DNA from: Listeria ivanovii subsp. londoniensis
GTDB taxonomy: Bacteria > Bacillota > Bacilli > Lactobacillales > Listeriaceae
DNA: 64,000 nucleotides
Reading direction: 5' to 3'
Assembly: GCF_000763495.1 (NCBI RefSeq)
Contig: NZ_CP009576.1
Span: forward strand, 1,808,001 to 1,872,000
In this document: positions 1 through 64,000 of the stretch, in pieces
Layout of the letters: each line of letters opens with the position of its first letter
How positions within the stretch are numbered: the first letter of the stretch is position 1
The notes under the pieces: generated by a model
What the model saw: the letters and a program-made list of their open reading frames with translations, nothing else
Told to the model about the DNA's origin: nothing
Databases searched by the model: none
Made by a program: the position numbers and the translations under genes

Positions 1-275
1 ACGTCAACTTGTGAAAGAAAAACAGCCACTCTTGTGCTGCTCATACATCTTTTCAACTATGTACATCTTTCCCTATGTAGTATCTTTTATTCTTCATTTT
101 CAGCTAATTATACACATCTTATATTTTAACACGATTTGCCTAGAATTACTTGCGTTTAGCGAAAAAATTTTCAAAGCTTACTTTTTCCATTCTTATCTAA
201 AACAAAATTCCCGAAATCCATTCCTATCCATGCTATACTGAAGACACTATTGGAAAAGAAAAGTGGGGATTATAA
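1..275. other. Intergenic region upstream of msrC
   Basis: AT-rich spacer at the left edge. A short open frame from base 11 to 241 is rich in Phe, Tyr and Ile, has no ribosome binding site and resembles no protein I know, so I do not call it a gene. An extended -10-like element (TGCTATACT, 231-239) lies about 37 bases before the msrC start and probably serves that gene; its -35 is poor. A leftward TATAAT preceded by TG (107-112) could serve a gene beyond the edge. Confidence 0.4.
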
Positions 276-776
276 ATGATTGAAATCGCAAAAATGACTG
301 GTTCAAAAGAAGAAAATTATGCGCTCGCTTTAAAACAAGTACAAGCAATGATTACAGGTGAAACAAACCTAATCGCTAATTTAAGCAATGTTTCTTCTAT
401 ATTAAATCAAGCATTAACAAATATTAATTGGGTAGGCTTCTATTTATTTGAAAAAGAAAAGAATGAGCTAGTGCTTGGTCCATTCCAAGGTTTACCAGCT
501 TGCATCCGCATCCCACTCGGCAAAGGTGTCTGTGGATCCGCTGCTTTAGATCAAAAAACATATATCGTGGAAGATGTCCATCAATTCCCTGGTCATATTG
601 CTTGTGATGCTGCTTCTAATTCCGAAATAGTATTACCACTAGTAAAGAATGAACAGCTTATCGGTGTACTAGATATCGACAGCCCTTCCACTTCTCACTT
701 TGATAAGGTAGATCAATTATGGCTTGAAAAAATCCGTGATGCTATCGTTCACGAATTACCTAACGAAATGAATTGA
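276..776 (+). CDS. msrC: Free methionine-(R)-sulfoxide reductase (GAF-domain, YtsP/YebR type)
   Basis: Predicted cytosolic enzyme of 166 residues made of a single GAF domain. It should reduce free L-methionine-(R)-S-oxide to methionine, with thioredoxin as electron donor. The three cysteines of the fRMsr family are present (Cys76, Cys86, Cys110, in the contexts LPACIRIP, GVCGSAA and HIACDAA), which separates it from GAF domains that only bind ligands. Length and the C-terminal LIGVLDIDS strand fit the family. ATG is preceded by a GGGGA ribosome binding site. It is a single gene: its stop codon overlaps the -35 box of the rpsD promoter. Family assignment is firm; activity is inferred from homology. 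Confidence 0.88.
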   Translation: MIEIAKMTGSKEENYALALKQVQAMITGETNLIANLSNVSSILNQALTNINWVGFYLFEKEKNELVLGPFQGLPACIRIPLGKGVCGSAALDQKTYIVEDVHQFPGHIACDAASNSEIVLPLVKNEQLIGVLDIDSPSTSHFDKVDQLWLEKIRDAIVHELPNEMN

Positions 777-802
777 CAACAGCCTACTAACTATACTATA
801 CT
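773..802 (+). promoter_or_regulatory. rpsD promoter overlapping the msrC stop codon
   Basis: TTGACA (773-778), an 18-base spacer and TATACT (797-802) form a near-consensus SigmaA promoter. The -35 box contains the msrC stop codon (774-776). Transcription should start near 809, leaving a leader of about 178 bases before rpsD. Confidence 0.8.
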
Positions 803-808
803 GGAAGA

Positions 809-982
809 TGTGTAAAATGCAGCTTGAGTAAAATGAATGAGTGTGTTGTTTACCCCCAGAGTAATTCTGTGGTATATCGCGTAACCGGCGGCTGCTATGG
901 TGATGGTATATGAAGGTAAACTGCCCTGATTTGGTTTTACGTCACGTTTGTTTTATACCAAAAACAAATAAAAGGAGGAGTC
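809..982 (+). promoter_or_regulatory. Ribosomal protein S4 leader (rpsD autoregulatory RNA)
   Basis: The rpsD leader can fold with GTTTACC near 848 pairing to GGTAAAC near 915, enclosing a GC-rich internal region. A long non-coding leader in front of a single rpsD gene matches the Bacillus arrangement, where S4 binds its own leader and represses expression through a pseudoknot. I identify it by position and general fold, not by covariance search. Confidence 0.7.
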
Positions 983-986
983 TCTT

Positions 987-1589
987 ATGGCTCGTTATAC
1001 AGGTCCAAGCTGGAAAGTTTCCCGTCGTTTAGGAATTTCACTTTCTGGAACAGGTAAAGAATTAGAGCGTCGTCCGTATGCTCCAGGTCAACACGGCCCA
1101 ACTCAACGTAAAAAAATCTCAGAATATGGTTTGCAACAAGCTGAAAAGCAAAAATTGCGTCATATGTATGGATTAACTGAACGTCAATTCAAAAACACGT
1201 TCAACAAAGCTGGTAAATTACAAGGTAAACATGGTGAGAACTTCATGATCTTACTAGAACAACGCCTTGATAACATCGTTTACCGTCTTGGTCTTGCTCG
1301 CACTCGTCGTGCAGCTCGTCAACTCGTAAACCATGGCCACATCACTGTAGATGGCAAACGCGTAGATATCCCTTCTTACCAAGTTTCTGTTGGTCAAGTG
1401 ATTTCTGTTCGTGAAAAATCTGCTAAAAACTCTGCAATTGCTGAAAGCCTTGACGTTTCAAGCTTCGTGCCTGATTACGTAACTTTCGATGCAGAAACTC
1501 TAACTGGTTCACTTAATCGTATTCCAGAACGTTCTGAACTTGCTGCTGAAATCAACGAAGCATTTATCGTAGAATTCTACAGCCGTTAA
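987..1589 (+). CDS. rpsD: 30S ribosomal protein S4
   Basis: 200 residues, the usual length for bacterial uS4, a primary 16S rRNA-binding protein that nucleates 30S assembly. The N-terminal S4 region ([18 protein letters not shown]) is followed by the S4 RNA-binding domain at about residues 90-155 ([20 protein letters not shown]). It contains no cysteine, so it is the zinc-independent form. A strong AAAGGAGGAG ribosome binding site precedes the ATG. Single-gene unit with its own promoter, S4-type leader and terminator. Codon use is strongly biased, as in highly expressed genes. Confidence 0.98.
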
Positions 1590-1602
1590 TAAGAACTAAT
1601 CG

Positions 1603-1644
1603 CCTTGCAACTCATGACATTTGTTGTGGTTGCAAGGTTTTTTT
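1603..1644 (+). terminator. rpsD intrinsic terminator
   Basis: CCTTGCAAC (1603-1611) pairs with GTTGCAAGG (1629-1637) and is followed by seven T residues. Confidence 0.88.
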
Positions 1645-1647
1645 ATG

Positions 1648-1683
1648 CAAAAAAGCACTCGTTTGCTAAAACGAGTGCTTTTT
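1648..1683 (-). terminator. tyrS intrinsic terminator
   Basis: On the minus strand AGCACTCGTTT pairs with AAACGAGTGCT and a run of T follows. The stem ends a few bases from the tyrS stop, back to back with the rpsD terminator. Confidence 0.85.
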
Positions 1684-1685
1684 CA

Positions 1686-2945
1686 TTATTTATAAGAAAT
1701 TAAGAAATACTTCTTCTTCCCACGTCTTACAATCGTAAATTTATTTTCGATACGATCACTTTCACCAATAGCTTTTTCTAAATCTTGCACTCGCTCGCCA
1801 TTAATGTATATTGCCCCATTCATTACATCTTCACGAGCTTGGCGTTTTGATGGTTCAACCCCGAGTGAAACTAACCAATCTACTAAATTCATTTCCGCTT
1901 CCTCTGCTTCAAAAGTAGGCACATCTTTGAAACCTTGTTCGATTTCTGTTGCAGTAAGAGCTTTTACATCCCCACTAAATAATGCTTTAGAAATTTTGAG
2001 TGCTTGAGCAAGCGCTTCTTCACTATGCACGAATTTCGTCATTTCAGCAGCTAATGTTTTCTGTGCAGCACGTAAATGAGGTTCTTCTTCCACTTGTTTT
2101 GCTAAATCAGCAATTTCTGCTTCCGTCAAGAAAGTGAAGTATTTCAAATATTTCACGACATCACGGTCATCGGTATTAATCCAAAATTGATAAAACTCAT
2201 ATGGCGTTGTTTTTTCTGGATTTAACCAAATTGCGCCACCTTCTGATTTACCAAATTTAGTTCCATCGGCTTTTGTTAATAAAGGAATAGTTAAACCAAA
2301 AGCTTTGGCATTTTCTCCTTGTTTTTTACGAATTAAATCAAGTCCGGCTGTAATGTTTCCCCACTGATCACTGCCACCAATTTGCAGGCGACAATCATTA
2401 AATTCATATAAGTGATTAAAATCCATTGCTTGTAAAATTTGGTAAGCAAATTCAGTAAAAGAAATCCCTACTTCTAAACGACTCGCAACAATATCTTTAG
2501 AGAGCATCGTATTAACATTAAATTCTTTTCCGTAGTCACGTAAGAAATCAAGAATGCTGACATCTTTCGTCCAGTCGTAGTTATTTACCATACTTGCAGC
2601 AGAATCACCTTCAAAATCAAAAATTTTCCCAAGTTGAACGCGCAAACTTTCGACATTTTTACTAATTTGTTCCATTGATTGCAACTGACGCTCTTCTTTT
2701 TTACCACTTGGATCACCAATCGTTCCGGTCGCTCCACCAACTAAAATAATCGGACGGTGACCAGCATTTTGAAAACGACGTAAAATCATGAATGGAATTA
2801 AATGTCCAATATGCATCGAATCGCCTGAAGGGTCAATTCCACAATAAAGCGAAATTTGCTTTTCCTCTACCCATTTGCGTAATCCTTCTTCATCAGTTTG
2901 TTGATAAATGGCTCCGCGCCACTCTAATTCATCAATAATATTCAT
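1686..2945 (-). CDS. tyrS: Tyrosyl-tRNA synthetase
   Basis: Class I aminoacyl-tRNA synthetase charging tRNA-Tyr. Visible: the N-terminal tyrosine/ATP site CGIDPSGDSMHIGHL with the HIGH signature, the KMSKS-equivalent KFGKS loop (GTKFGKSEGG), and a C-terminal S4-like RNA-binding domain (GAIYINGERVQDLEKAI). 419 residues, normal for TyrS. I chose the ATG giving MNIIDELEW: the AAAAGGAG site is correctly spaced for it and touches the in-frame ATG nine bases further upstream. Expression should be governed by the Tyr T-box just upstream, which raises transcription when uncharged tRNA-Tyr accumulates. Confidence 0.97.
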   Translation of the reverse strand: MNIIDELEWRGAIYQQTDEEGLRKWVEEKQISLYCGIDPSGDSMHIGHLIPFMILRRFQNAGHRPIILVGGATGTIGDPSGKKEERQLQSMEQISKNVESLRVQLGKIFDFEGDSAASMVNNYDWTKDVSILDFLRDYGKEFNVNTMLSKDIVASRLEVGISFTEFAYQILQAMDFNHLYEFNDCRLQIGGSDQWGNITAGLDLIRKKQGENAKAFGLTIPLLTKADGTKFGKSEGGAIWLNPEKTTPYEFYQFWINTDDRDVVKYLKYFTFLTEAEIADLAKQVEEEPHLRAAQKTLAAEMTKFVHSEEALAQALKISKALFSGDVKALTATEIEQGFKDVPTFEAEEAEMNLVDWLVSLGVEPSKRQAREDVMNGAIYINGERVQDLEKAIGESDRIENKFTIVRRGKKKYFLISYK

Positions 2946-2974
2946 TTTAATCATTCTCCTTTTTATTTTTAGAC

Positions 2975-3232
2975 ATAAAAAACGCCCCTCCGCCAGCTAA
3001 ACTAGCGAAGGGACGTTGTAATTAACGTGGTACCACCCTACTTTTAGGAAAAATCCCTACTTAAGTAACATAACGGCTTAACACCGGTCGCGCCATTATC
3101 CTGCGCAACGTGACTCCGGGATGTAATTCGACTACTTACCTCTACTAGTTTTCACCAACCACTAGTTCTCTAAAAATAAGAATAAGTAACTACTGCGTCC
3201 GTTCATTGTCATTTTCAATATGAAAAGTATAC
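2975..3232 (-). promoter_or_regulatory. Tyr T-box riboswitch upstream of tyrS
   Basis: Minus-strand leader with all T-box landmarks: Stem I ending in a specifier loop GAATTACATCC whose codon UAC (3123-3125) is Tyr; the T-box sequence AGGGTGGTACCACG around 3024-3039, with bulge UGGU to pair with the tRNA-Tyr acceptor (A discriminator); and a terminator stem whose arms include ACGTCCCTTCGC and GGCGGAGGGGCGT, followed by six T residues (2979-2984). It regulates tyrS by tRNA-directed antitermination. Confidence 0.95.
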
Positions 3233-3238
3233 ATACAT

Positions 3239-3267
3239 TTATAACATACAGGTAAAAATGATGTCAA
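3239..3267 (-). promoter_or_regulatory. tyrS promoter
   Basis: Minus-strand TTGACA (3262-3267), 17-base spacer, TTATAA (3239-3244). It lies between the end of ccpA and the T-box, so tyrS has its own promoter. Confidence 0.8.
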
Positions 3268-3271
3268 CTTT

Positions 3272-4276
3272 TTATTTTTCTTTAGTGGTACCACGAAGTT
3301 TTTCACTATGTGGCAAAATTACTGTTTTTTCGTCTACTTCTTCATTGGTCATTAATTTTGTAAGTAAACGCATTGCTACCGCACCGATATCATATAACGG
3401 TTGTACAATCGTCGAAAGTTGCGGTCGAGACATCAATGTTAGTTTTGTATTGTTGCTTGTCATTACTTCTAAATCTTCTGGTACTTTGATTCCTGCATCC
3501 AGTGCGGCATTTAAAATCCCAATTGCAAGTTCATCGTCAGCTACAACTACTGCATTTGGTTTTTTCGTAAGTGCGCTTAACTCTGCCCATACTTTTACCC
3601 CAGCATTGTAGTTATATTTTGCTTCAATGATGTAATCTTCTTGATACTTAATACCAGCTTCTTCTAAAGCTTCTTTGTAACCAGCAAGTTTCATTTCGCT
3701 ATTTACAGGTTCATTTAAAGAACCACTGACAAAAGCAATTTGTTTATGCCCGTTATCAATAAAACGTTTGACTGCTTCTTTTGTCGCTTGTTTGTAATCA
3801 ATATTAACAGAGGCTAATTTGTTTTCTAAATCAACAGCTCCTGCTAAAACGACTGGCGCTGGTGAACGATCAAATTCTTCTTGTAATTGTTCCGAAATGC
3901 GTTCGCCCATATAAATAATACCGTCTACTTGTTTTCCAAGCAGTGTATTTAATACTTGAAGTTCTTTATCCTCGTTTTCGTCCGAATTGCTAAGGATAAT
4001 ATTATATTTATACATCGTTGCAATATCTTCAATTCCGCGCGCAAGTTCTGCGTAAAATACGTTCGAAATATCTGGAATAATTACGCCAACAGTCGTTGTT
4101 CGTTTGCTTGCTAATCCTCTAGCTACTGCATTAGGGCGATAACCTAATTGATTAATCACATCTAATACTTTTTTTCGTGTTACTGGTTTAACATTTGGGT
4201 TGCCGTTAACGACCCGAGATACAGTTGCCATGGAAACATTTGCTTCACGCGCAACATCGTAAATTGTTACATTCAT
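3272..4276 (-). CDS. ccpA: Catabolite control protein A (LacI/GalR family)
   Basis: 334 residues. N-terminal LacI-type helix-turn-helix ([20 protein letters not shown]) and hinge helix ([14 protein letters not shown]), then a periplasmic-binding-protein-like core ([19 protein letters not shown]). CcpA, with HPr-Ser46-P as co-repressor, binds cre sites and controls carbon catabolite repression and overflow metabolism. Its place directly downstream of the DAHP synthase/chorismate mutase gene is the classic Bacillus/Listeria context, which distinguishes it from other LacI regulators. A weak GGAG precedes the ATG. A cre-like sequence lies in its own leader (4325-4338). Confidence 0.95.
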
Positions 4277-4324
4277 CCCTATTCACACTCCATATCAATT
4301 ATTTTAATGGCTCTATATACCACT

Positions 4325-4338
4325 TGGAAACGTAAACA
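4325..4338. promoter_or_regulatory. cre-like site in the ccpA leader
   Basis: TGGAAACGTAAACA matches 12 of 14 positions of TGWAANCGNTNWCA. It lies just downstream of the predicted ccpA promoter, where bound CcpA-HPr-P could block elongation. Confidence 0.45.
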
Positions 4339-4353
4339 ACTAGCCTTCCTTTA

Positions 4354-4382
4354 ATAATACGATAACTTTTTTCGATATGCAA
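4354..4382 (-). promoter_or_regulatory. ccpA promoter
   Basis: Minus-strand TTGCAT (4377-4382), 17-base spacer, TATTAT (4354-4359). The aroA terminator lies just downstream of aroA, not here; this promoter gives ccpA an independent start within the aroA-ccpA gap. Confidence 0.6.
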
Positions 4383-4480
4383 TTGTTTTCACTCTTTATT
4401 TTCATTTATTTTCATATCAAAACAGCATTATATCTGGTCATTAGATGCTTTTTGCGCATTAATTGTTTTGCCCAAAATAA

Positions 4481-4506
4481 AAAACCTTGGAATACCAAGG
4501 TTTTTC
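4481..4506 (-). terminator. aroA intrinsic terminator
   Basis: AACCTTGG and CCAAGGTT form a perfect stem with a four-base loop, followed on the minus strand by T residues. It separates aroA from ccpA. Confidence 0.8.
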
Positions 4507-4510
4507 AACG

Positions 4511-5596
4511 TTATTTTACTTTATGAGGAACCAAATTACTAGCTAAAATTTCCTTCCAGAATTGCTCGAACTCAGGAATATCCATTTGTTGAGCTGAGTC
4601 GGATAAAGCCACTGCTGGGTCTGGATGAACTTCCGCCATCACGCCGTCTGCTTCAATAGCGAGAGCCGCTTTTGCACATGGTAGTAATAGATCTTTACGA
4701 CCAGTAGAATGCGTTACATCGACCATTACAGGTAAATGCGTTTCTTTTTTCAAAATTGGAACTGCGGAAATATCAAGTGTATTTCTAGTCGCTTTTTCGT
4801 ATGTGCGGATACCACGTTCGCAAAGAATAATTTTGCCATTTCCTTGTGACATGATGTATTCTGCAGCGCCAATGAATTCTTCAATAGTAGCGGATAAGCC
4901 ACGTTTTAGTAAGATTGGTTTGTCCACTCGACCAGCTGCTTTTAATAATTCAAAGTTTTGCATGTTTCTGGCACCGATTTGAATAACATCCACGTAATCA
5001 AGTGCTACTTCAATATCAGCTGGAGTAACGATTTCACTAATAACCGCCAAACCATATTCATCAGAAACACGTTTTAGAATTTTTAATCCTTCTAACCCTA
5101 ATCCTTGGAAATCATATGGACTAGTACGTGGTTTAAAGGCACCACCACGGATAAGTTTTAATCCTTTTGCTTTAATGGATTCAGCAACAGCTGCCACTTG
5201 TTCGTATGACTCTACTGAACATGGACCGAACACAAAGACTGGTTCGCCGTTTCCGATTGGTAAGCCTTTTACAGTAACTATCGTATCTTCTTGTTTATTT
5301 TTTCTAGATACAAGTAATGCTTTGGAGTGATCGTCTTCTTGAAGTTCTAATCCTGCTTTAAAAATTTCTTTGAATAATTGCTGAATCGTACTATCTTCAA
5401 AAGGCCCTTTATTGGCTGCGAGAATTGTATTAAGCATTTCTCTTTCACGTAACGGATCAAACCGAAGAGAACCTTGTGTCCCTTTAATTTTACCGATTTC
5501 TTGTACTAAATTCGCGCGTTTACTAATCAATTCTAGCAAATCAATATTTAATTGATCCACCTGTGTTCTTAATTCCTCTAAATTTGCGTTAACCAT
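4511..5596 (-). CDS. aroA: Bifunctional chorismate mutase / DAHP synthase
   Basis: 361 residues. The N-terminal ~90 residues are an AroQ-type chorismate mutase helix domain ([33 protein letters not shown]). The remainder is a type I-beta DAHP synthase barrel ([44 protein letters not shown]). It catalyses the first step of the shikimate pathway; the fused mutase domain acts as the sensor for chorismate/prephenate feedback, as in B. subtilis AroA. The symbol aroA follows Bacillus/Listeria usage; in E. coli aroA means EPSP synthase. Single gene with promoter and terminator; it feeds the trp operon found further along. Confidence 0.95.
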
Positions 5597-5639
5597 TTAA
5601 CTTCCACCCTTCTAAAAATCTGCTCCAAGATTATTTCTC

Positions 5640-5668
5640 ATTATAGAGGAAAACAGATGATTTGTCAC
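5640..5668 (-). promoter_or_regulatory. aroA promoter
   Basis: Minus-strand GTGACA (5663-5668), 17-base spacer, perfect TATAAT (5640-5645), followed by a short leader to the aroA start. Confidence 0.75.
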
Positions 5669-5782
5669 GAATTCACTTTTATACTTAATCGCTTTTAAGC
5701 ATTAAAGCTAATAATATAAATTTAATACTATCATGTTATCGAAAAAATTTCAAGTAGCCAATGGATATTTTCACATATAAAA

Positions 5783-5810
5783 AAAACAGCCCATGAAGGC
5801 TGTTTTTTTA
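5783..5810 (-). terminator. Terminator of the ytxG-ytxH operon
   Basis: AACAGCC and GGCTGTT form the stem, with eight T residues following on the minus strand, just past the ytxH stop. Confidence 0.82.
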
Positions 5811-5818
5811 GCGTTTAA

Positions 5819-6343
5819 TTATTTTGCTTCTTTTTTAGCATCAGCAGCCACTTTTTTAGTTGTATCTTTACCTTCATCTACTGCTTTTTTTGCTTCTGCT
5901 TTTGCTTTATCTGCTGCTTTTTCTACATCATCAGCAGCATCTTTAGCTTCACTTTTTACTGTTTCTGCTGCTTTTTTAGCTGCTTCAGCATTTTCTTCAT
6001 TATTTTTGGAAACGACTTCTTTAACAGCTTTCCCTTGTTTAGCAACTGTGTCAGCTAATTTACCGGATTTGTCTTTTACTACATCAACAAAACCACCAGC
6101 AGAATCAACTAATTTATCTTTTGTTCCTTTTGCAACACCACTAATTTCGATACCTTTTTCATAAGCAATGTCTTTCCATTGATTACTTTTTTCTTTCATT
6201 GTATCGACTTGTGTATTTAAATCTTCACGTAACTCTTTACCTGATTTAGGTGCGAATAAAAGTGCTGCAGCCGAACCAACGATTGCACCAATTAAACCAC
6301 CGATTAGAAAATCTTTTGTATTAATACCATCTTTTTCTGCCAT
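5819..6343 (-). CDS. ytxH: YtxH-domain general stress protein
   Basis: 174 residues. Residues ~12-31 (FLIGGLIGAIVGSAAALLFA) form one membrane-spanning or membrane-inserted helix, followed by the family signature PKSGKELRED. The C-terminal half is extremely rich in Ala, Lys, Glu and Asp with heptad-like helices and no disulfides; it probably projects as a charged coiled rod. Family members are general stress proteins of unknown biochemical role at the envelope. It lies 21 bases downstream of the DUF948 gene and shares its SigmaB-type promoter. The function is not established. Confidence 0.85.
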   Translation of the reverse strand: MAEKDGINTKDFLIGGLIGAIVGSAAALLFAPKSGKELREDLNTQVDTMKEKSNQWKDIAYEKGIEISGVAKGTKDKLVDSAGGFVDVVKDKSGKLADTVAKQGKAVKEVVSKNNEENAEAAKKAAETVKSEAKDAADDVEKAADKAKAEAKKAVDEGKDTTKKVAADAKKEAK

Positions 6344-6364
6344 GATAAATCCCTCCAGATTATA

Positions 6365-6820
6365 TTAGAAATTTGATTGTTCAGATGCTTCTTTTGCCGC
6401 TTCTTTAGCTGCTTTATTTGCTTTCATTTTTTCTCTAAAAGAAAGAATGGAATTGCTAATGGAGACAGCTTGAGAAATCTTTGCTTCATTTTGTTCTACT
6501 TTATTTGTTGCTAGTGTTGCAAGTTCGCGAACAGATTGGCTTAATCCGAGTAAAGATGTTCCAATGTCACCAACTGCATCAAAAACTGGATCTACTTTCG
6601 CAACTTTACCATTCACGTCTTCTAGAAGTATATTGGTTTTATCAAGTAATTTTTGTGACTGACCTGTAATACCTTGTACTTCTACTGTTATTTTTTCTAA
6701 TGATTTAGCTACCTCGTCCATTGTTTGGGAAGTTGATTTTAATGTTTTCCCCAAATTGATGGCAATAACTAAAAGTGCTATCGCAGCGATCAATGCTGCA
6801 ATATACAAGATTACTATCAT
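6365..6820 (-). CDS. ytxG: DUF948-family membrane stress protein (YtxG-like)
   Basis: 151 residues. An N-terminal membrane helix (residues ~2-24, VILYIAALIAAIALLVIAIN) is followed by a long amphipathic helical region with few aromatic residues, typical of DUF948, whose sequence resembles methyl-accepting or phasin-like coiled coils. First gene of a two-gene operon with the YtxH protein. The ribosome binding site is GGAGGTG. The pair is preceded by a good SigmaB promoter, consistent with membership of the general stress regulon. Biochemical role unknown. Confidence 0.83.
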   Translation of the reverse strand: MIVILYIAALIAAIALLVIAINLGKTLKSTSQTMDEVAKSLEKITVEVQGITGQSQKLLDKTNILLEDVNGKVAKVDPVFDAVGDIGTSLLGLSQSVRELATLATNKVEQNEAKISQAVSISNSILSFREKMKANKAAKEAAKEASEQSNF

Positions 6821-6848
6821 CTATCCACACCTCCATGTTCTTTTTTCT

Positions 6849-6874
6849 ATACCCTGAGCATTTCCCTCTAAAAC
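6849..6874 (-). promoter_or_regulatory. SigmaB-type promoter of ytxG-ytxH
   Basis: Minus-strand GTTTTA (6869-6874), 14-base spacer, GGGTAT (6849-6854) fit the SigmaB pattern GTTTWW-N12-15-GGGWAW. It ends about 28 bases before the ytxG start codon. No comparable SigmaA promoter is visible in the same interval. Confidence 0.85.
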
Positions 6875-7074
6875 TTTCTTCCCCTAAGAAATCTATGTAC
6901 TTATTGTAAAAAAAGAAAAGGTATTAGCTTCATTTTAGCAATTAACTGCAAAAAAATAAACTAATAAGAAAGAAACTGGCTAATTAATTACAGATGGTTG
7001 CTTTTGGTTAAATTTAGAGTAAAATAGATAGGAGCAACTTTTTGCTTATTTTTAATTTCAGGGAGGTCAAAAGA

Positions 7075-8187
7075 TTGAGAGATTCAAGAATTGAAAAATT
7101 AGCACATAATTTAATCAACTATTCCGTCAAACTTGGTGCTGGAGAAAAAGTTTTGATTGAAAACTTTGGTGTCCAAAAAGAACTTGTAATGGCTTTAGTG
7201 GAAGAAGCATATAAAGCTGGTGGTTTCCCATTTGTTTCTTTAAAAGAACCGCAAATCGACCGAGCGTTAATGCTAGGCGCAAATAGGGAGCAATACGAAA
7301 AGATTGCCGAATTTGAAGGTAATGTGATGAAAGAAATGGACGCTTACATAGGTTTACGAGCTGGTGATAACATCAACGAAACTTCTGATGTTCCCGCTGA
7401 TAAATTAAAATTCCATGGTGATACCGTTGGGAAAATGCATTCTACTATTCGCGTCAAAAAAACAAAATGGGTAGTGCTTCGTTACCCAAGTGCTTCCATG
7501 GCTCAACTTGCAAAAATGAGTACTGCCGGATTTGAAGATTTCTATTTTGATGTATGTAATTTGGATTATGGAAAAATGAGCACAGCAATGGATGGTCTAG
7601 TAGAACTTATGAACAAAACAGACAAAGTTCACCTTGTTGGCCCAGGAACAGATTTAACTTTTAGTATTAAAGATATTCCAGCAATCAAATGCGCTGGGGA
7701 AATGAATATTCCTGATGGTGAGGTATTTACTGCTCCAGTTCGTGACTCTATCAACGGCAAACTTACTTATAACACCCCTTCCCCGTATCAAGGATTTACA
7801 TTTGAGAACGTTTCTTTTACCTTTAAAGATGGAAAAATTGTAGAAGCAACTGCAAATGATACAGATCGTATTAACAGAGTTCTGGATACAGACGAAGGTG
7901 CTCGTTTTGTTGGAGAATTTGCCATTGGAGTTAATCCATTCATCCATGAACCAATGCAAGATATTCTTTTTGATGAAAAAATCGAAGGAAGTTTCCATTT
8001 TACACCTGGTCAATGTTATGATGAAGCATTTAATGGCAATCAGTCAGCAATACACTGGGACCTAGTAAATATTCAACGAGCTGATTATGGCGGCGGAGAA
8101 ATTTATTTTGATGATGTGCTCATTCGTAAAGATGGTATTTTCGTGCTTCCTGAATTAGAAGCGTTAAATCCAGAAAACTTAATATAA
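7075..8187 (+). CDS. M29-family aminopeptidase (AmpS/PepS type)
   Basis: 370 residues, thermophilic-type metalloaminopeptidase of peptidase family M29, predicted cytosolic, removing N-terminal residues from peptides. The metal-binding C-terminal half is visible (CAGEMNIPDGEVFTAP with glutamate ligands, IHWDLVNI with a His, GGGEIYFDDVLI with an Asp), and the central RYPSASMAQLAKMS region is typical. I chose the TTG at 7075 because GGGAGG sits at the correct distance; the frame continues upstream without a better start. A promoter-like TTGCTT-N16-TAAAAT lies just upstream. Divergent from the ytxG operon. The exact substrate is unknown. Confidence 0.87.
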   Translation: MRDSRIEKLAHNLINYSVKLGAGEKVLIENFGVQKELVMALVEEAYKAGGFPFVSLKEPQIDRALMLGANREQYEKIAEFEGNVMKEMDAYIGLRAGDNINETSDVPADKLKFHGDTVGKMHSTIRVKKTKWVVLRYPSASMAQLAKMSTAGFEDFYFDVCNLDYGKMSTAMDGLVELMNKTDKVHLVGPGTDLTFSIKDIPAIKCAGEMNIPDGEVFTAPVRDSINGKLTYNTPSPYQGFTFENVSFTFKDGKIVEATANDTDRINRVLDTDEGARFVGEFAIGVNPFIHEPMQDILFDEKIEGSFHFTPGQCYDEAFNGNQSAIHWDLVNIQRADYGGGEIYFDDVLIRKDGIFVLPELEALNPENLI

Positions 8188-8190
8188 AAA

Positions 8191-8230
8191 TAAGCGCTTA
8201 GGAACTTACTTCCTAGGCGCTTACCTTTTT
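8191..8230. terminator. Bidirectional terminator between ampS-like gene and peroxiredoxin
   Basis: TAAGCGCTTAGGAA (8191-8204) and TTCCTAGGCGCTTA (8210-8223) form a 14-pair stem with one mismatch. T-rich tracts flank both sides, so it can serve both convergent genes. Confidence 0.82.
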
Positions 8231-8775
8231 TATACAATTGTTTTTTCACCAGGTTGCCAGTTAATCGGGCAAAGTCCACCCGTTTGTAGTGCTTGCAAGA
8301 CTCTTAAGATTTCATCAACTTCACGACCAATGTTATTATGGTGAACGACTTCATACTGGATTTCACCTTTAGGGTTAATAATGAAAAGTCCACGTAATGC
8401 GATTCCTTCTTCTTCTATCAACACACCATAATCGCATGCTACTTGATGATTCGTGTCGGCTGCAAGCGGATAATTCAGCTTGCCAATTCCGCCTTCTTTA
8501 ATCGGCGTATTTGTCCATGCAAGATGAGAATGAATGGTATCAGTTGAAGCGCCAATAATCCGTGCATCTAAAGCATCAAATTCATCTGAACGAGCCGAAA
8601 TAGCAACAATTTCAGTCGGGCAAACAAATGTAAAGTCCATTGGATAGAAAAAAAGAACTGTCCATTTATCATCTTCTATATTTTTTTCTAGACTTACTTT
8701 TCCAAAAGTCTGATTGGGCATAACGGCTTCCATTTCAAATCTTGGAGCCTGTGTACCTACTAAACGTTCTGCCAC
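8230..8775 (-). CDS. Typical 2-Cys peroxiredoxin (AhpC/Prx1 family)
   Basis: 181 residues; thiol peroxidase that reduces H2O2 and organic peroxides. Peroxidatic Cys52 lies in FTFVCPTE and resolving Cys169 in GGLCPINW, the arrangement of typical 2-Cys Prx dimers. Starts at GTG, eight bases after a GGAGGG site. No ahpF lies nearby, so reduction is probably by thioredoxin. A perfect PerR box sits immediately upstream of its -35 box, so peroxide-inducible expression is expected. Single-gene transcript. Confidence 0.93.
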   Translation of the reverse strand: MAERLVGTQAPRFEMEAVMPNQTFGKVSLEKNIEDDKWTVLFFYPMDFTFVCPTEIVAISARSDEFDALDARIIGASTDTIHSHLAWTNTPIKEGGIGKLNYPLAADTNHQVACDYGVLIEEEGIALRGLFIINPKGEIQYEVVHHNNIGREVDEILRVLQALQTGGLCPINWQPGEKTIV

Positions 8776-8825
8776 TTTTATCCCTCCATTTTATCTATGT
8801 AGTTGTATTTTGTATCACATGATAT

Positions 8826-8854
8826 ATTTTAATACATGGATTAAGGAGTGTAAA
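8826..8854 (-). promoter_or_regulatory. Peroxiredoxin promoter
   Basis: Minus-strand TTTACA (8849-8854), 17-base spacer, TAAAAT (8826-8831). Confidence 0.7.
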
Positions 8855-8862
8855 GCTTTTGT

Positions 8863-8877
8863 TTATAATAATTATAA
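8863..8877. promoter_or_regulatory. PerR box
   Basis: TTATAATAATTATAA is a perfect 7-1-7 match to the PerR consensus TTATAATnATTATAA and differs from the Fur consensus (TGATAAT). It begins eight bases upstream of the -35 box of the peroxiredoxin promoter. Confidence 0.88.
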
Positions 8878-8887
8878 ACAAACAAAG

Positions 8888-8916
8888 AGCATGCTGAATT
8901 AACCGCATGCTTTTTT
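8888..8916. terminator. Hairpin between murC and the peroxiredoxin gene
   Basis: AGCATGC and GCATGCT form a seven-pair stem with a ten-base loop. The best T run is on the plus strand; on the minus strand (after murC) the tract is TCTTTGTTTG, a weaker terminator. Confidence 0.6.
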
Positions 8917-8921
8917 ATTAT

Positions 8922-10265
8922 TTAGTTAATGGCACTTTTTTTCACTTCAGCATCGGTAATTTCTTCTTGATCCAGCACTTTTTCATAGGCTGCTTGGAAT
9001 TTTTGAACATCTCCGGCACCCATGAATAAAATTACTGCTCCAGGATATTTCAAAAGTTCTTCAGTATGCTCTTCTTTAATAATATGATTTCCTTTAGTTT
9101 TATGCGCTAAATCAGCAATCGTTAAATTACCAGTTTTTTCACGTGCTGAACCAAAGATATCACAAAGATATACTTCATCTGCTAAATTTAAGCTATCAGC
9201 AAACCCTTGTAAAAATGTACGTGTTCGTGTAAATGTATGCGGTTGGAATACAGCAACTACTTTTTTATCAGGATATTTTTGTCGTGCAGCATTTACGGTT
9301 GCACGTATTTCTGACGGATGATGCGCATAATCGTCTACTAAAACTTGATTACTTTTTTCTGTAATGCTAAATCTTCTTTTAACGCCTTCAAATGTTTTTA
9401 ATTCTGCTTTTACTGCTTCCACTGGCAAACCTTCATAGTCGCAAAGTGCAATAACACTTAACGCATTTAATACGTTATGATCTCCGTAAGCAGGAATTTC
9501 AAAAGAAGCTAAAAACTCGTCGCGATGATAAACATCAAAACGGGTTCCAGTAGTTTCTTTAATAACATTCTTGGCTTGGAATTCATTATCTTCACCAAAA
9601 CCGAAATAAATGATCGGAACATCTAAAGTAAGCTTGCGAAGTTCTGCGTCATCACCTAGTGCAAACACTGCTTTTTTCACTTGTTTGCCAAGCGTTTCGA
9701 ACGCATTAAAAACATCATCCACACTCTTAAAATAATCCGGATGATCCCAATCAATATTCGTCATTATGGCATAGGTTGGTTTATAAGCAAGGAAATGACG
9801 TTGATATTCACACGCTTCAAGTGCAAAATACTCTGCACCTTTTGTTCCACTGCCCGTTCCGTCACCAATTAAGTATGAGGTTGGACGAATCGCACCAACT
9901 ACGTGTGATAACAAACCTGTTGTTGATGTTTTACCGTGCGAACCTGTAATAGCAATACTTGTGTAACCATCAATTAATTGACCTAAAAATTTATGATAAC
10001 GAATAACCGGAAGATCTAGTTCCATCGCACGCTCAATTTCTTCATGCGTATCTGGAAAGGCGTTTCCAGCGATGATTGTTAGCCCGCTCTTTATATTATC
10101 TGCCGAAAAAGTAGTAATCGGAATTTGCTTTTCTTCTAAAGCTTTTTGTGTAAAAAAGTATTTATCCACATCGCTACCTTGCACTTGAAAACCTTTATCA
10201 TGCAGGATTTGAGCAAGTGCACTCATTCCTGACCCTTTTATTCCAACAAAATGATAGATAGTCAT
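8922..10265 (-). CDS. murC: UDP-N-acetylmuramate--L-alanine ligase
   Basis: 447 residues; cytoplasmic Mur ligase adding L-Ala to UDP-MurNAc in peptidoglycan synthesis. The N-terminal Rossmann motif [14 protein letters not shown], the ATP-binding [14 protein letters not shown] and the MurC-type C-terminal [14 protein letters not shown] are all seen. I chose the ATG giving [13 protein letters not shown] sits at the right distance and overlaps an in-frame ATG five codons upstream that has no site of its own. Transcribed as a single gene from an extended -10 promoter with an unusually long leader. sftA lies behind it in the same direction. Confidence 0.95.
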
Positions 10266-10445
10266 TATTTGAACCCCCATTAATTTATCATGAAGAGGGT
10301 GCCTAAAAATACATGTTAACTGTTAAGCACTAAGTCTTAACTTTGAAAACAGCATAAAGCTTCCGTTTTCTAGACATCATCTTACGTTCCAGTTGTGTTT
10401 TATGTTTAATATCTTGCTGAGTCGATAATTCACCAGCTTATTATA
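10266..10445 (-). promoter_or_regulatory. murC promoter and long leader
   Basis: Minus-strand TGATATAAT (10440-10448), an extended -10 element with poor -35, should start RNA near 10433, about 168 bases before the murC ATG. The leader holds a six-pair hairpin GTTAAG/CTTAAC (10322-10341) and no terminator or leader peptide that I can see. Confidence 0.5.
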
Positions 10446-10558
10446 TCACTTTCCATGTAAATAGAAAAACCTTTCACCAAATATAAGAGAAATTACTCAT
10501 GAAAATAGCTATAAAATGTAAAACTGATTAGGTATTATGTTAGTTTAGTACTACAAAA

Positions 10559-12877
10559 TTACGTTTCCTTGTTTCTGAGTTTCGCTAATTGGTCTTTGGT
10601 GATAATAACATCACGTGGTTTAGAACCATTGATTCCTGAGACAATTTGATGATTTTCGAGCGATTCCATTAATCTCGCTGCTCGGTTATAGCCTATTCTA
10701 AAATGTCTTTGAAGTAAGGAAGTAGATGCTGCATTTTGACTTAATACAAAGTCGCATGCTTCTTCAAATAATTCATCGGTATTCTCTTTAGCCGTTTCTT
10801 TCACAAGGAGTTCTTGCTCTTCAAAGATGTAATCAGCCTCCCCTTGTGTGCGAACATGGGCTACAACTGCATCAATTTCCTCGTCACTGACAAAAGTTCC
10901 TTGTAAACGAACCGGTTTGCTTGCGCCACTTGGTAAGAAGAGCATGTCTCCTTTTCCAAGTAGTTTTTCAGCGCCACTTGCATCCAGTATCGTTCTGGAA
11001 TCGATTTGCGACGATACAGAGAACGAAACACGCGTTGGGATGTTCGCCTTGATGAGACCCGTAATTACATCGACAGAAGGTCTCTGCGTCGCTACAATCA
11101 TATGAATACCACATGCACGCGCTTTTTGGGCAATGCGACTGATGGATTCTTCAACATCATTTGGAGCTACCATCATCAAATCAGCTAACTCATCAATCAC
11201 GATTAATATATACGGTAATTTTTCTCCGGTATAATCTGGATGACTTGCGTATTCATTGTATTTTTCCATATTACGAACACCAGTATGACTAAATAATTGA
11301 TAGCGCCGTTCCATTTCTTCTACAGCCCATTTCAAAGCAACGGTAGCCGCTTTTGCATCAGTAATTACCGGGCTAACAAGATGCGGAATTCGATTGTATG
11401 GTGCTAGTTCCACCATTTTCGGATCAATCAAAAGTAGCTTTAACTGGTCTGGTGTCGCTTTATAAAGTAAACTAACCAGCAAAGAATTGATACAAACACT
11501 TTTACCAGACCCTGTCGCTCCAGCAATTAAACCATGTGGCATTTTTTGTAAATCCGTAATAATCGGTGTTCCCGAAATATCTAATCCCAGTGCAGCAGTA
11601 AGTGGCGATGTGGATGATTGAAAGGCTTCGGTATTCATTAATTCAGAAAGCATCACCGGCCGACTTGTTTGGTTAGGAATTTCAATCCCAACTGTGCTCT
11701 TACCAGGTATTGGCGCTTCTATCCGAATATCTTTTGCCGCTAAGCTAAGTTTAATATCATCTGTTAAATTGGTAATTTTGCTAACTTTAACACCTTTTTC
11801 TGGTTGAACTTCAAATCTAGTAACAGCTGGTCCTTGTGTTCTATTAACAACACTCGCCTGAACATTGAAATTTGCTAATGTCTCGTCTAACATTTCTTGC
11901 TGCATTTGGAGCCAAGAATCATCTTCTCGTTTAGAAACTGGTGGATGAAGCAAATTGAATGCTGGGAATTGATAATTCCCCGTGTGTTCTACTGTTGTCG
12001 CCATTCGTCCTGAAACCACCTCAACTGATTCCTCTTTTTGAAGTGCTTGCTTGTCTCTTTTCACCATCATTACATTAAACGGAATTCTGCTCTTTTGTAA
12101 TTGTTCTTGTCGATTTACTTCTATTTGTGTTGTTTTTGCAACTGAAGCCGTTTGCGTTTGTGGTTCTTCTTTTATAAGCGAAACACGAGTTGGTTGTTCA
12201 GAAGCAACCGGTTCAACTGGGTGTTCTGGAATAACTTCCTCTGTTACAATCTTCTCTTCTACGACATCTTCCGGAAGCGAATCTTCTATCTGACGTTCTA
12301 TCTCCGCTTCAAAAGCAATCGTTTCAGCATCTGCTAAGTCTGGTAAATCTACTGGTGTAATTGTCAAGTCATCCCGTATCTCTGCGATTTCTTCCGTTTC
12401 AGATACTGCATATTCAAATTTACTCGGCCGTTTATTAAAAGCATAAACAGGAGACGGAACATCGGTTGCAGCAAAAGGACGTTTTCTCTCCTCTTTTTCC
12501 CCTACAGATTGATCTACCTTTTGTGGTAATGGCTTCATGTTAACTTTTTGAGATTGAATTGGTGCGTTATTTGGTTTATCTGGTATTAAAGGAAAACGAA
12601 ATTCACCTTTTGGATATTGATAGACCATTTGTGTCTTTATAGGACGTTTCACTTGTTGCAACGCTTTTTGTTTAGAAACCGGAGCTGTTTTATTAGGCAC
12701 CGACCGATTATTTTTTACTACTCGCCGTTCTTTTGTTTTTATTGCCGTCACATTTGATTTTGGCGCTACATCTGGAGCGCTTTTTACTTTCTTTTCTGCT
12801 TTGTTAGCAGGTTTAGTTTCATATGTATCTACTTCTTCGTCCATATCGCCAAAGAAAAAATCTTTAAACCATCCCAT
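10559..12877 (-). CDS. sftA: Soluble FtsK/SpoIIIE-family DNA translocase (SftA/YtpT)
   Basis: 772 residues. There are no membrane helices: the N terminus (MGWFKDFFFGDMDEEVDTY) leads into a long basic then acidic linker of about 300 residues. The motor follows: Walker A GATGSGKS at 453-460, Walker B LIVIDELADLMM, the FtsK signature IATQRPSVDVITG region, and a C-terminal gamma winged helix (SLLQRHFRIGYNRAARLMES) that would read KOPS/SRS-like polarity sequences. Absence of the membrane domain identifies it as SftA rather than SpoIIIE. It helps clear chromosomal DNA from the closing septum. ATG preceded by AGGGTGATA. Confidence 0.9.
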   Translation of the reverse strand: MGWFKDFFFGDMDEEVDTYETKPANKAEKKVKSAPDVAPKSNVTAIKTKERRVVKNNRSVPNKTAPVSKQKALQQVKRPIKTQMVYQYPKGEFRFPLIPDKPNNAPIQSQKVNMKPLPQKVDQSVGEKEERKRPFAATDVPSPVYAFNKRPSKFEYAVSETEEIAEIRDDLTITPVDLPDLADAETIAFEAEIERQIEDSLPEDVVEEKIVTEEVIPEHPVEPVASEQPTRVSLIKEEPQTQTASVAKTTQIEVNRQEQLQKSRIPFNVMMVKRDKQALQKEESVEVVSGRMATTVEHTGNYQFPAFNLLHPPVSKREDDSWLQMQQEMLDETLANFNVQASVVNRTQGPAVTRFEVQPEKGVKVSKITNLTDDIKLSLAAKDIRIEAPIPGKSTVGIEIPNQTSRPVMLSELMNTEAFQSSTSPLTAALGLDISGTPIITDLQKMPHGLIAGATGSGKSVCINSLLVSLLYKATPDQLKLLLIDPKMVELAPYNRIPHLVSPVITDAKAATVALKWAVEEMERRYQLFSHTGVRNMEKYNEYASHPDYTGEKLPYILIVIDELADLMMVAPNDVEESISRIAQKARACGIHMIVATQRPSVDVITGLIKANIPTRVSFSVSSQIDSRTILDASGAEKLLGKGDMLFLPSGASKPVRLQGTFVSDEEIDAVVAHVRTQGEADYIFEEQELLVKETAKENTDELFEEACDFVLSQNAASTSLLQRHFRIGYNRAARLMESLENHQIVSGINGSKPRDVIITKDQLAKLRNKET

Positions 12878-13053
12878 TCATTATCACCCTAAATTTAATT
12901 TTCTTGTTTGATTTTAACAGACAAAAACGAAATAATCTATGACAAAATTGTGAATTCGCTATATTTCGAGTCATATTCGTTATAATACCTTGATATTACT
13001 AGCTTTAAACCTGATATAAGTTTTTGTTATAGAACGGGAAATGATTGTTTTTA

Positions 13054-13077
13054 ATACAATTTACATATAAATTGTAT
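13054..13077. repeat. Perfect inverted repeat, 10-base arms
   Basis: ATACAATTTA and TAAATTGTAT separated by CATA. There is no T run, so it is not a terminator; the size fits an operator for a dimeric regulator. It lies about 177 bases upstream of sftA. Confidence 0.6.
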
Positions 13078-13137
13078 ACAATAACAAATCAATCGTAGAA
13101 CATTTTATTATTATTCACAATATGCTATTTTACAAAC

Positions 13138-13167
13138 AAAAAAACACCTGATTTGTAATCAGATGTT
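13138..13167 (-). terminator. Terminator after ytpR
   Basis: On the minus strand ACATCTGATT pairs with AATCAGGTGT (one G-T pair), followed by TTTTTT. It closes the operon that ends with ytpR. Confidence 0.8.
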
Positions 13168-13184
13168 CATAAACTTTCCTTTAT

Positions 13185-13802
13185 TTAGAAGTTAACCGGA
13201 AAAACTTCCCCAGTAGCTGCAGAGTCTTCTAAAACCAAAATTCCTTTTTCAGTCGGCGCATTCGGTATCGCTAATTCTCTTGCGGCACACACCATACCAA
13301 AAGAATCTTCTCCACGTAAATTCGATGGTTTAATAATTAAGCCGCTTGGCATCACGGCACCAATTTTAGCTACCACTACTTTTTGGCCAGCTTCAATATT
13401 TGGTGCACCACAGACGATTTGCAACACTTCCCCACCAATGTTAATTTGACAAACATTTAATTTATCCGCATTAGGATGTTTTTCTTTCGCCTCTACATAA
13501 CCAACAACAAATTTAGGCGAAAGGTCTGCAACGATTTCAGGTTCAAAACCAGCTTTTTCAATAACTTGATTCATTTTATCTACTAATTCTTCTGTTAATT
13601 CTACTTTTCCATTAGCAGCAATCTCAAAATATTTTGAGCTATTAAAGATGTTGAAGCCTGCTAACGTTTTTGTTTCTCTATCAAATATACGAGCAACATC
13701 CCCGTGACGTTCCCACTCACGATTTTCGAATGTTACTTCTCCCGTTTCAATTAGTAGAGTATCCCCTACCCCTTTTTCATTATAAAATGCGTTTACTATC
13801 AC
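13185..13802 (-). CDS. ytpR: Free-standing tRNA-binding domain protein (YtpR, PheT-N/EMAP-like)
   Basis: 205 residues. The C-terminal ~110 residues form an OB-fold tRNA-binding domain (VVGYVEAKEKHPNADKLNVC, GAPNIEAGQKVVVAKIGAVM, LRGEDSFGMVCAARELAI) like that at the N terminus of the PheRS beta chain and in Arc1/EMAPII; the N-terminal ~90 residues are the DUF4479 domain. No synthetase catalytic core is present, so it is not PheT. GTG start behind AAAGGAG. Five bases downstream of ytpQ; probably one transcript ytoP-...-ytpP-ytpQ-ytpR. Exact role unknown; tRNA binding is inferred. Confidence 0.88.
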   Translation of the reverse strand: MIVNAFYNEKGVGDTLLIETGEVTFENREWERHGDVARIFDRETKTLAGFNIFNSSKYFEIAANGKVELTEELVDKMNQVIEKAGFEPEIVADLSPKFVVGYVEAKEKHPNADKLNVCQINIGGEVLQIVCGAPNIEAGQKVVVAKIGAVMPSGLIIKPSNLRGEDSFGMVCAARELAIPNAPTEKGILVLEDSAATGEVFPVNF

Positions 13803-13807
13803 GTCTT

Positions 13808-14608
13808 CTACTCCTTTAATCTGTTTTTTGCCATTATAAATATCGGTTCCAGTTTACCATTATTATAGACAAATGGCAAAGAGGTAATTGGTACAAGCCC
13901 ATCTGCAAAGAAATCCATCGTCATATGCGCTAGGACATCGTAACCTGTGTTATCTTGTATGTCACCAATAATCAAGACATCTTGATGCGGAACAGCCAGC
14001 ACCATTTCGCCAGTTAATTTTCCACGCATTTCTGCTAAAAAAGATTCATTTAATAACCGGCTAGCATCATAACCATCGTTTGTTCTTACAAAATAAAAGT
14101 CATTGCCATTAACAGCGTCTTTTTTTAGCGGTACTTCTAATTGTGCCAAATTACGAGTAGCCGCTTCTTTTATATCCTCGCGCGTTATCTCTTCTTCAAG
14201 AAGCATGCTCTCCTCGATAAAACGGTAGGAGTTTCCTAAATCATACGCAAAAAAAATGTTTGTTTCTGCGGTATGCTCATCCATTAAAAGCACCCCTCCC
14301 ACTTTTGTTTTGTTCGGGAATGAAGTAGCTCGGACGACTGGATAAATACGATTCATGTTGTTCTTAAGTGTCACATCCCCTTCCGCAGCTCGAAAACCTT
14401 CTTCTACATAATAAACAATTTTGCGGATAGCAGCGTCTCCATCATTTTCGTAGTTCGCAATGATTTGCGGAATCGTAAGCGTTACTTTTTTATCTGCTTG
14501 CATTACTAGCAGCGTATCATTATCACGATTGTAAGAAAACTGCCGATTCGGTGCTTTTAGTTCGCATTCTAATCGTTCTTTCATTTTTAGTGTAGTCATT
14601 TTTGCCAA
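13808..14608 (-). CDS. ytpQ: DUF1444 family protein YtpQ
   Basis: 266 residues, cytosolic, matching the DUF1444/YtpQ family found next to ytpP and ytpR throughout Bacillales. Features seen: a charged N terminus ([15 protein letters not shown]), central [15 protein letters not shown], and the conserved [18 protein letters not shown] near the C terminus. No catalytic motif is recognisable. TTG start placed seven bases after GGGGAG; an ATG three codons downstream is the alternative. Function unknown; conserved linkage with a thioredoxin-like protein and a tRNA-binding domain suggests a shared process. Confidence 0.8.
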
Positions 14609-14644
14609 TAGTTGTCTCCCCTTCCATGAAAAGCCGACACTTTA

Positions 14645-14956
14645 TTAAATCGCAGCTAGGAAATCATTAATTTCTTCTTTTGTTTTTCGGTCTTTACTCA
14701 CGAAACGGCCAACTTCCATACCATCTTCAAACACAAGAAAACTCGGGATTCCAAAAACTCCTAAGTCCGCACATAAATCAATAAAAGCATCCCGGTCTAC
14801 ATGATAAAACGCAAAATCTTCATTTTCCACTTCAATTTCTGGCATAACCGGTTCAATATATTTACAATCCCCACACCAATCTGCACTAAACATAAAGACG
14901 GATTTTCCTTCCACTTTAATTGCATTAAACTGTTCGATTGATTCTAAATTTTTCAT
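14645..14956 (-). CDS. ytpP: Thioredoxin-like protein YtpP
   Basis: 103 residues, one thioredoxin fold. The active site is Cys28-Gly-Asp-Cys31 (SADWCGDCKYIEP), and the cis-Pro loop is GIPSF. CGDC replaces the canonical CGPC, as usual in the YtpP group; YtpP-type proteins have been linked to bacillithiol chemistry, which Listeria possesses. Strong AGAAGGAG ribosome binding site. Lies between the small membrane protein and ytpQ in the same orientation. Confidence 0.88.
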   Translation of the reverse strand: MKNLESIEQFNAIKVEGKSVFMFSADWCGDCKYIEPVMPEIEVENEDFAFYHVDRDAFIDLCADLGVFGIPSFLVFEDGMEVGRFVSKDRKTKEEINDFLAAI

Positions 14957-15079
14957 TTTATGCTCCTTCTACTTATATTCTAGTTAAATCCTACCGCCAA
15001 ACAAAGTATTCGTCCAGAATAAAGCTCAACTAATACTAGACAAGAAAAAAAGTTTGGCTTTTATTCAAAACCAAACTTT

Positions 15080-15298
15080 TTACCGCACTTTGGAATGCGC
15101 TTTTTTTCGCTTTTGATAGTCACCATAATAACCAAAGGCAAGTGTCATTACTCCAGCTAAGAACGTGATAATAATCCAGCCAAATTCCGTCTTGCGAAAA
15201 TAGGATAGATGGACCAAATACCCTAGTAAAAAAACGATACTTGCAGCCAAAAGCAACATTCCAACCAACAGCACCGGATTTTTGCTTATTTTACGCAT
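15080..15298 (-). CDS. Small membrane protein, two predicted helices
   Basis: 72 residues with helices at about residues 8-30 ([20 protein letters not shown]) and 37-59 ([20 protein letters not shown]), and a basic C-terminal tail ([11 protein letters not shown]). Not a family I can name with certainty. Its start codon lies inside the end of the M42 aminopeptidase gene (eight-base overlap), so the two are translationally coupled. A hairpin (CAAACTTT/AAAGTTTGG, around 15041-15080) just past its stop may terminate or attenuate transcription. Confidence 0.75.
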
Positions 15299-16364
15299 TA
15301 TTTTTTATAGTTTCAAAAGTCGTTTTATCCAACCCACGAATAAGCGTGGTAATCATTTCTTTTGCAGCAGCATAATCATCTACATGTAAAATAGAATTAG
15401 TAGAATGGATATATCTGGCTGGAACACCTATTACAGCGCTTGGAATACCACTTAACGAGGTGTGAACTTTACCAGCATCCGTACCTCCTGGAGAGACGAA
15501 ATATTGATAAGGAATGTTATTAGTTTCTGCTGTATCTAGTAAAAATTCCCGCATACCACGATGCATAATCATCGTCCGGTCAAAAATGCGTAACAAGAAA
15601 CCTTGACCAATTTGGCCAAATTGCGATTTATTTCCAGTTGTATCGTTAGCAGGACTGGCATCAAGGGCAAAGAATAAATCAGGTTGAATCATATTGGCAC
15701 TAACACCTGCCCCCCGTAAACCTACCTCTTCTTGCACATTTGCTCCGGAAAACAGTGTGTTCGGAAGTGATTCTCCTTTTAATTCTTTCAAAAGTTCGAT
15801 TGCAAGTCCTACTCCATAGCGATTATCCCAAGCCTTTGCTAAAATCTTTTTCGGATTAGCAAGTGGTGTGAATTCTGAAACAGGCACGATAAATTGTCCT
15901 GGTTTGATACCTATTTTTTCTGCATCTGTTTTATCGTCGGCACCAATATCAATTAATAAATTTTTTGGATCAGTAGGTTTGCTACGTTCTGCTTCTGTCA
16001 ACAAATGTGGTGGAACAGACGCAACCACGCCAATTACTGGACCATTCGGCGCCATTACTTGCACTCTTTGCGCTTGCAAGACTTGCGGATTCCAACCACC
16101 AATTGTCTGAAAACGGATCATCCCATTTTCAGTGATTTGTGTAACCATAAAGCCAACTTCATCCATATGACCCGCAACAAGCACTCGCGGACCATCAGTA
16201 GCGCCGTGACGCACGCCAAAAATCCCGCCTAATCCATCTTGAATAATTTCATCTGAAACAGGCTCAAGCTCTTTTCGCATAAAAGTGCGAATTCGATGCT
16301 CATCACCAGAAGTTCCTTGTAATTCTGTTAATTCTTTAAACATCGCTAACGTTTCTTTTTCCAT
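15291..16364 (-). CDS. M42-family glutamyl aminopeptidase (YtoP/PepA type)
   Basis: 357 residues; dinuclear-metal aminopeptidase of family M42, forming large tetrahedral cytosolic assemblies. The ligand motifs are in order: [11 protein letters not shown] (His, Asp), [11 protein letters not shown] (bridging Asp), [11 protein letters not shown] (general-base Glu and ligand Glu), [10 protein letters not shown] (Asp), and [12 protein letters not shown] (His). Start ATG behind AAAGAGATG, modest. First gene of the transcript that continues to the small membrane protein. Divergent from the PepSY-like gene. Confidence 0.9.
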
Positions 16365-16574
16365 TAATAATCATCTCTTTCCGTTTGAAATCTCTTTTAT
16401 TATAGCAAATAATCCGCATTCGCGCTTGAAATGCTTGCTAAAATTTCGAAAGCGCGTTCAAAAAAAACTTTTATAATCAAAAATTTGTAGTATAATGATT
16501 AAAAGAGATGCGTGTAGTAGCTTTTATTATGCCATTTTTTAAAAAGTATAGGAAAACACTAGGGAGGCAAAACA

Positions 16575-16886
16575 ATGAACTGGAAGGCTTTCATTGCCGG
16601 CGTTGGAGCGGGTGCAGCAGCTGGACACCTTGTTTATCATTATTTACTAAACGATAAAACAATTTCAGGTGATGTTATTTTAGAAAACGTGAAAAACGCA
16701 TTCAAACAAGATGGACCAATCGAGGGTTCATGGATTCAATTAAAAAAACAGCACTACAAAAAATTTGCGATTGACACGTTTGTTTATCACGGTGGCATCA
16801 CATGTATCCGTGAAGGCGAGAAAAAACAATTCGAATTTATTGCAGATGCTAATACCGGAACAATTATTGATGTATACTTAGCTTAA
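16575..16886 (+). CDS. Small PepSY-like protein (YtzB type)
   Basis: 103 residues. The N terminus (NWKAFIAGVGAGAAAGHLVY) is a weak hydrophobic glycine/alanine helix that may anchor the protein. The rest resembles a PepSY fold (DVILENVKNAFKQDGPIEGS, ending FEFIADANTGTIIDVYLA). PepSY proteins often restrain peptidases, and the divergent neighbour is an aminopeptidase, but any functional link is speculation. AGGGAGGC precedes the ATG and TATAAT (16490-16495) lies 80 bases upstream. Confidence 0.75.
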   Translation: MNWKAFIAGVGAGAAAGHLVYHYLLNDKTISGDVILENVKNAFKQDGPIEGSWIQLKKQHYKKFAIDTFVYHGGITCIREGEKKQFEFIADANTGTIIDVYLA

Positions 16887-16901
16887 TAGCTTTGAACAAA
16901 T

Positions 16902-16946
16902 AAAAAAGAGATTCTCTCCTATCACAAGTAGAGAATCTCTTTTTTG
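16902..16946. terminator. Bidirectional terminator between ytzB-like gene and the PTS operon
   Basis: AAAAAAGAGATTCTCT (16902-16917) and AGAGAATCTCTTTTTT (16930-16945) are perfect complements, with A and T runs on both sides. It ends the convergent transcripts. Confidence 0.92.
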
Positions 16947-16948
16947 TA

Positions 16949-17257
16949 TTATTTCATTTCTTTCCATATAGCAATCATTTCATAAGTAACATCTCGTAAC
17001 GTATAAGTTGTCATAAATTGATCTTCCGCATGCATAAACAAAATAGAAATTTGCACGTCTCCACCGTCTGCTTCTTTTTGAATTAATTGGACATGATTTT
17101 TATGCCCTTCACTTAGAAATTCGTTTGCTTCGTCTATTTTCAGATAGGCTTCATCAAATTTTCTTTCTCTTCCTAATCTCATTGCTTCAATAAGACAACT
17201 TCTCGCGGCTCCAACTGAGCTAATTATTTGAAATGACGCCAGTTCCATACCTTCCAT
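16949..17257 (-). CDS. PTS lactose/cellobiose-family EIIA component
   Basis: 102 residues, all-helical EIIA of the Lac family; accepts phosphate from HPr and passes it to EIIB. Phospho-accepting His76 is in ILFMHAEDQFMTTY, preceded by the HKNHVQLIQKEADGG segment. The second histidine common in the motif (HAxDHLM) is Gln here. GGGAGG precedes the ATG. Last gene of the operon, six bases after the GH3 gene. Confidence 0.9.
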   Translation of the reverse strand: MEGMELASFQIISSVGAARSCLIEAMRLGRERKFDEAYLKIDEANEFLSEGHKNHVQLIQKEADGGDVQISILFMHAEDQFMTTYTLRDVTYEMIAIWKEMK

Positions 17258-17263
17258 TTTGTG

Positions 17264-19534
17264 TTAACCTCCCACGATCGTTACTTGACCGACTAAAGTT
17301 GTATCAGAACTTCCGCCAACGAAAATCTGTATACCGCCTGTCTCTATCTCATATTTGTTATCGATAGACCACACTTCGAAAGCCTCTTTGGTTAGTTCGA
17401 GTGTCACGTCTATCTTTTCTTTTGGTTCGATTCGAATTTTTTTAAAGGCTTTTAGTTCTTTCTTTCTACGAGTTATGCTGGACTCCATATCATGAATATA
17501 AAGTTGCACCACTTCTTCTCCTGCTATTTCAGAAGTATTTTCCACCGTCACTTTAACAGCGACTGTTTCTCCCGCGAGCAAAGAAGACAAAGAAATCTGT
17601 TCTTGTTTAATCACTAAATTCCGGTAAGAGAAATCACTATAACTTAACCCATAACCGAATGGATAAAGTGGCTTTCCAGTTAAATCAAAGTAGTCTTCTT
17701 TGTATTCCACTGCTTTTTGATTGTAATAAACAGGAATTTGTCCAGAAGACACAGGGATACTAACCGGTAATTTACCAGACGGATTATATTTACCAACTAA
17801 CACTTCTGCTATTGCTGTCCCACCAACATTCCCAGGATAAAAGGCCGTGAGTAGTGCATCTGCTTCTTTGCTGATTTCAGGAATAGCAATTGGTCGCCCT
17901 TGAATCATCACTACAATCACAGGTTTTTTTGTACGTTTCATCGCCCGAAATAACGCTAGCTGCACTTCTGGAAGAGCGATATCCGCAACATCCACATTTT
18001 CACCAGCATCCATATTCGGACCTTTAGAACTAACAGCCCCATTACTCTGAAATTCCATATTAAAATTCCGCGCACTAGAACCACCAAGAACTAACACAAT
18101 CGCATCCGCTTTTCCTGCTAGTTCTTCAGCTTTTGAAATCCCCCCTGTTACTGCTTCACGAATGTCTGAACCTTTTTCCGAAAGAAGTTCCCATTCTTTT
18201 GGGACAATACTTTTTAAGCCAGCTAGAACAGTAACACAATCCCCTTTGTTTTGCGGTGCCGTATAATCTCCGAGTTGATTATACAGCGCATCCGCATTCG
18301 GGCCCACAATGGCAATTTTTTTGCGTGCTCCTTCTAGTGGCAAGGTCTTTGCATCATTTTTCAACAAACAAATCCCTTCTCTAGCAGCTTGTAAATTTAG
18401 CTTTTTCCAGTTAACAGAAGCTGCGGGGACCTTTTCCTCTACATATGGATTCTCGAATAATCCTAATTGAAACTTCACTTGTAGAATTCGACGTACAGCT
18501 TGGTCAACAATCGTTTCATTCAGAATCCCTGCAGTTACACTCTCTTCTAAAAACGGGAAAACCTCATCCCATAAACTTAAATCAACACCAGCTTCAATTG
18601 CCATTTTTGCCGCTTTTTTAGGATTCGGATTTAACTTCAGCAAACGATCTAAAGCACAACCATCCGCCATCACGATGCCATTAAAGCCCATTTCTTCTCG
18701 TAATATTGTTGTTAATAGTTCTTTGTTCGCATGACAAGGAACGCCATCTATTTCATTGTATGCAGCCATAACACCTAGTGCACCTTTTGTAATACCAGCA
18801 CGTAATGGTTCTAAGAAAATTTCTCTGAGTTCTCTTACACCGATAGAAACTGGACCTGAATTATGACCACCTACTGGTTCTCCTTGCGCGGCAAAATGTT
18901 TTAAAATGACAGCGACTTTACCATTTTTTTGGAAACCTTCTGTTATCGCGGCGGTTAATTCTGCCGCAAGATACGGATCTTCACCATAACATTCTTCCGC
19001 CCGCCCCCAACGAGGATCACGAAGAATATCTAACGCCGAAGCAAGCGCTAAATGGACACCTTTATCAGAAATTTCTTCTGCAATCGCCTCCGCTACTTGT
19101 TGTTGCAATTCAGGATGAAAAGATGCTGCTCGCGCTAAATTTACTGGGTATGACTCACTGTCAAGCGCTTGGTGACCGTGCGGAACTTCTTCTGCTAGTA
19201 AAACCGGAACTCCAAGCCTAGTATTCTCTATCACATAGCGTTGTACCATATTAGCGACTTTAGCAGAATTGGCTCGCGAAATACCAGTTTCTTTATTCAT
19301 TTTTGACCACGGATCAGCTCGGAATAGACCATATAAAGCACCTATTCCTTCAAACCTAGCTACTTCCTTTTTAAATTTATCCGTAATTTGAAACACATCA
19401 CCATTTCTTGAAAAAGCATCCCAGCCATACATTCGCTGATTGAGTTGCCCGCATTTTTCTGCAAGCGTCATTCGCGAAAGCAAATCTTCCACGCGATCAT
19501 TAGTAGATTTTGTTGCATCTAAATAAATAGCCAT
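17264..19534 (-). CDS. Glycoside hydrolase family 3 (beta-glucosidase-like), cytoplasmic
   Basis: 756 residues, no signal peptide. N-terminal GH3 barrel with LKHFAAQGEP (Lys212, His213) and the nucleophile motif GFNGIVMADG (Asp291 the candidate nucleophile), then the alpha/beta sandwich (KIAIVGPNADALYNQLGDY) and a C-terminal fibronectin-III-like domain (YPFGYGLSYSDF, EEVVQLYIHD). It should release terminal beta-linked sugars from short oligosaccharides; the exact sugar cannot be read. The ATG giving MAIYLDATK is behind AAGGAGG. It sits between EIIB and EIIA genes, so it probably acts on the imported sugar. GH3 rather than a GH1 6-phospho-glucosidase is notable. Confidence 0.9.
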   Translation of the reverse strand: MAIYLDATKSTNDRVEDLLSRMTLAEKCGQLNQRMYGWDAFSRNGDVFQITDKFKKEVARFEGIGALYGLFRADPWSKMNKETGISRANSAKVANMVQRYVIENTRLGVPVLLAEEVPHGHQALDSESYPVNLARAASFHPELQQQVAEAIAEEISDKGVHLALASALDILRDPRWGRAEECYGEDPYLAAELTAAITEGFQKNGKVAVILKHFAAQGEPVGGHNSGPVSIGVRELREIFLEPLRAGITKGALGVMAAYNEIDGVPCHANKELLTTILREEMGFNGIVMADGCALDRLLKLNPNPKKAAKMAIEAGVDLSLWDEVFPFLEESVTAGILNETIVDQAVRRILQVKFQLGLFENPYVEEKVPAASVNWKKLNLQAAREGICLLKNDAKTLPLEGARKKIAIVGPNADALYNQLGDYTAPQNKGDCVTVLAGLKSIVPKEWELLSEKGSDIREAVTGGISKAEELAGKADAIVLVLGGSSARNFNMEFQSNGAVSSKGPNMDAGENVDVADIALPEVQLALFRAMKRTKKPVIVVMIQGRPIAIPEISKEADALLTAFYPGNVGGTAIAEVLVGKYNPSGKLPVSIPVSSGQIPVYYNQKAVEYKEDYFDLTGKPLYPFGYGLSYSDFSYRNLVIKQEQISLSSLLAGETVAVKVTVENTSEIAGEEVVQLYIHDMESSITRRKKELKAFKKIRIEPKEKIDVTLELTKEAFEVWSIDNKYEIETGGIQIFVGGSSDTTLVGQVTIVGG

Positions 19535-19562
19535 TTTCTTTCCTCCTTGCAAGTCGTTACAT

Positions 19563-19865
19563 TCAGCTAAGTAAACCGAGTGCTACATCTAACACTTTTT
19601 CTCCGTTCATCCGTCCGTAATCTATCACATCAATAACTGTAACCGGAATATTTCCTTCTACCACATCAGTAACTTTGTCTTTCATATAACTAACTTGCGG
19701 TCCAAGCAAAATCACATCTGCTTTGCGCCAATTTTTTTCAAAATCCGTTTCAGAAATTGCCCAAATCGTCACATCCAATTCACGTTCTTCGGCAATCCGT
19801 TCCATTTTTCGAACAAGAACACTTGTAGACATCCCTGCATTACACATCAACATAATATTTTTCAT
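19563..19865 (-). CDS. PTS lactose/cellobiose-family EIIB component
   Basis: 100 residues. Phosphocysteine Cys8 is in the P-loop-like NIMLMCNAGMSTSVLV, the hallmark of cellobiose/diacetylchitobiose-class EIIB. The DVILLGPQVSYM strand-turn is also typical. It transfers phosphate from EIIA to the sugar bound by EIIC. GTAGGAGG precedes the ATG. Twelve bases downstream of the EIIC gene. Confidence 0.92.
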   Translation of the reverse strand: MKNIMLMCNAGMSTSVLVRKMERIAEERELDVTIWAISETDFEKNWRKADVILLGPQVSYMKDKVTDVVEGNIPVTVIDVIDYGRMNGEKVLDVALGLLS

Positions 19866-19877
19866 TTATTCGTCCTC

Positions 19878-21176
19878 CTACACTGCTTTTACGCGATCAT
19901 TGGCTTTTAAGAATGGTAAATACAGAAGTACACAAACTCCGATTAAAAAGATTTGGAATACTGCCGCTCGCCAGTCTCCACCAGTCGCAAGGAACCCTGA
20001 TGCCACAACAGGTGTTGTCCACGGAACTAGCACAACTACTTCAGAAATCATGTGAAGTTTAGTAGCTAAATAAGCAAGTCCTAGACATAGTGGCGTAGAG
20101 ATAATAAAAGGAATCATTAAACTTATGTTATAAACAATCGGTAGCCCAAACACAACTGGCTCATTAATGTTGAATAAACCAGGAGCAGATGATAAGGTAG
20201 CAATCTCACGGTAGTCTTTACGTTTCGACCAGATAAAGATAGCTATTAATAGAGCAATCGTATTTCCACCACCGCCCATAACACCAAAGATATCACGGAA
20301 AGTCGTATTAATAATGTGTGGAATTTCTGTATGATTTGCAAACGCCGTCATATTTTCTTGCATATTAGCAAGTAATACCGGATCCATAATCGGCCCTAGT
20401 ATACCGCTTCCTGCAATCCCTATAGAGTAAAGCATTTGAGAGATTGTCATTAAAGCAAGGAATCCAGGCACACTCGTAACAAGGAATGTTAATGGTTTCT
20501 GAATAAGCGTACTAATAAGTGCATACAAATTTAAACTAAATAATGTAGCTACTAAGAATGAAATAAACGCAAAAATAAGGACGGTTAACATTGTCGGAAT
20601 AAGAACATTAAATGATTTAATAACCGCTGGAGGGACACTATCTCCCGAAATCCGGATCTTCATTTTTTCACTTTTCGATAGACGGATAAAAACTTCTGTC
20701 GATAGTAGCGCAGTTACAATACCAACAAACATCCCTGCAGAACCCATTAACGAGAGCGGTAATACCCCTGTAACTTCAACTGCTTTCTCCAAACCTAGTG
20801 GAACAACTTCAGAAACAGCTGGAACAAAAATGACGATAAGAGCAATGGTCATTAGTGCTGGAGCAAACGGATTTTCAAACTTTCGATTTTGTGCCAGAAA
20901 ATAAGAAACAGAAGCACCAATTAAAATAGTTATGATACCAAGTGTCCCATTAACAATACTATTACCTAAATTTTGCCATGTAGTAAGTGTTTCGGAACTA
21001 ATAATTGCCGACATAAAACCATCCGGCTTGATAATGACGTTATTAATTAAAACCATAAATCCTGCTAACATAATAAAAGGTAAAATTGTAGCAAAGGCAT
21101 CACGCATAGACTTCAAATGAATTTGATTTCCAAGCTTCTGCGATAACCAACTTAATTTCTCGATGAATTTTTTCAA
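19878..21176 (-). CDS. PTS lactose/cellobiose-family EIIC permease
   Basis: 432 residues; about ten membrane helices with the Lac/Cel EIIC features: N-terminal cytosolic stretch with SMRDAFATILPFIMLAGFMV, the GGGGNTIAL loop, and the substrate-binding LFNINEPVVFGLPIVYN motif. It carries a beta-linked disaccharide or aryl-glycoside, phosphorylating it during import. TTG start eight bases after AAGGAGG. First gene of the operon EIIC-EIIB-GH3-EIIA, behind a promoter with a cre-like site. The substrate is unknown; cellobiose or a related beta-glucoside is most likely. Confidence 0.92.
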   Translation of the reverse strand: MKKFIEKLSWLSQKLGNQIHLKSMRDAFATILPFIMLAGFMVLINNVIIKPDGFMSAIISSETLTTWQNLGNSIVNGTLGIITILIGASVSYFLAQNRKFENPFAPALMTIALIVIFVPAVSEVVPLGLEKAVEVTGVLPLSLMGSAGMFVGIVTALLSTEVFIRLSKSEKMKIRISGDSVPPAVIKSFNVLIPTMLTVLIFAFISFLVATLFSLNLYALISTLIQKPLTFLVTSVPGFLALMTISQMLYSIGIAGSGILGPIMDPVLLANMQENMTAFANHTEIPHIINTTFRDIFGVMGGGGNTIALLIAIFIWSKRKDYREIATLSSAPGLFNINEPVVFGLPIVYNISLMIPFIISTPLCLGLAYLATKLHMISEVVVLVPWTTPVVASGFLATGGDWRAAVFQIFLIGVCVLLYLPFLKANDRVKAV

Positions 21177-21205
21177 TTTCTTAAACCTCCTTAGATATTA
21201 CAATT

Positions 21206-21234
21206 ATTGTAGCGCTTTCTTTTCAGTAAATAAA
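21206..21234 (-). promoter_or_regulatory. PTS operon promoter
   Basis: Minus-strand TTTATT (21229-21234), 17-base spacer, TACAAT (21206-21211). The -35 is weak, as expected for an activator-dependent promoter. Confidence 0.6.
21207..21220. promoter_or_regulatory. cre-like site in the PTS promoter
   Basis: Minus-strand AGAAAGCGCTACAA holds the intact core GAAAGCGCT of a cre site with a poorer right half. It overlaps the -10 box, so CcpA binding would repress the operon when preferred sugars are present. Confidence 0.55.
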
Positions 21235-21279
21235 TCCAGTCTTTTTCCCCATTAACTTAGTAGATGCGGAAATAAAGAA

Positions 21280-21316
21280 AACAAGCTCCTGTTTTAATTT
21301 TAAAAAAGAGCTTGTT
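21280..21316 (-). terminator. Terminator after the LicR-type regulator
   Basis: AACAAGCTC and GAGCTTGTT form a nine-pair stem with T-rich sequence after it on the minus strand. It separates the regulator transcript from the PTS promoter. Confidence 0.75.
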
Positions 21317-21329
21317 ATGTTTTATTTAG

Positions 21330-23243
21330 TTAAACTGTTTGCAATATGCGCATAAAGTTTTCAAAATCAGTTACTCGTTTTAACTCGCCCATTACTTTGG
21401 GGTTTTCCACTAAATCACTAATTAGCGTGTACAGAGTCGCCAGTCGTTTCTGTTCTTCATTTTTTACCGCTAGCATAAATACCACTTGCGCACGTTTTTC
21501 TCCGTTCCAGTCTACCCCAGCTGGGCAAATACATACTGCGATGACCGTTTCTAGCACTTCCGCCTCTACCGGATGTGGTGCAGCTAGCCCACTCCCCAAA
21601 TAGGTCGGCACAATTTCTTCTCGCTCCATAAGTGATGGTAAATAATCCTCTCCCACTAGTCGCTTTTCCTGCAAAACTCCTGCTAAATCCGCAAGAATTT
21701 CCATTTTGTTCGTTTTATGACTAACAATAAATAGTCCTTCACGAAATATTTTTTCTAATTCTATTTGATTTTCCGTCTCATCATGTTTCATTAATAAAGA
21801 AATATTTTGAACATCTTCTTTGGTTAAAAATGGTGATACTTGAATGACCGGGTGCAATTTGCTTTGAAGGGGCACCGTTGAAATCACAAAATCACAAGTA
21901 GTTGCTTTTGTCTTATAATCTTTAAATGAGTATACGCCAACAATTTCCAAGCTACTCGCGAATTGTTTTCGAACTTTAGACTCTAGTAATTGTGATGTTC
22001 CAAGTCCTGAGGCACAAACAATTAATACTTTTTGCTTATTGTGTACAAATTCTTTATCTAGACCATATAAAAAATGAATTGCTAAATACCCTGCCTCCGC
22101 TTCATTCACATCCGTTTTTAATTCCGTCTCTAAAACTTCTTTCGCGACCAAACCAAGCTCAAACGCAAACGGATAATTTTCTTTCAGATTTTCCAAGTAA
22201 GGATTTTGAATGTTCATCTTAAATTTAATTCGATTGATGGCTGGCTTTAAGTGAAGCGCGATATTCGAAACCATCTTTTGATCCTGCCGAAAATCATATC
22301 CATAAAGCCGTTTAATCTGCTCTAATATTTTATCGACAATGATATATTCGCGATAATTATTAAAATCACTTTTCCAGTTTTTCGCACTTAAATGCAATAA
22401 AATATAAGAAATTTCACTTTCAGGAAAATGGATTCCTTCCGCAAGCTCAATCTCTTTCATAATGTTTTGGGCTGCACGTAATTCTGACATGCTAAACTCG
22501 ATATCTTCCAGGTCCGTTGCCGTGATATAGCAGTTATCTTTTACACGAGAAACCGCAATAGCAATATGAATAATTAGGTTCTTCACAGAGATGTCTGTCA
22601 TATGAATATTGTATTTCGCTATATTGGATACTACTATTTCTAACATTTTTTCCAAACTAACATCTTGAAAGAAGTTTCGCTCAGTTTCTGTGATAAGTGG
22701 AGTAGCTGATTCTGCAAGTAAATACCTAGAATAACAAAAACGAATGGCCAGTTCGGTTCCAGAAATCCGGATACCGTAGCCTGCTCTCTTTTCAACAGAT
22801 AATGAATAATTGGTTAGTTTTTCTTTCACTTCTAAAATATCGGAATTAATGGTGGATTTGCTGACAAAAAGTTCTTCAGCAAGCGTCTCTAATTTGACAT
22901 AATCGTTTTTTAGTAACAGATAACGAATAATGTAGTTCGCTCGATCTTCGGCAAACAACGGTACAATATTCATATTAGATTGACCTGTTTTATTATCCAA
23001 CAGAGCCTCTTGAAGTGCCTTTTCATCCTTTATAATTAAACGATAACCTACACCAGGAAGTGATTCAATTTGGTTTCCAGCAACTTGAAGTAATGGGTTG
23101 ATCGCCTTAATATCATTCCGAATCGTACGTGGTGTTACGGCTAACGCCTCACCAAGCTCTCTTCCACTAATAAATGACATCCTTAAATAGAGCATATGAA
23201 CTATTTTCTGCCATCTTGGCAATAACAATTGAGAACCACTCAT
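21330..23243 (-). CDS. PRD-containing transcriptional activator (LicR/MtlR class)
   Basis: 637 residues. Two N-terminal DNA-binding helix-turn-helix domains (SGRELGEALAVTPRTIRNDI near 26-46; LAEELFVSKSTINSDILEVK near 121-140), not the RNA-binding CAT domain of BglG antiterminators. Then PRD1 with His226 and His284, PRD2 with His331 and His390, an EIIB-like domain with Cys410 (VLIVCASGLGTSQLL), and an EIIA-like domain with His557 (GSGLAAPHPVE). All regulatory phosphorylation sites are present. It should activate the adjacent PTS operon when its sugar is transported. Behind GAGGAG; 48 bases after the DUF156 gene. Confidence 0.92.
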   Translation of the reverse strand: MSGSQLLLPRWQKIVHMLYLRMSFISGRELGEALAVTPRTIRNDIKAINPLLQVAGNQIESLPGVGYRLIIKDEKALQEALLDNKTGQSNMNIVPLFAEDRANYIIRYLLLKNDYVKLETLAEELFVSKSTINSDILEVKEKLTNYSLSVEKRAGYGIRISGTELAIRFCYSRYLLAESATPLITETERNFFQDVSLEKMLEIVVSNIAKYNIHMTDISVKNLIIHIAIAVSRVKDNCYITATDLEDIEFSMSELRAAQNIMKEIELAEGIHFPESEISYILLHLSAKNWKSDFNNYREYIIVDKILEQIKRLYGYDFRQDQKMVSNIALHLKPAINRIKFKMNIQNPYLENLKENYPFAFELGLVAKEVLETELKTDVNEAEAGYLAIHFLYGLDKEFVHNKQKVLIVCASGLGTSQLLESKVRKQFASSLEIVGVYSFKDYKTKATTCDFVISTVPLQSKLHPVIQVSPFLTKEDVQNISLLMKHDETENQIELEKIFREGLFIVSHKTNKMEILADLAGVLQEKRLVGEDYLPSLMEREEIVPTYLGSGLAAPHPVEAEVLETVIAVCICPAGVDWNGEKRAQVVFMLAVKNEEQKRLATLYTLISDLVENPKVMGELKRVTDFENFMRILQTV

Positions 23244-23291
23244 CCAGATTACTCTCCTCGCACCAATAGTTTTAATCTAGCCTTTTATCCA

Positions 23292-23540
23292 TTAGCGAAT
23301 GTAGCTATCAATTTTCTTTTTAATTAATGCTTCATCCATTTCACCTTGTTTAATAAGTTCCTTCATCTGTTCAGTGTAAATTACTTTTGCTGCTGCGTCC
23401 ATCGCTTTTTTTACTGCGGCTATTTGTTGCATAATTGTTTCGAAATCCCGCTCTTCTTCTGTCATATTTTTTATAGAGCGCACATGTCCTTCAATTTTGG
23501 CAAATCTTGTTATTAATGCTTTCCGTTCAACCCCATCCAT
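23292..23540 (-). CDS. DUF156 (CsoR/RcnR/FrmR-fold) regulator lacking metal ligands
   Basis: 82 residues, the length and helical pattern of DUF156 repressors (LITRFAKIEGHVRSIKNM, QIAAVKKAMDAAAKVIYTEQ). The family binds Cu(I), Ni(II), formaldehyde or persulfide through a Cys-His-Cys set; at the three aligned positions this protein has Phe (ERDFETI), Gln and Leu (YTEQMKELI), and it has no cysteine at all. Copper sensing is therefore unlikely. Strong AAGGGGG ribosome binding site. No copper, nickel or sulfur gene lies nearby; the downstream gene is the PTS activator, possibly on the same transcript. What it senses is unknown. Confidence 0.82.
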   Translation of the reverse strand: MDGVERKALITRFAKIEGHVRSIKNMTEEERDFETIMQQIAAVKKAMDAAAKVIYTEQMKELIKQGEMDEALIKKKIDSYIR

Positions 23541-23650
23541 TTATATACCCCCTTAGTGTATATTGTTATCATCCCCCTGCCCGGGTTATAATTTCGGCTT
23601 TATTATGCGGTTTACAAATATATAATACCACAAAATGAAAATACCCTCAA

Positions 23651-23674
23651 AAAAAGAAGCGTTTTACCACTTCT
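23651..23674 (-). terminator. Probable terminator at the end of ytnP-like gene
   Basis: Minus-strand AGAAG/CTTCT stem with a ten-base loop followed by TTTTTTT; the stem includes sequence next to the stop codon. Short stem, so only moderately sure. Confidence 0.5.
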
Positions 23675-24521
23675 TAGTCGGACGATTTACTTTTAAACTA
23701 TTTATAATTTCCCCATTTCCAGCAATTTTTACAGCTCGAAATCTCGCGTCATGATAAGACAAAAACCAATAATTTTCTCCAAATGTTTGCTTGAAAATTT
23801 CTTGTTTAGCAGCAATTGACGTCATTGGATAATCATCGTACGCAGTAACCCAAAGAACATTTTGATGAGCAAACGTAGGAAAAATATCTGCCATATGAAC
23901 TGCTTTTTCTCCGTTCAAATGAAACCAAATAATTGAATGTCCTGCACTATGTCCACCAGTATGTTCCATTTTTACTACGTCATTTATTTTAACTTCCCTA
24001 TCAAAGGTATGAACTTGTGACTCAATTTGCTCCCAATTTTCTTTCCAATAAGTCGCCTTTGAACGAATATTAGGATTTCGCATTTCGTCCCATTCCATTT
24101 TAGAAGTCCAAATCTCGGCATTTTTAAAAATCGAGTAGTTCCCTTCTTCTGAAACACCGGTCAAACCAAGCACATGATCAAAATGTAAATGCGTCATTAA
24201 CACATAATCAATCTCTTCTGGTGATACACCAAGTCGAGCTAAGTCTTCTAGAACAAATGATTCTTCCGTCACCCCGTAATTACGTTTTTGTTTTTCCGTC
24301 AAACGATTATTTCCTAGGCCAGTATCAATTAAATAGTTTTTCCCTTCGTATTGAAAGAACATCGGATCGGTCACATTTGCTAGTTGATTTTTTTCGTTTG
24401 CTGGGTATTTTTTCTCCCAAAGTGGTTTAGGGACAACCCCGAACATCGCTCCCCCATCAAAATGCGTATAACCACCACGTAACCAGTATATAGTAATATC
24501 TCCTATCTGAATTGTATCCAC
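23664..24521 (-). CDS. Metallo-beta-lactamase-fold hydrolase (YtnP-like lactonase)
   Basis: 285 residues. The metal-binding motif HLHFDHVLG is clear, with later ligands in HTGGHSAGHSIIW, HMADIFPT and YHDARFRAV. The overall layout resembles YtnP/AHL-lactonase-type enzymes, which hydrolyse lactones including acyl-homoserine lactones; the real substrate here is unknown. GTG start behind GGGAGG. Same direction as trmB but separated by a terminator, so it is probably a single-gene unit. Confidence 0.85.
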   Translation of the reverse strand: MDTIQIGDITIYWLRGGYTHFDGGAMFGVVPKPLWEKKYPANEKNQLANVTDPMFFQYEGKNYLIDTGLGNNRLTEKQKRNYGVTEESFVLEDLARLGVSPEEIDYVLMTHLHFDHVLGLTGVSEEGNYSIFKNAEIWTSKMEWDEMRNPNIRSKATYWKENWEQIESQVHTFDREVKINDVVKMEHTGGHSAGHSIIWFHLNGEKAVHMADIFPTFAHQNVLWVTAYDDYPMTSIAAKQEIFKQTFGENYWFLSYHDARFRAVKIAGNGEIINSLKVNRPTKKW

Positions 24522-24540
24522 TCTACATTCCTCCCGTTAA

Positions 24541-24574
24541 ATATAAAAACCAGATGCAGCAGATGCACCTGGTT
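24541..24574 (-). terminator. trmB terminator
   Basis: AACCAG/CTGGTT outer stem enclosing a GATGCAGCAGATGC palindrome, followed by TTTTATATTT on the minus strand. Confidence 0.7.
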
Positions 24575-24580
24575 TATCCT

Positions 24581-25225
24581 TTAATTTCTATCAAATTTTG
24601 CTTCAAGACGATAGATTGGGAATCCTTTAGCTGAAAATTTTTCTTCATATTCAGTTTTTATATTCCCTTCGTAATCGCTATTATGCAAATCAAGTGATAC
24701 AAACGTAAGTAACATATTATATTCTGAAAATGCTACTAACGAATATTCAAATAAACTCCGATTATCCGTTTTAAAATGAATTTCTCCATCTACCGGCAAT
24801 AATCGTTCATAAATAGCGAGGAACGTCGGATTGGTTAATCGACGTTTTGTATGACGTTTTTTAGGCCACGGGTCAGAGAAGTTGAGATAAATTTGCGCTA
24901 CCTCCCCTTTCTCAAAACAGTCTTCTAATAATTTAGCATCACGAGCCACTAAACGTAAATTAGGCACATCTGCTTCGAGCGCTTTATCAAGTGCAGAGAC
25001 AAGAACACTTTCAATCATTTCGATACCTATATAATTAATGGATGGATTTGCTTTTGCCATTCCACTCACGAATTGTCCTTTACCAGAACCAATTTCAATA
25101 TGAATCGGATTATTATTTCCAAAAACTTCTTGCCACTTGCCTTTTAGTTCTTCAGGGTTTTCAATATAAATTGCTGGAAATTCCTGCAGCCTATCTTTTG
25201 CCCATGGTTTATGTTTTACACGCAT
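24581..25225 (-). CDS. trmB: tRNA (guanine-N7-)-methyltransferase
   Basis: 214 residues; methylates G46 of tRNA to m7G using S-adenosylmethionine. Motif [16 protein letters not shown] and the family signature [16 protein letters not shown] (residues ~115-130) are present, and the C-terminal TEYEEKF is typical. ATG behind AGGTG. Starts six bases after the stop of the phosphotransferase-like gene, so the two are cotranscribed; the same gene pair (ytmQ, ytmP) occurs in Bacillus. Confidence 0.95.
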
Positions 25226-25231
25226 CGTTCT

Positions 25232-26014
25232 TTACACCTCATCATCTTCTATTGCATTTTGAAAAATCTGTTTCGCTCGTTCATTTGCTTCAAACGACTG
25301 ATTTAAAGATACTTGCAGCACAGTCTGACAAATTGTATACCATTTTAATTTGCGATGTAGGTCCGTCGTTAAGGTCGTTCCATAACTTGAAAGCCAATTT
25401 TCCCATTCCGTCCGCGGGATATATTGGTATAAAATCATTCCGATGTCATTTGCAGCATCAGCAAGCATTGCTCCGTCCCAATCTACCAAAAACAATTCAT
25501 TTTCCTCAGAAATAATCCAATTGTTATGATTGACATCCCCATGACAAACGACGTACTCCGTTTGGTTAATAACTGGGAGGTTTAATTCCAAGTATTGAAT
25601 CGCTTCTATCATAGAAGATGTTACATTATTACTTGCTGCTACCTCTACTTTTAAGCGAGTTAATAGTTGATCTGCAGAAAAATAACAGTTCTCGATTTTT
25701 TCAAGCATGTGCAGTAATGTTTCTGAATGGTGAATTTTAGCCAAGAGCGCTGCCACCCTACTTCCACTCATTTCATCACGTGTTAAAATATGACAGTTCA
25801 CCCACTTTTGTGCAGTAATCACATCGCCATTTTCGACGCGTCTTGTCCAAACAAGTTTTGGCACTATGTTTTCCACGGAAAGCGCAGCTAAAAAAGGCGA
25901 AGAATTTCTTTTTAAAAAAAATTTTTCGTCTTCATGTGTTGCAACAAATGCTTGACCAGTTTCCCCTCCGGCCGGCGCTATGTCATATTCTCTCCCAAAA
26001 AAATTATCTTTCAT
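25232..26014 (-). CDS. ytmP: Aminoglycoside phosphotransferase/choline kinase-like protein (YtmP)
   Basis: 260 residues with a protein-kinase-like fold of the APH superfamily. The catalytic loop is YVVCHGDVNHNNWII and the Mg-binding segment FLVDWDGAMLADAAND. Distinguishing it from a resistance enzyme: it lies in a housekeeping operon with trmB and matches the YtmP group. It probably phosphorylates a small metabolite; which one cannot be read from sequence. Start ATG at the end of a short gap with AAAAGGTGTG as the ribosome binding site. Confidence 0.82.
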   Translation of the reverse strand: MKDNFFGREYDIAPAGGETGQAFVATHEDEKFFLKRNSSPFLAALSVENIVPKLVWTRRVENGDVITAQKWVNCHILTRDEMSGSRVAALLAKIHHSETLLHMLEKIENCYFSADQLLTRLKVEVAASNNVTSSMIEAIQYLELNLPVINQTEYVVCHGDVNHNNWIISEENELFLVDWDGAMLADAANDIGMILYQYIPRTEWENWLSSYGTTLTTDLHRKLKWYTICQTVLQVSLNQSFEANERAKQIFQNAIEDDEV

Positions 26015-26178
26015 TTACATACACACCTTTTACTAGCTCTTTGCAACTTCCATATGCCCTTTAAAAATACTTCCGAACAAATTGGTAACTATTCATGATT
26101 TTACTTCTCTTAGCGCTTCTAGTCAAGTCAACATACGTTCGTAATGATAATTTCTTCTCAAAAAAATGTAAAAATCTC

Positions 26179-26230
26179 AAAAAAAAGATCACTTATTCAA
26201 TTCCGGTTACACGAATTAAACAAGTGATGC
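26179..26230 (-). terminator. Terminator after the MFS transporter
   Basis: ATCACTT...AAGTGAT with an inner TAATTC/GAATT pairing, followed by TTTTTTTT on the minus strand. Confidence 0.75.
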
Positions 26231-26250
26231 CTTATTTATAAAAATCTAAA

Positions 26251-27735
26251 TCAGTTTGTTTCTTGTTGTACTTCTTCTGTTTTTTTAACGATTGGTGGCA
26301 TAGCACTATTATTTTTTTGGATAAAGAGCGCTAAAATACAAGCAATCACCGAAAGAATCCCTGCCACTAAAAAGGCTGTTTCAATACCGTGGATTAGTAC
26401 ATGATTGGCAATTTCCGTTTTCGTTTTACCCATCACGTCGTTTGGTCCAAGATGTCTCGCGAAACTAGCTGCACTTTTTGACATAACAGTAATCAAGGCA
26501 GCCGTTCCAATCGAACCTGCTACTTGCCTCATCGTATTAAACATTGCTGAACCATGAGCAGCTAAATTAAGTGGTAGCGAGTTGAGTGCGGCTGTTTGAA
26601 GCGGCATCATAACCATCGCCATTCCTGCCGAACGAATCGTTTGAATGATAATAATGTACGTTAAAGTAGTTGATTCATCTAAATTTGTAAACATAAACGT
26701 GGATCCTGTCATAATAATCAAGCCTACTAGCGACAAATACTTCGCGCCAAATCGGTCAAACATTACTCCAGTCACTGGGGAGAGTACTGCGGTAACTAGC
26801 GCTCCCGGCAGAAGTACCAGACCCGACTCTAGTGGTGAAAATCCGCGAACCGTTTGCAAGAAAATTGGTAGTAATAGCATACCACCAAATAGTCCCATTA
26901 CAACAAAGAAACTAATAGAAGTTGTCAGTGCAAATGTGGGATATTTAAATACTCTAAAGTTAAGTAATGGTGCTTTAGAGCTTGTTTGATAACGGATGAA
27001 CAGTCCTAGCACGACTAGCCCAAGAACAATAAATCCAGCTACTTTCCAAGTTAACCAAGCATGATCCCCAGCGTTACTAAATCCTAGTAACAGACTACCA
27101 AAACCGACAGTCGACATAATGACACCTAGTATATCTAGTTTTGGGAAAGTTCGTTTGCCGACATTCTTCAGTAAGAAAATAGCTACAATAATATCTAAAA
27201 TCGCAAAAGGAATAATAATAAAGAATAAATTGCGCCAATCATATTGCTCCACAATCCAACCTGAAAGTGTCGGACCAATTGCTGGGGCAAAGTTCATCGC
27301 TAGACCAATCAAGCCCATCGCTCGCCCACGTCGTTCCATAGGGAATAAGTTTAATACTACTACCGTTAATAGCGGCATGACAATACCAGCACCAATAGCC
27401 TGTACCATTCGTCCGGCAATTAACATCGTATAATCTGTTGCAAATCCGCCAATCGCAGTCCCGATTGCAAAAGTAACCATCGCAAATAAGTACAGTTGAC
27501 GTGTGGTAAATCGTTCAATTAAAAATGCGGTCATCGGAATCATGACACCATTAACTAACATAAATCCAGTTGATAGCCATTGTCCTTGGCTAGCTGTAAT
27601 ACCAAAATCTTTCATAATACTCGGTAACGCGACATTCATTAACGTTTGGTTGAGAATCGTAACAAAGGCGCCCATTAGCATAACTATAAGAATACCGTTA
27701 CGCTTTACTGATGTACTTGCTGCTTTCATATTCAA
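26251..27735 (-). CDS. MFS multidrug efflux transporter (DHA2/EmrB-QacA family)
   Basis: 494 residues with about 14 hydrophobic segments, typical of the DHA2 family that exports drugs or other amphiphiles by proton antiport. Motifs: GAFVTILNQTLMNVALPSI in helix 1, LSTGFMLVNGVMIPMTAFLI in helix 2, and the motif C-like GLIGLAMNFAPAIGPTLSGW in helix 5. The frame begins at a TTG overlapping the stop of the MarR gene (TTGA), nine bases after GGAAGG; the ATG two codons later is the alternative. Regulated with the upstream MarR gene. Substrate unknown. Confidence 0.88.
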   Translation of the reverse strand: MNMKAASTSVKRNGILIVMLMGAFVTILNQTLMNVALPSIMKDFGITASQGQWLSTGFMLVNGVMIPMTAFLIERFTTRQLYLFAMVTFAIGTAIGGFATDYTMLIAGRMVQAIGAGIVMPLLTVVVLNLFPMERRGRAMGLIGLAMNFAPAIGPTLSGWIVEQYDWRNLFFIIIPFAILDIIVAIFLLKNVGKRTFPKLDILGVIMSTVGFGSLLLGFSNAGDHAWLTWKVAGFIVLGLVVLGLFIRYQTSSKAPLLNFRVFKYPTFALTTSISFFVVMGLFGGMLLLPIFLQTVRGFSPLESGLVLLPGALVTAVLSPVTGVMFDRFGAKYLSLVGLIIMTGSTFMFTNLDESTTLTYIIIIQTIRSAGMAMVMMPLQTAALNSLPLNLAAHGSAMFNTMRQVAGSIGTAALITVMSKSAASFARHLGPNDVMGKTKTEIANHVLIHGIETAFLVAGILSVIACILALFIQKNNSAMPPIVKKTEEVQQETN

Positions 27736-28172
27736 TCTCGTGCACCTTCCCTTTTTAAAATAGCAATTATCTCTTGATGCGTTTCTAACATTGCTTGAAG
27801 TTTTTCTTCACCGATTTCTAAAATGGGTTCTAAACGGTTGAAGAAAACATGATACGTTTCTGCCGCTTTTGTTGCCCCTTTTTCAGTGAGTGCTAAGCTC
27901 AGCGCACGGCGGTTACTTTCATTGCGTGTGCGTTTTAAAAAACCTGCTTTTACCAGTCGATCAACAATTCCAGATACAGTACTTTTTCCGAGCTTCATCC
28001 GGTCCGCAAGTTCCCCAAGCGTAAGTTCAGATTCTCGTTGTAACTCTCTAATTGCTAGTAATTGCGTGGTCGTGATTTCTCTGTTAGCCGCTTCTTCCGC
28101 TAACACATGATGCGTTTTTCGTTGCACTTCGCGAAAAGAGAAAATAACCTCTTTCACTAACTTTTCTTCCAT
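27732..28172 (-). CDS. MarR-family transcriptional regulator
   Basis: 146 residues, winged-helix repressor fold: LTLGELADRMKLGKSTVSGIVDRLVKAGFLKR is the recognition region (helices and wing), followed by NRRALSLALTEKG. Such proteins usually repress their own operon and an adjacent efflux gene and are released by small aromatic ligands. GGAGGGGAAG precedes the ATG. Palindromes overlapping the transcription start are plausible operators. Confidence 0.92.
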   Translation of the reverse strand: MEEKLVKEVIFSFREVQRKTHHVLAEEAANREITTTQLLAIRELQRESELTLGELADRMKLGKSTVSGIVDRLVKAGFLKRTRNESNRRALSLALTEKGATKAAETYHVFFNRLEPILEIGEEKLQAMLETHQEIIAILKREGARD

Positions 28173-28189
28173 TACTTCCCCTCCGTACT

Positions 28190-28218
28190 GTTCGCTACCA
28201 AATGTTTCGTATGCGAAC
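28190..28218. promoter_or_regulatory. Candidate MarR operator
   Basis: GTTCGC (28190-28195) and GCGAAC (28213-28218) form an inverted repeat spaced by 17 bases, and the inner GTTTCGTATGCGAAC (28204-28218) is itself an imperfect palindrome. Both lie just downstream of the -10 box. Confidence 0.6.
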
Positions 28219-28232
28219 TATTAGCCTTTTGA

Positions 28233-28260
28233 ATTATACACCTTGAAGAATATTTGTCAA
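28233..28260 (-). promoter_or_regulatory. MarR-MFS operon promoter
   Basis: Minus-strand TTGACA (28255-28260), 16-base spacer, TATAAT (28233-28238): both boxes are perfect matches, so the operon needs repression to be silent. Confidence 0.8.
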
Positions 28261-28285
28261 TGTCTCAAATTCGAGTTATTCCGAT

Positions 28286-28299
28286 TGAAAGCGCGGTCA
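28286..28299. promoter_or_regulatory. cre-like site upstream of the MarR-MFS promoter
   Basis: TGAAAGCGCGGTCA matches 13 of 14 positions of TGWAANCGNTNWCA. It is centred roughly 66 bases before the predicted start, a position from which CcpA can activate. Confidence 0.4.
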
Positions 28300-28356
28300 T
28301 TAAGGTCCTGCAACAAAAATAAAAGTTATATAATTTTTTACATATGTTGTTTCTTA

Positions 28357-28388
28357 CAAAAAAAGCCTCCTCAAAAAGGAAGGCTTTC
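28357..28388 (-). terminator. Terminator after dat
   Basis: Minus-strand AAAGCCTTCCT pairs with AGGAGGCTTT (one mismatch) and TTTTTTT follows. Confidence 0.82.
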
Positions 28389-28396
28389 ATCTTAAT

Positions 28397-29266
28397 TTAT
28401 TTAGCTAATACTAATTCACCGCATGAGCGAACAATTTCTTCTACAAAATAGCCATGAAGTTGCTCGGTAATTGGACCGCGTTTTCCGTCACCTACTTGTA
28501 CGCCATCAATATGCGTAATCGGCGTAATTTCAATTGTTGTGCTAGAAATAAACACTTCATCTGCTTCTCGAAGATCAGTTAGTGTAAAATCTGCTTCTCG
28601 GACTGGGATACCATTTTTTCTAGCAACCTCTAAAATGACTTGACGAGTGATTCCGTTTAAAATTAAATTATCAGCTGCATGTGTCCAAAGTACACCATCT
28701 TTAATGATAGAAACATTAGATGCGGAACATTCGGTAACCTGTTCACCGCGGTGTAAAATAGCTTCTAAAGCATCTTGTTGATGTGCTTTATTTTTGGCCA
28801 TAATGTTTCCAAGTAAGCTTAAACTTTTAATGTCACAACGTAACCAGCGTACATCTTCTTCTGTAATCGCTGTTCCGCCTTCGATAAATTGTTTTTCATT
28901 TCTAGGAACCTCTCGAGCCGCAGCAGTCAAAACACCTTCTAATGGGAAATCATCTGGAATCACATGGTTGCGAGGATTTTGGACGCCACGAGTTACTTGT
29001 AAATAAACATTTCCTGTATGAATATCATTTACCTCCACTAACTCTTCAATTAAATTACGTAGTTCTTCTTTGGAATACGGAATAACTAAATCAATTTTTG
29101 CAGCGCTAGCATATAAACGTTCGATATGTTCATCATATGTAAAAAATTTACCATTATACAAACGAACAACTTCATATACCCCGTCTCCAAATTGATATCC
29201 GCGGTCTTCCACGTCTACGGTGGCATCTTCTCTTTCCACTAAATGGTTATTTACTAATACTTTCAT
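28397..29266 (-). CDS. dat: D-amino acid aminotransferase
   Basis: 289 residues; fold-type IV PLP enzyme interconverting D-alanine and D-glutamate with their 2-oxo acids, supplying D-amino acids for peptidoglycan. The PLP lysine is in CDIKSLSLLGN, and ECSASNVSII and SSTTIEITPITHIDG are family motifs. I chose the ATG giving MKVLVNNHLVERE, behind AAGGAG; 24 more upstream codons remain open but carry no ribosome binding site. Located just after pepV in the same direction; the two may be cotranscribed through a weak hairpin. Confidence 0.93.
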   Translation of the reverse strand: MKVLVNNHLVEREDATVDVEDRGYQFGDGVYEVVRLYNGKFFTYDEHIERLYASAAKIDLVIPYSKEELRNLIEELVEVNDIHTGNVYLQVTRGVQNPRNHVIPDDFPLEGVLTAAAREVPRNEKQFIEGGTAITEEDVRWLRCDIKSLSLLGNIMAKNKAHQQDALEAILHRGEQVTECSASNVSIIKDGVLWTHAADNLILNGITRQVILEVARKNGIPVREADFTLTDLREADEVFISSTTIEITPITHIDGVQVGDGKRGPITEQLHGYFVEEIVRSCGELVLAK

Positions 29267-29326
29267 CTCAAGACACTCCTTGCTAGTTAATTTGTTGGAA
29301 CTATCTAAAAACTTAATTAAATAGAG

Positions 29327-29358
29327 AAACTGCCGCAAAACTAAGCTTTGCAGCAGTT
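29327..29358. terminator. Hairpin between pepV and dat
   Basis: AACTGCCGCAAAA and TTTGCAGCAGTT pair with a short loop. On the minus strand the following tract is TCTCTATTT, so termination after pepV may be partial. Confidence 0.55.
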
Positions 29359-29378
29359 AATTTTTTCAATTATACCTC

Positions 29379-30791
29379 TTACTTTGCTAATTTGTAAAGT
29401 GCTTCTGCATAAATTGCTGTCGCTTTTAACAAATCATCAAAATAACTGAATTCGTCTTTTTGGTGCATCGTATCTTCGCGGCCTGGGAAAAGTGCGCCGA
29501 ACGCAACACCAGTTTCCATATGACGTGCATAAGTTCCGCCACCAATAGCAAGTAGTGTTGCTTCTTCCCCTGTTTGTTTCGTATAAACTTCTTGCAAGGT
29601 TTGAATAAGCGGGTGATCTTTTGGTACAAAAAGTGGTTTGGAATCACTGTAATGTGTATATTGAGCATTGTATTCATAGACAACAGTTTGCATTTTATTT
29701 TTAAGTTTATCCATGTTTGCAGTAACTGGGTAACGGAAATTAAGCCCGAATTTACCGCCTTCTGCTACATCATAACGGATAACGCCAACATTCATCGTTA
29801 ATTCTCCACTTTCTTTATCTTCGTAGCTTATGCCAAGTTTCACAGCACGAGAATCACCAAACAGATAATCACGCCCAAAGGTAACGAAATCATTTGCAGC
29901 CCCAGTTAATTTAAATTTACCTAGGAAAGCTACTAAATGAAGACCCGCATTGATTCCATTGTTTGGTTCCATTGCATGAGCAGATTTTCCAACCATGTTA
30001 ATTTTAACTGTTTTACCATCTTCTTCTAACGTACCTTCTACTGGGTGGTTAGCCAAGAAAGTTTTGAAAGTACTTGTTAGTTTGTCAAAGTCTTTCACGT
30101 TTTCGATGATGGCACTAGCATGATCTGGTACCATGTTGTAACGTTCACCAGACTCAAAGCTTAGTAAACGAAATGCTGCTTCTCCGCTTGCTTCTCCGTC
30201 TTTAAAAGATACATCTAATTCAGAAATACCTTTTTCCGCGTGAATAATCGGGAATTCGGCATCAGGAACAAAACCGAGTGTTGGTTGTTCTTCTGTTTCG
30301 AAATAACGCTCCACACAGCTCATACCGCTTTCTTCATCAGAACCAACGATGATTCGTACACGACGAGAAAGTGGCAAACCTAACTCTTTAATAATTTTTA
30401 GAGCGTAGTAACCAGCAATTGTTGGGCCTTTATCGTCTGCAACACCACGAGCATAAAGTTTTCCATCACGTAAAGTTGGTTCGAATGGTCCGTTTGTCCA
30501 ACCATCCCCAACAGGAACAACATCGACATGTCCTAAAACACCAACTAACTCTTCTCCTTGACCATATTCAAGATGTCCAGCAACGTTGCCAACCTCTTTT
30601 GTTGCAAATCCGTCTTTTTTACCAAGTTCCATCATATAATCGAGCGCACGCTTAACATCAGGACCAAACGGAGCATCTTCTGTTTTTTTACTGTCATCGC
30701 GAACACTTGGAATGCGAAGTAACCCTTTTAAATCTTCTAGGAAATCGTCTTTACGTGATTCCACTTCTTTTTGCCAATTAATTTCTGTCAT
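29379..30791 (-). CDS. pepV: Dipeptidase PepV (M20 family)
   Basis: 470 residues; dinuclear zinc dipeptidase with broad specificity for dipeptides, cytosolic. Metal and catalytic motifs: GHVDVVPVGDGW (His, catalytic Asp), YARGVADDKGPT (bridging Asp), GSDEESGM (general base Glu and ligand Glu), FVPDAEFP (Asp), and the last His in GREDTMHQKDE. Insertion and lid domain match PepV. ATG giving MTEINWQKE, behind GAAGGAGGG. Transcribed in front of dat, with which it shares D-amino-acid/peptide metabolism only loosely. Confidence 0.93.
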   Translation of the reverse strand: MTEINWQKEVESRKDDFLEDLKGLLRIPSVRDDSKKTEDAPFGPDVKRALDYMMELGKKDGFATKEVGNVAGHLEYGQGEELVGVLGHVDVVPVGDGWTNGPFEPTLRDGKLYARGVADDKGPTIAGYYALKIIKELGLPLSRRVRIIVGSDEESGMSCVERYFETEEQPTLGFVPDAEFPIIHAEKGISELDVSFKDGEASGEAAFRLLSFESGERYNMVPDHASAIIENVKDFDKLTSTFKTFLANHPVEGTLEEDGKTVKINMVGKSAHAMEPNNGINAGLHLVAFLGKFKLTGAANDFVTFGRDYLFGDSRAVKLGISYEDKESGELTMNVGVIRYDVAEGGKFGLNFRYPVTANMDKLKNKMQTVVYEYNAQYTHYSDSKPLFVPKDHPLIQTLQEVYTKQTGEEATLLAIGGGTYARHMETGVAFGALFPGREDTMHQKDEFSYFDDLLKATAIYAEALYKLAK

Positions 30792-30862
30792 CAATATTCC
30801 CTCCTTCTAACTTATCTTCTCCATTGTAAACTGTTTTCACGCTGCTTGGAAGCCGGAACTCC

Positions 30863-31276
30863 TTATTTTCTCATAAAACCTTTAATCGCTTCCATATCCC
30901 AGCGTTCCATGCGTGAGGCGAAAACAATATCCATCATTTGTAAACTATCCTTTTCAAGTGGCAAAAAGCGATATTCCTCGTGTTCATCAGATAGTACGAT
31001 TTCTCCTTCTTCTGGCAACTCTACTAAATAAATAACCCCAGTAATTTGGTATTCCTCATGAAAAAATTCCCATGTATCATACAAAATAAACGGTTGGACT
31101 TGTAATTTGGTTTCTTCATAAACTTCTCTAAAAAGTGCTTCTCCGTGCGTTTCACCATAATTCATCCGACCACCCGGAAGTTCAAAAACCTCTCCTTCTA
31201 CGCCTTTCTTTTTAAGCGCAAGAAATTTTCCGTCTTTTACGATGACTGCTTTTACGGCAGGATATATAGGTTTCAT
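30863..31276 (-). CDS. NUDIX hydrolase
   Basis: 137 residues. The complete Nudix box is visible: GGRMNYGETHGEALFREVYEE (split by me as G-x5-E-x7-REVYEE-T). Such enzymes hydrolyse nucleoside diphosphates linked to another moiety; substrate not deducible. ATG behind AAGGAGG. It is divergent from the NAD(P)HX dehydratase gene and followed by pepV, 68 bases away, without an obvious terminator. Confidence 0.88.
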   Translation of the reverse strand: MKPIYPAVKAVIVKDGKFLALKKKGVEGEVFELPGGRMNYGETHGEALFREVYEETKLQVQPFILYDTWEFFHEEYQITGVIYLVELPEEGEIVLSDEHEEYRFLPLEKDSLQMMDIVFASRMERWDMEAIKGFMRK

Positions 31277-31380
31277 TTTACAAAAGCCTCCTTATCATTT
31301 AAGATAAACATGATTTATCTGTTCTTTATTTTACCCGGTTCGGTAGATAAAAGCCAGTGTCATAAGGAGGTTTCACAAAA

Positions 31381-32211
31381 GTGAAAAAGATTACACCAAA
31401 AGCAATGTGCGCTTGGATTCCTAAACGGGAAGATGAAACACATAAGGGAGATTATGGTCGCGTGTTAATTGTCGCTGGTAATAAACAATTTGGTGGCGCT
31501 GCTATCATGGCAGCAGAAGCCTGTGTCAAAAGCGGGGCTGGCTTAACTACGGTTGCCTCAGATAGCGTTAACCGACCTGCCTTGCAAACACGTATTCCAG
31601 AATGTATGTTTATTGATTATGAAAATGTCACTAGTTTAAGTGAGCAGATTAGCCAGTTTGATACCATTTTAATTGGCCCAGGTCTTGGCCTAAATGCTCA
31701 TGCGGAAGAAATTTTTCGATTAGTGCTACAAAAAGCTACCGACAAGCAACAAATAATTATCGATGGCGATGGCATTACGATTTATGCCAAAGGAGACACC
31801 CCTCATCCAGCTGCTGGTTTAACTTTTACACCACATGCTGGGGAATGGGAGCGACTAAAAGCGCTAGCCCCTGAAGCACAAACAACTACCGAAATCGCAA
31901 GCACGCTAGATGCCACACTTGTACTAAAAGGGCATCGTACAAAAGTGTATGCTGACGAATCGGCATGGCAAAATATTTATGGAACTCCCGCAATGGCAAC
32001 AGGTGGAATGGGCGATACACTCGCAGGAACAATTTGTGGTTTAATGGCGCAAACAGAAAAACCAATTATCGGCACTCTTGCTGCTGTTTTTCTCCATAGC
32101 TATATTGGAGAGATTCTCGCGAAGAAACGCTATGTCGTACTTCCAACAGAAATCGCCGAAGAACTACCAACTTATTTGAAAATTTTTAGCGAAACAGACG
32201 AACATGCTTAA
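31381..32211 (+). CDS. nnrD: ADP-dependent NAD(P)H-hydrate dehydratase
   Basis: 276 residues, ribokinase-like fold (YjeF C-terminal type, YxkO in Bacillus). It converts the S-epimer of damaged, hydrated NAD(P)HX back to NAD(P)H using ADP. Motifs: GDYGRVLIVAGNKQFGGAA near the N terminus, ILIGPGLGLN, LVLKGHRTKVY, and the signature GGMGDTLAGTICGL. It lacks the fused YjeF-N epimerase domain. GTG start behind AAGGAGG. Only short divergent spacing separates it from the NUDIX gene. Confidence 0.92.
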   Translation: MKKITPKAMCAWIPKREDETHKGDYGRVLIVAGNKQFGGAAIMAAEACVKSGAGLTTVASDSVNRPALQTRIPECMFIDYENVTSLSEQISQFDTILIGPGLGLNAHAEEIFRLVLQKATDKQQIIIDGDGITIYAKGDTPHPAAGLTFTPHAGEWERLKALAPEAQTTTEIASTLDATLVLKGHRTKVYADESAWQNIYGTPAMATGGMGDTLAGTICGLMAQTEKPIIGTLAAVFLHSYIGEILAKKRYVVLPTEIAEELPTYLKIFSETDEHA

Positions 32212-32212
32212 A

Positions 32213-32250
32213 AAAGAAGCAACCTCCATTTATTGGAAGTTGCTTCTTTT
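32213..32250. terminator. Bidirectional terminator between nnrD and PAP2 gene
   Basis: AGAAGCAACCTCC and GGAAGTTGCTTCT pair (one mismatch), flanked by A and T runs. It overlaps the stop codon of the PAP2 gene. Confidence 0.8.
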
Positions 32251-32905
32251 ATGCTACTTTTTTAAATCGTTTAGCCCACAATGCTAGTTTCTCACCCCAA
32301 AGGAAGTAACAACCAATTGAACAGAATACGACTCCATTTCCGATTAAAAATCCAGCAACTACATCACTTGGAAAATGAACACCGAGATATTCACGGGAGT
32401 ACATCACGAAGATGACAATCGAAAGTGCTAAAATCGCAATCATTATTTGTATCCATCTTTTACTCACATAAAGAATCAAGAAAAAAGCAAGCATGCCGTA
32501 AAAAACAGTCGAACCTGTTGCATGACCGCTCGGAAAACTAAAACCCCCTTGTTCAATAAGCTTAAAAGTTGGTCTAGGACGTTGGACGATATTTTTAATA
32601 ATAGATGGAATCAGCGCGCCGCCAACCAACACTGTAATACCAAACCAAATAGCAATATCAATTTTTCGTAGCAACAGTAAGCAAATAACAACCACCACCG
32701 TTAAAATACAAATTGTTGCTACGCCACCAATATCCGTTAAGTAAGAAATAATCGTTGTTTTGGTATCTGTAATCCCAACTCGAATAACACTGTTCCAGTA
32801 ATTATCAAATGTGTGTATCCAATTTGCCTTAGACATAACTCCTGACATAAAAAGAATAAAGCCAAGAAGACCTATACCGCTAATAATAAATGGTGTTTTT
32901 TTCAT
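32249..32905 (-). CDS. PAP2-family membrane phosphatase
   Basis: 218 residues, six predicted helices. The tripartite acid-phosphatase signature is complete: KNIVQRPRP (KX6RP), FPSGHATGS (PSGH), and SREYLGVHFPSD (SRX5HX3D). Candidates are undecaprenyl-pyrophosphate phosphatase (BcrC-like) or phosphatidylglycerophosphate phosphatase (PgpB-like); sequence alone does not decide. It begins nine bases after the stop of the first flippase gene, so lipid-carrier recycling linked to lipid II flipping is a reasonable guess. Confidence 0.88.
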   Translation of the reverse strand: MKKTPFIISGIGLLGFILFMSGVMSKANWIHTFDNYWNSVIRVGITDTKTTIISYLTDIGGVATICILTVVVVICLLLLRKIDIAIWFGITVLVGGALIPSIIKNIVQRPRPTFKLIEQGGFSFPSGHATGSTVFYGMLAFFLILYVSKRWIQIMIAILALSIVIFVMYSREYLGVHFPSDVVAGFLIGNGVVFCSIGCYFLWGEKLALWAKRFKKVA

Positions 32906-32914
32906 AAAATCCTC

Positions 32915-34528
32915 CTAGCGTATTCTTAATTTTTGTCGCAATCTCGTTCCGCGTGGTCCAAACAATTTGTCGGACAAGTGCAGCTTGAATGCCATATAAC
33001 CGTAAAAAATCGCACCAATTCCTCCACAAATCGCTGTCAACAAAAAGGCAGACATTTTATGGTTTGGACTAATAAAGTTAGCTAGTCCCAAATAAAGGCA
33101 AATAACCACACCCCCCATCACTGCAGTCATTCCGAAGAACAGTACCGTTCGTCGCAAAATGACTTTGAAGGAAAAACGAACATATTTTTTAATAATCATT
33201 AACATGAAAACACATGAAACAGCATAGCCAGCTCCCGTTGCAAGAATCGACCCTTTTGCTTCAAACAACAGAATAAGCGGCATTTGTAACACCGATTTTG
33301 TAAGCAACCCTAATAATAAACCAAGTACGGTAAAGCGTTGTTCATCAATCCCTTGAAGCACCGCCGCCGAAACGCTGAATAGCGAAAATAAAACGGCAAT
33401 TGGCGCAAATAATTGCAAAAGTTCTGTTCCATCATTACTTGGCGCAAAAAACACCGTAAACAGCGGCCGAGCAAGCATAGCAATTCCAAAACAAGCTGGA
33501 ATGGTTAGGAATAATAAGATTTGGAAAACGTCATTCAATTGTCTTTTTACTTGAGCATATTCTCTTCGAACATAAGCTCCAGTGACTAACGGAACAAGTG
33601 CCATCGAAAATGCAATCGCGAGTGTCCCTGGAATCATAATTAGTTTTTGCACATCAAAGTTAATGATTGCTACATAAGAATTAACCATCTCTGGCGTTAT
33701 TCCAATATATTCAAGTACACGGCCTAACGTAAATTGGTCAATTAATTGATAAAGCGAAGTAGCCGATCCAACAATAATAAAAGGAATCGCTGATAAAATT
33801 ATATCTTTATAAAGTGTAGGGATAGAAATATTTACTGTTCCACGGTCTTCTAAAAGCATCCGGTCAAGTCCTGGTTTTCGTTTATAAAAATACCAAAGCA
33901 ATAAAATCAGACTAGCGAAAGCACCAACAAATGCTGAGAATGTCGCTACACTAACTGCAGTAACAACATTGCCGTCAAGCACATACATCACAATAAATGT
34001 CCCTGATAGCAAGAACATAATCCGAACAACTTGCTCTAATACTTGAGATACAGCAGAAGGTCCCATCGAATTATAACCTTGGAAAAATCCGCGTAACAAG
34101 CTCATGACTGGAATGATAAGTAAGGCAAAACTTACAGCTCGTATAACCTGAATCCCATCTTCTAAACTATAGCCGCCTTCGAGTTGTTGCATCTTAGCAA
34201 GTGTTGGTGCAAGGCCGTACATCGCTAAGAAACAAACAATCCCTGAGAAAATCATTAAGTAAACGCCCGTTCTAAACAAACGTCGTCCTACCGCATATTC
34301 TTCCATGGCATTATATTTTGCTATATATTTTGCAACAGCAAGTGGTATCCCAGCAGTTGCAACACTTAAGAATAATTGATACGGTACATAGCCAAAATTA
34401 TATAGAAGTGCTGGTTCATCTCCTCCAATAATCGCATAAAACGGAATCACGTACAATATTCCAAGCACTTTAGAAATTAATGTTCCTAGTGTCAGAATAA
34501 AAGTTCCTCTGAGCAGTTTTGAACCCAT
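32915..34528 (-). CDS. MurJ/SpoVB-type flippase, paralog 1
   Basis: 537 residues with about 14 membrane helices of the MOP exporter superfamily (polysaccharide/lipid II flippase branch, YtgP/SpoVB). Family features: GTFILTLGTLISKVLGILYV at the N terminus, the RGFFQGYNSMGPSAVSQVLE segment after helix 4, and PGTLAIAFSMALVPLVTGAY. Predicted to flip lipid-linked cell wall precursors. Its neighbour upstream is a paralog of exactly equal length. A basic C-terminal tail (GPRGTRLRQKLRIR) is shared. ATG behind AAGGAAG. Which paralog is the main lipid II flippase cannot be decided here. Confidence 0.88.
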   Translation of the reverse strand: MGSKLLRGTFILTLGTLISKVLGILYVIPFYAIIGGDEPALLYNFGYVPYQLFLSVATAGIPLAVAKYIAKYNAMEEYAVGRRLFRTGVYLMIFSGIVCFLAMYGLAPTLAKMQQLEGGYSLEDGIQVIRAVSFALLIIPVMSLLRGFFQGYNSMGPSAVSQVLEQVVRIMFLLSGTFIVMYVLDGNVVTAVSVATFSAFVGAFASLILLLWYFYKRKPGLDRMLLEDRGTVNISIPTLYKDIILSAIPFIIVGSATSLYQLIDQFTLGRVLEYIGITPEMVNSYVAIINFDVQKLIMIPGTLAIAFSMALVPLVTGAYVRREYAQVKRQLNDVFQILLFLTIPACFGIAMLARPLFTVFFAPSNDGTELLQLFAPIAVLFSLFSVSAAVLQGIDEQRFTVLGLLLGLLTKSVLQMPLILLFEAKGSILATGAGYAVSCVFMLMIIKKYVRFSFKVILRRTVLFFGMTAVMGGVVICLYLGLANFISPNHKMSAFLLTAICGGIGAIFYGYMAFKLHLSDKLFGPRGTRLRQKLRIR

Positions 34529-34585
34529 CGTCTAACTTCCTTTACATTAAATTATACATCCTTGTTTACTTTACCATTATCTGTT

Positions 34586-34627
34586 TTAAAAAAAAAGAAC
34601 AAACCTAAATAAATATTGGCTTGTTCT
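34586..34627 (-). terminator. Terminator between the two flippase genes
   Basis: Minus-strand GAACAAGCC pairs with GGTTTGTTC, followed by ten T residues. The two paralogs therefore may be transcribed separately. Confidence 0.8.
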
Positions 34628-34638
34628 TCACAAAACAT

Positions 34639-36252
34639 TTAACTCAAATGAAGTTTCTGACGAATTTTTTGCATCCGATCACCAAGAATATAGTCAAGCA
34701 AGCCAGCCTTCGCAGCTAAAAATGCGTAAATATAAGCTCCTAGTCCAGCAGAGATAATAACGATAATCAAAGCAGGAAATCTTGCCTCTGGATTTAAAAA
34801 TAAAGCTAAGCCGTGATAGACGAGCCAAACAACCGCCAACATCACAAAGCTTATTGCTAAAATCAACAGAAGACGGCGAATAATGTATTTAAAGGAATAA
34901 TTCGCATACTTTTTAATGATACAAATAGTAAAGGCAACAGAAACAATGTAACCAAGACCCGTTGCAAGTGCACCACCTTTTGCACCAAGAAGTAAAATAA
35001 GTGGCATTTGTAACACTGATTTCGTTAATAGACCTAGCAATAAACTAAGTACCGTATAGCGCTGTTCATCAATTCCTTGCAAAATAGCCGCCGTGACACT
35101 AAATAAAGAAAAGAAAATAGCGAATGGAGCAAAAAAGCTAAGTAACATCGCCCCGTCAGCATTGTGTCCATAAAAAATCGTATAAAGCGGATCGGCTAGT
35201 AAGGCAATTCCTAAGCAAGCTGGTACAACAAGAAATAGTAATACTTGAAAAACAGCGGTTAAATAATGGTGTACTTCTCGCATCTTTCCCTTATTAAAAG
35301 AAGCAGCTACTAAAGGTACAAGTGTCATAGAAAATGCGAGAGCTAATGTCCCAGGAATCATGATGATTTTTTGAACCGAAAAGTTAAATATCGACAATAA
35401 GTCTTCTGCTGCTTTTCCAGCCATTCCGTCATAAGTCAACACTCGAGCAAATGTAAATAAATCAATTTGTTGATAAAGTGACATTGCCATACCAACAATG
35501 ATAAAAGGAATAGCTGATATCGAAATTTCTTTTAGCAAATGAAGCGTCGACACTTGCAAACGATTATCACTTGTTTCAATCAATTTTTGAATTCCTGGTC
35601 GCCGTTTTCTATAATACCAAATAAGGCAAATCAAACTAAAGAAGGCTCCAACAAAAGCCGCAAAAGTAGCTAAACTCATTGCTGTTACAAGCGTACCGCC
35701 AATTAAATGTAATACTATATAGGTACTAGCAAGTAAAAACACAATTCTCGCTACTTGCTCAATAACTTGTGATACAGCAGACGGTCCCATCGAATGAAAT
35801 CCTTGGAAATAACCGCGCAGTAAACTCATCACCGGAATTATAAGTAGCGCAAAACTAACCGCCCGAATCACGCTAGTAATATCTTCTATGCTAGTTCCCC
35901 CGCTGACTTCTTGCATTCCTGCTAAAACGGGAGCAAAAATATACATCACTAAAAAACTAGCAATTCCTGTAAAAAGCATTAAATAGCTACTTGATTTATA
36001 CAATCTTTGACTTAGTGCATATTCATTTAATGAATTATATTTTGAGATGTACTTGGCAACTGCAAGCGGAACACCGGCTGTCGCAATATTTAAGAATATT
36101 TGGTAAGGTACATAACCATATTGATAGAGAATAGTCGCTTCTTCCCCACCTGCTATCCAGTAAAATGGTATCACATAAAGGATTCCTAATATTTTAGACA
36201 GCAAAGTTCCTGCTGTCAACACGGCCGTTCCTCGCATTAATTTTGAACTCAT
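34639..36252 (-). CDS. MurJ/SpoVB-type flippase, paralog 2
   Basis: 537 residues, same architecture as paralog 1 and extensively similar along its whole length (GTAVLTAGTLLSKILGILYV; RGYFQGFHSMGPSAVSQVIE; PGTLALAFSMTLVPLVAASF; C terminus RMQKIRQKLHLS). Tandem duplication is the simplest origin, with substantial later divergence in loops. Predicted role: export of lipid-linked peptidoglycan or wall polymer precursor. AGAGGTAA precedes the ATG, rather weak. Upstream lies a small membrane protein in the same direction. Confidence 0.88.
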   Translation of the reverse strand: MSSKLMRGTAVLTAGTLLSKILGILYVIPFYWIAGGEEATILYQYGYVPYQIFLNIATAGVPLAVAKYISKYNSLNEYALSQRLYKSSSYLMLFTGIASFLVMYIFAPVLAGMQEVSGGTSIEDITSVIRAVSFALLIIPVMSLLRGYFQGFHSMGPSAVSQVIEQVARIVFLLASTYIVLHLIGGTLVTAMSLATFAAFVGAFFSLICLIWYYRKRRPGIQKLIETSDNRLQVSTLHLLKEISISAIPFIIVGMAMSLYQQIDLFTFARVLTYDGMAGKAAEDLLSIFNFSVQKIIMIPGTLALAFSMTLVPLVAASFNKGKMREVHHYLTAVFQVLLFLVVPACLGIALLADPLYTIFYGHNADGAMLLSFFAPFAIFFSLFSVTAAILQGIDEQRYTVLSLLLGLLTKSVLQMPLILLLGAKGGALATGLGYIVSVAFTICIIKKYANYSFKYIIRRLLLILAISFVMLAVVWLVYHGLALFLNPEARFPALIIVIISAGLGAYIYAFLAAKAGLLDYILGDRMQKIRQKLHLS

Positions 36253-36334
36253 AATTTATATTACCTCTATTGATTTTTTTCTTTAAAGTCTATCTTTTTA
36301 TGTTTAATATGTAAAAATCACGCAATGGCTACTT

Positions 36335-36772
36335 TTATTTCATTCTTCTGAGATTTAAAATACAAGATACACTCAAAGCAAGTAGCACTGCTGGTAATAT
36401 AAGAGAAATAAAGTTCATTCCTGTATTAATCAGTGATAAAATAATCCCTAAAATAGTGAATGCAACGTAAAAATAATAAACTAATGGAGTGACAATAATA
36501 CCCTTCCTAAGTTTAACAAAAGATAGAAATAGCATAATTGTAATTGCAACACCCACTACTGCCATAATCGTAGTTGTCATTATCGTATTTTGGATAAGAG
36601 CAGTTACACTTGCATTTGCAAGCACTTCTTTTTTTTGTTGTAATGAAAAAAGACTTACAATCGAAATAGTACTTAAAATAGCTTGGATAGTTGATATGAT
36701 TGCAATTCCCAAGGTGATATTTTTGGTGTTATTCAGCATTCTAGCATGTTCTGGTTTTACTTCAACAGACAT
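36335..36772 (-). CDS. Four-helix membrane protein of unknown function
   Basis: 145 residues with four hydrophobic segments, roughly 20-42 (TLGIAIISTIQAILSTISIV), 66-86, 92-115 and 120-140, and a basic end (LNLRRMK). No domain I recognise. AGAGGAG is well placed before the ATG. It follows trpA by 70 bases without a visible terminator, so some trp read-through into it is possible. Confidence 0.72.
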   Translation of the reverse strand: MSVEVKPEHARMLNNTKNITLGIAIISTIQAILSTISIVSLFSLQQKKEVLANASVTALIQNTIMTTTIMAVVGVAITIMLFLSFVKLRKGIIVTPLVYYFYVAFTILGIILSLINTGMNFISLILPAVLLALSVSCILNLRRMK

Positions 36773-36842
36773 TCCTACAACTCCTCTTTATCAATCTATA
36801 CACCAGACTTTACCATATTTAAAGAGAAATTGTAAGTAGTAT

Positions 36843-37619
36843 TTATATTTCGCTAGGAACGTTTGCTGCCTTTTGTAAAAAGTTCCCAAGCTCTGTTTTC
36901 TTTTTATCATGTAGCATTTGAACCACTTTACTCCCGATAATAACACCATCACAAATCGCCGCAAATTTTTCTACATGTGCTATTGATGAAACACCAAATC
37001 CTGCTAGTACCGGAACCGGGCTAATACTTTTTAAATAAGCTAAATGCTCATCAATATGTGTATCAAATTCACTTCTAACTCCCGTCGTCCCATTGACAGT
37101 TACCGCATAAATAAATCCTTCTGCTTGTTCAGCAATTTCCGCGAGTCGTTCTTTTGGACTAGTGAGTGATACAAGAGGGATGAGTGCAATATCCGTGCCA
37201 TTGATTTCCGGGGTGATGAGATTTTGATGTTCATATGGTAAATCGGGAATAATGAGCCCTTTAACCGGCGTTTCTTGAAGCAATTCGACAAACTTAGGAA
37301 TGCCTAAATGAAAAATTGGATTAATATAGCTCATAATAATTAGTGGAATTTGAACTTTGCTTGTAGCTAATTGTGTTAAAATTGCTTCCAAACTAATTTT
37401 TTCTTTTAGAGCGCGCAAACCAGCCAGTTGAATAACCGGACCATCTGCTACTGGATCAGAAAAAGGAATTCCAATTTCAATCGCACTCACTCCTGATTCT
37501 TCTAGGAATAGTAACTGCTCTTCTAAATGTTCTAAACCACCATCTCCGCCCATAATATAAGTAACAATGGCAGGATTCTCTGGGTTTTTAGTGATTTTTT
37601 CCGTTAATGTTTTAGTCAT
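36843..37619 (-). CDS. trpA: Tryptophan synthase alpha chain
   Basis: 258 residues; TIM barrel that cleaves indole-3-glycerol phosphate to indole and G3P, in complex with TrpB. Catalytic Glu in [17 protein letters not shown] and Asp in IIPDLPYEH, and phosphate-binding GFGVSS are present. Last gene of the operon; its start overlaps the end of trpB by eight bases. No intrinsic terminator is visible just after it. Confidence 0.97.
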
Positions 37620-38814
37620 TCTTTTTCCCCTCCAACCGTTCTTTTAATTGATTAACGTCTTTGTCGCCGCGTCCAGATAAACATACAATCATGCTTTCTT
37701 CTGGACGCATTGAAGCAGCTAGTTTTACTGCATAGCTAATCGCATGGGAGCTTTCTAGTGCTGGGATAATTCCTTCCGTACGACATAATAATTGAAAAGC
37801 TTCTACTGCCTCATCATCTGTTACAGAATGGTATTCAGCCCGACCAATATCTCGAAAAAAACTGTGTTCTGGTCCGATTCCTGGGTAGTCTAGTCCTGCC
37901 GAAATGGAAAATGCTTCGAGAATTTGACCATTTTCATCTTGTAAAACATCCATCATCGCACCGTGTAAAATACCGATTTCTCCTTTCGTAATCGTCGCAG
38001 CATGGAATTCTGTCTCGAGACCACACCCAGCTGCTTCAACCCCGTACATCTGAACCGCTTTATCTTCTACAAAAGGATAGAATAATCCCATTGCATTACT
38101 TCCCCCGCCTACACAAGCAACAATTGCTTCTGGTAGTTTTCCTTCCGCTTCTAAATGTTGTTTCCGCGCTTCAGTTCCGATAACACTTTGATAATCGCGA
38201 ACAATTTCTGGAAATGGATGTGGTCCGAGAACAGAACCCATAATATAATGAGTATCTTCTACATTTGCCACCCAGAATCGTAATGCTTCATTTACTGCAT
38301 CTTTGAGCGTTCGACTTCCCGCTTTGACACTTACTACTTTTGCGCCAAGTAGTTCCATTCTGAACACATTAAGCGATTGTCGTTTCACATCTTCTTCTCC
38401 CATAAAAATAGTACATTCCATATTGAATAGTGCTGCTACCGTTGCAGTTGCAACACCATGTTGTCCAGCTCCGGTTTCTGCAACTACTTTTTGTTTACCC
38501 ATTTGTCTTGCTAACAATGCTTGGCCGATAGTGTTATTGATTTTGTGCGCACCAGTATGGTTTAAGTCCTCTCGTTTCAAATAAATCTTTGCTCCACCTG
38601 CATGTGCGGTTAATTGTTCTGCAAAATAAAGCGGTGTTTCTCGACCGACATATTCTTTTAAATAGTAGTTTAATTCTTTTTGAAAAGCTGGATTCGTTTT
38701 AGAAACTTTATAGGCTTCTTCTAGCTCTTTTATTGCTTTCATCAATGTTTCGGGTACAAATTTCCCGCCAAATCTTCCGTAAAAGCCATTTTCATCAGGG
38801 GCCTTGTAATTCAT
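37612..38814 (-). CDS. trpB: Tryptophan synthase beta chain
   Basis: 400 residues; PLP enzyme joining indole and serine. The PLP lysine is in [17 protein letters not shown], phosphate-binding GGGSNAMG, and the catalytic Glu region [13 protein letters not shown] are seen. The N terminus [20 protein letters not shown] is the standard TrpB1 start. Overlaps trpF by four bases. Confidence 0.98.
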
Positions 38815-39425
38815 AATACATCGTCTCCTTTTGCTATTTTAATGAATTTTTTAATTTTTTCTGGATCTTTTTCTCCTGCTGTTTCCACTCCCGAAGAGAT
38901 ATCTACCGCGAATGGCGCAAAACGAGCAATGGCTTCTGTTACATTCGTATTATTCAGCCCGCCTGCTATAATTAATTTTTTGTTTGTAAGTAAGTTAGCA
39001 TTTATTTTTTCCCAATCAAATGTTTTTCCGCTTCCACCTTCATATTCCAGAGCAGGCGCATCAAGTAGTATATAAGCATGCGGATAATCCTTTATATTAT
39101 TTGGAAGTTCTCCATTTTTAACTGGAAAGGCCTTTATTACCTCTACATCTGTTCGATTTGCTTGCTCCGGAGATTCTTGTCCATGGAGCTGAACGATATC
39201 TAACGGAACTTTTTGGATTGCTTCGATTAATTCTTCCTCAGTTGGATTGACGAAAACCCCAACTTTTTTAACAGAAGCAGGAATTTGTTGAGCTAATTGT
39301 TGGGCTTCTTCAATAGAAACCTGTCTTCTACTTTTAGCAAAAACAAAACCAATCATGTCTGCTCCATTATTGACTGCCGCTTGTACATCAGCCGCTTTTT
39401 TTAAACCACAAATTTTTACTATCAT
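38811..39425 (-). CDS. trpF: Phosphoribosylanthranilate isomerase
   Basis: 204 residues, TIM barrel catalysing the Amadori step to CdRP. Catalytic Cys in [20 protein letters not shown] phosphate loop, VQLHGQE, and the Asp in [20 protein letters not shown]. Overlaps trpC and trpB by four bases each (ATGA type). Confidence 0.97.
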
Positions 39426-40180
39426 CGTGCCACCTTCAACTTTCTTGCTGCTAATTCTGGTGTCTTTTCTCGCATAAGCGCTTCTCCGACAAGAACAGCA
39501 TTATAGTGTTTTTTCACTCGTGCGACATCGCTTGCATCCCTAAATCCTGACTCACTAATAAAACAAGCATCCGTAATAAATCCTTCCACAAGCATCTCAC
39601 TCACCGCAATGTCCACTTCAAATGTATGCAAATTCCGATTGTTGATTCCAATTAATTGCGCACCAATTTTTTGTGCGATAGCTAACTCTTCCGCATCATG
39701 TACTTCGACTAATACTTCTAAATCAAGGGATAAAGCCTTATTAAAAAGTGCTTTAAGTGTTTCCAAGTCTAACGCCGAAATAATTAGTAATACCACTGTT
39801 GCACCAGCATTTCTGGCACGAATTAATTGTTTTTCGCTAATAATAAAGTCCTTACATAACACTGGAATAGTCACATTTTGAGCAACTTCTCGCAAATCTT
39901 CTATTGATCCTTTAAAAAAAATGGGATCTGTCAATACAGAAATCATCCCAGCACCTGCTGCTTCATAAGCCTTTGCTTGGGTAACCGGATTTACCCCCAT
40001 ATTTATTTCTCCTTTTGATGGGGAGGCTCGTTTCACCTCTGAAATTAATTGCATTTCCTTCGTATTGGCTTTTAAAAACTCATAAAACGAATAAGTTTCG
40101 CGTTTGTTTAACAACTTTTCTTTTGGTATCTCGGCAACTTCTAAAGCTTTTTGTGCTAAAATTTCTTCTAAAAATGTCAT
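39422..40180 (-). CDS. trpC: Indole-3-glycerol phosphate synthase
   Basis: 252 residues, TIM barrel. Key segments: [13 protein letters not shown] (catalytic Lys, phosphate), [13 protein letters not shown] (catalytic Lys), [12 protein letters not shown], and [11 protein letters not shown]. Not fused with trpF as it is in enteric bacteria. Overlaps both neighbours by four bases. Confidence 0.97.
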
Positions 40181-41196
40181 TTTGTTAGCACCTCTTTTTG
40201 AAAAATGATTAGATCTGTTAATTTCTGTTTGGCAGCGCCACTTTCGATTAAATCACGTGCTAGATCGACGCCATTTCTCACTGTTTCTACTTTTCCATTT
40301 GCAAACAAGCCAAAACCTGCGTTTAATAGCACGGTATCAAGATAAGGCCCCTTTTCGCCGTCAAGTACACGTCGCAAGATTTCCGCATTTTCTTTTGCAT
40401 CCCCGCCACGGATAGTATCTAGTGGATAAATATCTAAACCAACTTCCATTGGATTTAATGTATAAAGACTAACCGAACCATTTTCATATAAAGCGTAATG
40501 ATTTTCACCAGCTAGAGAAGCTTCATCCATAAAACCAGCACCATTAAGAACTAATGCGCGTTTTCGGCCAAGTTGTCCTAATACTTCGGCCGTTTGTCCA
40601 ATCAAATCACGGCGATAAATACCCATTAATTGTGTTTCCAGATGCACAGGATTGGTTAATGGTCCAATTAAATTAAAAATAGTTGGGGTTCCCAGTTCTT
40701 TTCTCACATCCATAACATATTTCATATTCGGGTGGACATGGGGGGCAAATAAAAAAGCAATGCCAACATTTTCAAGTAAGTAAGTCATATCTTCAGGGCG
40801 CATATTAATATCAATTCCTAATTCCTGGCAAACATCTGCGCTACCAGAACGGCTGGAAATGCTTCTATTACCATGTTTCGCTACAGGAATACCTGCAGCT
40901 GCAAGCACAAAAGCCGAAGTAGTGCTTATGTTAAAACTATTAGATTTATCGCCACCAGTTCCACAATTGTCCATCGCTGTTCCTGCTTTAAATTCTACTT
41001 GAATAGCTACTTTTTGCATCGCTTCAGCAATCCCAGCCATTTCTTCTGCGGTTTCGCCTTTATTTTTAAGTGCCATTAAAAATGCTGCTATTTTAATTTT
41101 TGAAAGTCGTCCTTCAAAAATTTCTATTGCTACCATATTCATTTCTTCTTTAGATAAGTTTTGTTGGTCATATATTTTGTGTAATAAGTTTTCCAT
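40177..41196 (-). CDS. trpD: Anthranilate phosphoribosyltransferase
   Basis: 339 residues; transfers the phosphoribosyl group of PRPP to anthranilate. PRPP-binding [33 protein letters not shown] and the DE motif in [11 protein letters not shown] are present. I chose the ATG giving MENLLHK: AAAGGG is nine to ten bases before it, whereas it nearly touches the ATG two codons upstream. Its start lies about 29 bases inside trpG, a longer overlap than the other trp junctions. Confidence 0.96.
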
Positions 41197-41773
41197 TTCC
41201 ATCCACCCTTTCCACTATTGTAACGAAATTCTTAATCATTTGTTTTCCATCCACTGTCCCAATCGACTCTGGATGAAATTGCAACCCGTAAACCGGATAA
41301 TTTTTCAACTTCATCGCCATCACTTCCTGATCATCCGTCGCAACTGCTAATACCTCTAGAACATTTGGCAAAGTTTTTTTATCTACTATTAAAGAATGAT
41401 AGCGCATAATAGGCATTTCTTTAGGTAAACCCGCAAAAATAGCCCCTGCTGTTTGCCGCATAGTTGATACTTTACCATGTCTAATTTTTTCGGCTTGTTT
41501 TACTTCTCCGCCAAACACTTCGCCAATCGCTTGGTGGCCTAAACAAATTCCAAGTAATGGCTTTTGTTTGGCAAAGTTTGTTACAACTGTTTCTAGAAGA
41601 CCTGCATCACCTGGCTTACCAGGTCCAGGTGAAAGAACGATTCCATCTGCTTGGCCTGCAACTTCCAATAAATCAGGTGCATCATTACGTTTCACTACAA
41701 CCTCGCAATATTCTGCTAAGTACTGCTCTAAATTAAAAGTAAACGAATCATAATTATCAACTAGTAAAATCAT
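41168..41773 (-). CDS. trpG: Anthranilate synthase component II (glutamine amidotransferase)
   Basis: 201 residues, class I amidotransferase. Nucleophile Cys in LLGICLGHQAIGE and His-Glu of the triad in LQFHPESIGT; oxyanion strand SPGPGKPGDAG. It supplies ammonia to TrpE. In Bacillus subtilis this subunit is encoded in the folate operon; here it lies within the trp operon. Overlaps trpE by four bases and trpD by about 29. Confidence 0.96.
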   Translation of the reverse strand: MILLVDNYDSFTFNLEQYLAEYCEVVVKRNDAPDLLEVAGQADGIVLSPGPGKPGDAGLLETVVTNFAKQKPLLGICLGHQAIGEVFGGEVKQAEKIRHGKVSTMRQTAGAIFAGLPKEMPIMRYHSLIVDKKTLPNVLEVLAVATDDQEVMAMKLKNYPVYGLQFHPESIGTVDGKQMIKNFVTIVERVDGNGKLITQNI

Positions 41774-43134
41774 TCTCCCACCTCCAAAAGTGCTTTTGCT
41801 TTTTGCAACGTCTCTAAATACTCACTTTCTGGATCCGAATCATAAACAATTCCTGCACCAGCCTGAACATAAGCTTTTCCAGCATGTACCACCATCGTTC
41901 TAATCGAAAGAGCAAAGTCCGAGTCACCATTTTTAGTTAAATAGCCAACTGCACCCGCATAAGGTCCACGTTTCACATTTTCCCATTCATAAATTCGCTG
42001 CATTGCTCTGATTTTTGGTGCACCACTCACGGTTCCGGCTGGGAGTGTGGACCGAAGCGCATCTATTGCTGTGAGCTCCGGTTTTAAAGTTCCTTCTACT
42101 ACTGAAACAAGATGCATTAAGAAACGGTACCTTTCAATCATTAGGTAAACCGGTACTTCTACAGAGCCAGTTACTGCAATTTTTCCAATGTCATTTCTAC
42201 CTAAATCTACTAACATCCGGTGCTCTGCCAGTTCTTTTTCATCCGCTAATAATTCCGCAGAAAGTTGTTCATCTTCTTGTTTTGTAGCCCCGCGCTTTCT
42301 TGTTCCCGCGATTGGATTGGTAATGACTCGCTGACCTTTTGTTTTAATCAAACTTTCAGGTGATGAACCAATTAAAACGGTATCCCCAAAATCAATAAAA
42401 TAAAGATATGGAGACGGGTTCAGCAAACGCAACTTCCGGTAATAATCAAACGGAGAAATGGTAAAATCTGCTTCAAGCCGTTGCGAAAGGACTACTTGAA
42501 AAAGGTCTCCCTCTTGAATATATTTTTTTGCTTGTTGTACTAAATCAATATATTCTTGCTTTGTATAATTACTTTTATAAGTCATTTTCGCTACATATAC
42601 CGGATCGTGCTCTCTTTTTTTAGGTGTTATTAGTTGCTGCTCCATTTGTTGAAGAGCTTCCTCTAGTTCTGCCTCTGATCTGCCGGAGTAGCAATTGTCT
42701 TGCACTAATATCAACTCTTCTGCCTGATGATCGATAATAACAAAAGTTTCATATACATAAAAACGAATATCAGGCATGTCACGGTTTTCTGTTGGAATGG
42801 TACCTAGTTCTTCATATAAAGCAATCACATCGTAACCAACATAGCCAATTGCACCCGAATCCAGTGGTAATTCTATCTCATTTACTTTCGCTTTCTGAAT
42901 AAATGTTTCCATCTCTTTTAAAGGATCTGCTACCTTTTTATGTTTTCCATCTAAATAGTAATCATTTTGATAGACTTTTATTTCATGGACAGGATTTACA
43001 GCAATGATAGAATAGCGCCCTGCATCCGCATCTTTTGCTGCTCCTTCTAGTAAGCTCTTTCCTTGCCCTTCTAACCTTTGAAATGCTAATATCGCTGTTA
43101 ACGTATCGGCATCCATTTTTTTGAATTTTCTCAT
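41770..43134 (-). CDS. trpE: Anthranilate synthase component I
   Basis: 454 residues; converts chorismate and ammonia to anthranilate. C-terminal chorismate-binding domain: PEYLYFIDFGDT-like stretch PSPYLYFIDFGDTVLIGSSP, PIAGTRKRGAT, LVDLGRNDIGK, GTVSGAPKIRAM and QAGAGIVYDSDPE. The N-terminal feedback motif usually LLES is LLEGAAK (near residue 30). ATG behind AGGAGGGG. First gene of trpEGDCFBA, preceded by two T-boxes. Confidence 0.96.
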   Translation of the reverse strand: MRKFKKMDADTLTAILAFQRLEGQGKSLLEGAAKDADAGRYSIIAVNPVHEIKVYQNDYYLDGKHKKVADPLKEMETFIQKAKVNEIELPLDSGAIGYVGYDVIALYEELGTIPTENRDMPDIRFYVYETFVIIDHQAEELILVQDNCYSGRSEAELEEALQQMEQQLITPKKREHDPVYVAKMTYKSNYTKQEYIDLVQQAKKYIQEGDLFQVVLSQRLEADFTISPFDYYRKLRLLNPSPYLYFIDFGDTVLIGSSPESLIKTKGQRVITNPIAGTRKRGATKQEDEQLSAELLADEKELAEHRMLVDLGRNDIGKIAVTGSVEVPVYLMIERYRFLMHLVSVVEGTLKPELTAIDALRSTLPAGTVSGAPKIRAMQRIYEWENVKRGPYAGAVGYLTKNGDSDFALSIRTMVVHAGKAYVQAGAGIVYDSDPESEYLETLQKAKALLEVGE

Positions 43135-43164
43135 CTAATCCATTCCCCTCCTAATGAAACTAAA

Positions 43165-43400
43165 AAAGCCCTCTGAAAAAGCGCAAAATGATGCTTTTTC
43201 AGAGGACGAGTTATCGCGGTGCCACCTCATGTTAGGAGAAAAACTCCTATCTCAGTGCTGATTGATTCAGCTGCTCGATAACGGGAGCTCCCGTTTACCC
43301 CTACTACTTGTTTCAAGGTATCACGCACAAGGCCCATTCCTAATTCACCAATTTGTTAGCTTCCACCACACGCTAACTCTCTTTAAAATTAATGAGAAAG
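43165..43400 (-). promoter_or_regulatory. Trp T-box riboswitch, proximal
   Basis: Minus-strand leader: Stem I with GTTAGCG/AGCTAAC arms, specifier loop GGAATGGGCC with UGG (Trp) at 43334-43336, antiterminator core AGGTGGCACCGCG (43215-43227) with bulge UGGC, and terminator CCTCTGAAAAAGC/GCTTTTTCAGAGG followed by TTTTTT (ends about 43165). UGGC can form a full Watson-Crick pairing with an acceptor end whose discriminator is G. Confidence 0.94.
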
Positions 43401-43439
43401 TACTATTCTTGTTTGATGCTTTCATTTATAAAATTAAAA

Positions 43440-43725
43440 AAGGATCTCTCTCCAAGCCTAGCAAATATACTAGACAAGGACGAGAGACCCGTGGTACCAC
43501 CTTGATTAACTGTAAAAACAGTTCACTTAATCCATCCAACTTCCGAATGGGCGCCTTGTGTAACGATAAGGCCTAATCGCTGCAACCTACTAAGGAAATC
43601 CCGTTTGGCCGAGAGCTCAGAAGTCCATTCACATCATGTCCGCTACTGACTCACACCACCCGTCAGCTCTCTCAAAACTTTCATCATGTTACTTACTCTT
43701 CATCATAGCTATCATTTTTTACTTG
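43440..43725 (-). promoter_or_regulatory. Trp T-box riboswitch, distal
   Basis: Minus-strand leader: Stem I with GAGAGCTGACG and GAGCTCTC parts, specifier loop GAATGGACTT with UGG (Trp) at 43625-43627, antiterminator core AAGGTGGTACCACGG (43489-43503) with bulge UGGU, and terminator GGGTCTCTC/GAGAGATCC followed by TTTTTT. It is a complete T-box with its own terminator, placed between the promoter and the proximal T-box. Confidence 0.94.
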
Positions 43726-43730
43726 TCTTC

Positions 43731-43759
43731 ATCTTACATAAGAACAAAAGGAAAGTCAA
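43731..43759 (-). promoter_or_regulatory. trp operon promoter
   Basis: Minus-strand TTGACT (43754-43759), 17-base spacer, TAAGAT (43731-43736). Start of transcription near 43725 gives a leader of nearly 590 bases. Confidence 0.75.
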
Positions 43760-44034
43760 GAAAATAAAATCACTTTTTATAAAAGCAAAGTAAAAATGTT
43801 CCTAATAAACAAATAAGAAAAAAGAACTATCACTTCTAACCCTTGAGCCCCATTACAAAACCATGACAATATTTCTGTTTAATGAAATTACGATTTAGAT
43901 GATAAATATATAATTACCAAAGAGTTAAAGATGATATTACACTTAAATATTTATGATAAAACCTCTCACGCCATCTACATCTAAATAACTAAAAACATAT
44001 TTTTCCAAAGGACTATTCACTCATTTTCACCTAT

Positions 44035-44056
44035 TTGTGAATATTTTCACGTGAAA
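44035..44056. promoter_or_regulatory. Rex-like operator with overlapping palindrome at adhE
   Basis: TTGTGAATATTTTCACGT (44035-44052) matches the Rex operator pattern TTGTGAAWWWWTTCACAA apart from its last bases. Its right arm is shared with a perfect 12-base palindrome TTTCACGTGAAA (44045-44056). Both end just upstream of the -35 box, so Rex would hold adhE off when NADH is low. Confidence 0.75.
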
Positions 44057-44059
44057 CAC

Positions 44060-44088
44060 TGGACAAACTTTTTCTGATGGCTTATACT
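44060..44088 (+). promoter_or_regulatory. adhE promoter
   Basis: TGGACA (44060-44065), 17-base spacer, TATACT (44083-44088). Leader of about 120 bases before the start codon. Confidence 0.75.
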
Positions 44089-44217
44089 AACGGTGTAATC
44101 AAATAAAACAAAAGAATACAGCAAAGCAACAAGCTAAATTTTTTTGGATTATCAGGGACGTCAAAAGTCTACTATGGACATTTCGAGTCCCAAACAAATA
44201 TTAGGAGGTTCTGGAAA

Positions 44218-46818
44218 ATGGCAATTAAAGAAAATGCGGCCCAAGAAGTATTAGAAGTTCAAAAAGTGATTGACAGATTAGCAGACAATGGACAAAAAGC
44301 ATTGAAAGCATTTGAAAATTACGATCAAGAACAAGTAGACAATATCGTACATGCGATGGCGCTTGCCGGACTTGACCAACATATGCCCCTTGCAAAATTA
44401 GCAGTAGAAGAAACTGGACGTGGACTATACGAAGATAAATGTATTAAAAACATCTTCGCAACAGAATATATTTGGAACAACATTAAAAACAACAAAACAG
44501 TTGGTGTTATTAATGAAGACGTGCAAACAGGCGTTATCGAAATTGCTGAACCAGTTGGTGTGGTTGCCGGAGTTACACCTGTAACAAACCCTACCTCCAC
44601 TACTCTATTCAAAGCAATTATCGCTATTAAAACTCGTAACCCAATTATCTTTGCTTTCCATCCAAGCGCACAAGGTTGTTCATCTGCAGCAGCAAAAGTT
44701 GTCTACGATGCAGCAATCGCAGCTGGAGCACCAGAACATTGTATTCAATGGGTAGAAAAACCTTCCCTAGAAGCAACAAAACAATTAATGAACCATGAAA
44801 AAGTTGCCTTAGTTCTTGCAACTGGTGGTGCTGGAATGGTTAAATCAGCATACTCAACTGGTAAACCGGCACTAGGTGTTGGCCCAGGTAACGTACCAGC
44901 TTACATTGACAAAACAGCTAAAATCAAACGTTCTGTAAATGACATTATTCTTTCTAAATCTTTTGACCAAGGTATGATTTGTGCTTCTGAACAAGCAGTT
45001 ATCGTGGACAAAGAAGTAGCCAAAGAAGTAAAAGCAGAAATGGAAGCAAATAAATGCTACTTCGTTAAAGGCGCTGAATTCAAGAAATTAGAAAGCTACG
45101 TAATCAACCCTGAAAAAGGAACACTTAATCCAGATGTAGTTGGTAAATCCCCTGCATGGATTGCTAACCAAGCCGGTTTTAAAGTTCCAGAAGATACAAA
45201 AATTCTTGTTGCTGAAATTAAAGGTGTTGGCGACAAATATCCACTATCTCATGAAAAACTTAGCCCAGTTCTTGCATTTATCGAAGCAGCTAACCAAACA
45301 GAAGCATTCGATCGTTGTGAAGAAATGCTAGTATACGGAGGACTTGGACACTCTGCAGTTATTCATTCCACTGATAAAGAAGTTCAAAAAGCATTTGGTA
45401 TTCGTATGAAAGCTTGTCGTATCATTGTAAACGCACCAAGCGCTCAAGGCGGTATCGGTGACATTTATAACGGCTTCATCCCTTCCCTAACTCTTGGTTG
45501 TGGATCTTATGGTAAAAACTCTGTATCACAAAATGTAAGTGCGACTAACTTGCTGAACGTTAAACGTATCGCGGATCGGAGAAATAATATGCAATGGTTC
45601 AAACTTCCACCAAAAATCTTCTTTGAAAAATATTCCACTCAATACCTTCAAAAAATGGAAGGCGTTGAACGTGTATTTATCGTAACTGACCCAGGAATGG
45701 TTCAATTCAAATATGTTGATGTTGTAATCGAACATTTGAAAAAACGTGGCAACGACGTATCTTACCAAGTATTTGCTGACGTTGAACCCGATCCATCTGA
45801 TGTAACTGTTTATAAAGGTGCCGAATTAATGAAAGACTTCAAACCTGATACAATTATCGCTCTTGGTGGTGGTTCAGCAATGGATGCTGCTAAAGGTATG
45901 TGGTTATTCTATGAACACCCAGAAGCTTCTTTCTTCGGACTAAAACAAAAATTCTTAGATATCCGTAAACGTACTTTCAAATATCCTAAACTTGGTGGAA
46001 AAGCGAAATTTGTTGCGATTCCAACAACAAGTGGTACTGGATCTGAAGTAACTCCTTTCGCGGTTATTACGGATAAAGAAAATAACATTAAATACCCTCT
46101 TGCTGACTATGAACTAACTCCAGACGTTGCGATTGTCGATGCACAATACGTAACAACTGTTCCAGCACATATCACTGCTGATACTGGTATGGACGTTCTA
46201 ACTCACGCAATTGAATCCTATGTTTCTGTAATGGCAAGTGATTATACTCGTGGTTTATCTATCCGAGCAATCGAACTTGTATTTGAAAACCTACGTGATT
46301 CCGTTCTTAAGGGTGATCCTGATGCACGCGAAAAAATGCATAACGCTTCTGCCCTGGCTGGTATGGCGTTTGCCAATGCTTTCCTTGGAATTAACCATAG
46401 TTTGGCACACAAAATCGGACCTGAATTCCACATTCCTCATGGTCGTGCGAATGCCATCCTTATGCCACATGTTATCCGTTATAACGCACTTAAACCTAGA
46501 AAACATGCGTTATTCCCAAGATATGAAAGCTTCCGTGCAGATGAAGATTATGCTCGTATCTCTCGTATTATCGGCTTCCCTGCTGCAACTACAGAAGAAG
46601 GCGTTAAATCACTTGTAGATGAAATCATCAAACTTGGTAAAGACGTTGGTATCGACATGAGTCTTAAAGGACAAAATGTTGCTAAAAAAGACTTGGATGC
46701 TGTTGTAGATACACTTGCAGATCGCGCATTCATGGACCAATGTACTACTGCCAACCCTAAACAACCACTTGTAAGCGAACTAAAAGAAATCTACCTAGAA
46801 GCTTACAAAGGTGTATGA
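44218..46818 (+). CDS. lap: Bifunctional acetaldehyde-CoA/alcohol dehydrogenase (AdhE; Listeria adhesion protein)
   Basis: 866 residues. The N-terminal half is a CoA-acylating aldehyde dehydrogenase with nucleophile Cys in DQGMICASEQAVIV; the C-terminal half is an iron alcohol dehydrogenase with ALGGGSAMDAAKGMW, TADTGMDVLTHAIESYV and metal-binding His in GINHSLAHKIGPEFHIPHG. It reduces acetyl-CoA to ethanol, regenerating NAD+ in fermentation, and likely forms filaments (spirosomes). In Listeria this protein is known as LAP, also found at the cell surface where it promotes adhesion to host Hsp60; no signal peptide is visible. TTAGGAGG ribosome binding site. Rex-like control expected. Confidence 0.95.
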   Translation: MAIKENAAQEVLEVQKVIDRLADNGQKALKAFENYDQEQVDNIVHAMALAGLDQHMPLAKLAVEETGRGLYEDKCIKNIFATEYIWNNIKNNKTVGVINEDVQTGVIEIAEPVGVVAGVTPVTNPTSTTLFKAIIAIKTRNPIIFAFHPSAQGCSSAAAKVVYDAAIAAGAPEHCIQWVEKPSLEATKQLMNHEKVALVLATGGAGMVKSAYSTGKPALGVGPGNVPAYIDKTAKIKRSVNDIILSKSFDQGMICASEQAVIVDKEVAKEVKAEMEANKCYFVKGAEFKKLESYVINPEKGTLNPDVVGKSPAWIANQAGFKVPEDTKILVAEIKGVGDKYPLSHEKLSPVLAFIEAANQTEAFDRCEEMLVYGGLGHSAVIHSTDKEVQKAFGIRMKACRIIVNAPSAQGGIGDIYNGFIPSLTLGCGSYGKNSVSQNVSATNLLNVKRIADRRNNMQWFKLPPKIFFEKYSTQYLQKMEGVERVFIVTDPGMVQFKYVDVVIEHLKKRGNDVSYQVFADVEPDPSDVTVYKGAELMKDFKPDTIIALGGGSAMDAAKGMWLFYEHPEASFFGLKQKFLDIRKRTFKYPKLGGKAKFVAIPTTSGTGSEVTPFAVITDKENNIKYPLADYELTPDVAIVDAQYVTTVPAHITADTGMDVLTHAIESYVSVMASDYTRGLSIRAIELVFENLRDSVLKGDPDAREKMHNASALAGMAFANAFLGINHSLAHKIGPEFHIPHGRANAILMPHVIRYNALKPRKHALFPRYESFRADEDYARISRIIGFPAATTEEGVKSLVDEIIKLGKDVGIDMSLKGQNVAKKDLDAVVDTLADRAFMDQCTTANPKQPLVSELKEIYLEAYKGV

Positions 46819-46862
46819 AACTAGCTAACTTGTCCACTATTAATATAAAAAAGTTAGAAGAA

Positions 46863-46898
46863 GGCGCAAGTCCATCCCAGGGCTTGCGCTTTCGCTTT
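46863..46898 (+). terminator. adhE terminator
   Basis: GCGCAAG (46864-46870) pairs with CTTGCGC (46883-46889), followed by a T-rich TTTCGCTTT tract. A second, AT-rich hairpin CTAACTT/AAGTTAG precedes it. Confidence 0.65.
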
Positions 46899-46942
46899 AA
46901 TATAGAAATGAGTATAATAGTTTTTGAATGGAGTTGATAACA

Positions 46943-47371
46943 ATGACACAAACAGTCATCCCCTACCTTACTTTTAATGGAGAAGCGGGTGTTGCCCTTG
47001 AATTTTATAAAAAAGTTTTCCAAGCTGAAATTACCAATACACGTTATTTTCATGAAATGGAAGGATTTTCTGGTGACAAATTTTTAGGAGAGCGAATTCT
47101 TCATGCAAGACTAACCAAAGATACAAACGATTTATTCTATTTTTCCGACACATTAGATGATGAAACAGATGCAGGTAACCGGCTTTCTGTTGCAGTAATT
47201 TTTGACACAGAGGAAAGTTTTGTCCATGCTTTTGCGCTACTATCAAAAACTGGTACAATCGAAATCCCCATCCAAGAAATCTATGGGGGTAGTAAATATT
47301 GCCAACTAATTGATCATTATAGCATCCATTGGCATCTTAGCTTCGAAAAGCAGACTACAACTAAAGTCTGA
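46943..47371 (+). CDS. VOC-superfamily (glyoxalase/PhnB-like) protein
   Basis: 142 residues with the PhnB/3-demethylubiquinone-methyltransferase-like beta-alpha-beta-beta-beta pattern (PYLTFNGEAGVALEFYKKVF; LIDHYSIHWHLSFE). Members often bind metals or small molecules; many are uncharacterised. I chose the ATG after GGAG giving MTQTVIPYLTF; the frame's earlier ATG lacks a site. Single gene, with no clear link to adhE or the ABC transporter beside it. Function unknown. Confidence 0.82.
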   Translation: MTQTVIPYLTFNGEAGVALEFYKKVFQAEITNTRYFHEMEGFSGDKFLGERILHARLTKDTNDLFYFSDTLDDETDAGNRLSVAVIFDTEESFVHAFALLSKTGTIEIPIQEIYGGSKYCQLIDHYSIHWHLSFEKQTTTKV

Positions 47372-47403
47372 TACTTTTCCGTCCTTGAGTCGAATGTAAT
47401 TAG

Positions 47404-47430
47404 TACTATAAATAAGTATACTTTATAGTA
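47404..47430. promoter_or_regulatory. Inverted repeat over the ABC transporter promoter
   Basis: TACTATAAA and TTTATAGTA are perfect nine-base arms separated by nine bases. The left arm covers the likely -10 box (TATAAA; -35 TTGAGT, 16-base spacer), so it looks like an operator. Confidence 0.6.
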
Positions 47431-47452
47431 GATAAATTAAAGGAGTGAGTTC

Positions 47453-48373
47453 ATGAGTGAAACTGTTTTACAATTAGAACATGTCACAAAGAAAGTTGGA
47501 CAAAAAGCCCTTGTTAAAGATATCAGCTTTGATATTCAAAAGGGTGAAGTATTTGGTTTGTTAGGCCCTAATGGCGCTGGAAAAACCACTATTATTCGTT
47601 CGATTGTTGGTCTAATTCGTCGTACGGAAGGAACTGTTTTTATTAATGGAATAAATGTTGATACCGATTTTAAAGCAGCAATTTCAGAAGTTGGTTCCAT
47701 TATTGAAAATCCAGAGTTTTATATGTATATGTCTGGATGGAACAATTTAAAACAATTTGCACGGATGAGTCAAAAACCAATTACAGATGAGCATATTCGA
47801 GAAATCGTTGAACTTGTCAAATTAACTGGTGCAATTGATCAGAAAGTTAAAACCTATTCTCTTGGTATGCGTCAACGTTTAGGTGTTGCTCAAGCGCTTA
47901 TTCATAGTCCTGCCCTCCTTATTCTAGATGAGCCTACTAACGGACTTGATCCACAGGGTATGGCAGAATTTAGAAGTCTAATACGTGATTTAGCAACCAA
48001 CGGAACAGCTGTTTTAATCTCTAGTCACCTACTTAGCGAAATTCAGCAGATTACAGATCGGTTCGCAATCATCAATAAAGGCGTGCTAACTCACACAGAA
48101 AAAATGAGTGACTTACTAGAAAATAATATCGCTGTTTATAAACTTAAAGTCACCAATCCAGTAGCAGCAAAAGCAGTACTACATAATTTACCAGTCAAAA
48201 TAATCGCTGAAAAAGATAATTTATTTAAAATTGAAGTCACACATGAAGATATTTATTTAATTGCTCGTGCTTTAATTCAAGCAGATATCGATTTATTAGA
48301 AATGATTCCAATGCAAGCCTCCCTTGAGGAAAGGTTCCTAGAGTTAACAAAAAACGGAGGTGAAAATGCATGA
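47453..48373 (+). CDS. ABC transporter ATPase
   Basis: 306 residues. Walker A GLLGPNGAGKTTII, Q-loop, signature YSLGMRQRLGVAQAL, Walker B ALLILDEPTNGLD and His switch SSHLLSE are intact; the C-terminal ~80 residues form the extension of BcrA/NatA-type ATPases. It powers the permease encoded by the next gene. AAAGGAGTG precedes the ATG. Such pairs often give peptide-antibiotic self-protection or lipid/ion export. No regulator gene adjoins. Confidence 0.93.
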   Translation: MSETVLQLEHVTKKVGQKALVKDISFDIQKGEVFGLLGPNGAGKTTIIRSIVGLIRRTEGTVFINGINVDTDFKAAISEVGSIIENPEFYMYMSGWNNLKQFARMSQKPITDEHIREIVELVKLTGAIDQKVKTYSLGMRQRLGVAQALIHSPALLILDEPTNGLDPQGMAEFRSLIRDLATNGTAVLISSHLLSEIQQITDRFAIINKGVLTHTEKMSDLLENNIAVYKLKVTNPVAAKAVLHNLPVKIIAEKDNLFKIEVTHEDIYLIARALIQADIDLLEMIPMQASLEERFLELTKNGGENA

Positions 48374-49428
48374 TTGCTTTAGTGAAAAATGAATTTTATA
48401 AATTATTCTTACGTAAATCAAGTTGGATTATGCAAATTGTCTTATTTCTTATTGTACTAATATTGGCTGTCCTAATGCTTTTCGTTAGCCGCATTGACAG
48501 CGGGAGCACTGAAGCAAGTGGAGCTGGCATTAATGTTTATTATGACACGAGTGGAGCCCCTGTTAGTGAAGATGATTACTGGAACTCTGTTGATAAAGAT
48601 GGAAATCCCACTTATAAAACAGAAACCCTTTCCCTAACAGATTCCTTAGCCTACTTAAAACAGCAAGAAAAAGCGGCTAGTTCTAAAGCAGAAAAAGAAT
48701 CATTACAAAAACAAATAGATTTTTACCAACCTTATGTAGATGCAGGTGAAAAACCAGTAAATAACTCCACTGGTATATCAAGCGCTAACTTCTTTGCAAC
48801 TCTTGGAAATTCTGCTGCTGTGGCAACGATGCTCGTTGTTATTGTTGCAAGTATGATTGTAGCTACAGAGTTTTCAGCTGGTACCATAAAATTATTACTG
48901 ACTCGTCCCTATTCAAGAAGTCAGATTTTATTTTCAAAATATCTAGTTTGTATTTTATATAGTATCATTAGCTCAATCACCTTATTTTTATCAGGCTTTA
49001 TTTTCTCCTTCATTTTACCGTCGCAATCTATTTTTATGCCACTCGCTCCTGAAACAGGTGCAATGACGGCTTGGACTTTTGCTTGGACAATGCTTGGAAC
49101 AAACTTTTTATTAATGATAGTATATGCAACAATCGCCTTCTTCTTCTCCTCGGTGGTTCGCTCACAAGCGCTTGCTGTTGGTGTTGGAGTTGGGATTTTA
49201 TTCTCTGGTGGTATTATCCGCCAACTACTTCCAATTGCCATTGAGAAATATGAATGGATGAAATGGATTCTCTTCAACTTACTTAGTCTGAATGACACAG
49301 TTGGTGGTACAGAGATTGCTGGTAATTTGGCAGACTGGCAAATTATCGCAGGACTTGGCGTTTATACTGCGATTATACTATTCTTCACTTTCTTCATCTT
49401 TAAAAAACGTGATGTAGCACTAAGTTAA
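48370..49428 (+). CDS. ABC-2-type transporter permease
   Basis: 352 residues. One N-terminal helix (residues ~18-38, SSWIMQIVLFLIVLILAVLM), then an extracytoplasmic domain of about 110 residues rich in Ser, Asp and Lys, then five helices and a basic tail (IFKKRDVALS). The ABC-2 pattern ATEFSAGTIKLLLTRPYSRS is seen. Overlaps the ATPase gene by four bases, so the two are translationally coupled. Substrate unknown. Confidence 0.88.
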   Translation: MIALVKNEFYKLFLRKSSWIMQIVLFLIVLILAVLMLFVSRIDSGSTEASGAGINVYYDTSGAPVSEDDYWNSVDKDGNPTYKTETLSLTDSLAYLKQQEKAASSKAEKESLQKQIDFYQPYVDAGEKPVNNSTGISSANFFATLGNSAAVATMLVVIVASMIVATEFSAGTIKLLLTRPYSRSQILFSKYLVCILYSIISSITLFLSGFIFSFILPSQSIFMPLAPETGAMTAWTFAWTMLGTNFLLMIVYATIAFFFSSVVRSQALAVGVGVGILFSGGIIRQLLPIAIEKYEWMKWILFNLLSLNDTVGGTEIAGNLADWQIIAGLGVYTAIILFFTFFIFKKRDVALS

Positions 49429-49470
49429 AAAAATGGACCACCTAATTTGTAGATAGGTGGTCCATTTTTG
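49428..49470. terminator. Terminator after the ABC transporter
   Basis: AAATGGACCACCT (49431-49443) and AGGTGGTCCATTT (49455-49467) are perfect complements with flanking A/T runs. Confidence 0.9.
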
Positions 49471-49531
49471 TCAATATTATTAGTAGCTATCTGTTCTCAT
49501 TAAAGCTTATATGTTACTTCCATCGTTCATT

Positions 49532-50506
49532 TTAATGTTTTACAATATAAATTTTAGCTGCTTGATTGGTAGCTATTTTGACTGTTCCACCAATTGGAAA
49601 AGTAGCGTTTGGTTGGGTGTGTCCAAAATCCGCCCCCGTGATAACCGGAATATTATGCAGCGCAGGTTTTGTCTGGATGATATAGCTTAGTTGCTCTTCC
49701 GTGACAGCAGATTTATTTTGGAAACGGCCAATGACTAAACCTTTTATTTCGTCTGCACCTGGCTGACTAAGAAGCGATTCTAAGTTGCGATCAAAAAGTT
49801 CCGGAGTTGTTTGCTCATCGTCTTCTAAAAATAAAATTGTATCTTTTAGATTAGGCATAAATTCGGTTCCCTGTAATAAATTAAGCGTGCATAAATTACC
49901 ACCAAGCAGCGTACCCTCAGCCTCACCGTGATGTACGACGGATAAGCCAGTATTTGGTATAAAATCTCTATTTTGTTGATCAAGATACCACAGATCATCA
50001 CTCCAAAAATCACTTTCCTTAAAAAGATAAGCTTCCGTTTGTGTTAGGCATGCTTGAAATGATTCTATCGTATAGTCAAGTCCCCGCTCCATCGAAAAAG
50101 TAGAGAAATGAGCGCCAGAGTAAGTAACTAGTTCTGTTTGCGTGTAAATGGCCGTTGCCAGTGCGGTAATATCCGAGAATCCACAAAGAATTTTTGGATT
50201 CTCGGATATTAATTCATAATCTAGATATGGCAATAATTGATTACTATTAAATCCACCAATCACAGTCAAAATTGCCTTTACATTGCTATCATTAAATGCT
50301 TCATGAATATCAGATACACGAGAATGAATACTAGAACTCAACATGCAATCTGTTTCTAACACGTGTTCCCCAAAACTCACGATGAAACCTAATTCATTTA
50401 ACCTTTTCTCTGCTAATTTTATTTGATTATCCACTATAATACTCATCGAACGGCTTGGTGCAATAACACGAATTTCATCCCCTTGTTTTAATTTAGCTGG
50501 AATCAT
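49532..50506 (-). CDS. LD-carboxypeptidase/MccF-like serine peptidase (family S66)
   Basis: 324 residues. The S66 catalytic Ser is in LCGFSDITALATAI; the Glu in LEDDEQTTPELFDR and His in TGADFGHTQPNATFPIGG complete the triad. N terminus LKQGDEIRVIAPSRSMSII is typical. Either cuts the L,D bond in recycled murein tetrapeptide (LdcA) or detoxifies microcin C-like nucleotides (MccF). The cytosolic location and absence of recycling genes nearby do not decide. Start overlaps tag by four bases. Confidence 0.87.
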   Translation of the reverse strand: MIPAKLKQGDEIRVIAPSRSMSIIVDNQIKLAEKRLNELGFIVSFGEHVLETDCMLSSSIHSRVSDIHEAFNDSNVKAILTVIGGFNSNQLLPYLDYELISENPKILCGFSDITALATAIYTQTELVTYSGAHFSTFSMERGLDYTIESFQACLTQTEAYLFKESDFWSDDLWYLDQQNRDFIPNTGLSVVHHGEAEGTLLGGNLCTLNLLQGTEFMPNLKDTILFLEDDEQTTPELFDRNLESLLSQPGADEIKGLVIGRFQNKSAVTEEQLSYIIQTKPALHNIPVITGADFGHTQPNATFPIGGTVKIATNQAAKIYIVKH

Positions 50507-51084
50507 CGTCTCTCCTCCCGATGAATCGTATGGAATGGACAGGTAATTAAATGATCATCTACCATACCAATCGCTTGAAGATAAGAATAAATAATAACTG
50601 GACCAACAAATTTAAAGCCACGTTTTTTTAAATCTTTACTCATTTTTTCGGATAATTCATTGCTAGCTGGTACAGAATTTACACTGTCCCATTTATTGAT
50701 AATTCGTTTGTTATTTGTAAAGCTCCAAATATAATCTGCAAATGTGCCAAATTCTGCTTGAACCTTTTGAGTGGCTATTGCATTTGTTCGAACAGCCTTG
50801 ACTTTTAGCCGATTTTTAATGATTGCAGCTTTTGCAGTAATTTCTGCTAATTGTTCATCAGTTAAATTCGCACATTTAGCAATATCAAAACCAAAAAAAG
50901 CTTCTTGATAGGCTTTTCTTTTATGTAAAATTAATTTCCAAGAAAGACCAGCTTGGGCTCCTTCTAAGTTGAGCATTTCAAATAAATAAGTATCATCCGT
51001 GCTAGGGACACACCACTCTTTGTCGTGGTATTCCAGTTCAAATGGATCATTAATAGACCACGGGCAACGTAATTCTTCAGGCAA
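50503..51084 (-). CDS. tag: DNA-3-methyladenine glycosylase I
   Basis: 193 residues; removes N3-methyladenine from DNA. Family pattern: RCPWSINDPFELEYHDKEW, FEMLNLEGAQAGLSWKLILH, and the C-terminal zinc ligands in DDHLITCPFH. The usual Gly after HDKEW is Cys here. TTG start behind AGGAGGAAG. Middle gene of a three-gene run with a small membrane protein and the S66 peptidase. Confidence 0.93.
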   Translation of the reverse strand: MPEELRCPWSINDPFELEYHDKEWCVPSTDDTYLFEMLNLEGAQAGLSWKLILHKRKAYQEAFFGFDIAKCANLTDEQLAEITAKAAIIKNRLKVKAVRTNAIATQKVQAEFGTFADYIWSFTNNKRIINKWDSVNSVPASNELSEKMSKDLKKRGFKFVGPVIIYSYLQAIGMVDDHLITCPFHTIHREERR

Positions 51085-51096
51085 ATTAACTTCCTC

Positions 51097-51330
51097 CTAT
51101 ATCGATAAAATATAATAAATACTAATGGAAATGGCGATAAAAAGGCCTATACAACTCCAAATTAGTCGCTGTTCTTTCCACTGGCTGACAGTAACGGCAA
51201 TACTTAATGCTAAAAACAAAAAAAGTAACCAATTAGGTACTTCTGGCTTATAATTGCTCGCAAAAATCAGATAACCTACAATCGCTGCAATAATTCCTGT
51301 ACTAATGAAACTAACTTTCTGATATCGCAT
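51097..51330 (-). CDS. Small membrane protein, three predicted helices
   Basis: 77 residues with hydrophobic segments at about 6-24 (SFISTGIIAAIVGYLIFA), 33-50 (NWLLFLFLALSIAVTVS) and 58-76 (IWSCIGLFIAISISIYYIL). No recognised domain. Twelve bases upstream of tag and AGAGGTGTG precedes the ATG, so it begins that operon. Function unknown. Confidence 0.7.
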   Translation of the reverse strand: MRYQKVSFISTGIIAAIVGYLIFASNYKPEVPNWLLFLFLALSIAVTVSQWKEQRLIWSCIGLFIAISISIYYILSI

Positions 51331-51390
51331 TCCTTCACACCTCTCACTACTCCATCATAAAACATATGTTCTCTTTTTGCAAGTATCATT

Positions 51391-51423
51391 AAAAAAGAGA
51401 CGAATTCACTATTCGCCTCTTTA
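51391..51423 (-). terminator. Aconitase terminator
   Basis: AAAGAGGCGAAT and ATTCGTCTCTTT pair (one G-T), followed by T residues on the minus strand. Confidence 0.85.
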
Positions 51424-51427
51424 AGCT

Positions 51428-54130
51428 TTATTTTAATTTTCCACGTAATACCATTGGTAAGATTCCACCATGACGATAATAGTCAATTTCAACTTCTGAG
51501 TCAAACCTTGCCAGTGCTTTAAAAGTAAACTGGCTACCATCTTCTCGAGTAGCTGTTACTTGGATAATATCTCTAGGAACTACATCTTCGCCTATTTCTA
51601 CTTGAAGACTTTCAGAACCAGTTAATCCAAGTGTCTCTGCATCTTCACCTGGTTGGAATTGAAGTGGTAAAACACCCATCATCACTAAGTTCGAACGGTG
51701 AATCCGCTCATAACTTTTTGCTAAAACCGTTTTTATTCCAAGTAAATTAGTTCCTTTGGCTGCCCAGTCACGAGAGGATCCCATTCCATAATCATCGCCA
51801 GCAAGCACCACTAAACCAGTGTTATTTTCAATATACTTACGAGATGCATCATAAATTGACATCACTTCACCTGTTGGCCAGTAGGTTGTATAACCGCCTT
51901 CTGTTCCAGGAGCGATTTGATTTTTAATACGAATATTCGCGAAAGTTCCGCGCATCATCACATCATGATGTCCACGGCGAGAGCCATAGGAGTTAAAGTC
52001 ACGAATAGCAACACCTTGATCTTGAAGGAATTTTCCGGCTGGTGTATCTTTTCCGATTGCTCCGGCTGGTGAAATATGATCAGTTGTAACAGAGTCCCCA
52101 AATTTGCCGATAATCCGAAGATCAGATAAAGCTTCTACTTCTCCTGCCTCTTTTGCTAAATTATCAAAGAAGGGTGGATTGGCGATATATGTGGAATCCT
52201 CATCCCATTTATAAAGCGCATCTTCTGTTGTTTCGATAGCATTCCAAGCTGCATTTTCATCAAACACGTGGGCATATTGCTCACGGAAAAGTTCTGGGGT
52301 TACTGTTTCTTGAACAAGTGCTTTTACTTCCTCTGAACTTGGCCAAATATCATCCAAAAAGATATCTTCTCCATTATTTCCACGTCCGATTGGTTCTGTT
52401 AACATATCTACATTTGTTGTTCCAGCAAGTGCATAAGCAACAACAAGTGGTGGTGATGCTAAGAAGTTTGCTTTTACAAGCGCATGAATTCTACCTTCAA
52501 AGTTACGATTTCCACTTAAAACAGCAGAAACAAGTAAATCGTTTTCTTGAATTGCTTCTTCAATTTCATCTTTTAGTGGTCCGGAGTTACCAATACATGT
52601 TGTACAACCATAGCCAACTAAATCAAAACCGAGCTTTTCCAGATAAGGAAGTAACCCAGCTTTTTCTAAATAACCAGTAACTACTTTGGAGCCAGGAGCT
52701 AAGGATGTTTTGACAAATTTTGGTACTTCTAAGCCTTTTTCGACTGCTTTTTTAGCAACTAAACCAGCGCTTAACATGACGTATGGATTAGAAGTATTCG
52801 TGCAACTTGTAATCGCCGCAATCGCAACAGAACCAGTCTTCATTGTTGACTTATCACCATTACCAAAAGTCACGGTAACTTCTTTGGCTAAACTTGATTT
52901 ATCTAGTCCAAATCCTTGGTTGCCAGCTTTAGCAGTAAGTGATTCACGGAACGTATCTTTCATTTTAGAAAGTGGAATCAAATCTTGTGGCCGTTTTGGT
53001 CCAGCTAGATTTGGTTCAATCGTAGAAAGATCCATTTCGACAGTTTGTGTATAATTAGGTTCGACTTTTTCTGGTGTAAAGAATAAATCGTTGGCTTCTA
53101 AATAAGCTTCTACTAATTCGATCTGTTCTGCATCACGACCAGTTAATTTTAAATAATTTAACGCTTCTTTATCCACTGGGAAAAAGCCACATGTTGCACC
53201 ATATTCTGGCGCCATGTTCGCTACAGTAGCCCTATCAGCAAGTGGTAATGTTGCAACGCCTGGACCATAGAATTCTACAAACTTACCAACTACTTTTTGT
53301 TCCCGTAATACTTGTGTTACTTTTAAGGCGAAATCAGTTGCTGTTGCTCCATTTGGTAATGCTCCGGTTAATTTGACACCAATAACTTCTGGGATTGGGA
53401 AATAAGACGGTTGTCCGAGCATCCCTGCTTCTGCTTCGATACCACCGACACCCCAACCTAGCACACCGATGCCATTAATCATCGTTGTATGGCTGTCTGT
53501 TCCAACAAGTGAATCAGGGAAAGCAACAAATTCACCGTCCGCTACTTCATTTGCAATCACAACATTAGCTAAATATTCCAAGTTAACTTGATGGACGATG
53601 CCAGTCGCTGGCGGAACTGCTCGGTAGTTATCAAATGCTTTTTGTGCCCAATTTAAAAATTGATAGCGTTCCATATTTCGTTTGAACTCAAGATCCATAT
53701 TAATTTTTAAAGCTTCTGGATTGGCATAGCTGTCGACTTGTACTGAATGATCGACTACTAAATCAACGGGGATTTCTGGATTAATCTTCTCAGGATCGCC
53801 ACCGAGGTCCGCCATTGCTTTTCGTAATGAAGCTAAATCAACAACAGCTGGAACTCCGGTGAAATCTTGCAAAATCACTCGAGCAGGTTTAAACGGAACT
53901 TCTCCGTCATTACCATCTTTGGACCAATGCGCAAGATCTTCAATATGAGTATCTTTAATCACTCTACCATCTGCTTGCCGTAGAACTGATTCTAGTAAAA
54001 CACGAACAGAGTATGGTAATTTCTCAATGTTTGTAAGCTTATCCTCTTCTAAGGTTTTAAGTTTGTAATAATGATACGTTTTGTCGTTTAGCTTGAATGA
54101 TGCTTTTGCTTTTTCTTTCCAATTAGTCAT
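51428..54130 (-). CDS. citB: Aconitate hydratase (AcnA type)
   Basis: 900 residues; interconverts citrate and isocitrate through a [4Fe-4S] cluster. Cluster cysteines in [13 protein letters not shown] and [12 protein letters not shown]; swivel domain with GRNFEGRIH and [19 protein letters not shown]. Listeria has an incomplete TCA cycle, so it works in the citrate to 2-oxoglutarate branch that makes glutamate. I chose the ATG giving [12 protein letters not shown], behind GAAGGAGGA; 48 upstream codons are open but not coding-like. Single gene with a SigmaA promoter and a CcpC-type dyad. Confidence 0.96.
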
Positions 54131-54176
54131 CCACGTTTCCTCCTTCAGTTCTTGAAACGATTGGTCTCTCTTACCT

Positions 54177-54205
54177 ATTGTACTGAAAAAACAGCGATAA
54201 GTAAA
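54177..54205 (-). promoter_or_regulatory. citB promoter
   Basis: Minus-strand TTTACT (54200-54205), 17-base spacer, TACAAT (54177-54182). The transcript should start near 54171. Confidence 0.75.
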
Positions 54206-54243
54206 CAAAGAGAATCTGTTATATTTCAATAACTTTTTCTTAT
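54197..54243. promoter_or_regulatory. CcpC-type operator (dyad and half-site) at citB
   Basis: ATAA-N7-TTAT (54229-54243) is centred about 65 bases before the predicted start, and a lone ATAA (54197-54200) lies about 27 bases before it. This is the geometry described for CcpC, the citrate-responsive LysR-type regulator, at the citB promoter in Bacillus. Confidence 0.75.
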
Positions 54244-54245
54244 AA

Positions 54246-54278
54246 CAAAAAAACGAATGACAACTTAATGTCATTCAT
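54246..54278 (-). terminator. Terminator after the RsbR paralog
   Basis: Minus-strand GAATGACA/TGTCATTC perfect stem with a six-base loop followed by GTTTTTTT. Confidence 0.85.
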
Positions 54279-54285
54279 CTTTATT

Positions 54286-55089
54286 TTATATTCCTAAGTG
54301 CTTAAGTGCTTGTTCTAAGGAGCCAAATGAATCCAATTTGGAGATATTCGAACCTACCTGAATCGTCCGTTGAGCAAAACTCGGCTGCATACCAGAAAGG
54401 ATTGGTATCAAACCAATTAATTTAAAGGATTGAATCATATCTTCCATGTGTTTCGTAGCTAAATCGTCTTTTAAAATCGCGCTAGAAAAATCAATCACAA
54501 TGGTGTCGATATTTAATTTATCAGCAGACTCTATCGCTTTTTCTTTCATAAAATAACCACGATCATCATCTAATGTACCAACAATTGGCAGTACTCCAAC
54601 CGTTGCAGTGATTGGGATAATTCGCGTTGATAATTGAATGATTTCTTTACGCTGCTCTGCTACTTTTTTACGATTTTCTTGCATGAATCCTTCTAGCACA
54701 CGTTGTTGAATCGAAGTTAATATGTCTTTTACTTCCATCATAAATTGTATAATATCCATATCTGTGTACAAATTCGCTTCTTGCTCTTTCCACAACATTA
54801 GTTTTGCAAGAATTAATTTGTCTACTTCGCTCATGTGCTGGTGAATTTTCTTTATGTCTGTTTTATCATTGAAACGCCTTTTGCCAATTGTATTAAAATC
54901 ACGCTCTTTTGCACCAGTTATCGAATCTATAATCATGGCGCAAGAGTTCATACTTAATGAACGAATAGATTCCTCTTCTTCACCAGCATCAAGTCGTAAC
55001 TTATATTCATCTGTTTTCGTATAATATTCTTCATAAAAAGCTTCGATTAATTCTTCACGGCGGCTAATTAATATTTGACTAATTTGCAT
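54286..55089 (-). CDS. RsbR-family stressosome paralog with STAS domain
   Basis: 267 residues. N-terminal ~140 residues are a helical non-haem-globin-like sensor (REELIEAFYEEYYTKTDEYK), then a linker helix and a STAS domain (about 155-265: VGVLPIVGTLDDDRGYF, TIVIDFSSAILKDDLATKH). RsbR proteins build the stressosome with RsbS and sequester the kinase RsbT until stress releases it to switch on SigmaB. Here the two threonines RsbT phosphorylates in RsbR align with Asp175 (GTLDDD) and Asp209 (LKDDLA). AAGGAG precedes the ATG. Last gene of the SNF2-YflT-RsbR operon. Confidence 0.9.
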   Translation of the reverse strand: MQISQILISRREELIEAFYEEYYTKTDEYKLRLDAGEEEESIRSLSMNSCAMIIDSITGAKERDFNTIGKRRFNDKTDIKKIHQHMSEVDKLILAKLMLWKEQEANLYTDMDIIQFMMEVKDILTSIQQRVLEGFMQENRKKVAEQRKEIIQLSTRIIPITATVGVLPIVGTLDDDRGYFMKEKAIESADKLNIDTIVIDFSSAILKDDLATKHMEDMIQSFKLIGLIPILSGMQPSFAQRTIQVGSNISKLDSFGSLEQALKHLGI

Positions 55090-55101
55090 AATATCTCCTT
55101 C

Positions 55102-55524
55102 TTACCTTGCAAAAATCAAAATATTGTCTGCATGTAAATTTCCAATCATTTTATCGATCTGTTCTTCAGTTAAATCAAAATCCTCTAATAATTTTTTGAC
55201 AGATTTATCATCTGTCTTAGAGAACCATTTGGCAAATGGACCTGCTGCATATAAAGCACCATATTTCGGATTATATGCTTGTGGAATAACAATTGCGCCA
55301 CTAAGTGATTGTAGTATTCCAGAAATAATACCAAATGCTTCTTCATTTACTGGACGTTCGATTTCGATGTTCTCTTTTTCCGCTAATGTTTCTAAGTTTT
55401 TATTATGTTTCGATTTAGCTAAAACGGAGATATCCTCTTTCTCATAGCCTTCACTTACTAACTTTTCGATGATTTCCTCTGCTGCACCGACATTTTGAAC
55501 TGCAAATACTTCCCATTTTTTCAT
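55102..55524 (-). CDS. YflT/GSP17M-domain general stress protein
   Basis: 140 residues. N-terminal YflT-like fold (WEVFAVQNVGAAEEIIEKLV, GYEKEDISVLAKSKHN) followed by a hydrophobic-glycine stretch (FGIISGILQSLSGAIVIPQA) and a C terminus LHADNILIFAR. Members are SigmaB-dependent stress proteins of unknown activity. Its ATG overlaps the SNF2 gene's stop (TAATG), and the RsbR paralog follows 12 bases later; all three are cotranscribed. Confidence 0.85.
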   Translation of the reverse strand: MKKWEVFAVQNVGAAEEIIEKLVSEGYEKEDISVLAKSKHNKNLETLAEKENIEIERPVNEEAFGIISGILQSLSGAIVIPQAYNPKYGALYAAGPFAKWFSKTDDKSVKKLLEDFDLTEEQIDKMIGNLHADNILIFAR

Positions 55525-58500
55525 TATTTTTCAGCCCTTCCATTATCCATTTGTAAGATTTGTTTAATTTCTTCTGTGCTAAGTTTTCCTAGCATTTGTT
55601 CACCTGGTTGGATAAGTTCATCCACCAGTGCTTGTTTTTTCTTTTGTAAATCAAAAATTCGTTCTTCAATGGTACCTTTTGTAATCATTCGGAAAACTTG
55701 GACAACACGTTTTTGACCAATTCGGTGAGCCCGTCCAGTTGCTTGTTCTTCTACAGCTGGATTCCACCATAAATCATATAAAATCACTGTGTCGGCACCA
55801 ACTAGATTCAGCCCTGTTCCTCCAGCCTTTAAAGAAATCAAGAAAATATCGTTCTCCCCTTCATTAAAAGAATTAACCATATCCAATCTTGTTCTCGATG
55901 GTGTTTTACCGTCCATATAGAAGAATGTTTGACCATCTTCTTCTAGCTTACGGCGAATTATCGCAAGCATTCCAGTGAACTGAGAAAAAATCAAGATTCG
56001 TTTACCATTTTCTCTCGCTGTTTGTATTGTATCAAATAATTGTAGTAGTTTACCAGATTCACCTTGATAATTTTCGACAAAAAGACTAGGATCACAGCAA
56101 ATTTGGCGTAAACGGGTTAACCCCGCTAATAATTTAATCCGCTCTTCAGATGCATTGCCACTACTTTCTTCCAAGTCAGCTTGAATTTTTTCTAAATAAG
56201 CCAAGTAAATCGTTTTTTGTTCATCGGTCAATTCAGAATAAAGGTTCGTCTCAATTTTATCAGGTAATTCTTTTACTACATCTTGTTTAAGACGACGAAG
56301 TAAAAATGGTCGAATCATTTTCGCAATATTTTCGTATGGAATTTCTTTAAATTTTCGTAGTGATGGGAAAAATCCTGGCATTAATGTTTGATAAATCGCC
56401 CAAAGTTCATCAATGCTATTTTCAAGAGGTGTTCCACTTAATGCAAAAACATGGTTCCGTTTCAATGCTCGAACAGCTTGTGAAGCTTTTGTATGATAAT
56501 TTTTGATGGCTTGTGATTCATCAATAATAACACTTGAAAAGGCGACATCCGCGAGATTCAAAATATCTTGACGAAGCGATGGATACGAAATTAAATAAAC
56601 ATGGCCACGTTTCATTTCCTTCATTTCAGCCATGCGCGACTCTTTTGTTCCATGTAAAACAGTAACAGGAATCATTGGTGCAAATTTTTCAAGTTCGCTT
56701 TGCCAATTGTATAGTAGAGAAGCTGGTGTAACGATTAATACTGGTTTCAAGTTCGGATTATTTTCTAATTCAGATGCTAAGAAACTAATGGTTTGAACTG
56801 TTTTCCCCAGTCCCATGTCATCGGCTAAAATCCCACCAAGATTGTATTTAGCAAGTGACTTCATCCACTCAAACCCTGTCAGTTGATAATCACGTAATTC
56901 CGCTTTTAACCCTCTTGGTAAATCAAAACTGTCTTCCGATTGTGTAGTTATATCCGTTAATAATTCGCGAAATGACCGGCTAAATTTATGATGTTCATCT
57001 TGCGTTCCCGCTCCTAGAATATCATAAATTTGCATCCCTCGATAAAGTGGGACTTGCATATTACTTTGGACATCTTTTTTACGAACTTCAAGCATCTGGA
57101 GAACGTCTTCCATTTGTTTATAGTTTTCTGATTCTAGTGATAAGAAACGACCATTTTTCAAACGATGATAGCTTCGTTTTTCGCGTAAAGATTCTAGGAC
57201 ATTTTGGACTTCTTCTTCAGGTATACCTTTAAAATCAAAGGTCACGGAAAGATAATCATTGTTGCCAGAAACATCTAATGTTGTTACAGGACGAACATTA
57301 TCTTCCACCATTTCTTCCAGTCCATCTTCCATATATATTTCCGCAAATTCTGCAAGCTTTGGAATCGTCCGATAATAAAACTGATATAGATCTTTTTCTT
57401 GCTTGTTCACTACCATTTTTGTTCCAGAAAAATGAACAGGTGCGCTTTCTAAAATATTCATCACTCGTGTTTCTTTTTCAACATCACGAATCATGATTTT
57501 TTCGTTTTCTTCCTCTGTTGTAATAAATGGGTCGAATTGTTGATTGCCATAATGATACTCTAGTCGCAAAGTATGTTCGCCGTACTCTAATGCGATATAG
57601 AGTTTGCAGTCAAGTGGTTGTTGCGTGATACGACCTTCAATCGAATCGTCTAATTTTAGTTTTCCGCTCTTTTGTAAAGCTGGTAAAACATAAGAAACGA
57701 CTTCACTTAATTGCGACTCAGAAAATTGCACGACTTCATTTTTCGTTACTTTATGAAACTCTATCAGTGGTTTTAAAGATTCCCAGACTTCATGTGTTGG
57801 AATAAAAAAGGTACCATCAAAAAATAGGAGTTGATATGCTTCCAAAAAGATTGCTTGCTGTATATCTTCCATTTCCAATTGGTACTTATCATCAGCACTT
57901 TTTCTAAGTTCAAAAATGAAATCTAATTGCTCATGACGAACAGCTAGACCGCGGTATTTAATATCTTCCACTCGATCTTTCATAAGAATACACATCGTAT
58001 CACGTTCAGACAAGAGCTCTAATAAGCCACTTGCCATACTTGGCGGAATCGTTAAGTTCTTTTCTTCTGCATAAGATTTATTCCAATAAAAAGTATCCGT
58101 ATCATACATTTTCGCAATTTCACTAATTTGAAGCAGCTTTTCTAGAATTTTTTTATCCGCTTCTGCAAAATAATGTTCGTTTGGGTCATAAGCAAAATTC
58201 TTCGTAAATACGAGCCACTGCCGGTCACGGACTGCAGCAAGAAATGTATTCATGTTTTTCACGACATACGTTCGTTCTGTCCCAACCTTCACTTCGATAG
58301 TCATGATATGGCTAAAATCATCTGGCTTCAGACGAATAATATATTGCGTCTGAAGCGGTGTTTTATTCGTGTTATCTTCTTCTACATCGAGTTGTTGCGC
58401 CATATTTTGTTGAAAAAGGGATAGAAGCGTATTGGATTCTTGTGTAAGAATTCGATTTTTAAAATCTTGTTTAGCTGCTTTTTGTTTTTCTTTTTCCATT

Positions 58501-58742
58501 TTTAAATGTGTCGCATAAATATGCTTGCAAATCGCATTTAACTGAAAATCTGCACAACTGCACGCATAATTTTCACTTCCAGCATCTTCCACTACATTTT
58601 GATCAATAAAATATGTAAGGAAATGACCAGTTGCGTCCTTTTCATAAAACTGAATAATTTCTCCGTCTTCCATCAATTTTTTCCCGGCCTGCTTAACACT
58701 ATATGGAATCATTTTATTTTGAACTGCGGTAAAGTGCTCCAT
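55524..58742 (-). CDS. SNF2-family helicase with SWIM zinc finger
   Basis: 1072 residues. N-terminal SWIM finger (ENYACSCADFQLNAICKHIY, near residue 50-70), a long middle domain found in bacterial SNF2 proteins, then the ATPase: Walker A ADDMGLGKTVQTISFL, DESQ box SVIIDESQAIKN, and helicase C motif V/VI LKAGGTGLNLVGA and GRAHRIGQKR. Predicted double-stranded DNA translocase; target unknown. The ATG giving MEHFTAVQNKM lies 8-10 bases after GGGAGGAAG. First gene of the stress operon. Confidence 0.9.
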   Translation of the reverse strand: MEHFTAVQNKMIPYSVKQAGKKLMEDGEIIQFYEKDATGHFLTYFIDQNVVEDAGSENYACSCADFQLNAICKHIYATHLKMEKEKQKAAKQDFKNRILTQESNTLLSLFQQNMAQQLDVEEDNTNKTPLQTQYIIRLKPDDFSHIMTIEVKVGTERTYVVKNMNTFLAAVRDRQWLVFTKNFAYDPNEHYFAEADKKILEKLLQISEIAKMYDTDTFYWNKSYAEEKNLTIPPSMASGLLELLSERDTMCILMKDRVEDIKYRGLAVRHEQLDFIFELRKSADDKYQLEMEDIQQAIFLEAYQLLFFDGTFFIPTHEVWESLKPLIEFHKVTKNEVVQFSESQLSEVVSYVLPALQKSGKLKLDDSIEGRITQQPLDCKLYIALEYGEHTLRLEYHYGNQQFDPFITTEEENEKIMIRDVEKETRVMNILESAPVHFSGTKMVVNKQEKDLYQFYYRTIPKLAEFAEIYMEDGLEEMVEDNVRPVTTLDVSGNNDYLSVTFDFKGIPEEEVQNVLESLREKRSYHRLKNGRFLSLESENYKQMEDVLQMLEVRKKDVQSNMQVPLYRGMQIYDILGAGTQDEHHKFSRSFRELLTDITTQSEDSFDLPRGLKAELRDYQLTGFEWMKSLAKYNLGGILADDMGLGKTVQTISFLASELENNPNLKPVLIVTPASLLYNWQSELEKFAPMIPVTVLHGTKESRMAEMKEMKRGHVYLISYPSLRQDILNLADVAFSSVIIDESQAIKNYHTKASQAVRALKRNHVFALSGTPLENSIDELWAIYQTLMPGFFPSLRKFKEIPYENIAKMIRPFLLRRLKQDVVKELPDKIETNLYSELTDEQKTIYLAYLEKIQADLEESSGNASEERIKLLAGLTRLRQICCDPSLFVENYQGESGKLLQLFDTIQTARENGKRILIFSQFTGMLAIIRRKLEEDGQTFFYMDGKTPSRTRLDMVNSFNEGENDIFLISLKAGGTGLNLVGADTVILYDLWWNPAVEEQATGRAHRIGQKRVVQVFRMITKGTIEERIFDLQKKKQALVDELIQPGEQMLGKLSTEEIKQILQMDNGRAEK

Positions 58743-58785
58743 TAACTTTCTTCCTCCCAAAAACCGTCCATTACTCTAAACTACT

Positions 58786-58814
58786 ATTATATAGGAAAAG
58801 ACGAGTGTCGGCAA
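58786..58814 (-). promoter_or_regulatory. Promoter of the SNF2-yflT-rsbR operon
   Basis: Minus-strand TTGCCG (58809-58814), 17-base spacer, TATAAT (58786-58791). This is a SigmaA type; I see no SigmaB promoter for the operon. Confidence 0.7.
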
Positions 58815-58827
58815 TGCAGGCGGTCTT

Positions 58828-61800
58828 TTAGCTATTAGATGTCATAAATTTTGTTGTACTACCATGGTTTGTTGCGGTTACTTCAAGCCTTGCAGAAATC
58901 CGCTCTTTTAGCTCCGGAACATGTGAGATTATCCCAACAAGACGGCCATTTTCCTGAGTTTCGAGTAGACATTCCACTGCTACTTCAAGTGATTCTGGAT
59001 CGAGTGTTCCAAAACCTTCATCAATAAACATTGTCTCAAGTGAAATCCCTCCAGCCATTTCTTGTACCACTTCTGCTAGAGATAAAGCAAGTGCCAGTGA
59101 AGTTTTAAAGCTCTCTCCGCCCGAAAGTGTCTTCACATGGCGAGTTAATCCTGTATATTCATCAAACACTTCTAATTCTAGCCCACTTTGAACATTTCCT
59201 TTAGCTTTTTCAATTTTTCGCCGTAGCTCAAATCGCCCACTGGTCATTTTCGATAATCGATGGTTTGCTCGGTGAATAATCGTATCTAAAAATAAAGCCA
59301 ATATATATCGTTCAAAGGTTAGTCTACGTGGATTTTTCCCCCGTGCTACATCAGACAACAAACCGATATCCGCATAACTTATTTCCGCTTGTTCTACAGT
59401 TTGAATGCTTTTTTGATAATTTTCTATGAGTTCTTTACGTTTTGTTACTAGTTGACGTTGCCTCATTGTTTTTTCTTCTACTTCTGTTAATATTTGTTGT
59501 TTTTCTTTCATGAAAATTTCTAGTTGTTCGATATTTGGCTTTTGTTTATCTTTTAATTTTGCAGTTAAATCTGCTTGGCGAGATATCGCTAAATGACGTT
59601 TTTTCTGGTACTCAGATATTTGCGCCTCAAGACTGGTTAACTCCTCATTTGATAGTAAAGCATATTTATAATCTTCATAGTTCGAAAAATGGTTTTCCTT
59701 CATTGCCACTTTAAAAATTTCTCGTTGCATTTGTAAAGCACTCTTCGCATCAGCTGTTGTTTTAATGGCAACGGTTAAAGTGGACTCTAATCTTGTAGTT
59801 TCTTTTTCCGCTTGTTGATAAGCTGTATCTACTCGCTCTTTTTTCTCTTTATGGTTTTGAATATTCGCTTGAAGCGTGTTTTTCTGTTGATCAAAGCTAG
59901 CCTTATCTCGCATACTAGATGGGATAGATTGTTCTAGATAAGACAACTTCCCTGTAGTTAATTGCACCTGTTGATGTAAGCTTTCCACTTGCTGACCTAT
60001 ATTATTTAATTCTGATTCAGCTTCCGTTTGTTTGTTCTTTAATGTGGTTATTTTTGTTTGGATAGTTTCTTTTTGAGCAACTTTTAATTGTAATTCCTCA
60101 ATTTGTTTTGTTAGCTCATTTGCTGATTGCTGTTGTTCCGCCAAATGCTTTTCTACTTCTGCTAAACTTAAATCTTGAATATCTGCCCACTCGTTTAATT
60201 GCCATTCGAGTTGACTAATCGATTTTTCTGTAGCAGAGATTGTTAATTGTTTGGCTTGTAAATCTGCTTTTGCTGCTTCTAATTTTTCTACATTAGCGGC
60301 CTCCCCCCAAGTCGCCAGTTCTGGGTGCGTATGAGAACCACAAACAGGACAAGCTTCTCCGTCATGTAGATGTTCTGCAAGAATCGCAGCTTGTTCTTTT
60401 TCGAACTTTGCTTCTTCTTGTTTTATCATCGCTTCCATAGTTACTTTTTCAGAAAAAAGTTGCGTTAAAGTTTGTTCTGCTGATTGCTTTTCTTTCTCCC
60501 AAGCAATCATTTTTGTTCGTTTATTTAACAATTCTTGTTTTTTTTCCATCAGCGATTCGCTGGTTGTTCGCTGGTTGATGGCTTCTAGATTGGCTAATTC
60601 AGCCTTCGTTATTTCAGTCAACTGTGTTTCTGCTAAATGTAGTTCTTCCAGTAGCGCTTGCTGATTCGTTATGACTTTTTGTAAAATATCTGCTTGTTCT
60701 TTCCACGCTAATTCGGCACGACGTTTTTGCACGGTAATTGTTTCCAGTTCGATAATTTTCGGTTCCATTTCTTCTAGTTGGAACAGATGACGCTTGTTTT
60801 TTTCGTATTCAGCTTCTTGTTCAGCAAGTATTTCTTTTTGCTTTTTAGCGTTTGCAAATTGTTCTGCTACTTTTTCAGCATCGGTGGTAACTTGTTTTTC
60901 AGTCATTTCTGCTGTCTGTAATTGTTCTTTTAAACGAATACAAAGGGCATCTTGTGAACGTAAATTACTCGCTCTTTTTGCTTTTTCAACTCGTTCTTCC
61001 ATCGTTTTATAATAATCCATTGCTTGTTCAAGTGATGCTACTTCCTCTGTATACAAGTCTAAATTATGCCAATCGAGTAGCTGTTCTTTCGCTAACGTCA
61101 CTTTTTCAACTGCTTTACTAGTTTCTTCTCGGATAACAAGTAATTCCCGTTCTAAATCGAATAAATGACCTTCTTCTTGAGCAATAAGCTTGGTTTGTAG
61201 TGTACTGATTTCGACGGTCGTCTTCCCAGCAACTTCTACGCCAGGTGTGCTAAGTTCCGCAAGTTCGACCACTTTTTTCCTAGCTTCTGTTACTAAAACT
61301 TCGGCTTCTTTTTGCTTTTCCCATAAAATATTTTCTACTTTTTCATAATAAAGCGTATGCGCAAGTCGTTGCAGTATTACTTCTTTTTCTTTACTATCAG
61401 AAACAAGTAGTTCACGAAACTCACCTTGGGGAATCATCAAAATCTGTCTAAATTGATCGACATTTAATTGAATTAGCTCTTCCATTTTCGTATTAACATC
61501 TCGAACTGAGCTTGCGAGCAGCTTCATTTCGTCGCCAATCAGTTCATATAATTCGGCTTTTTGAGGAGAAGTTGTCGTCCCGTTTCCGCGTTGTTTGGCA
61601 ATTTCTTGCTGAGGAATACGGCTAATCTGATAAATATGCTCTTTCAGTCTAAAAATGAGTTTCACTTCTGTAAGTTCTTTATCCGTCGCAAAATGACTAC
61701 GCATCGAAAAACTCTCTCTATCAAATGTATTTGCTTTTCCAAATATCGCAAAACTAATTGCATCAAAAATAGTTGATTTCCCAGCACCCGTTTTTCCAGA

Positions 61801-61899
61801 AATGACAAAGATTTGCTCGGTTCCCAGTTTTTCAAAATCAATCACTTCTTTTTTAGCATAAGCACCAAAAGCTTGCATTGTTAGTTTGATTGGTCTCAT
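58828..61899 (-). CDS. sbcC: Exonuclease SbcC (Rad50-like ATPase)
   Basis: 1023 residues. Walker A SGKTGAGKSTIFDAISFAIF at the N terminus; two long coiled-coil arms meeting at a zinc hook DGEACPVCGSHTHPE near residue 510; C-terminal signature LSGGESFKTSLALALSL and Walker B MFIDEGFGTLDPESL. With SbcD it cuts DNA hairpins and processes blocked ends, preventing palindrome instability. Overlaps the end of sbcD by four bases. Confidence 0.95.
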   Translation of the reverse strand: MRPIKLTMQAFGAYAKKEVIDFEKLGTEQIFVISGKTGAGKSTIFDAISFAIFGKANTFDRESFSMRSHFATDKELTEVKLIFRLKEHIYQISRIPQQEIAKQRGNGTTTSPQKAELYELIGDEMKLLASSVRDVNTKMEELIQLNVDQFRQILMIPQGEFRELLVSDSKEKEVILQRLAHTLYYEKVENILWEKQKEAEVLVTEARKKVVELAELSTPGVEVAGKTTVEISTLQTKLIAQEEGHLFDLERELLVIREETSKAVEKVTLAKEQLLDWHNLDLYTEEVASLEQAMDYYKTMEERVEKAKRASNLRSQDALCIRLKEQLQTAEMTEKQVTTDAEKVAEQFANAKKQKEILAEQEAEYEKNKRHLFQLEEMEPKIIELETITVQKRRAELAWKEQADILQKVITNQQALLEELHLAETQLTEITKAELANLEAINQRTTSESLMEKKQELLNKRTKMIAWEKEKQSAEQTLTQLFSEKVTMEAMIKQEEAKFEKEQAAILAEHLHDGEACPVCGSHTHPELATWGEAANVEKLEAAKADLQAKQLTISATEKSISQLEWQLNEWADIQDLSLAEVEKHLAEQQQSANELTKQIEELQLKVAQKETIQTKITTLKNKQTEAESELNNIGQQVESLHQQVQLTTGKLSYLEQSIPSSMRDKASFDQQKNTLQANIQNHKEKKERVDTAYQQAEKETTRLESTLTVAIKTTADAKSALQMQREIFKVAMKENHFSNYEDYKYALLSNEELTSLEAQISEYQKKRHLAISRQADLTAKLKDKQKPNIEQLEIFMKEKQQILTEVEEKTMRQRQLVTKRKELIENYQKSIQTVEQAEISYADIGLLSDVARGKNPRRLTFERYILALFLDTIIHRANHRLSKMTSGRFELRRKIEKAKGNVQSGLELEVFDEYTGLTRHVKTLSGGESFKTSLALALSLAEVVQEMAGGISLETMFIDEGFGTLDPESLEVAVECLLETQENGRLVGIISHVPELKERISARLEVTATNHGSTTKFMTSNS

Positions 61900-63020
61900 T
61901 CTGCTTCTTCCTTTCTCGCAAGCTCAAAAACTTCCGTTAATTTTTGTTTTTGTTCATTGGTTAATTCCGTTCCATTCGCATATTCAAAAAATTGATCAAA
62001 CAGTTCTAAATCATCTTTTTTCATCACTTCTTCAAAACTAGCTTGTGATTCTTTTAGTTGCTGTTTTTTTCGTTCCAAATGTAAAATATTCGGATAAAAT
62101 TGGCGCAATTTCCCCATTGGATCAATTAGTGCACCTTCATCCATTAGATTTACTTGAAAAAAGTCATCTGGAGTTTCAACCAAATTCTCTGTAAGCTCCG
62201 CCAAAGTTCCAGAAATTATTCGCATGTCATGTTTTGGTGTAAGCAAGCGCTCTTCCACACGAACTAGCGAATTGCCTTCGATTTCAACAATCCGCACACT
62301 CTTCTTATCATTCACTTCCGAAAAAGAATACTTGAGCGGAGAACCACTATAAAAAATGGTCGGGTGATTGATCGCATGTGGATGGTGTAAATGACCAAGC
62401 GCTGTATAAGTGAAACCATCAAAACAATTTGTCGATACACGGTCCACATTTCCAATTGCCAGTTGTCGTTCCGAGTCACTCGGTATCCCACCAGAAACAA
62501 AAGCATGTCCAACTAAAATTTGTGCTTTGGCTGGATTCCATTTAGCCCGAATTTGCTTTGTTACAGCTTGCATAGCATCTTCAAAGCTTCGAATCGAATG
62601 ATCTTTAAAAGCCTCTCTAATGATAGCAGGTTCATGGTAAGGAACAAGCCAAATTTCGGCATCCATAAAAGGAATTGCTTCAAAGTCAGCACTGCATTTT
62701 CCTTTCATATAGAGTTTACTACTTGCATACCACTGCGTACCAAATGACAATCGTTCTGCACTATCGTGATTTCCACTAATTGCAAAAATCGGGATACCTA
62801 ACTCCACATTCCATTTTACTAATATATCATTTAAGACCTTGACTGCATCAGCTGGTGGCACAGCACGATCGTATAAGTCCCCTGCCACAATTAGCGCATC
62901 CACTTTTTCTTCCTGTGCAATTTTCGTTATTTCGGCTAAAATAAATTCTTGTTCCGTAAGCATTGATACTCCGGAAACAATTTTCCCTAAATGCAAATCA
63001 GCTGTATGTAAAAATTTCAT
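61896..63020 (-). CDS. sbcD: Exonuclease SbcD (Mre11-like nuclease)
   Basis: 374 residues; calcineurin-type metallophosphoesterase. Motifs: ADLHLGK, VAGDLYDRAVPP, ISGNHDSAERLS, LVGHAFVSGG, TALGHLHHPH. ATG giving MKFLHTADLHLG, behind AAAGAGGA; the frame extends 44 codons further upstream without a suitable site. First gene of sbcDC, divergent from the plsC-like gene. Confidence 0.95.
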   Translation of the reverse strand: MKFLHTADLHLGKIVSGVSMLTEQEFILAEITKIAQEEKVDALIVAGDLYDRAVPPADAVKVLNDILVKWNVELGIPIFAISGNHDSAERLSFGTQWYASSKLYMKGKCSADFEAIPFMDAEIWLVPYHEPAIIREAFKDHSIRSFEDAMQAVTKQIRAKWNPAKAQILVGHAFVSGGIPSDSERQLAIGNVDRVSTNCFDGFTYTALGHLHHPHAINHPTIFYSGSPLKYSFSEVNDKKSVRIVEIEGNSLVRVEERLLTPKHDMRIISGTLAELTENLVETPDDFFQVNLMDEGALIDPMGKLRQFYPNILHLERKKQQLKESQASFEEVMKKDDLELFDQFFEYANGTELTNEQKQKLTEVFELARKEEAE

Positions 63021-63070
63021 GCTTATCCTCTTTTCTTTTTCCGCAAGATTATTTATTTTTGATGCAAAAG

Positions 63071-63099
63071 TTGTTGTTTTTAAGTATACTAGATATAGT
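63071..63099 (+). promoter_or_regulatory. plsC-like gene promoter
   Basis: TTGTTG (63071-63076), 17-base spacer, TATAGT (63094-63099). Confidence 0.55.
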
Positions 63100-63133
63100 C
63101 TAAAAAAAACTAGCAATACTGGGAGTGAAGAAG

Positions 63134-63742
63134 TTGTTTTATCATTTTGCAAAAAATCTCGTTCATTTTATTTTAATTATTATTGGTGGGCGATTTCAAG
63201 TACAAAATAAAGACAAAATCATCGAAGCGCCTTATGTCGTCGTTTCCACACATACTTCTTGGATTGAAATCTTATACCTTGGTTTCGCTTTGTCACCAAC
63301 ACCTGTCCATTATATGGCTAAGCAAGAACTATTTAAAGGAAAAATGCTTAACTGGTTGATGACGCACTTAAACGCCTTTCCAGTAAATCGCGACAATCCG
63401 GGACCAAGTGCCATTAAAGCACCTATCCGGATGTTGAAATCTGGTAAAGTAGTGGGGATTTTTCCTAGTGGTACAAGAAAAACGACGAATCTTCATCTAA
63501 AACGGGGCGCAGTAACCATTGCTCACAAAGCAAAAGTTCCAATGTTACCTGCTGTCTATGATGGTCCAAAAACATTCGGTGAAATCTTAAAGCGTAAAAA
63601 AATCATTATTCGTTTTGGGGATCCCGTCTTATTCAATGATACCGAACTTGACCAAAAAGAGCTACTAGAAGTTAAATCTCAAGAATTAATGGCTACTTTT
63701 GAACAATTACAAAATGAAATTAATCAAACGAAAAAGAAATAA
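63134..63742 (+). CDS. PlsC-like acyltransferase (1-acyl-glycerol-3-phosphate acyltransferase family)
   Basis: 202 residues, membrane-associated through the N terminus (FYHFAKNLVHFILIIIGGRF). Family layout is clear: HTSWIEI where HX4D is expected (Glu replaces Asp), FPVNRDNPGPSAIK, FPSGTRK in place of FPEGTR, and PMLPAVYDG. It should add the second acyl chain in phosphatidate synthesis. Both changes affect motif residues, so substrate or activity may differ. TTG at 63134 sits eight bases after GGGAG; a GTG nine bases upstream is possible. Confidence 0.85.
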   Translation: MFYHFAKNLVHFILIIIGGRFQVQNKDKIIEAPYVVVSTHTSWIEILYLGFALSPTPVHYMAKQELFKGKMLNWLMTHLNAFPVNRDNPGPSAIKAPIRMLKSGKVVGIFPSGTRKTTNLHLKRGAVTIAHKAKVPMLPAVYDGPKTFGEILKRKKIIIRFGDPVLFNDTELDQKELLEVKSQELMATFEQLQNEINQTKKK

Positions 63743-63784
63743 AAAAAGACAGCTTCCTTCGAAAAGGAAACTGTCTTTCTTTGT
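63741..63784. terminator. Bidirectional terminator after the plsC-like gene
   Basis: AAAGACAGCTTCCTT and AAGGAAACTGTCTTT pair with a small loop, A/T runs on both sides. It serves the convergent genes. Confidence 0.85.
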
Positions 63785-63786
63785 TA

Positions 63787-64000
63787 TCAAGAAGCTGTAT
63801 CTGTTGTAATACTTGAAGGGTTAAGTCCTGCTTCTTTTAGTACGTTGGCAATTGCTTCATCTGCTTTAGTCATTGCTTCGTCTGCTTTTGTTGTATCGCG
63901 TCCGCTAGCTTTAAGCGCATCTGATTCTTGTTTGTATGCAATACTTAAGTCTTCTACAGCTGTTTTGAAATCATCTGTATATTTACCAAGATCAGGTGTT
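63787..64000 (-). CDS. C-terminal fragment of a gene running off the window
   Basis: An open frame on the minus strand ends with TGA at 63787-63789 and is open to the right edge (71 codons visible). The translation is hydrophilic, rich in Asp, Lys, Ala and Thr (TPDLGKYTDDFKTAVEDLSI, KASGRDTTKADEAMTKADEA, LNPSSITTDTAS). The style resembles the helical tail of a secreted or lipoprotein stress protein, but the N terminus is outside, so I cannot name it. Confidence 0.75.
   Translation of the reverse strand, partial: TPDLGKYTDDFKTAVEDLSIAYKQESDALKASGRDTTKADEAMTKADEAIANVLKEAGLNPSSITTDTAS

What the first reader, a model, noticed from the sequence alone, without database searches (positions are those of the whole stretch)
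54286..55089. RsbR paralog in which both RsbT-phosphorylated threonines are aspartate
Seen: aligning the STAS domain with B. subtilis RsbRA, VGTIDTER becomes VGTLDDDR and VVDTMVA becomes LKDDLAT, so the two Thr positions are Asp175 and Asp209. Known: phosphorylation of these Thr in RsbR primes and then limits RsbT release. Inference: this paralog may behave as a permanently 'phosphorylated' stressosome subunit that tunes or destabilises the complex, rather than a switchable sensor.
Basis: partly seen in the sequence, partly recalled or inferred. Interest (0 to 1): 0.7.

Follow-up and report, generated by a model that had tools for sequence, protein, structure and literature searches.

The report
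Listeria stress-sensor subunit lacking phosphorylation sites
This gene encodes RsbR3, an already described extra subunit of the Listeria stress-sensing complex, in which the two amino acids normally switched by phosphate are replaced by permanently charged ones; that is real and conserved, but similar cases exist, and what the charges do is untested.

Summary
The gene (minus strand, 54286-55089, 267 aa) is RsbR3 (Lmo1642 type) of a Listeria sensu stricto genome. Asp175 and Asp209 align without gaps with T175 and T209 of RsbR1 and are Asp in 15 of 15 Listeria orthologues found. The predicted fold matches full-length Listeria innocua stressosome RsbR.

Published work already states that Listeria RsbR1 paralogues lack these threonines, that the paralogues together slightly attenuate SigB, and that RsbR3 co-purifies with membrane RsbR1. 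T175E and T209E in RsbR1 change stressosome assembly. Against a locked switch: B. subtilis YtvA carries Glu at both sites and is a working light sensor; 5 of 134 sequences from other Bacilli are doubly acidic; both sites are the first residue of a helix, where acidic residues can serve structure alone.

Most likely RsbR3 is a non-phosphorylatable auxiliary subunit that dilutes or dampens RsbR1 signalling, probably gained in the sensu stricto ancestor between a YflT-domain gene and aconitase. My searches found no paper calling its aspartates natural phosphomimetics. The idea is testable but not very surprising.

The parts
54286..55089 (-). rsbR3 (Lmo1642/Lin1683 type), RsbR-family stressosome subunit, 267 aa
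54565..54567 (-). codon for Asp175 (position of RsbR1 T175), first residue of predicted helix 175-192
   Evidence: codon place computed by hand from the ORF coordinates
54463..54465 (-). codon for Asp209 (position of RsbR1 T209), first residue of predicted helix 209-224
   Evidence: codon place computed by hand from the ORF coordinates
54367..54369 (-). codon for Arg241 (position of RsbR1 T241)
   Evidence: codon place computed by hand from the ORF coordinates
55102..55524 (-). YflT-domain protein gene directly upstream, 12 bases before rsbR3
   Evidence: (PF11181, 29.3 bits, cut-off 26.2)
55524..58760 (-). SNF2-type helicase-like gene (name recalled from its motifs), sharing one base with the YflT gene; probably the same transcript (inferred)
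54249..54282 (-). terminator-like hairpin with T run directly after rsbR3
   Evidence: 2 terminator-like sites, the same hairpin on both strands; 0.8 expected

Best explanation
The gene encodes RsbR3, a known RsbR-family subunit of the Listeria stressosome (shown: sequence, synteny; predicted: fold). It has a globin-like N-terminal domain and a STAS domain (predicted). It joins mixed complexes with RsbR1 (published for the L. monocytogenes orthologue, one of three pull-downs). RsbT cannot phosphorylate it at the two canonical sites (follows from sequence). Inferred: it acts as an auxiliary, attenuating subunit. By taking RsbR places in the shell it lowers the number of RsbR1-RsbS-RsbT units that can release RsbT, and its fixed negative charge at 209, like RsbR1 T209E, further weakens RsbR packing, while the charge at 175 resembles the already primed state. 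It may still sense something through its N-terminal domain.
For: Identity and conservation. RsbR1, RsbS and RsbT are encoded together in the same genome (RsbT named from recall of its family). Purifying selection: pN/pS 0.087 in the STAS part, 0.109 in the linker, 0.216 in the N-terminal part (14 orthologues). Published: the paralogues together attenuate SigB and RsbR3 is found with membrane RsbR1 (PMC7705745); RsbR1 T209E gives a 1:1 instead of 2:1 RsbR:RsbS shell and T175E breaks the RsbS ring (PMC12154155); a phosphomimetic substitution at the second Thr of RsbRA markedly suppresses the response in B. subtilis (PMC5542698); rsbR3 in place of rsbR1 behaves like loss of rsbR1 in the one assay and background used (PMC12153296).
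Against: Reporter expression and acid adaptation were not significantly changed by the paralogues (PMC8942246). The attenuation was slight and was measured on loss of four paralogues together, so RsbR3's share is unknown. RsbR3 was seen in one of three pull-downs. T209A, not only T209E, alters stoichiometry, in the opposite direction, and RsbR1 T209A raises SigB activity, so absence of the Thr has effects of its own. In the preprint T209E resisted oxidative stress like wild type, which does not look like damping. Acidic residues at helix starts need no phosphate meaning.
Confidence: 0.5

Rival explanations
1. The two Asp are structural only. Once the phospho-acceptor was no longer needed, the first residue of the two helices was free to become any residue that suits a helix start (Asp, Glu, Pro, Ala), and Asp has no phosphomimetic role. 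RsbR3 works through its N-terminal domain and STAS contacts.
For: AlphaFold puts 175 and 209 at the first residue of helices 175-192 and 209-224. Among the 176 survey sequences, the acidic share of those without Ser/Thr is 34 of 79 at 175 and 26 of 70 at 209, against 79 of 166 at 176 and 118 of 169 at 237, also early helix positions. Double acidity in 5 of 30 sequences that lack Ser/Thr at both sites, 3.9 expected from independence. Pro, Ala, Arg, Asn and His also occur at the sites.
Against: Other early helix positions are not acidic: 23 of 167 at 210, 0 of 174 at 236, 0 of 171 at 258, 11 of 160 at 259. Over all 134 sequences 1.4 doubly acidic are expected and 5 seen, though losses of Thr at the two sites go together. 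The acidic share at the two sites (60 of 149) exceeds that of the whole STAS sequence, 0.13. Asp is kept at both sites in 15 of 15 orthologues, but most STAS columns are invariant in this set.
Confidence: 0.27
2. RsbR3 is a switchable sensor of the YtvA/RsbL kind: it needs no phosphorylation of its own, and a signal at its N-terminal domain is passed through the shell to RsbR1/RsbS, raising output under an unknown stress.
For: YtvA has Glu at both sites (PDB 2mwg), is described as permanently incorporated (Jurk et al. 2013, title seen in a reference list) and is a positive light regulator. Listeria RsbL lacks both Thr in the rows read (N/E or H/E) and senses light (PMC7358398). Structural match of RsbR3 to L. 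innocua RsbR, turret domain included.
Against: The published sign of paralogue action in Listeria on salt stress is attenuating, and on acid none was seen. No stimulus for RsbR3 is known to me. YtvA and RsbL use a LOV/PAS domain, which is not found in RsbR3.
Confidence: 0.2
3. RsbR3 is a decaying paralogue with no present function.
For: The N-terminal part evolves faster than the STAS part; 10 of 25 genus genomes lack it; in one of 15 the gene is interrupted around a run of N, with a stop in the stretch after it (L024, L035, L040), which may be an assembly matter.
Against: Open over its full length in 14 of 15 orthologues; pN/pS below 0.22 in each part; same place in all 15.
Confidence: 0.03

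Closest known systems
RsbR3 / Lmo1642 of L. monocytogenes and Lin1683 of L. innocua
   Same: Same length (267 aa is given for Lmo1642 in PMC3019169); published as a stressosome paralogue, and the paralogues as lacking the phosphorylatable Thr. That Lmo1642 lies beside aconitase is recalled.
   Different: I did not fetch Lmo1642 or Lin1683 by name.
YtvA of B. subtilis (PDB 2mwg)
   Same: STAS subunit of the stressosome with acidic residues at both sites (Glu/Glu) and a basic residue at 241 (Lys).
   Different: LOV light domain instead of a globin-like turret; RsbR3 scores 76 bits against the YtvA family cut-off of 250.
RsbL (Lmo0799) of Listeria
   Same: Stressosome paralogue without either Thr (N/E or H/E in the rows read).
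   Different: PAS/LOV domain; known light sensor; Thr at 241 in this genome (Leu in one other row, L239).
RsbR1 T175E and T209E of L. monocytogenes (PDB 9o5l, 9o4h)
   Same: Laboratory versions of an acidic residue at each of the two sites; sequences seen, effects in PMC12154155.
   Different: Single substitutions in the main subunit RsbR1; Glu, not Asp; not both together in the parts I read.
RsbS of the same genome
   Same: Has a natural Asp at the position of T175.
   Different: Single STAS domain and a phosphorylatable Ser at the second site.

Membership tests
RsbR family (RsbT co-antagonist, stressosome subunit) | C-terminal STAS domain of RsbR type | tested here: met
RsbR family (RsbT co-antagonist, stressosome subunit) | N-terminal non-heme globin-like turret domain | tested here: met
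RsbR family (RsbT co-antagonist, stressosome subunit) | Assembles with RsbS and RsbT in stressosomes | not testable with these tools
   RsbS and RsbT genes are present; published co-purification of the orthologue with RsbR1 and Prli42
RsbR with canonical RsbT phosphorylation sites (RsbR1/RsbRA type) | Thr at positions 175 and 209 of RsbR1 numbering | tested here: not met
   Asp at both
RsbR3 (Lmo1642/Lin1683) orthologue group | High identity over full length and same gene neighbourhood in Listeria sensu stricto | tested here: met
   75-96% identity in 13 other full-length orthologues; SNF2-YflT-rsbR3-citB in 15 of 15 genomes that have the gene. The name of the group comes from papers, not from a fetched Lmo1642
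YtvA/RsbL light sensors | LOV domain and family score over cut-off | tested here: not met
   76 bits against cut-off 250; no PAS/LOV domain at E up to 1
Natural phosphomimetic subunit | Asp reproduces the effect of phosphate at 175 and 209 | not testable with these tools
   needs reconstitution; acidity at the sites is confounded by helix-start position

The most novel reading that the evidence does not exclude
Listeria sensu stricto gained, between a YflT-domain gene and aconitase, a dedicated always-charged stressosome subunit. D175 imitates the primed state and D209, possibly paired with R241 in place of the Thr209-phosphate-Thr241 bridge proposed for RsbR1, holds the subunit in the conformation that cannot keep RsbT. 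Its dose in the shell would then set the ceiling and baseline of the SigB response without any phosphorylation.
Probability: 0.15. Interest if true: 0.55.

Novelty: already known. Interest (0 to 1): 0.3.

Why it matters
If RsbR3 does act through fixed charges, it would be a natural counterpart of the laboratory T175E/T209E mutants and would show that bacteria tune a phosphorylation-switched shell by mixing in subunits frozen in one state. It would give a simple test of whether phosphate at RsbR, as opposed to RsbS, sets stressosome output. If not, the finding is a reminder that Asp at a lost Thr site, especially at a helix start, is not by itself evidence of phosphomimicry.

Tried and rejected
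Salt-bridge covariation: among 134 non-Listeriaceae sequences Ser/Thr at 209 goes with Ser/Thr at 241 (85 with, 10 without; against 9 and 30; Fisher p about 1e-13, not corrected for relatedness), but among the 39 without Ser/Thr at 209, acidic 209 does not go with Lys/Arg/Gln at 241 (6 of 10 against 12 of 29, p 0.46). So D209-R241 pairing has no support from covariation. No model coordinates were at hand to measure the distance (one search lists no model file).

SigB promoter near the gene: the pattern GTTT-N14-17-GGGWAT (recalled) occurs twice in the window, neither within 20 kb of the gene, with 1.3 expected. Sigma-70-like scan of 54100-55800: 4 found, 6.6 expected. No promoter claim is made.

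Place of origin: a FastTree of 185 STAS sequences puts RsbR3 beside Listeria RsbR4 (support 0.86), deeper nodes weaker (0.59-0.83). The best non-Listeria blastp hit is a T/T/T protein at 37% (L102). The published equation RsbR3 = RsbRC could not be tested, as no named RsbRC was at hand.

Earlier statement in print: searches listed no paper that I saw describe the acidic residues of RsbR3 as natural phosphomimetics. I looked at listings and passages; the alignment figure of PMC8942246 (Fig 1B) is not held, so the Asp may be visible there. Most subscription papers are not held. A key YtvA paper (PMC1595380) is not held.

A first script crashed on a file name; redone.

Full report
What is there. 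The ORF lies on the minus strand at 54286-55089 and encodes 267 aa. The genome is 3.05 Mb in one contig and the window is a piece of it. It is a Listeria of the sensu stricto group (group name recalled): orthologues in named records are L. immobilis (81% in the best segment), L. marthii (82%), L. cossartiae (79%) and L. farberi (77%). No tool named the species of the window. By length, paralogy and kin the gene is RsbR3, called Lmo1642 in L. monocytogenes (PMC3019169 gives 267 aa; passages) and probably Lin1683 in L. innocua (PMC9237128; passages; pairing inferred).

Check of the sites. Against RsbR1 of the same genome, T175 faces D175 and T209 faces D209; the phmmer match to solved Listeria RsbR is ungapped over 123-261. 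T241 faces R241. In 14 of 14 full-length orthologues D175 and D209 are invariant, and a fifteenth, interrupted around a run of N in its record, keeps both (L024). Synonymous change is common (pS 0.55-0.63) and pN/pS is 0.087 in the STAS part, 0.109 in the linker and 0.216 in the N-terminal part. Because most STAS columns are invariant in this set, invariance of the two Asp is real but not specially strong.

Own paralogues. At the three positions RsbR1 has T/T/T, RsbS D/S/T, RsbR2 R/D/Q, RsbL N/E/T, RsbR4 D/Q/L and RsbR3 D/D/R. So the four paralogues of this genome that lie away from RsbR1 all lack both Thr. The same is in print for L. [quoted passage not shown]

Wider family. I compared 176 STAS stretches (180 fetched, 4 with stops dropped), 134 of them from outside the Listeriaceae. 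Of the 134, 80 have Ser/Thr at both sites, 5 are acidic at both and none is Asp/Asp; among the 42 other Listeriaceae rows, RsbR3 not included, none is doubly acidic. Parsimony on a FastTree of 185 sequences counts 5 changes of the doubly acidic label, RsbR3 included. If acidity at the two sites were independent over all 134, 1.4 doubly acidic would be expected against 5 seen; among the 30 with no Ser/Thr at either site, 3.9 are expected and 5 seen. The excess is thus mostly that both Thr are lost together. One of the 5, L179, is a YtvA: it matches PDB 2mwg at E 2e-103, and 2mwg itself reads LTEERF and VNEQTA at the two sites, that is Glu/Glu, with Lys at 241. YtvA is a light-switched positive regulator (PMC3944199; passages). 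A doubly acidic subunit is therefore neither unique nor necessarily locked.

What is known of function. PMC7705745 (passages and two sections): loss of all four paralogues slightly raises SigB activity with and without salt; RsbR2, RsbR3 and RsbL were found with RsbR1 in membrane but not cytosol pull-downs, RsbR3 in one of three experiments. PMC8942246 (passages): paralogues are dispensable for the acid response; RsbR1 T209A raises basal SigB activity. PMC12153296 (passages): rsbR3 in place of rsbR1 behaves like loss of rsbR1 in the assay used. PMC12154155, a preprint (parts 1-3 of 6): RsbR1 T175E breaks the RsbS ring and could not be made in the living strain, T209E gives a 1:1 RsbR:RsbS shell, T209A gives 23:7 dimers, and T209E resists oxidative stress like wild type; its main text does not mention the paralogues. 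PMC5542698 (passages): a phosphomimetic at the second Thr of RsbRA suppresses the response. PMC9237128 (passages): a phosphate bridge between T209 and T241 is proposed to lift helix 3 and exclude RsbT.

Gene neighbourhood and history. The gene sits 12 bases after a YflT-domain gene, which shares one base with the end of a SNF2-type helicase gene, and is followed by a terminator-like hairpin and aconitase. The 15 of 25 Listeria genomes that have rsbR3 all have it in this place. In the other 10 the YflT and aconitase genes are near neighbours without it. In three of these ten the interval is longer; in the two that I read it holds a gene of about 200 codons, shown in one of them to carry a transglycosylase SLT domain. 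A gain in the sensu stricto ancestor is the simplest reading; loss in the others is not excluded.

Verdict. The phosphomimetic idea is plausible because of the T209E and T175E work, but nothing here separates it from helix-start chemistry or from a YtvA-like sensor role. No paper that I saw describes the two Asp as natural phosphomimetics, with the limits told under Tried and rejected. On checking against the calls I kept all odds as first written.

Noticed in passing
window 54131-54282: The longest aconitase ORF begins at 54274, inside the terminator-like hairpin after rsbR3; the real start is probably nearer 54130 (inferred, not tested).
   Followed up: no
L280:872-1486 (-), L275:897-1496 (-): In some Listeria without rsbR3 the interval between the YflT gene and aconitase holds another gene, a transglycosylase SLT-domain protein (domain shown for L280 only; L281 has a gap of like size, not read).
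   Followed up: partly
L004:1471-1836: RsbS carries a natural Asp at the position of RsbR1 T175, so an acidic residue there is normal in the core scaffold.
   Followed up: no
L008 and L221-L232: RsbR4 keeps an acidic residue at position 175 (Asp in 12, Glu in 1 of 13 read) while position 209 drifts (Pro, Gln, Ala, Arg).
   Followed up: partly
survey alignment: Ser/Thr at 209 and Ser/Thr at 241 go together strongly across 134 Bacilli sequences (85/10 against 9/30), in line with the published T209-T241 bridge idea; relatedness not corrected.
   Followed up: partly
L282-L287: In three Listeria genomes without rsbR3 the YflT-like gene matches in two pieces, as if its reading frame were interrupted.
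   Followed up: no
L140, L141, L150: Several Bacilli encode long proteins (open frames of about 520-630 aa) that end in an RsbR-type STAS domain with both Thr.
   Followed up: no
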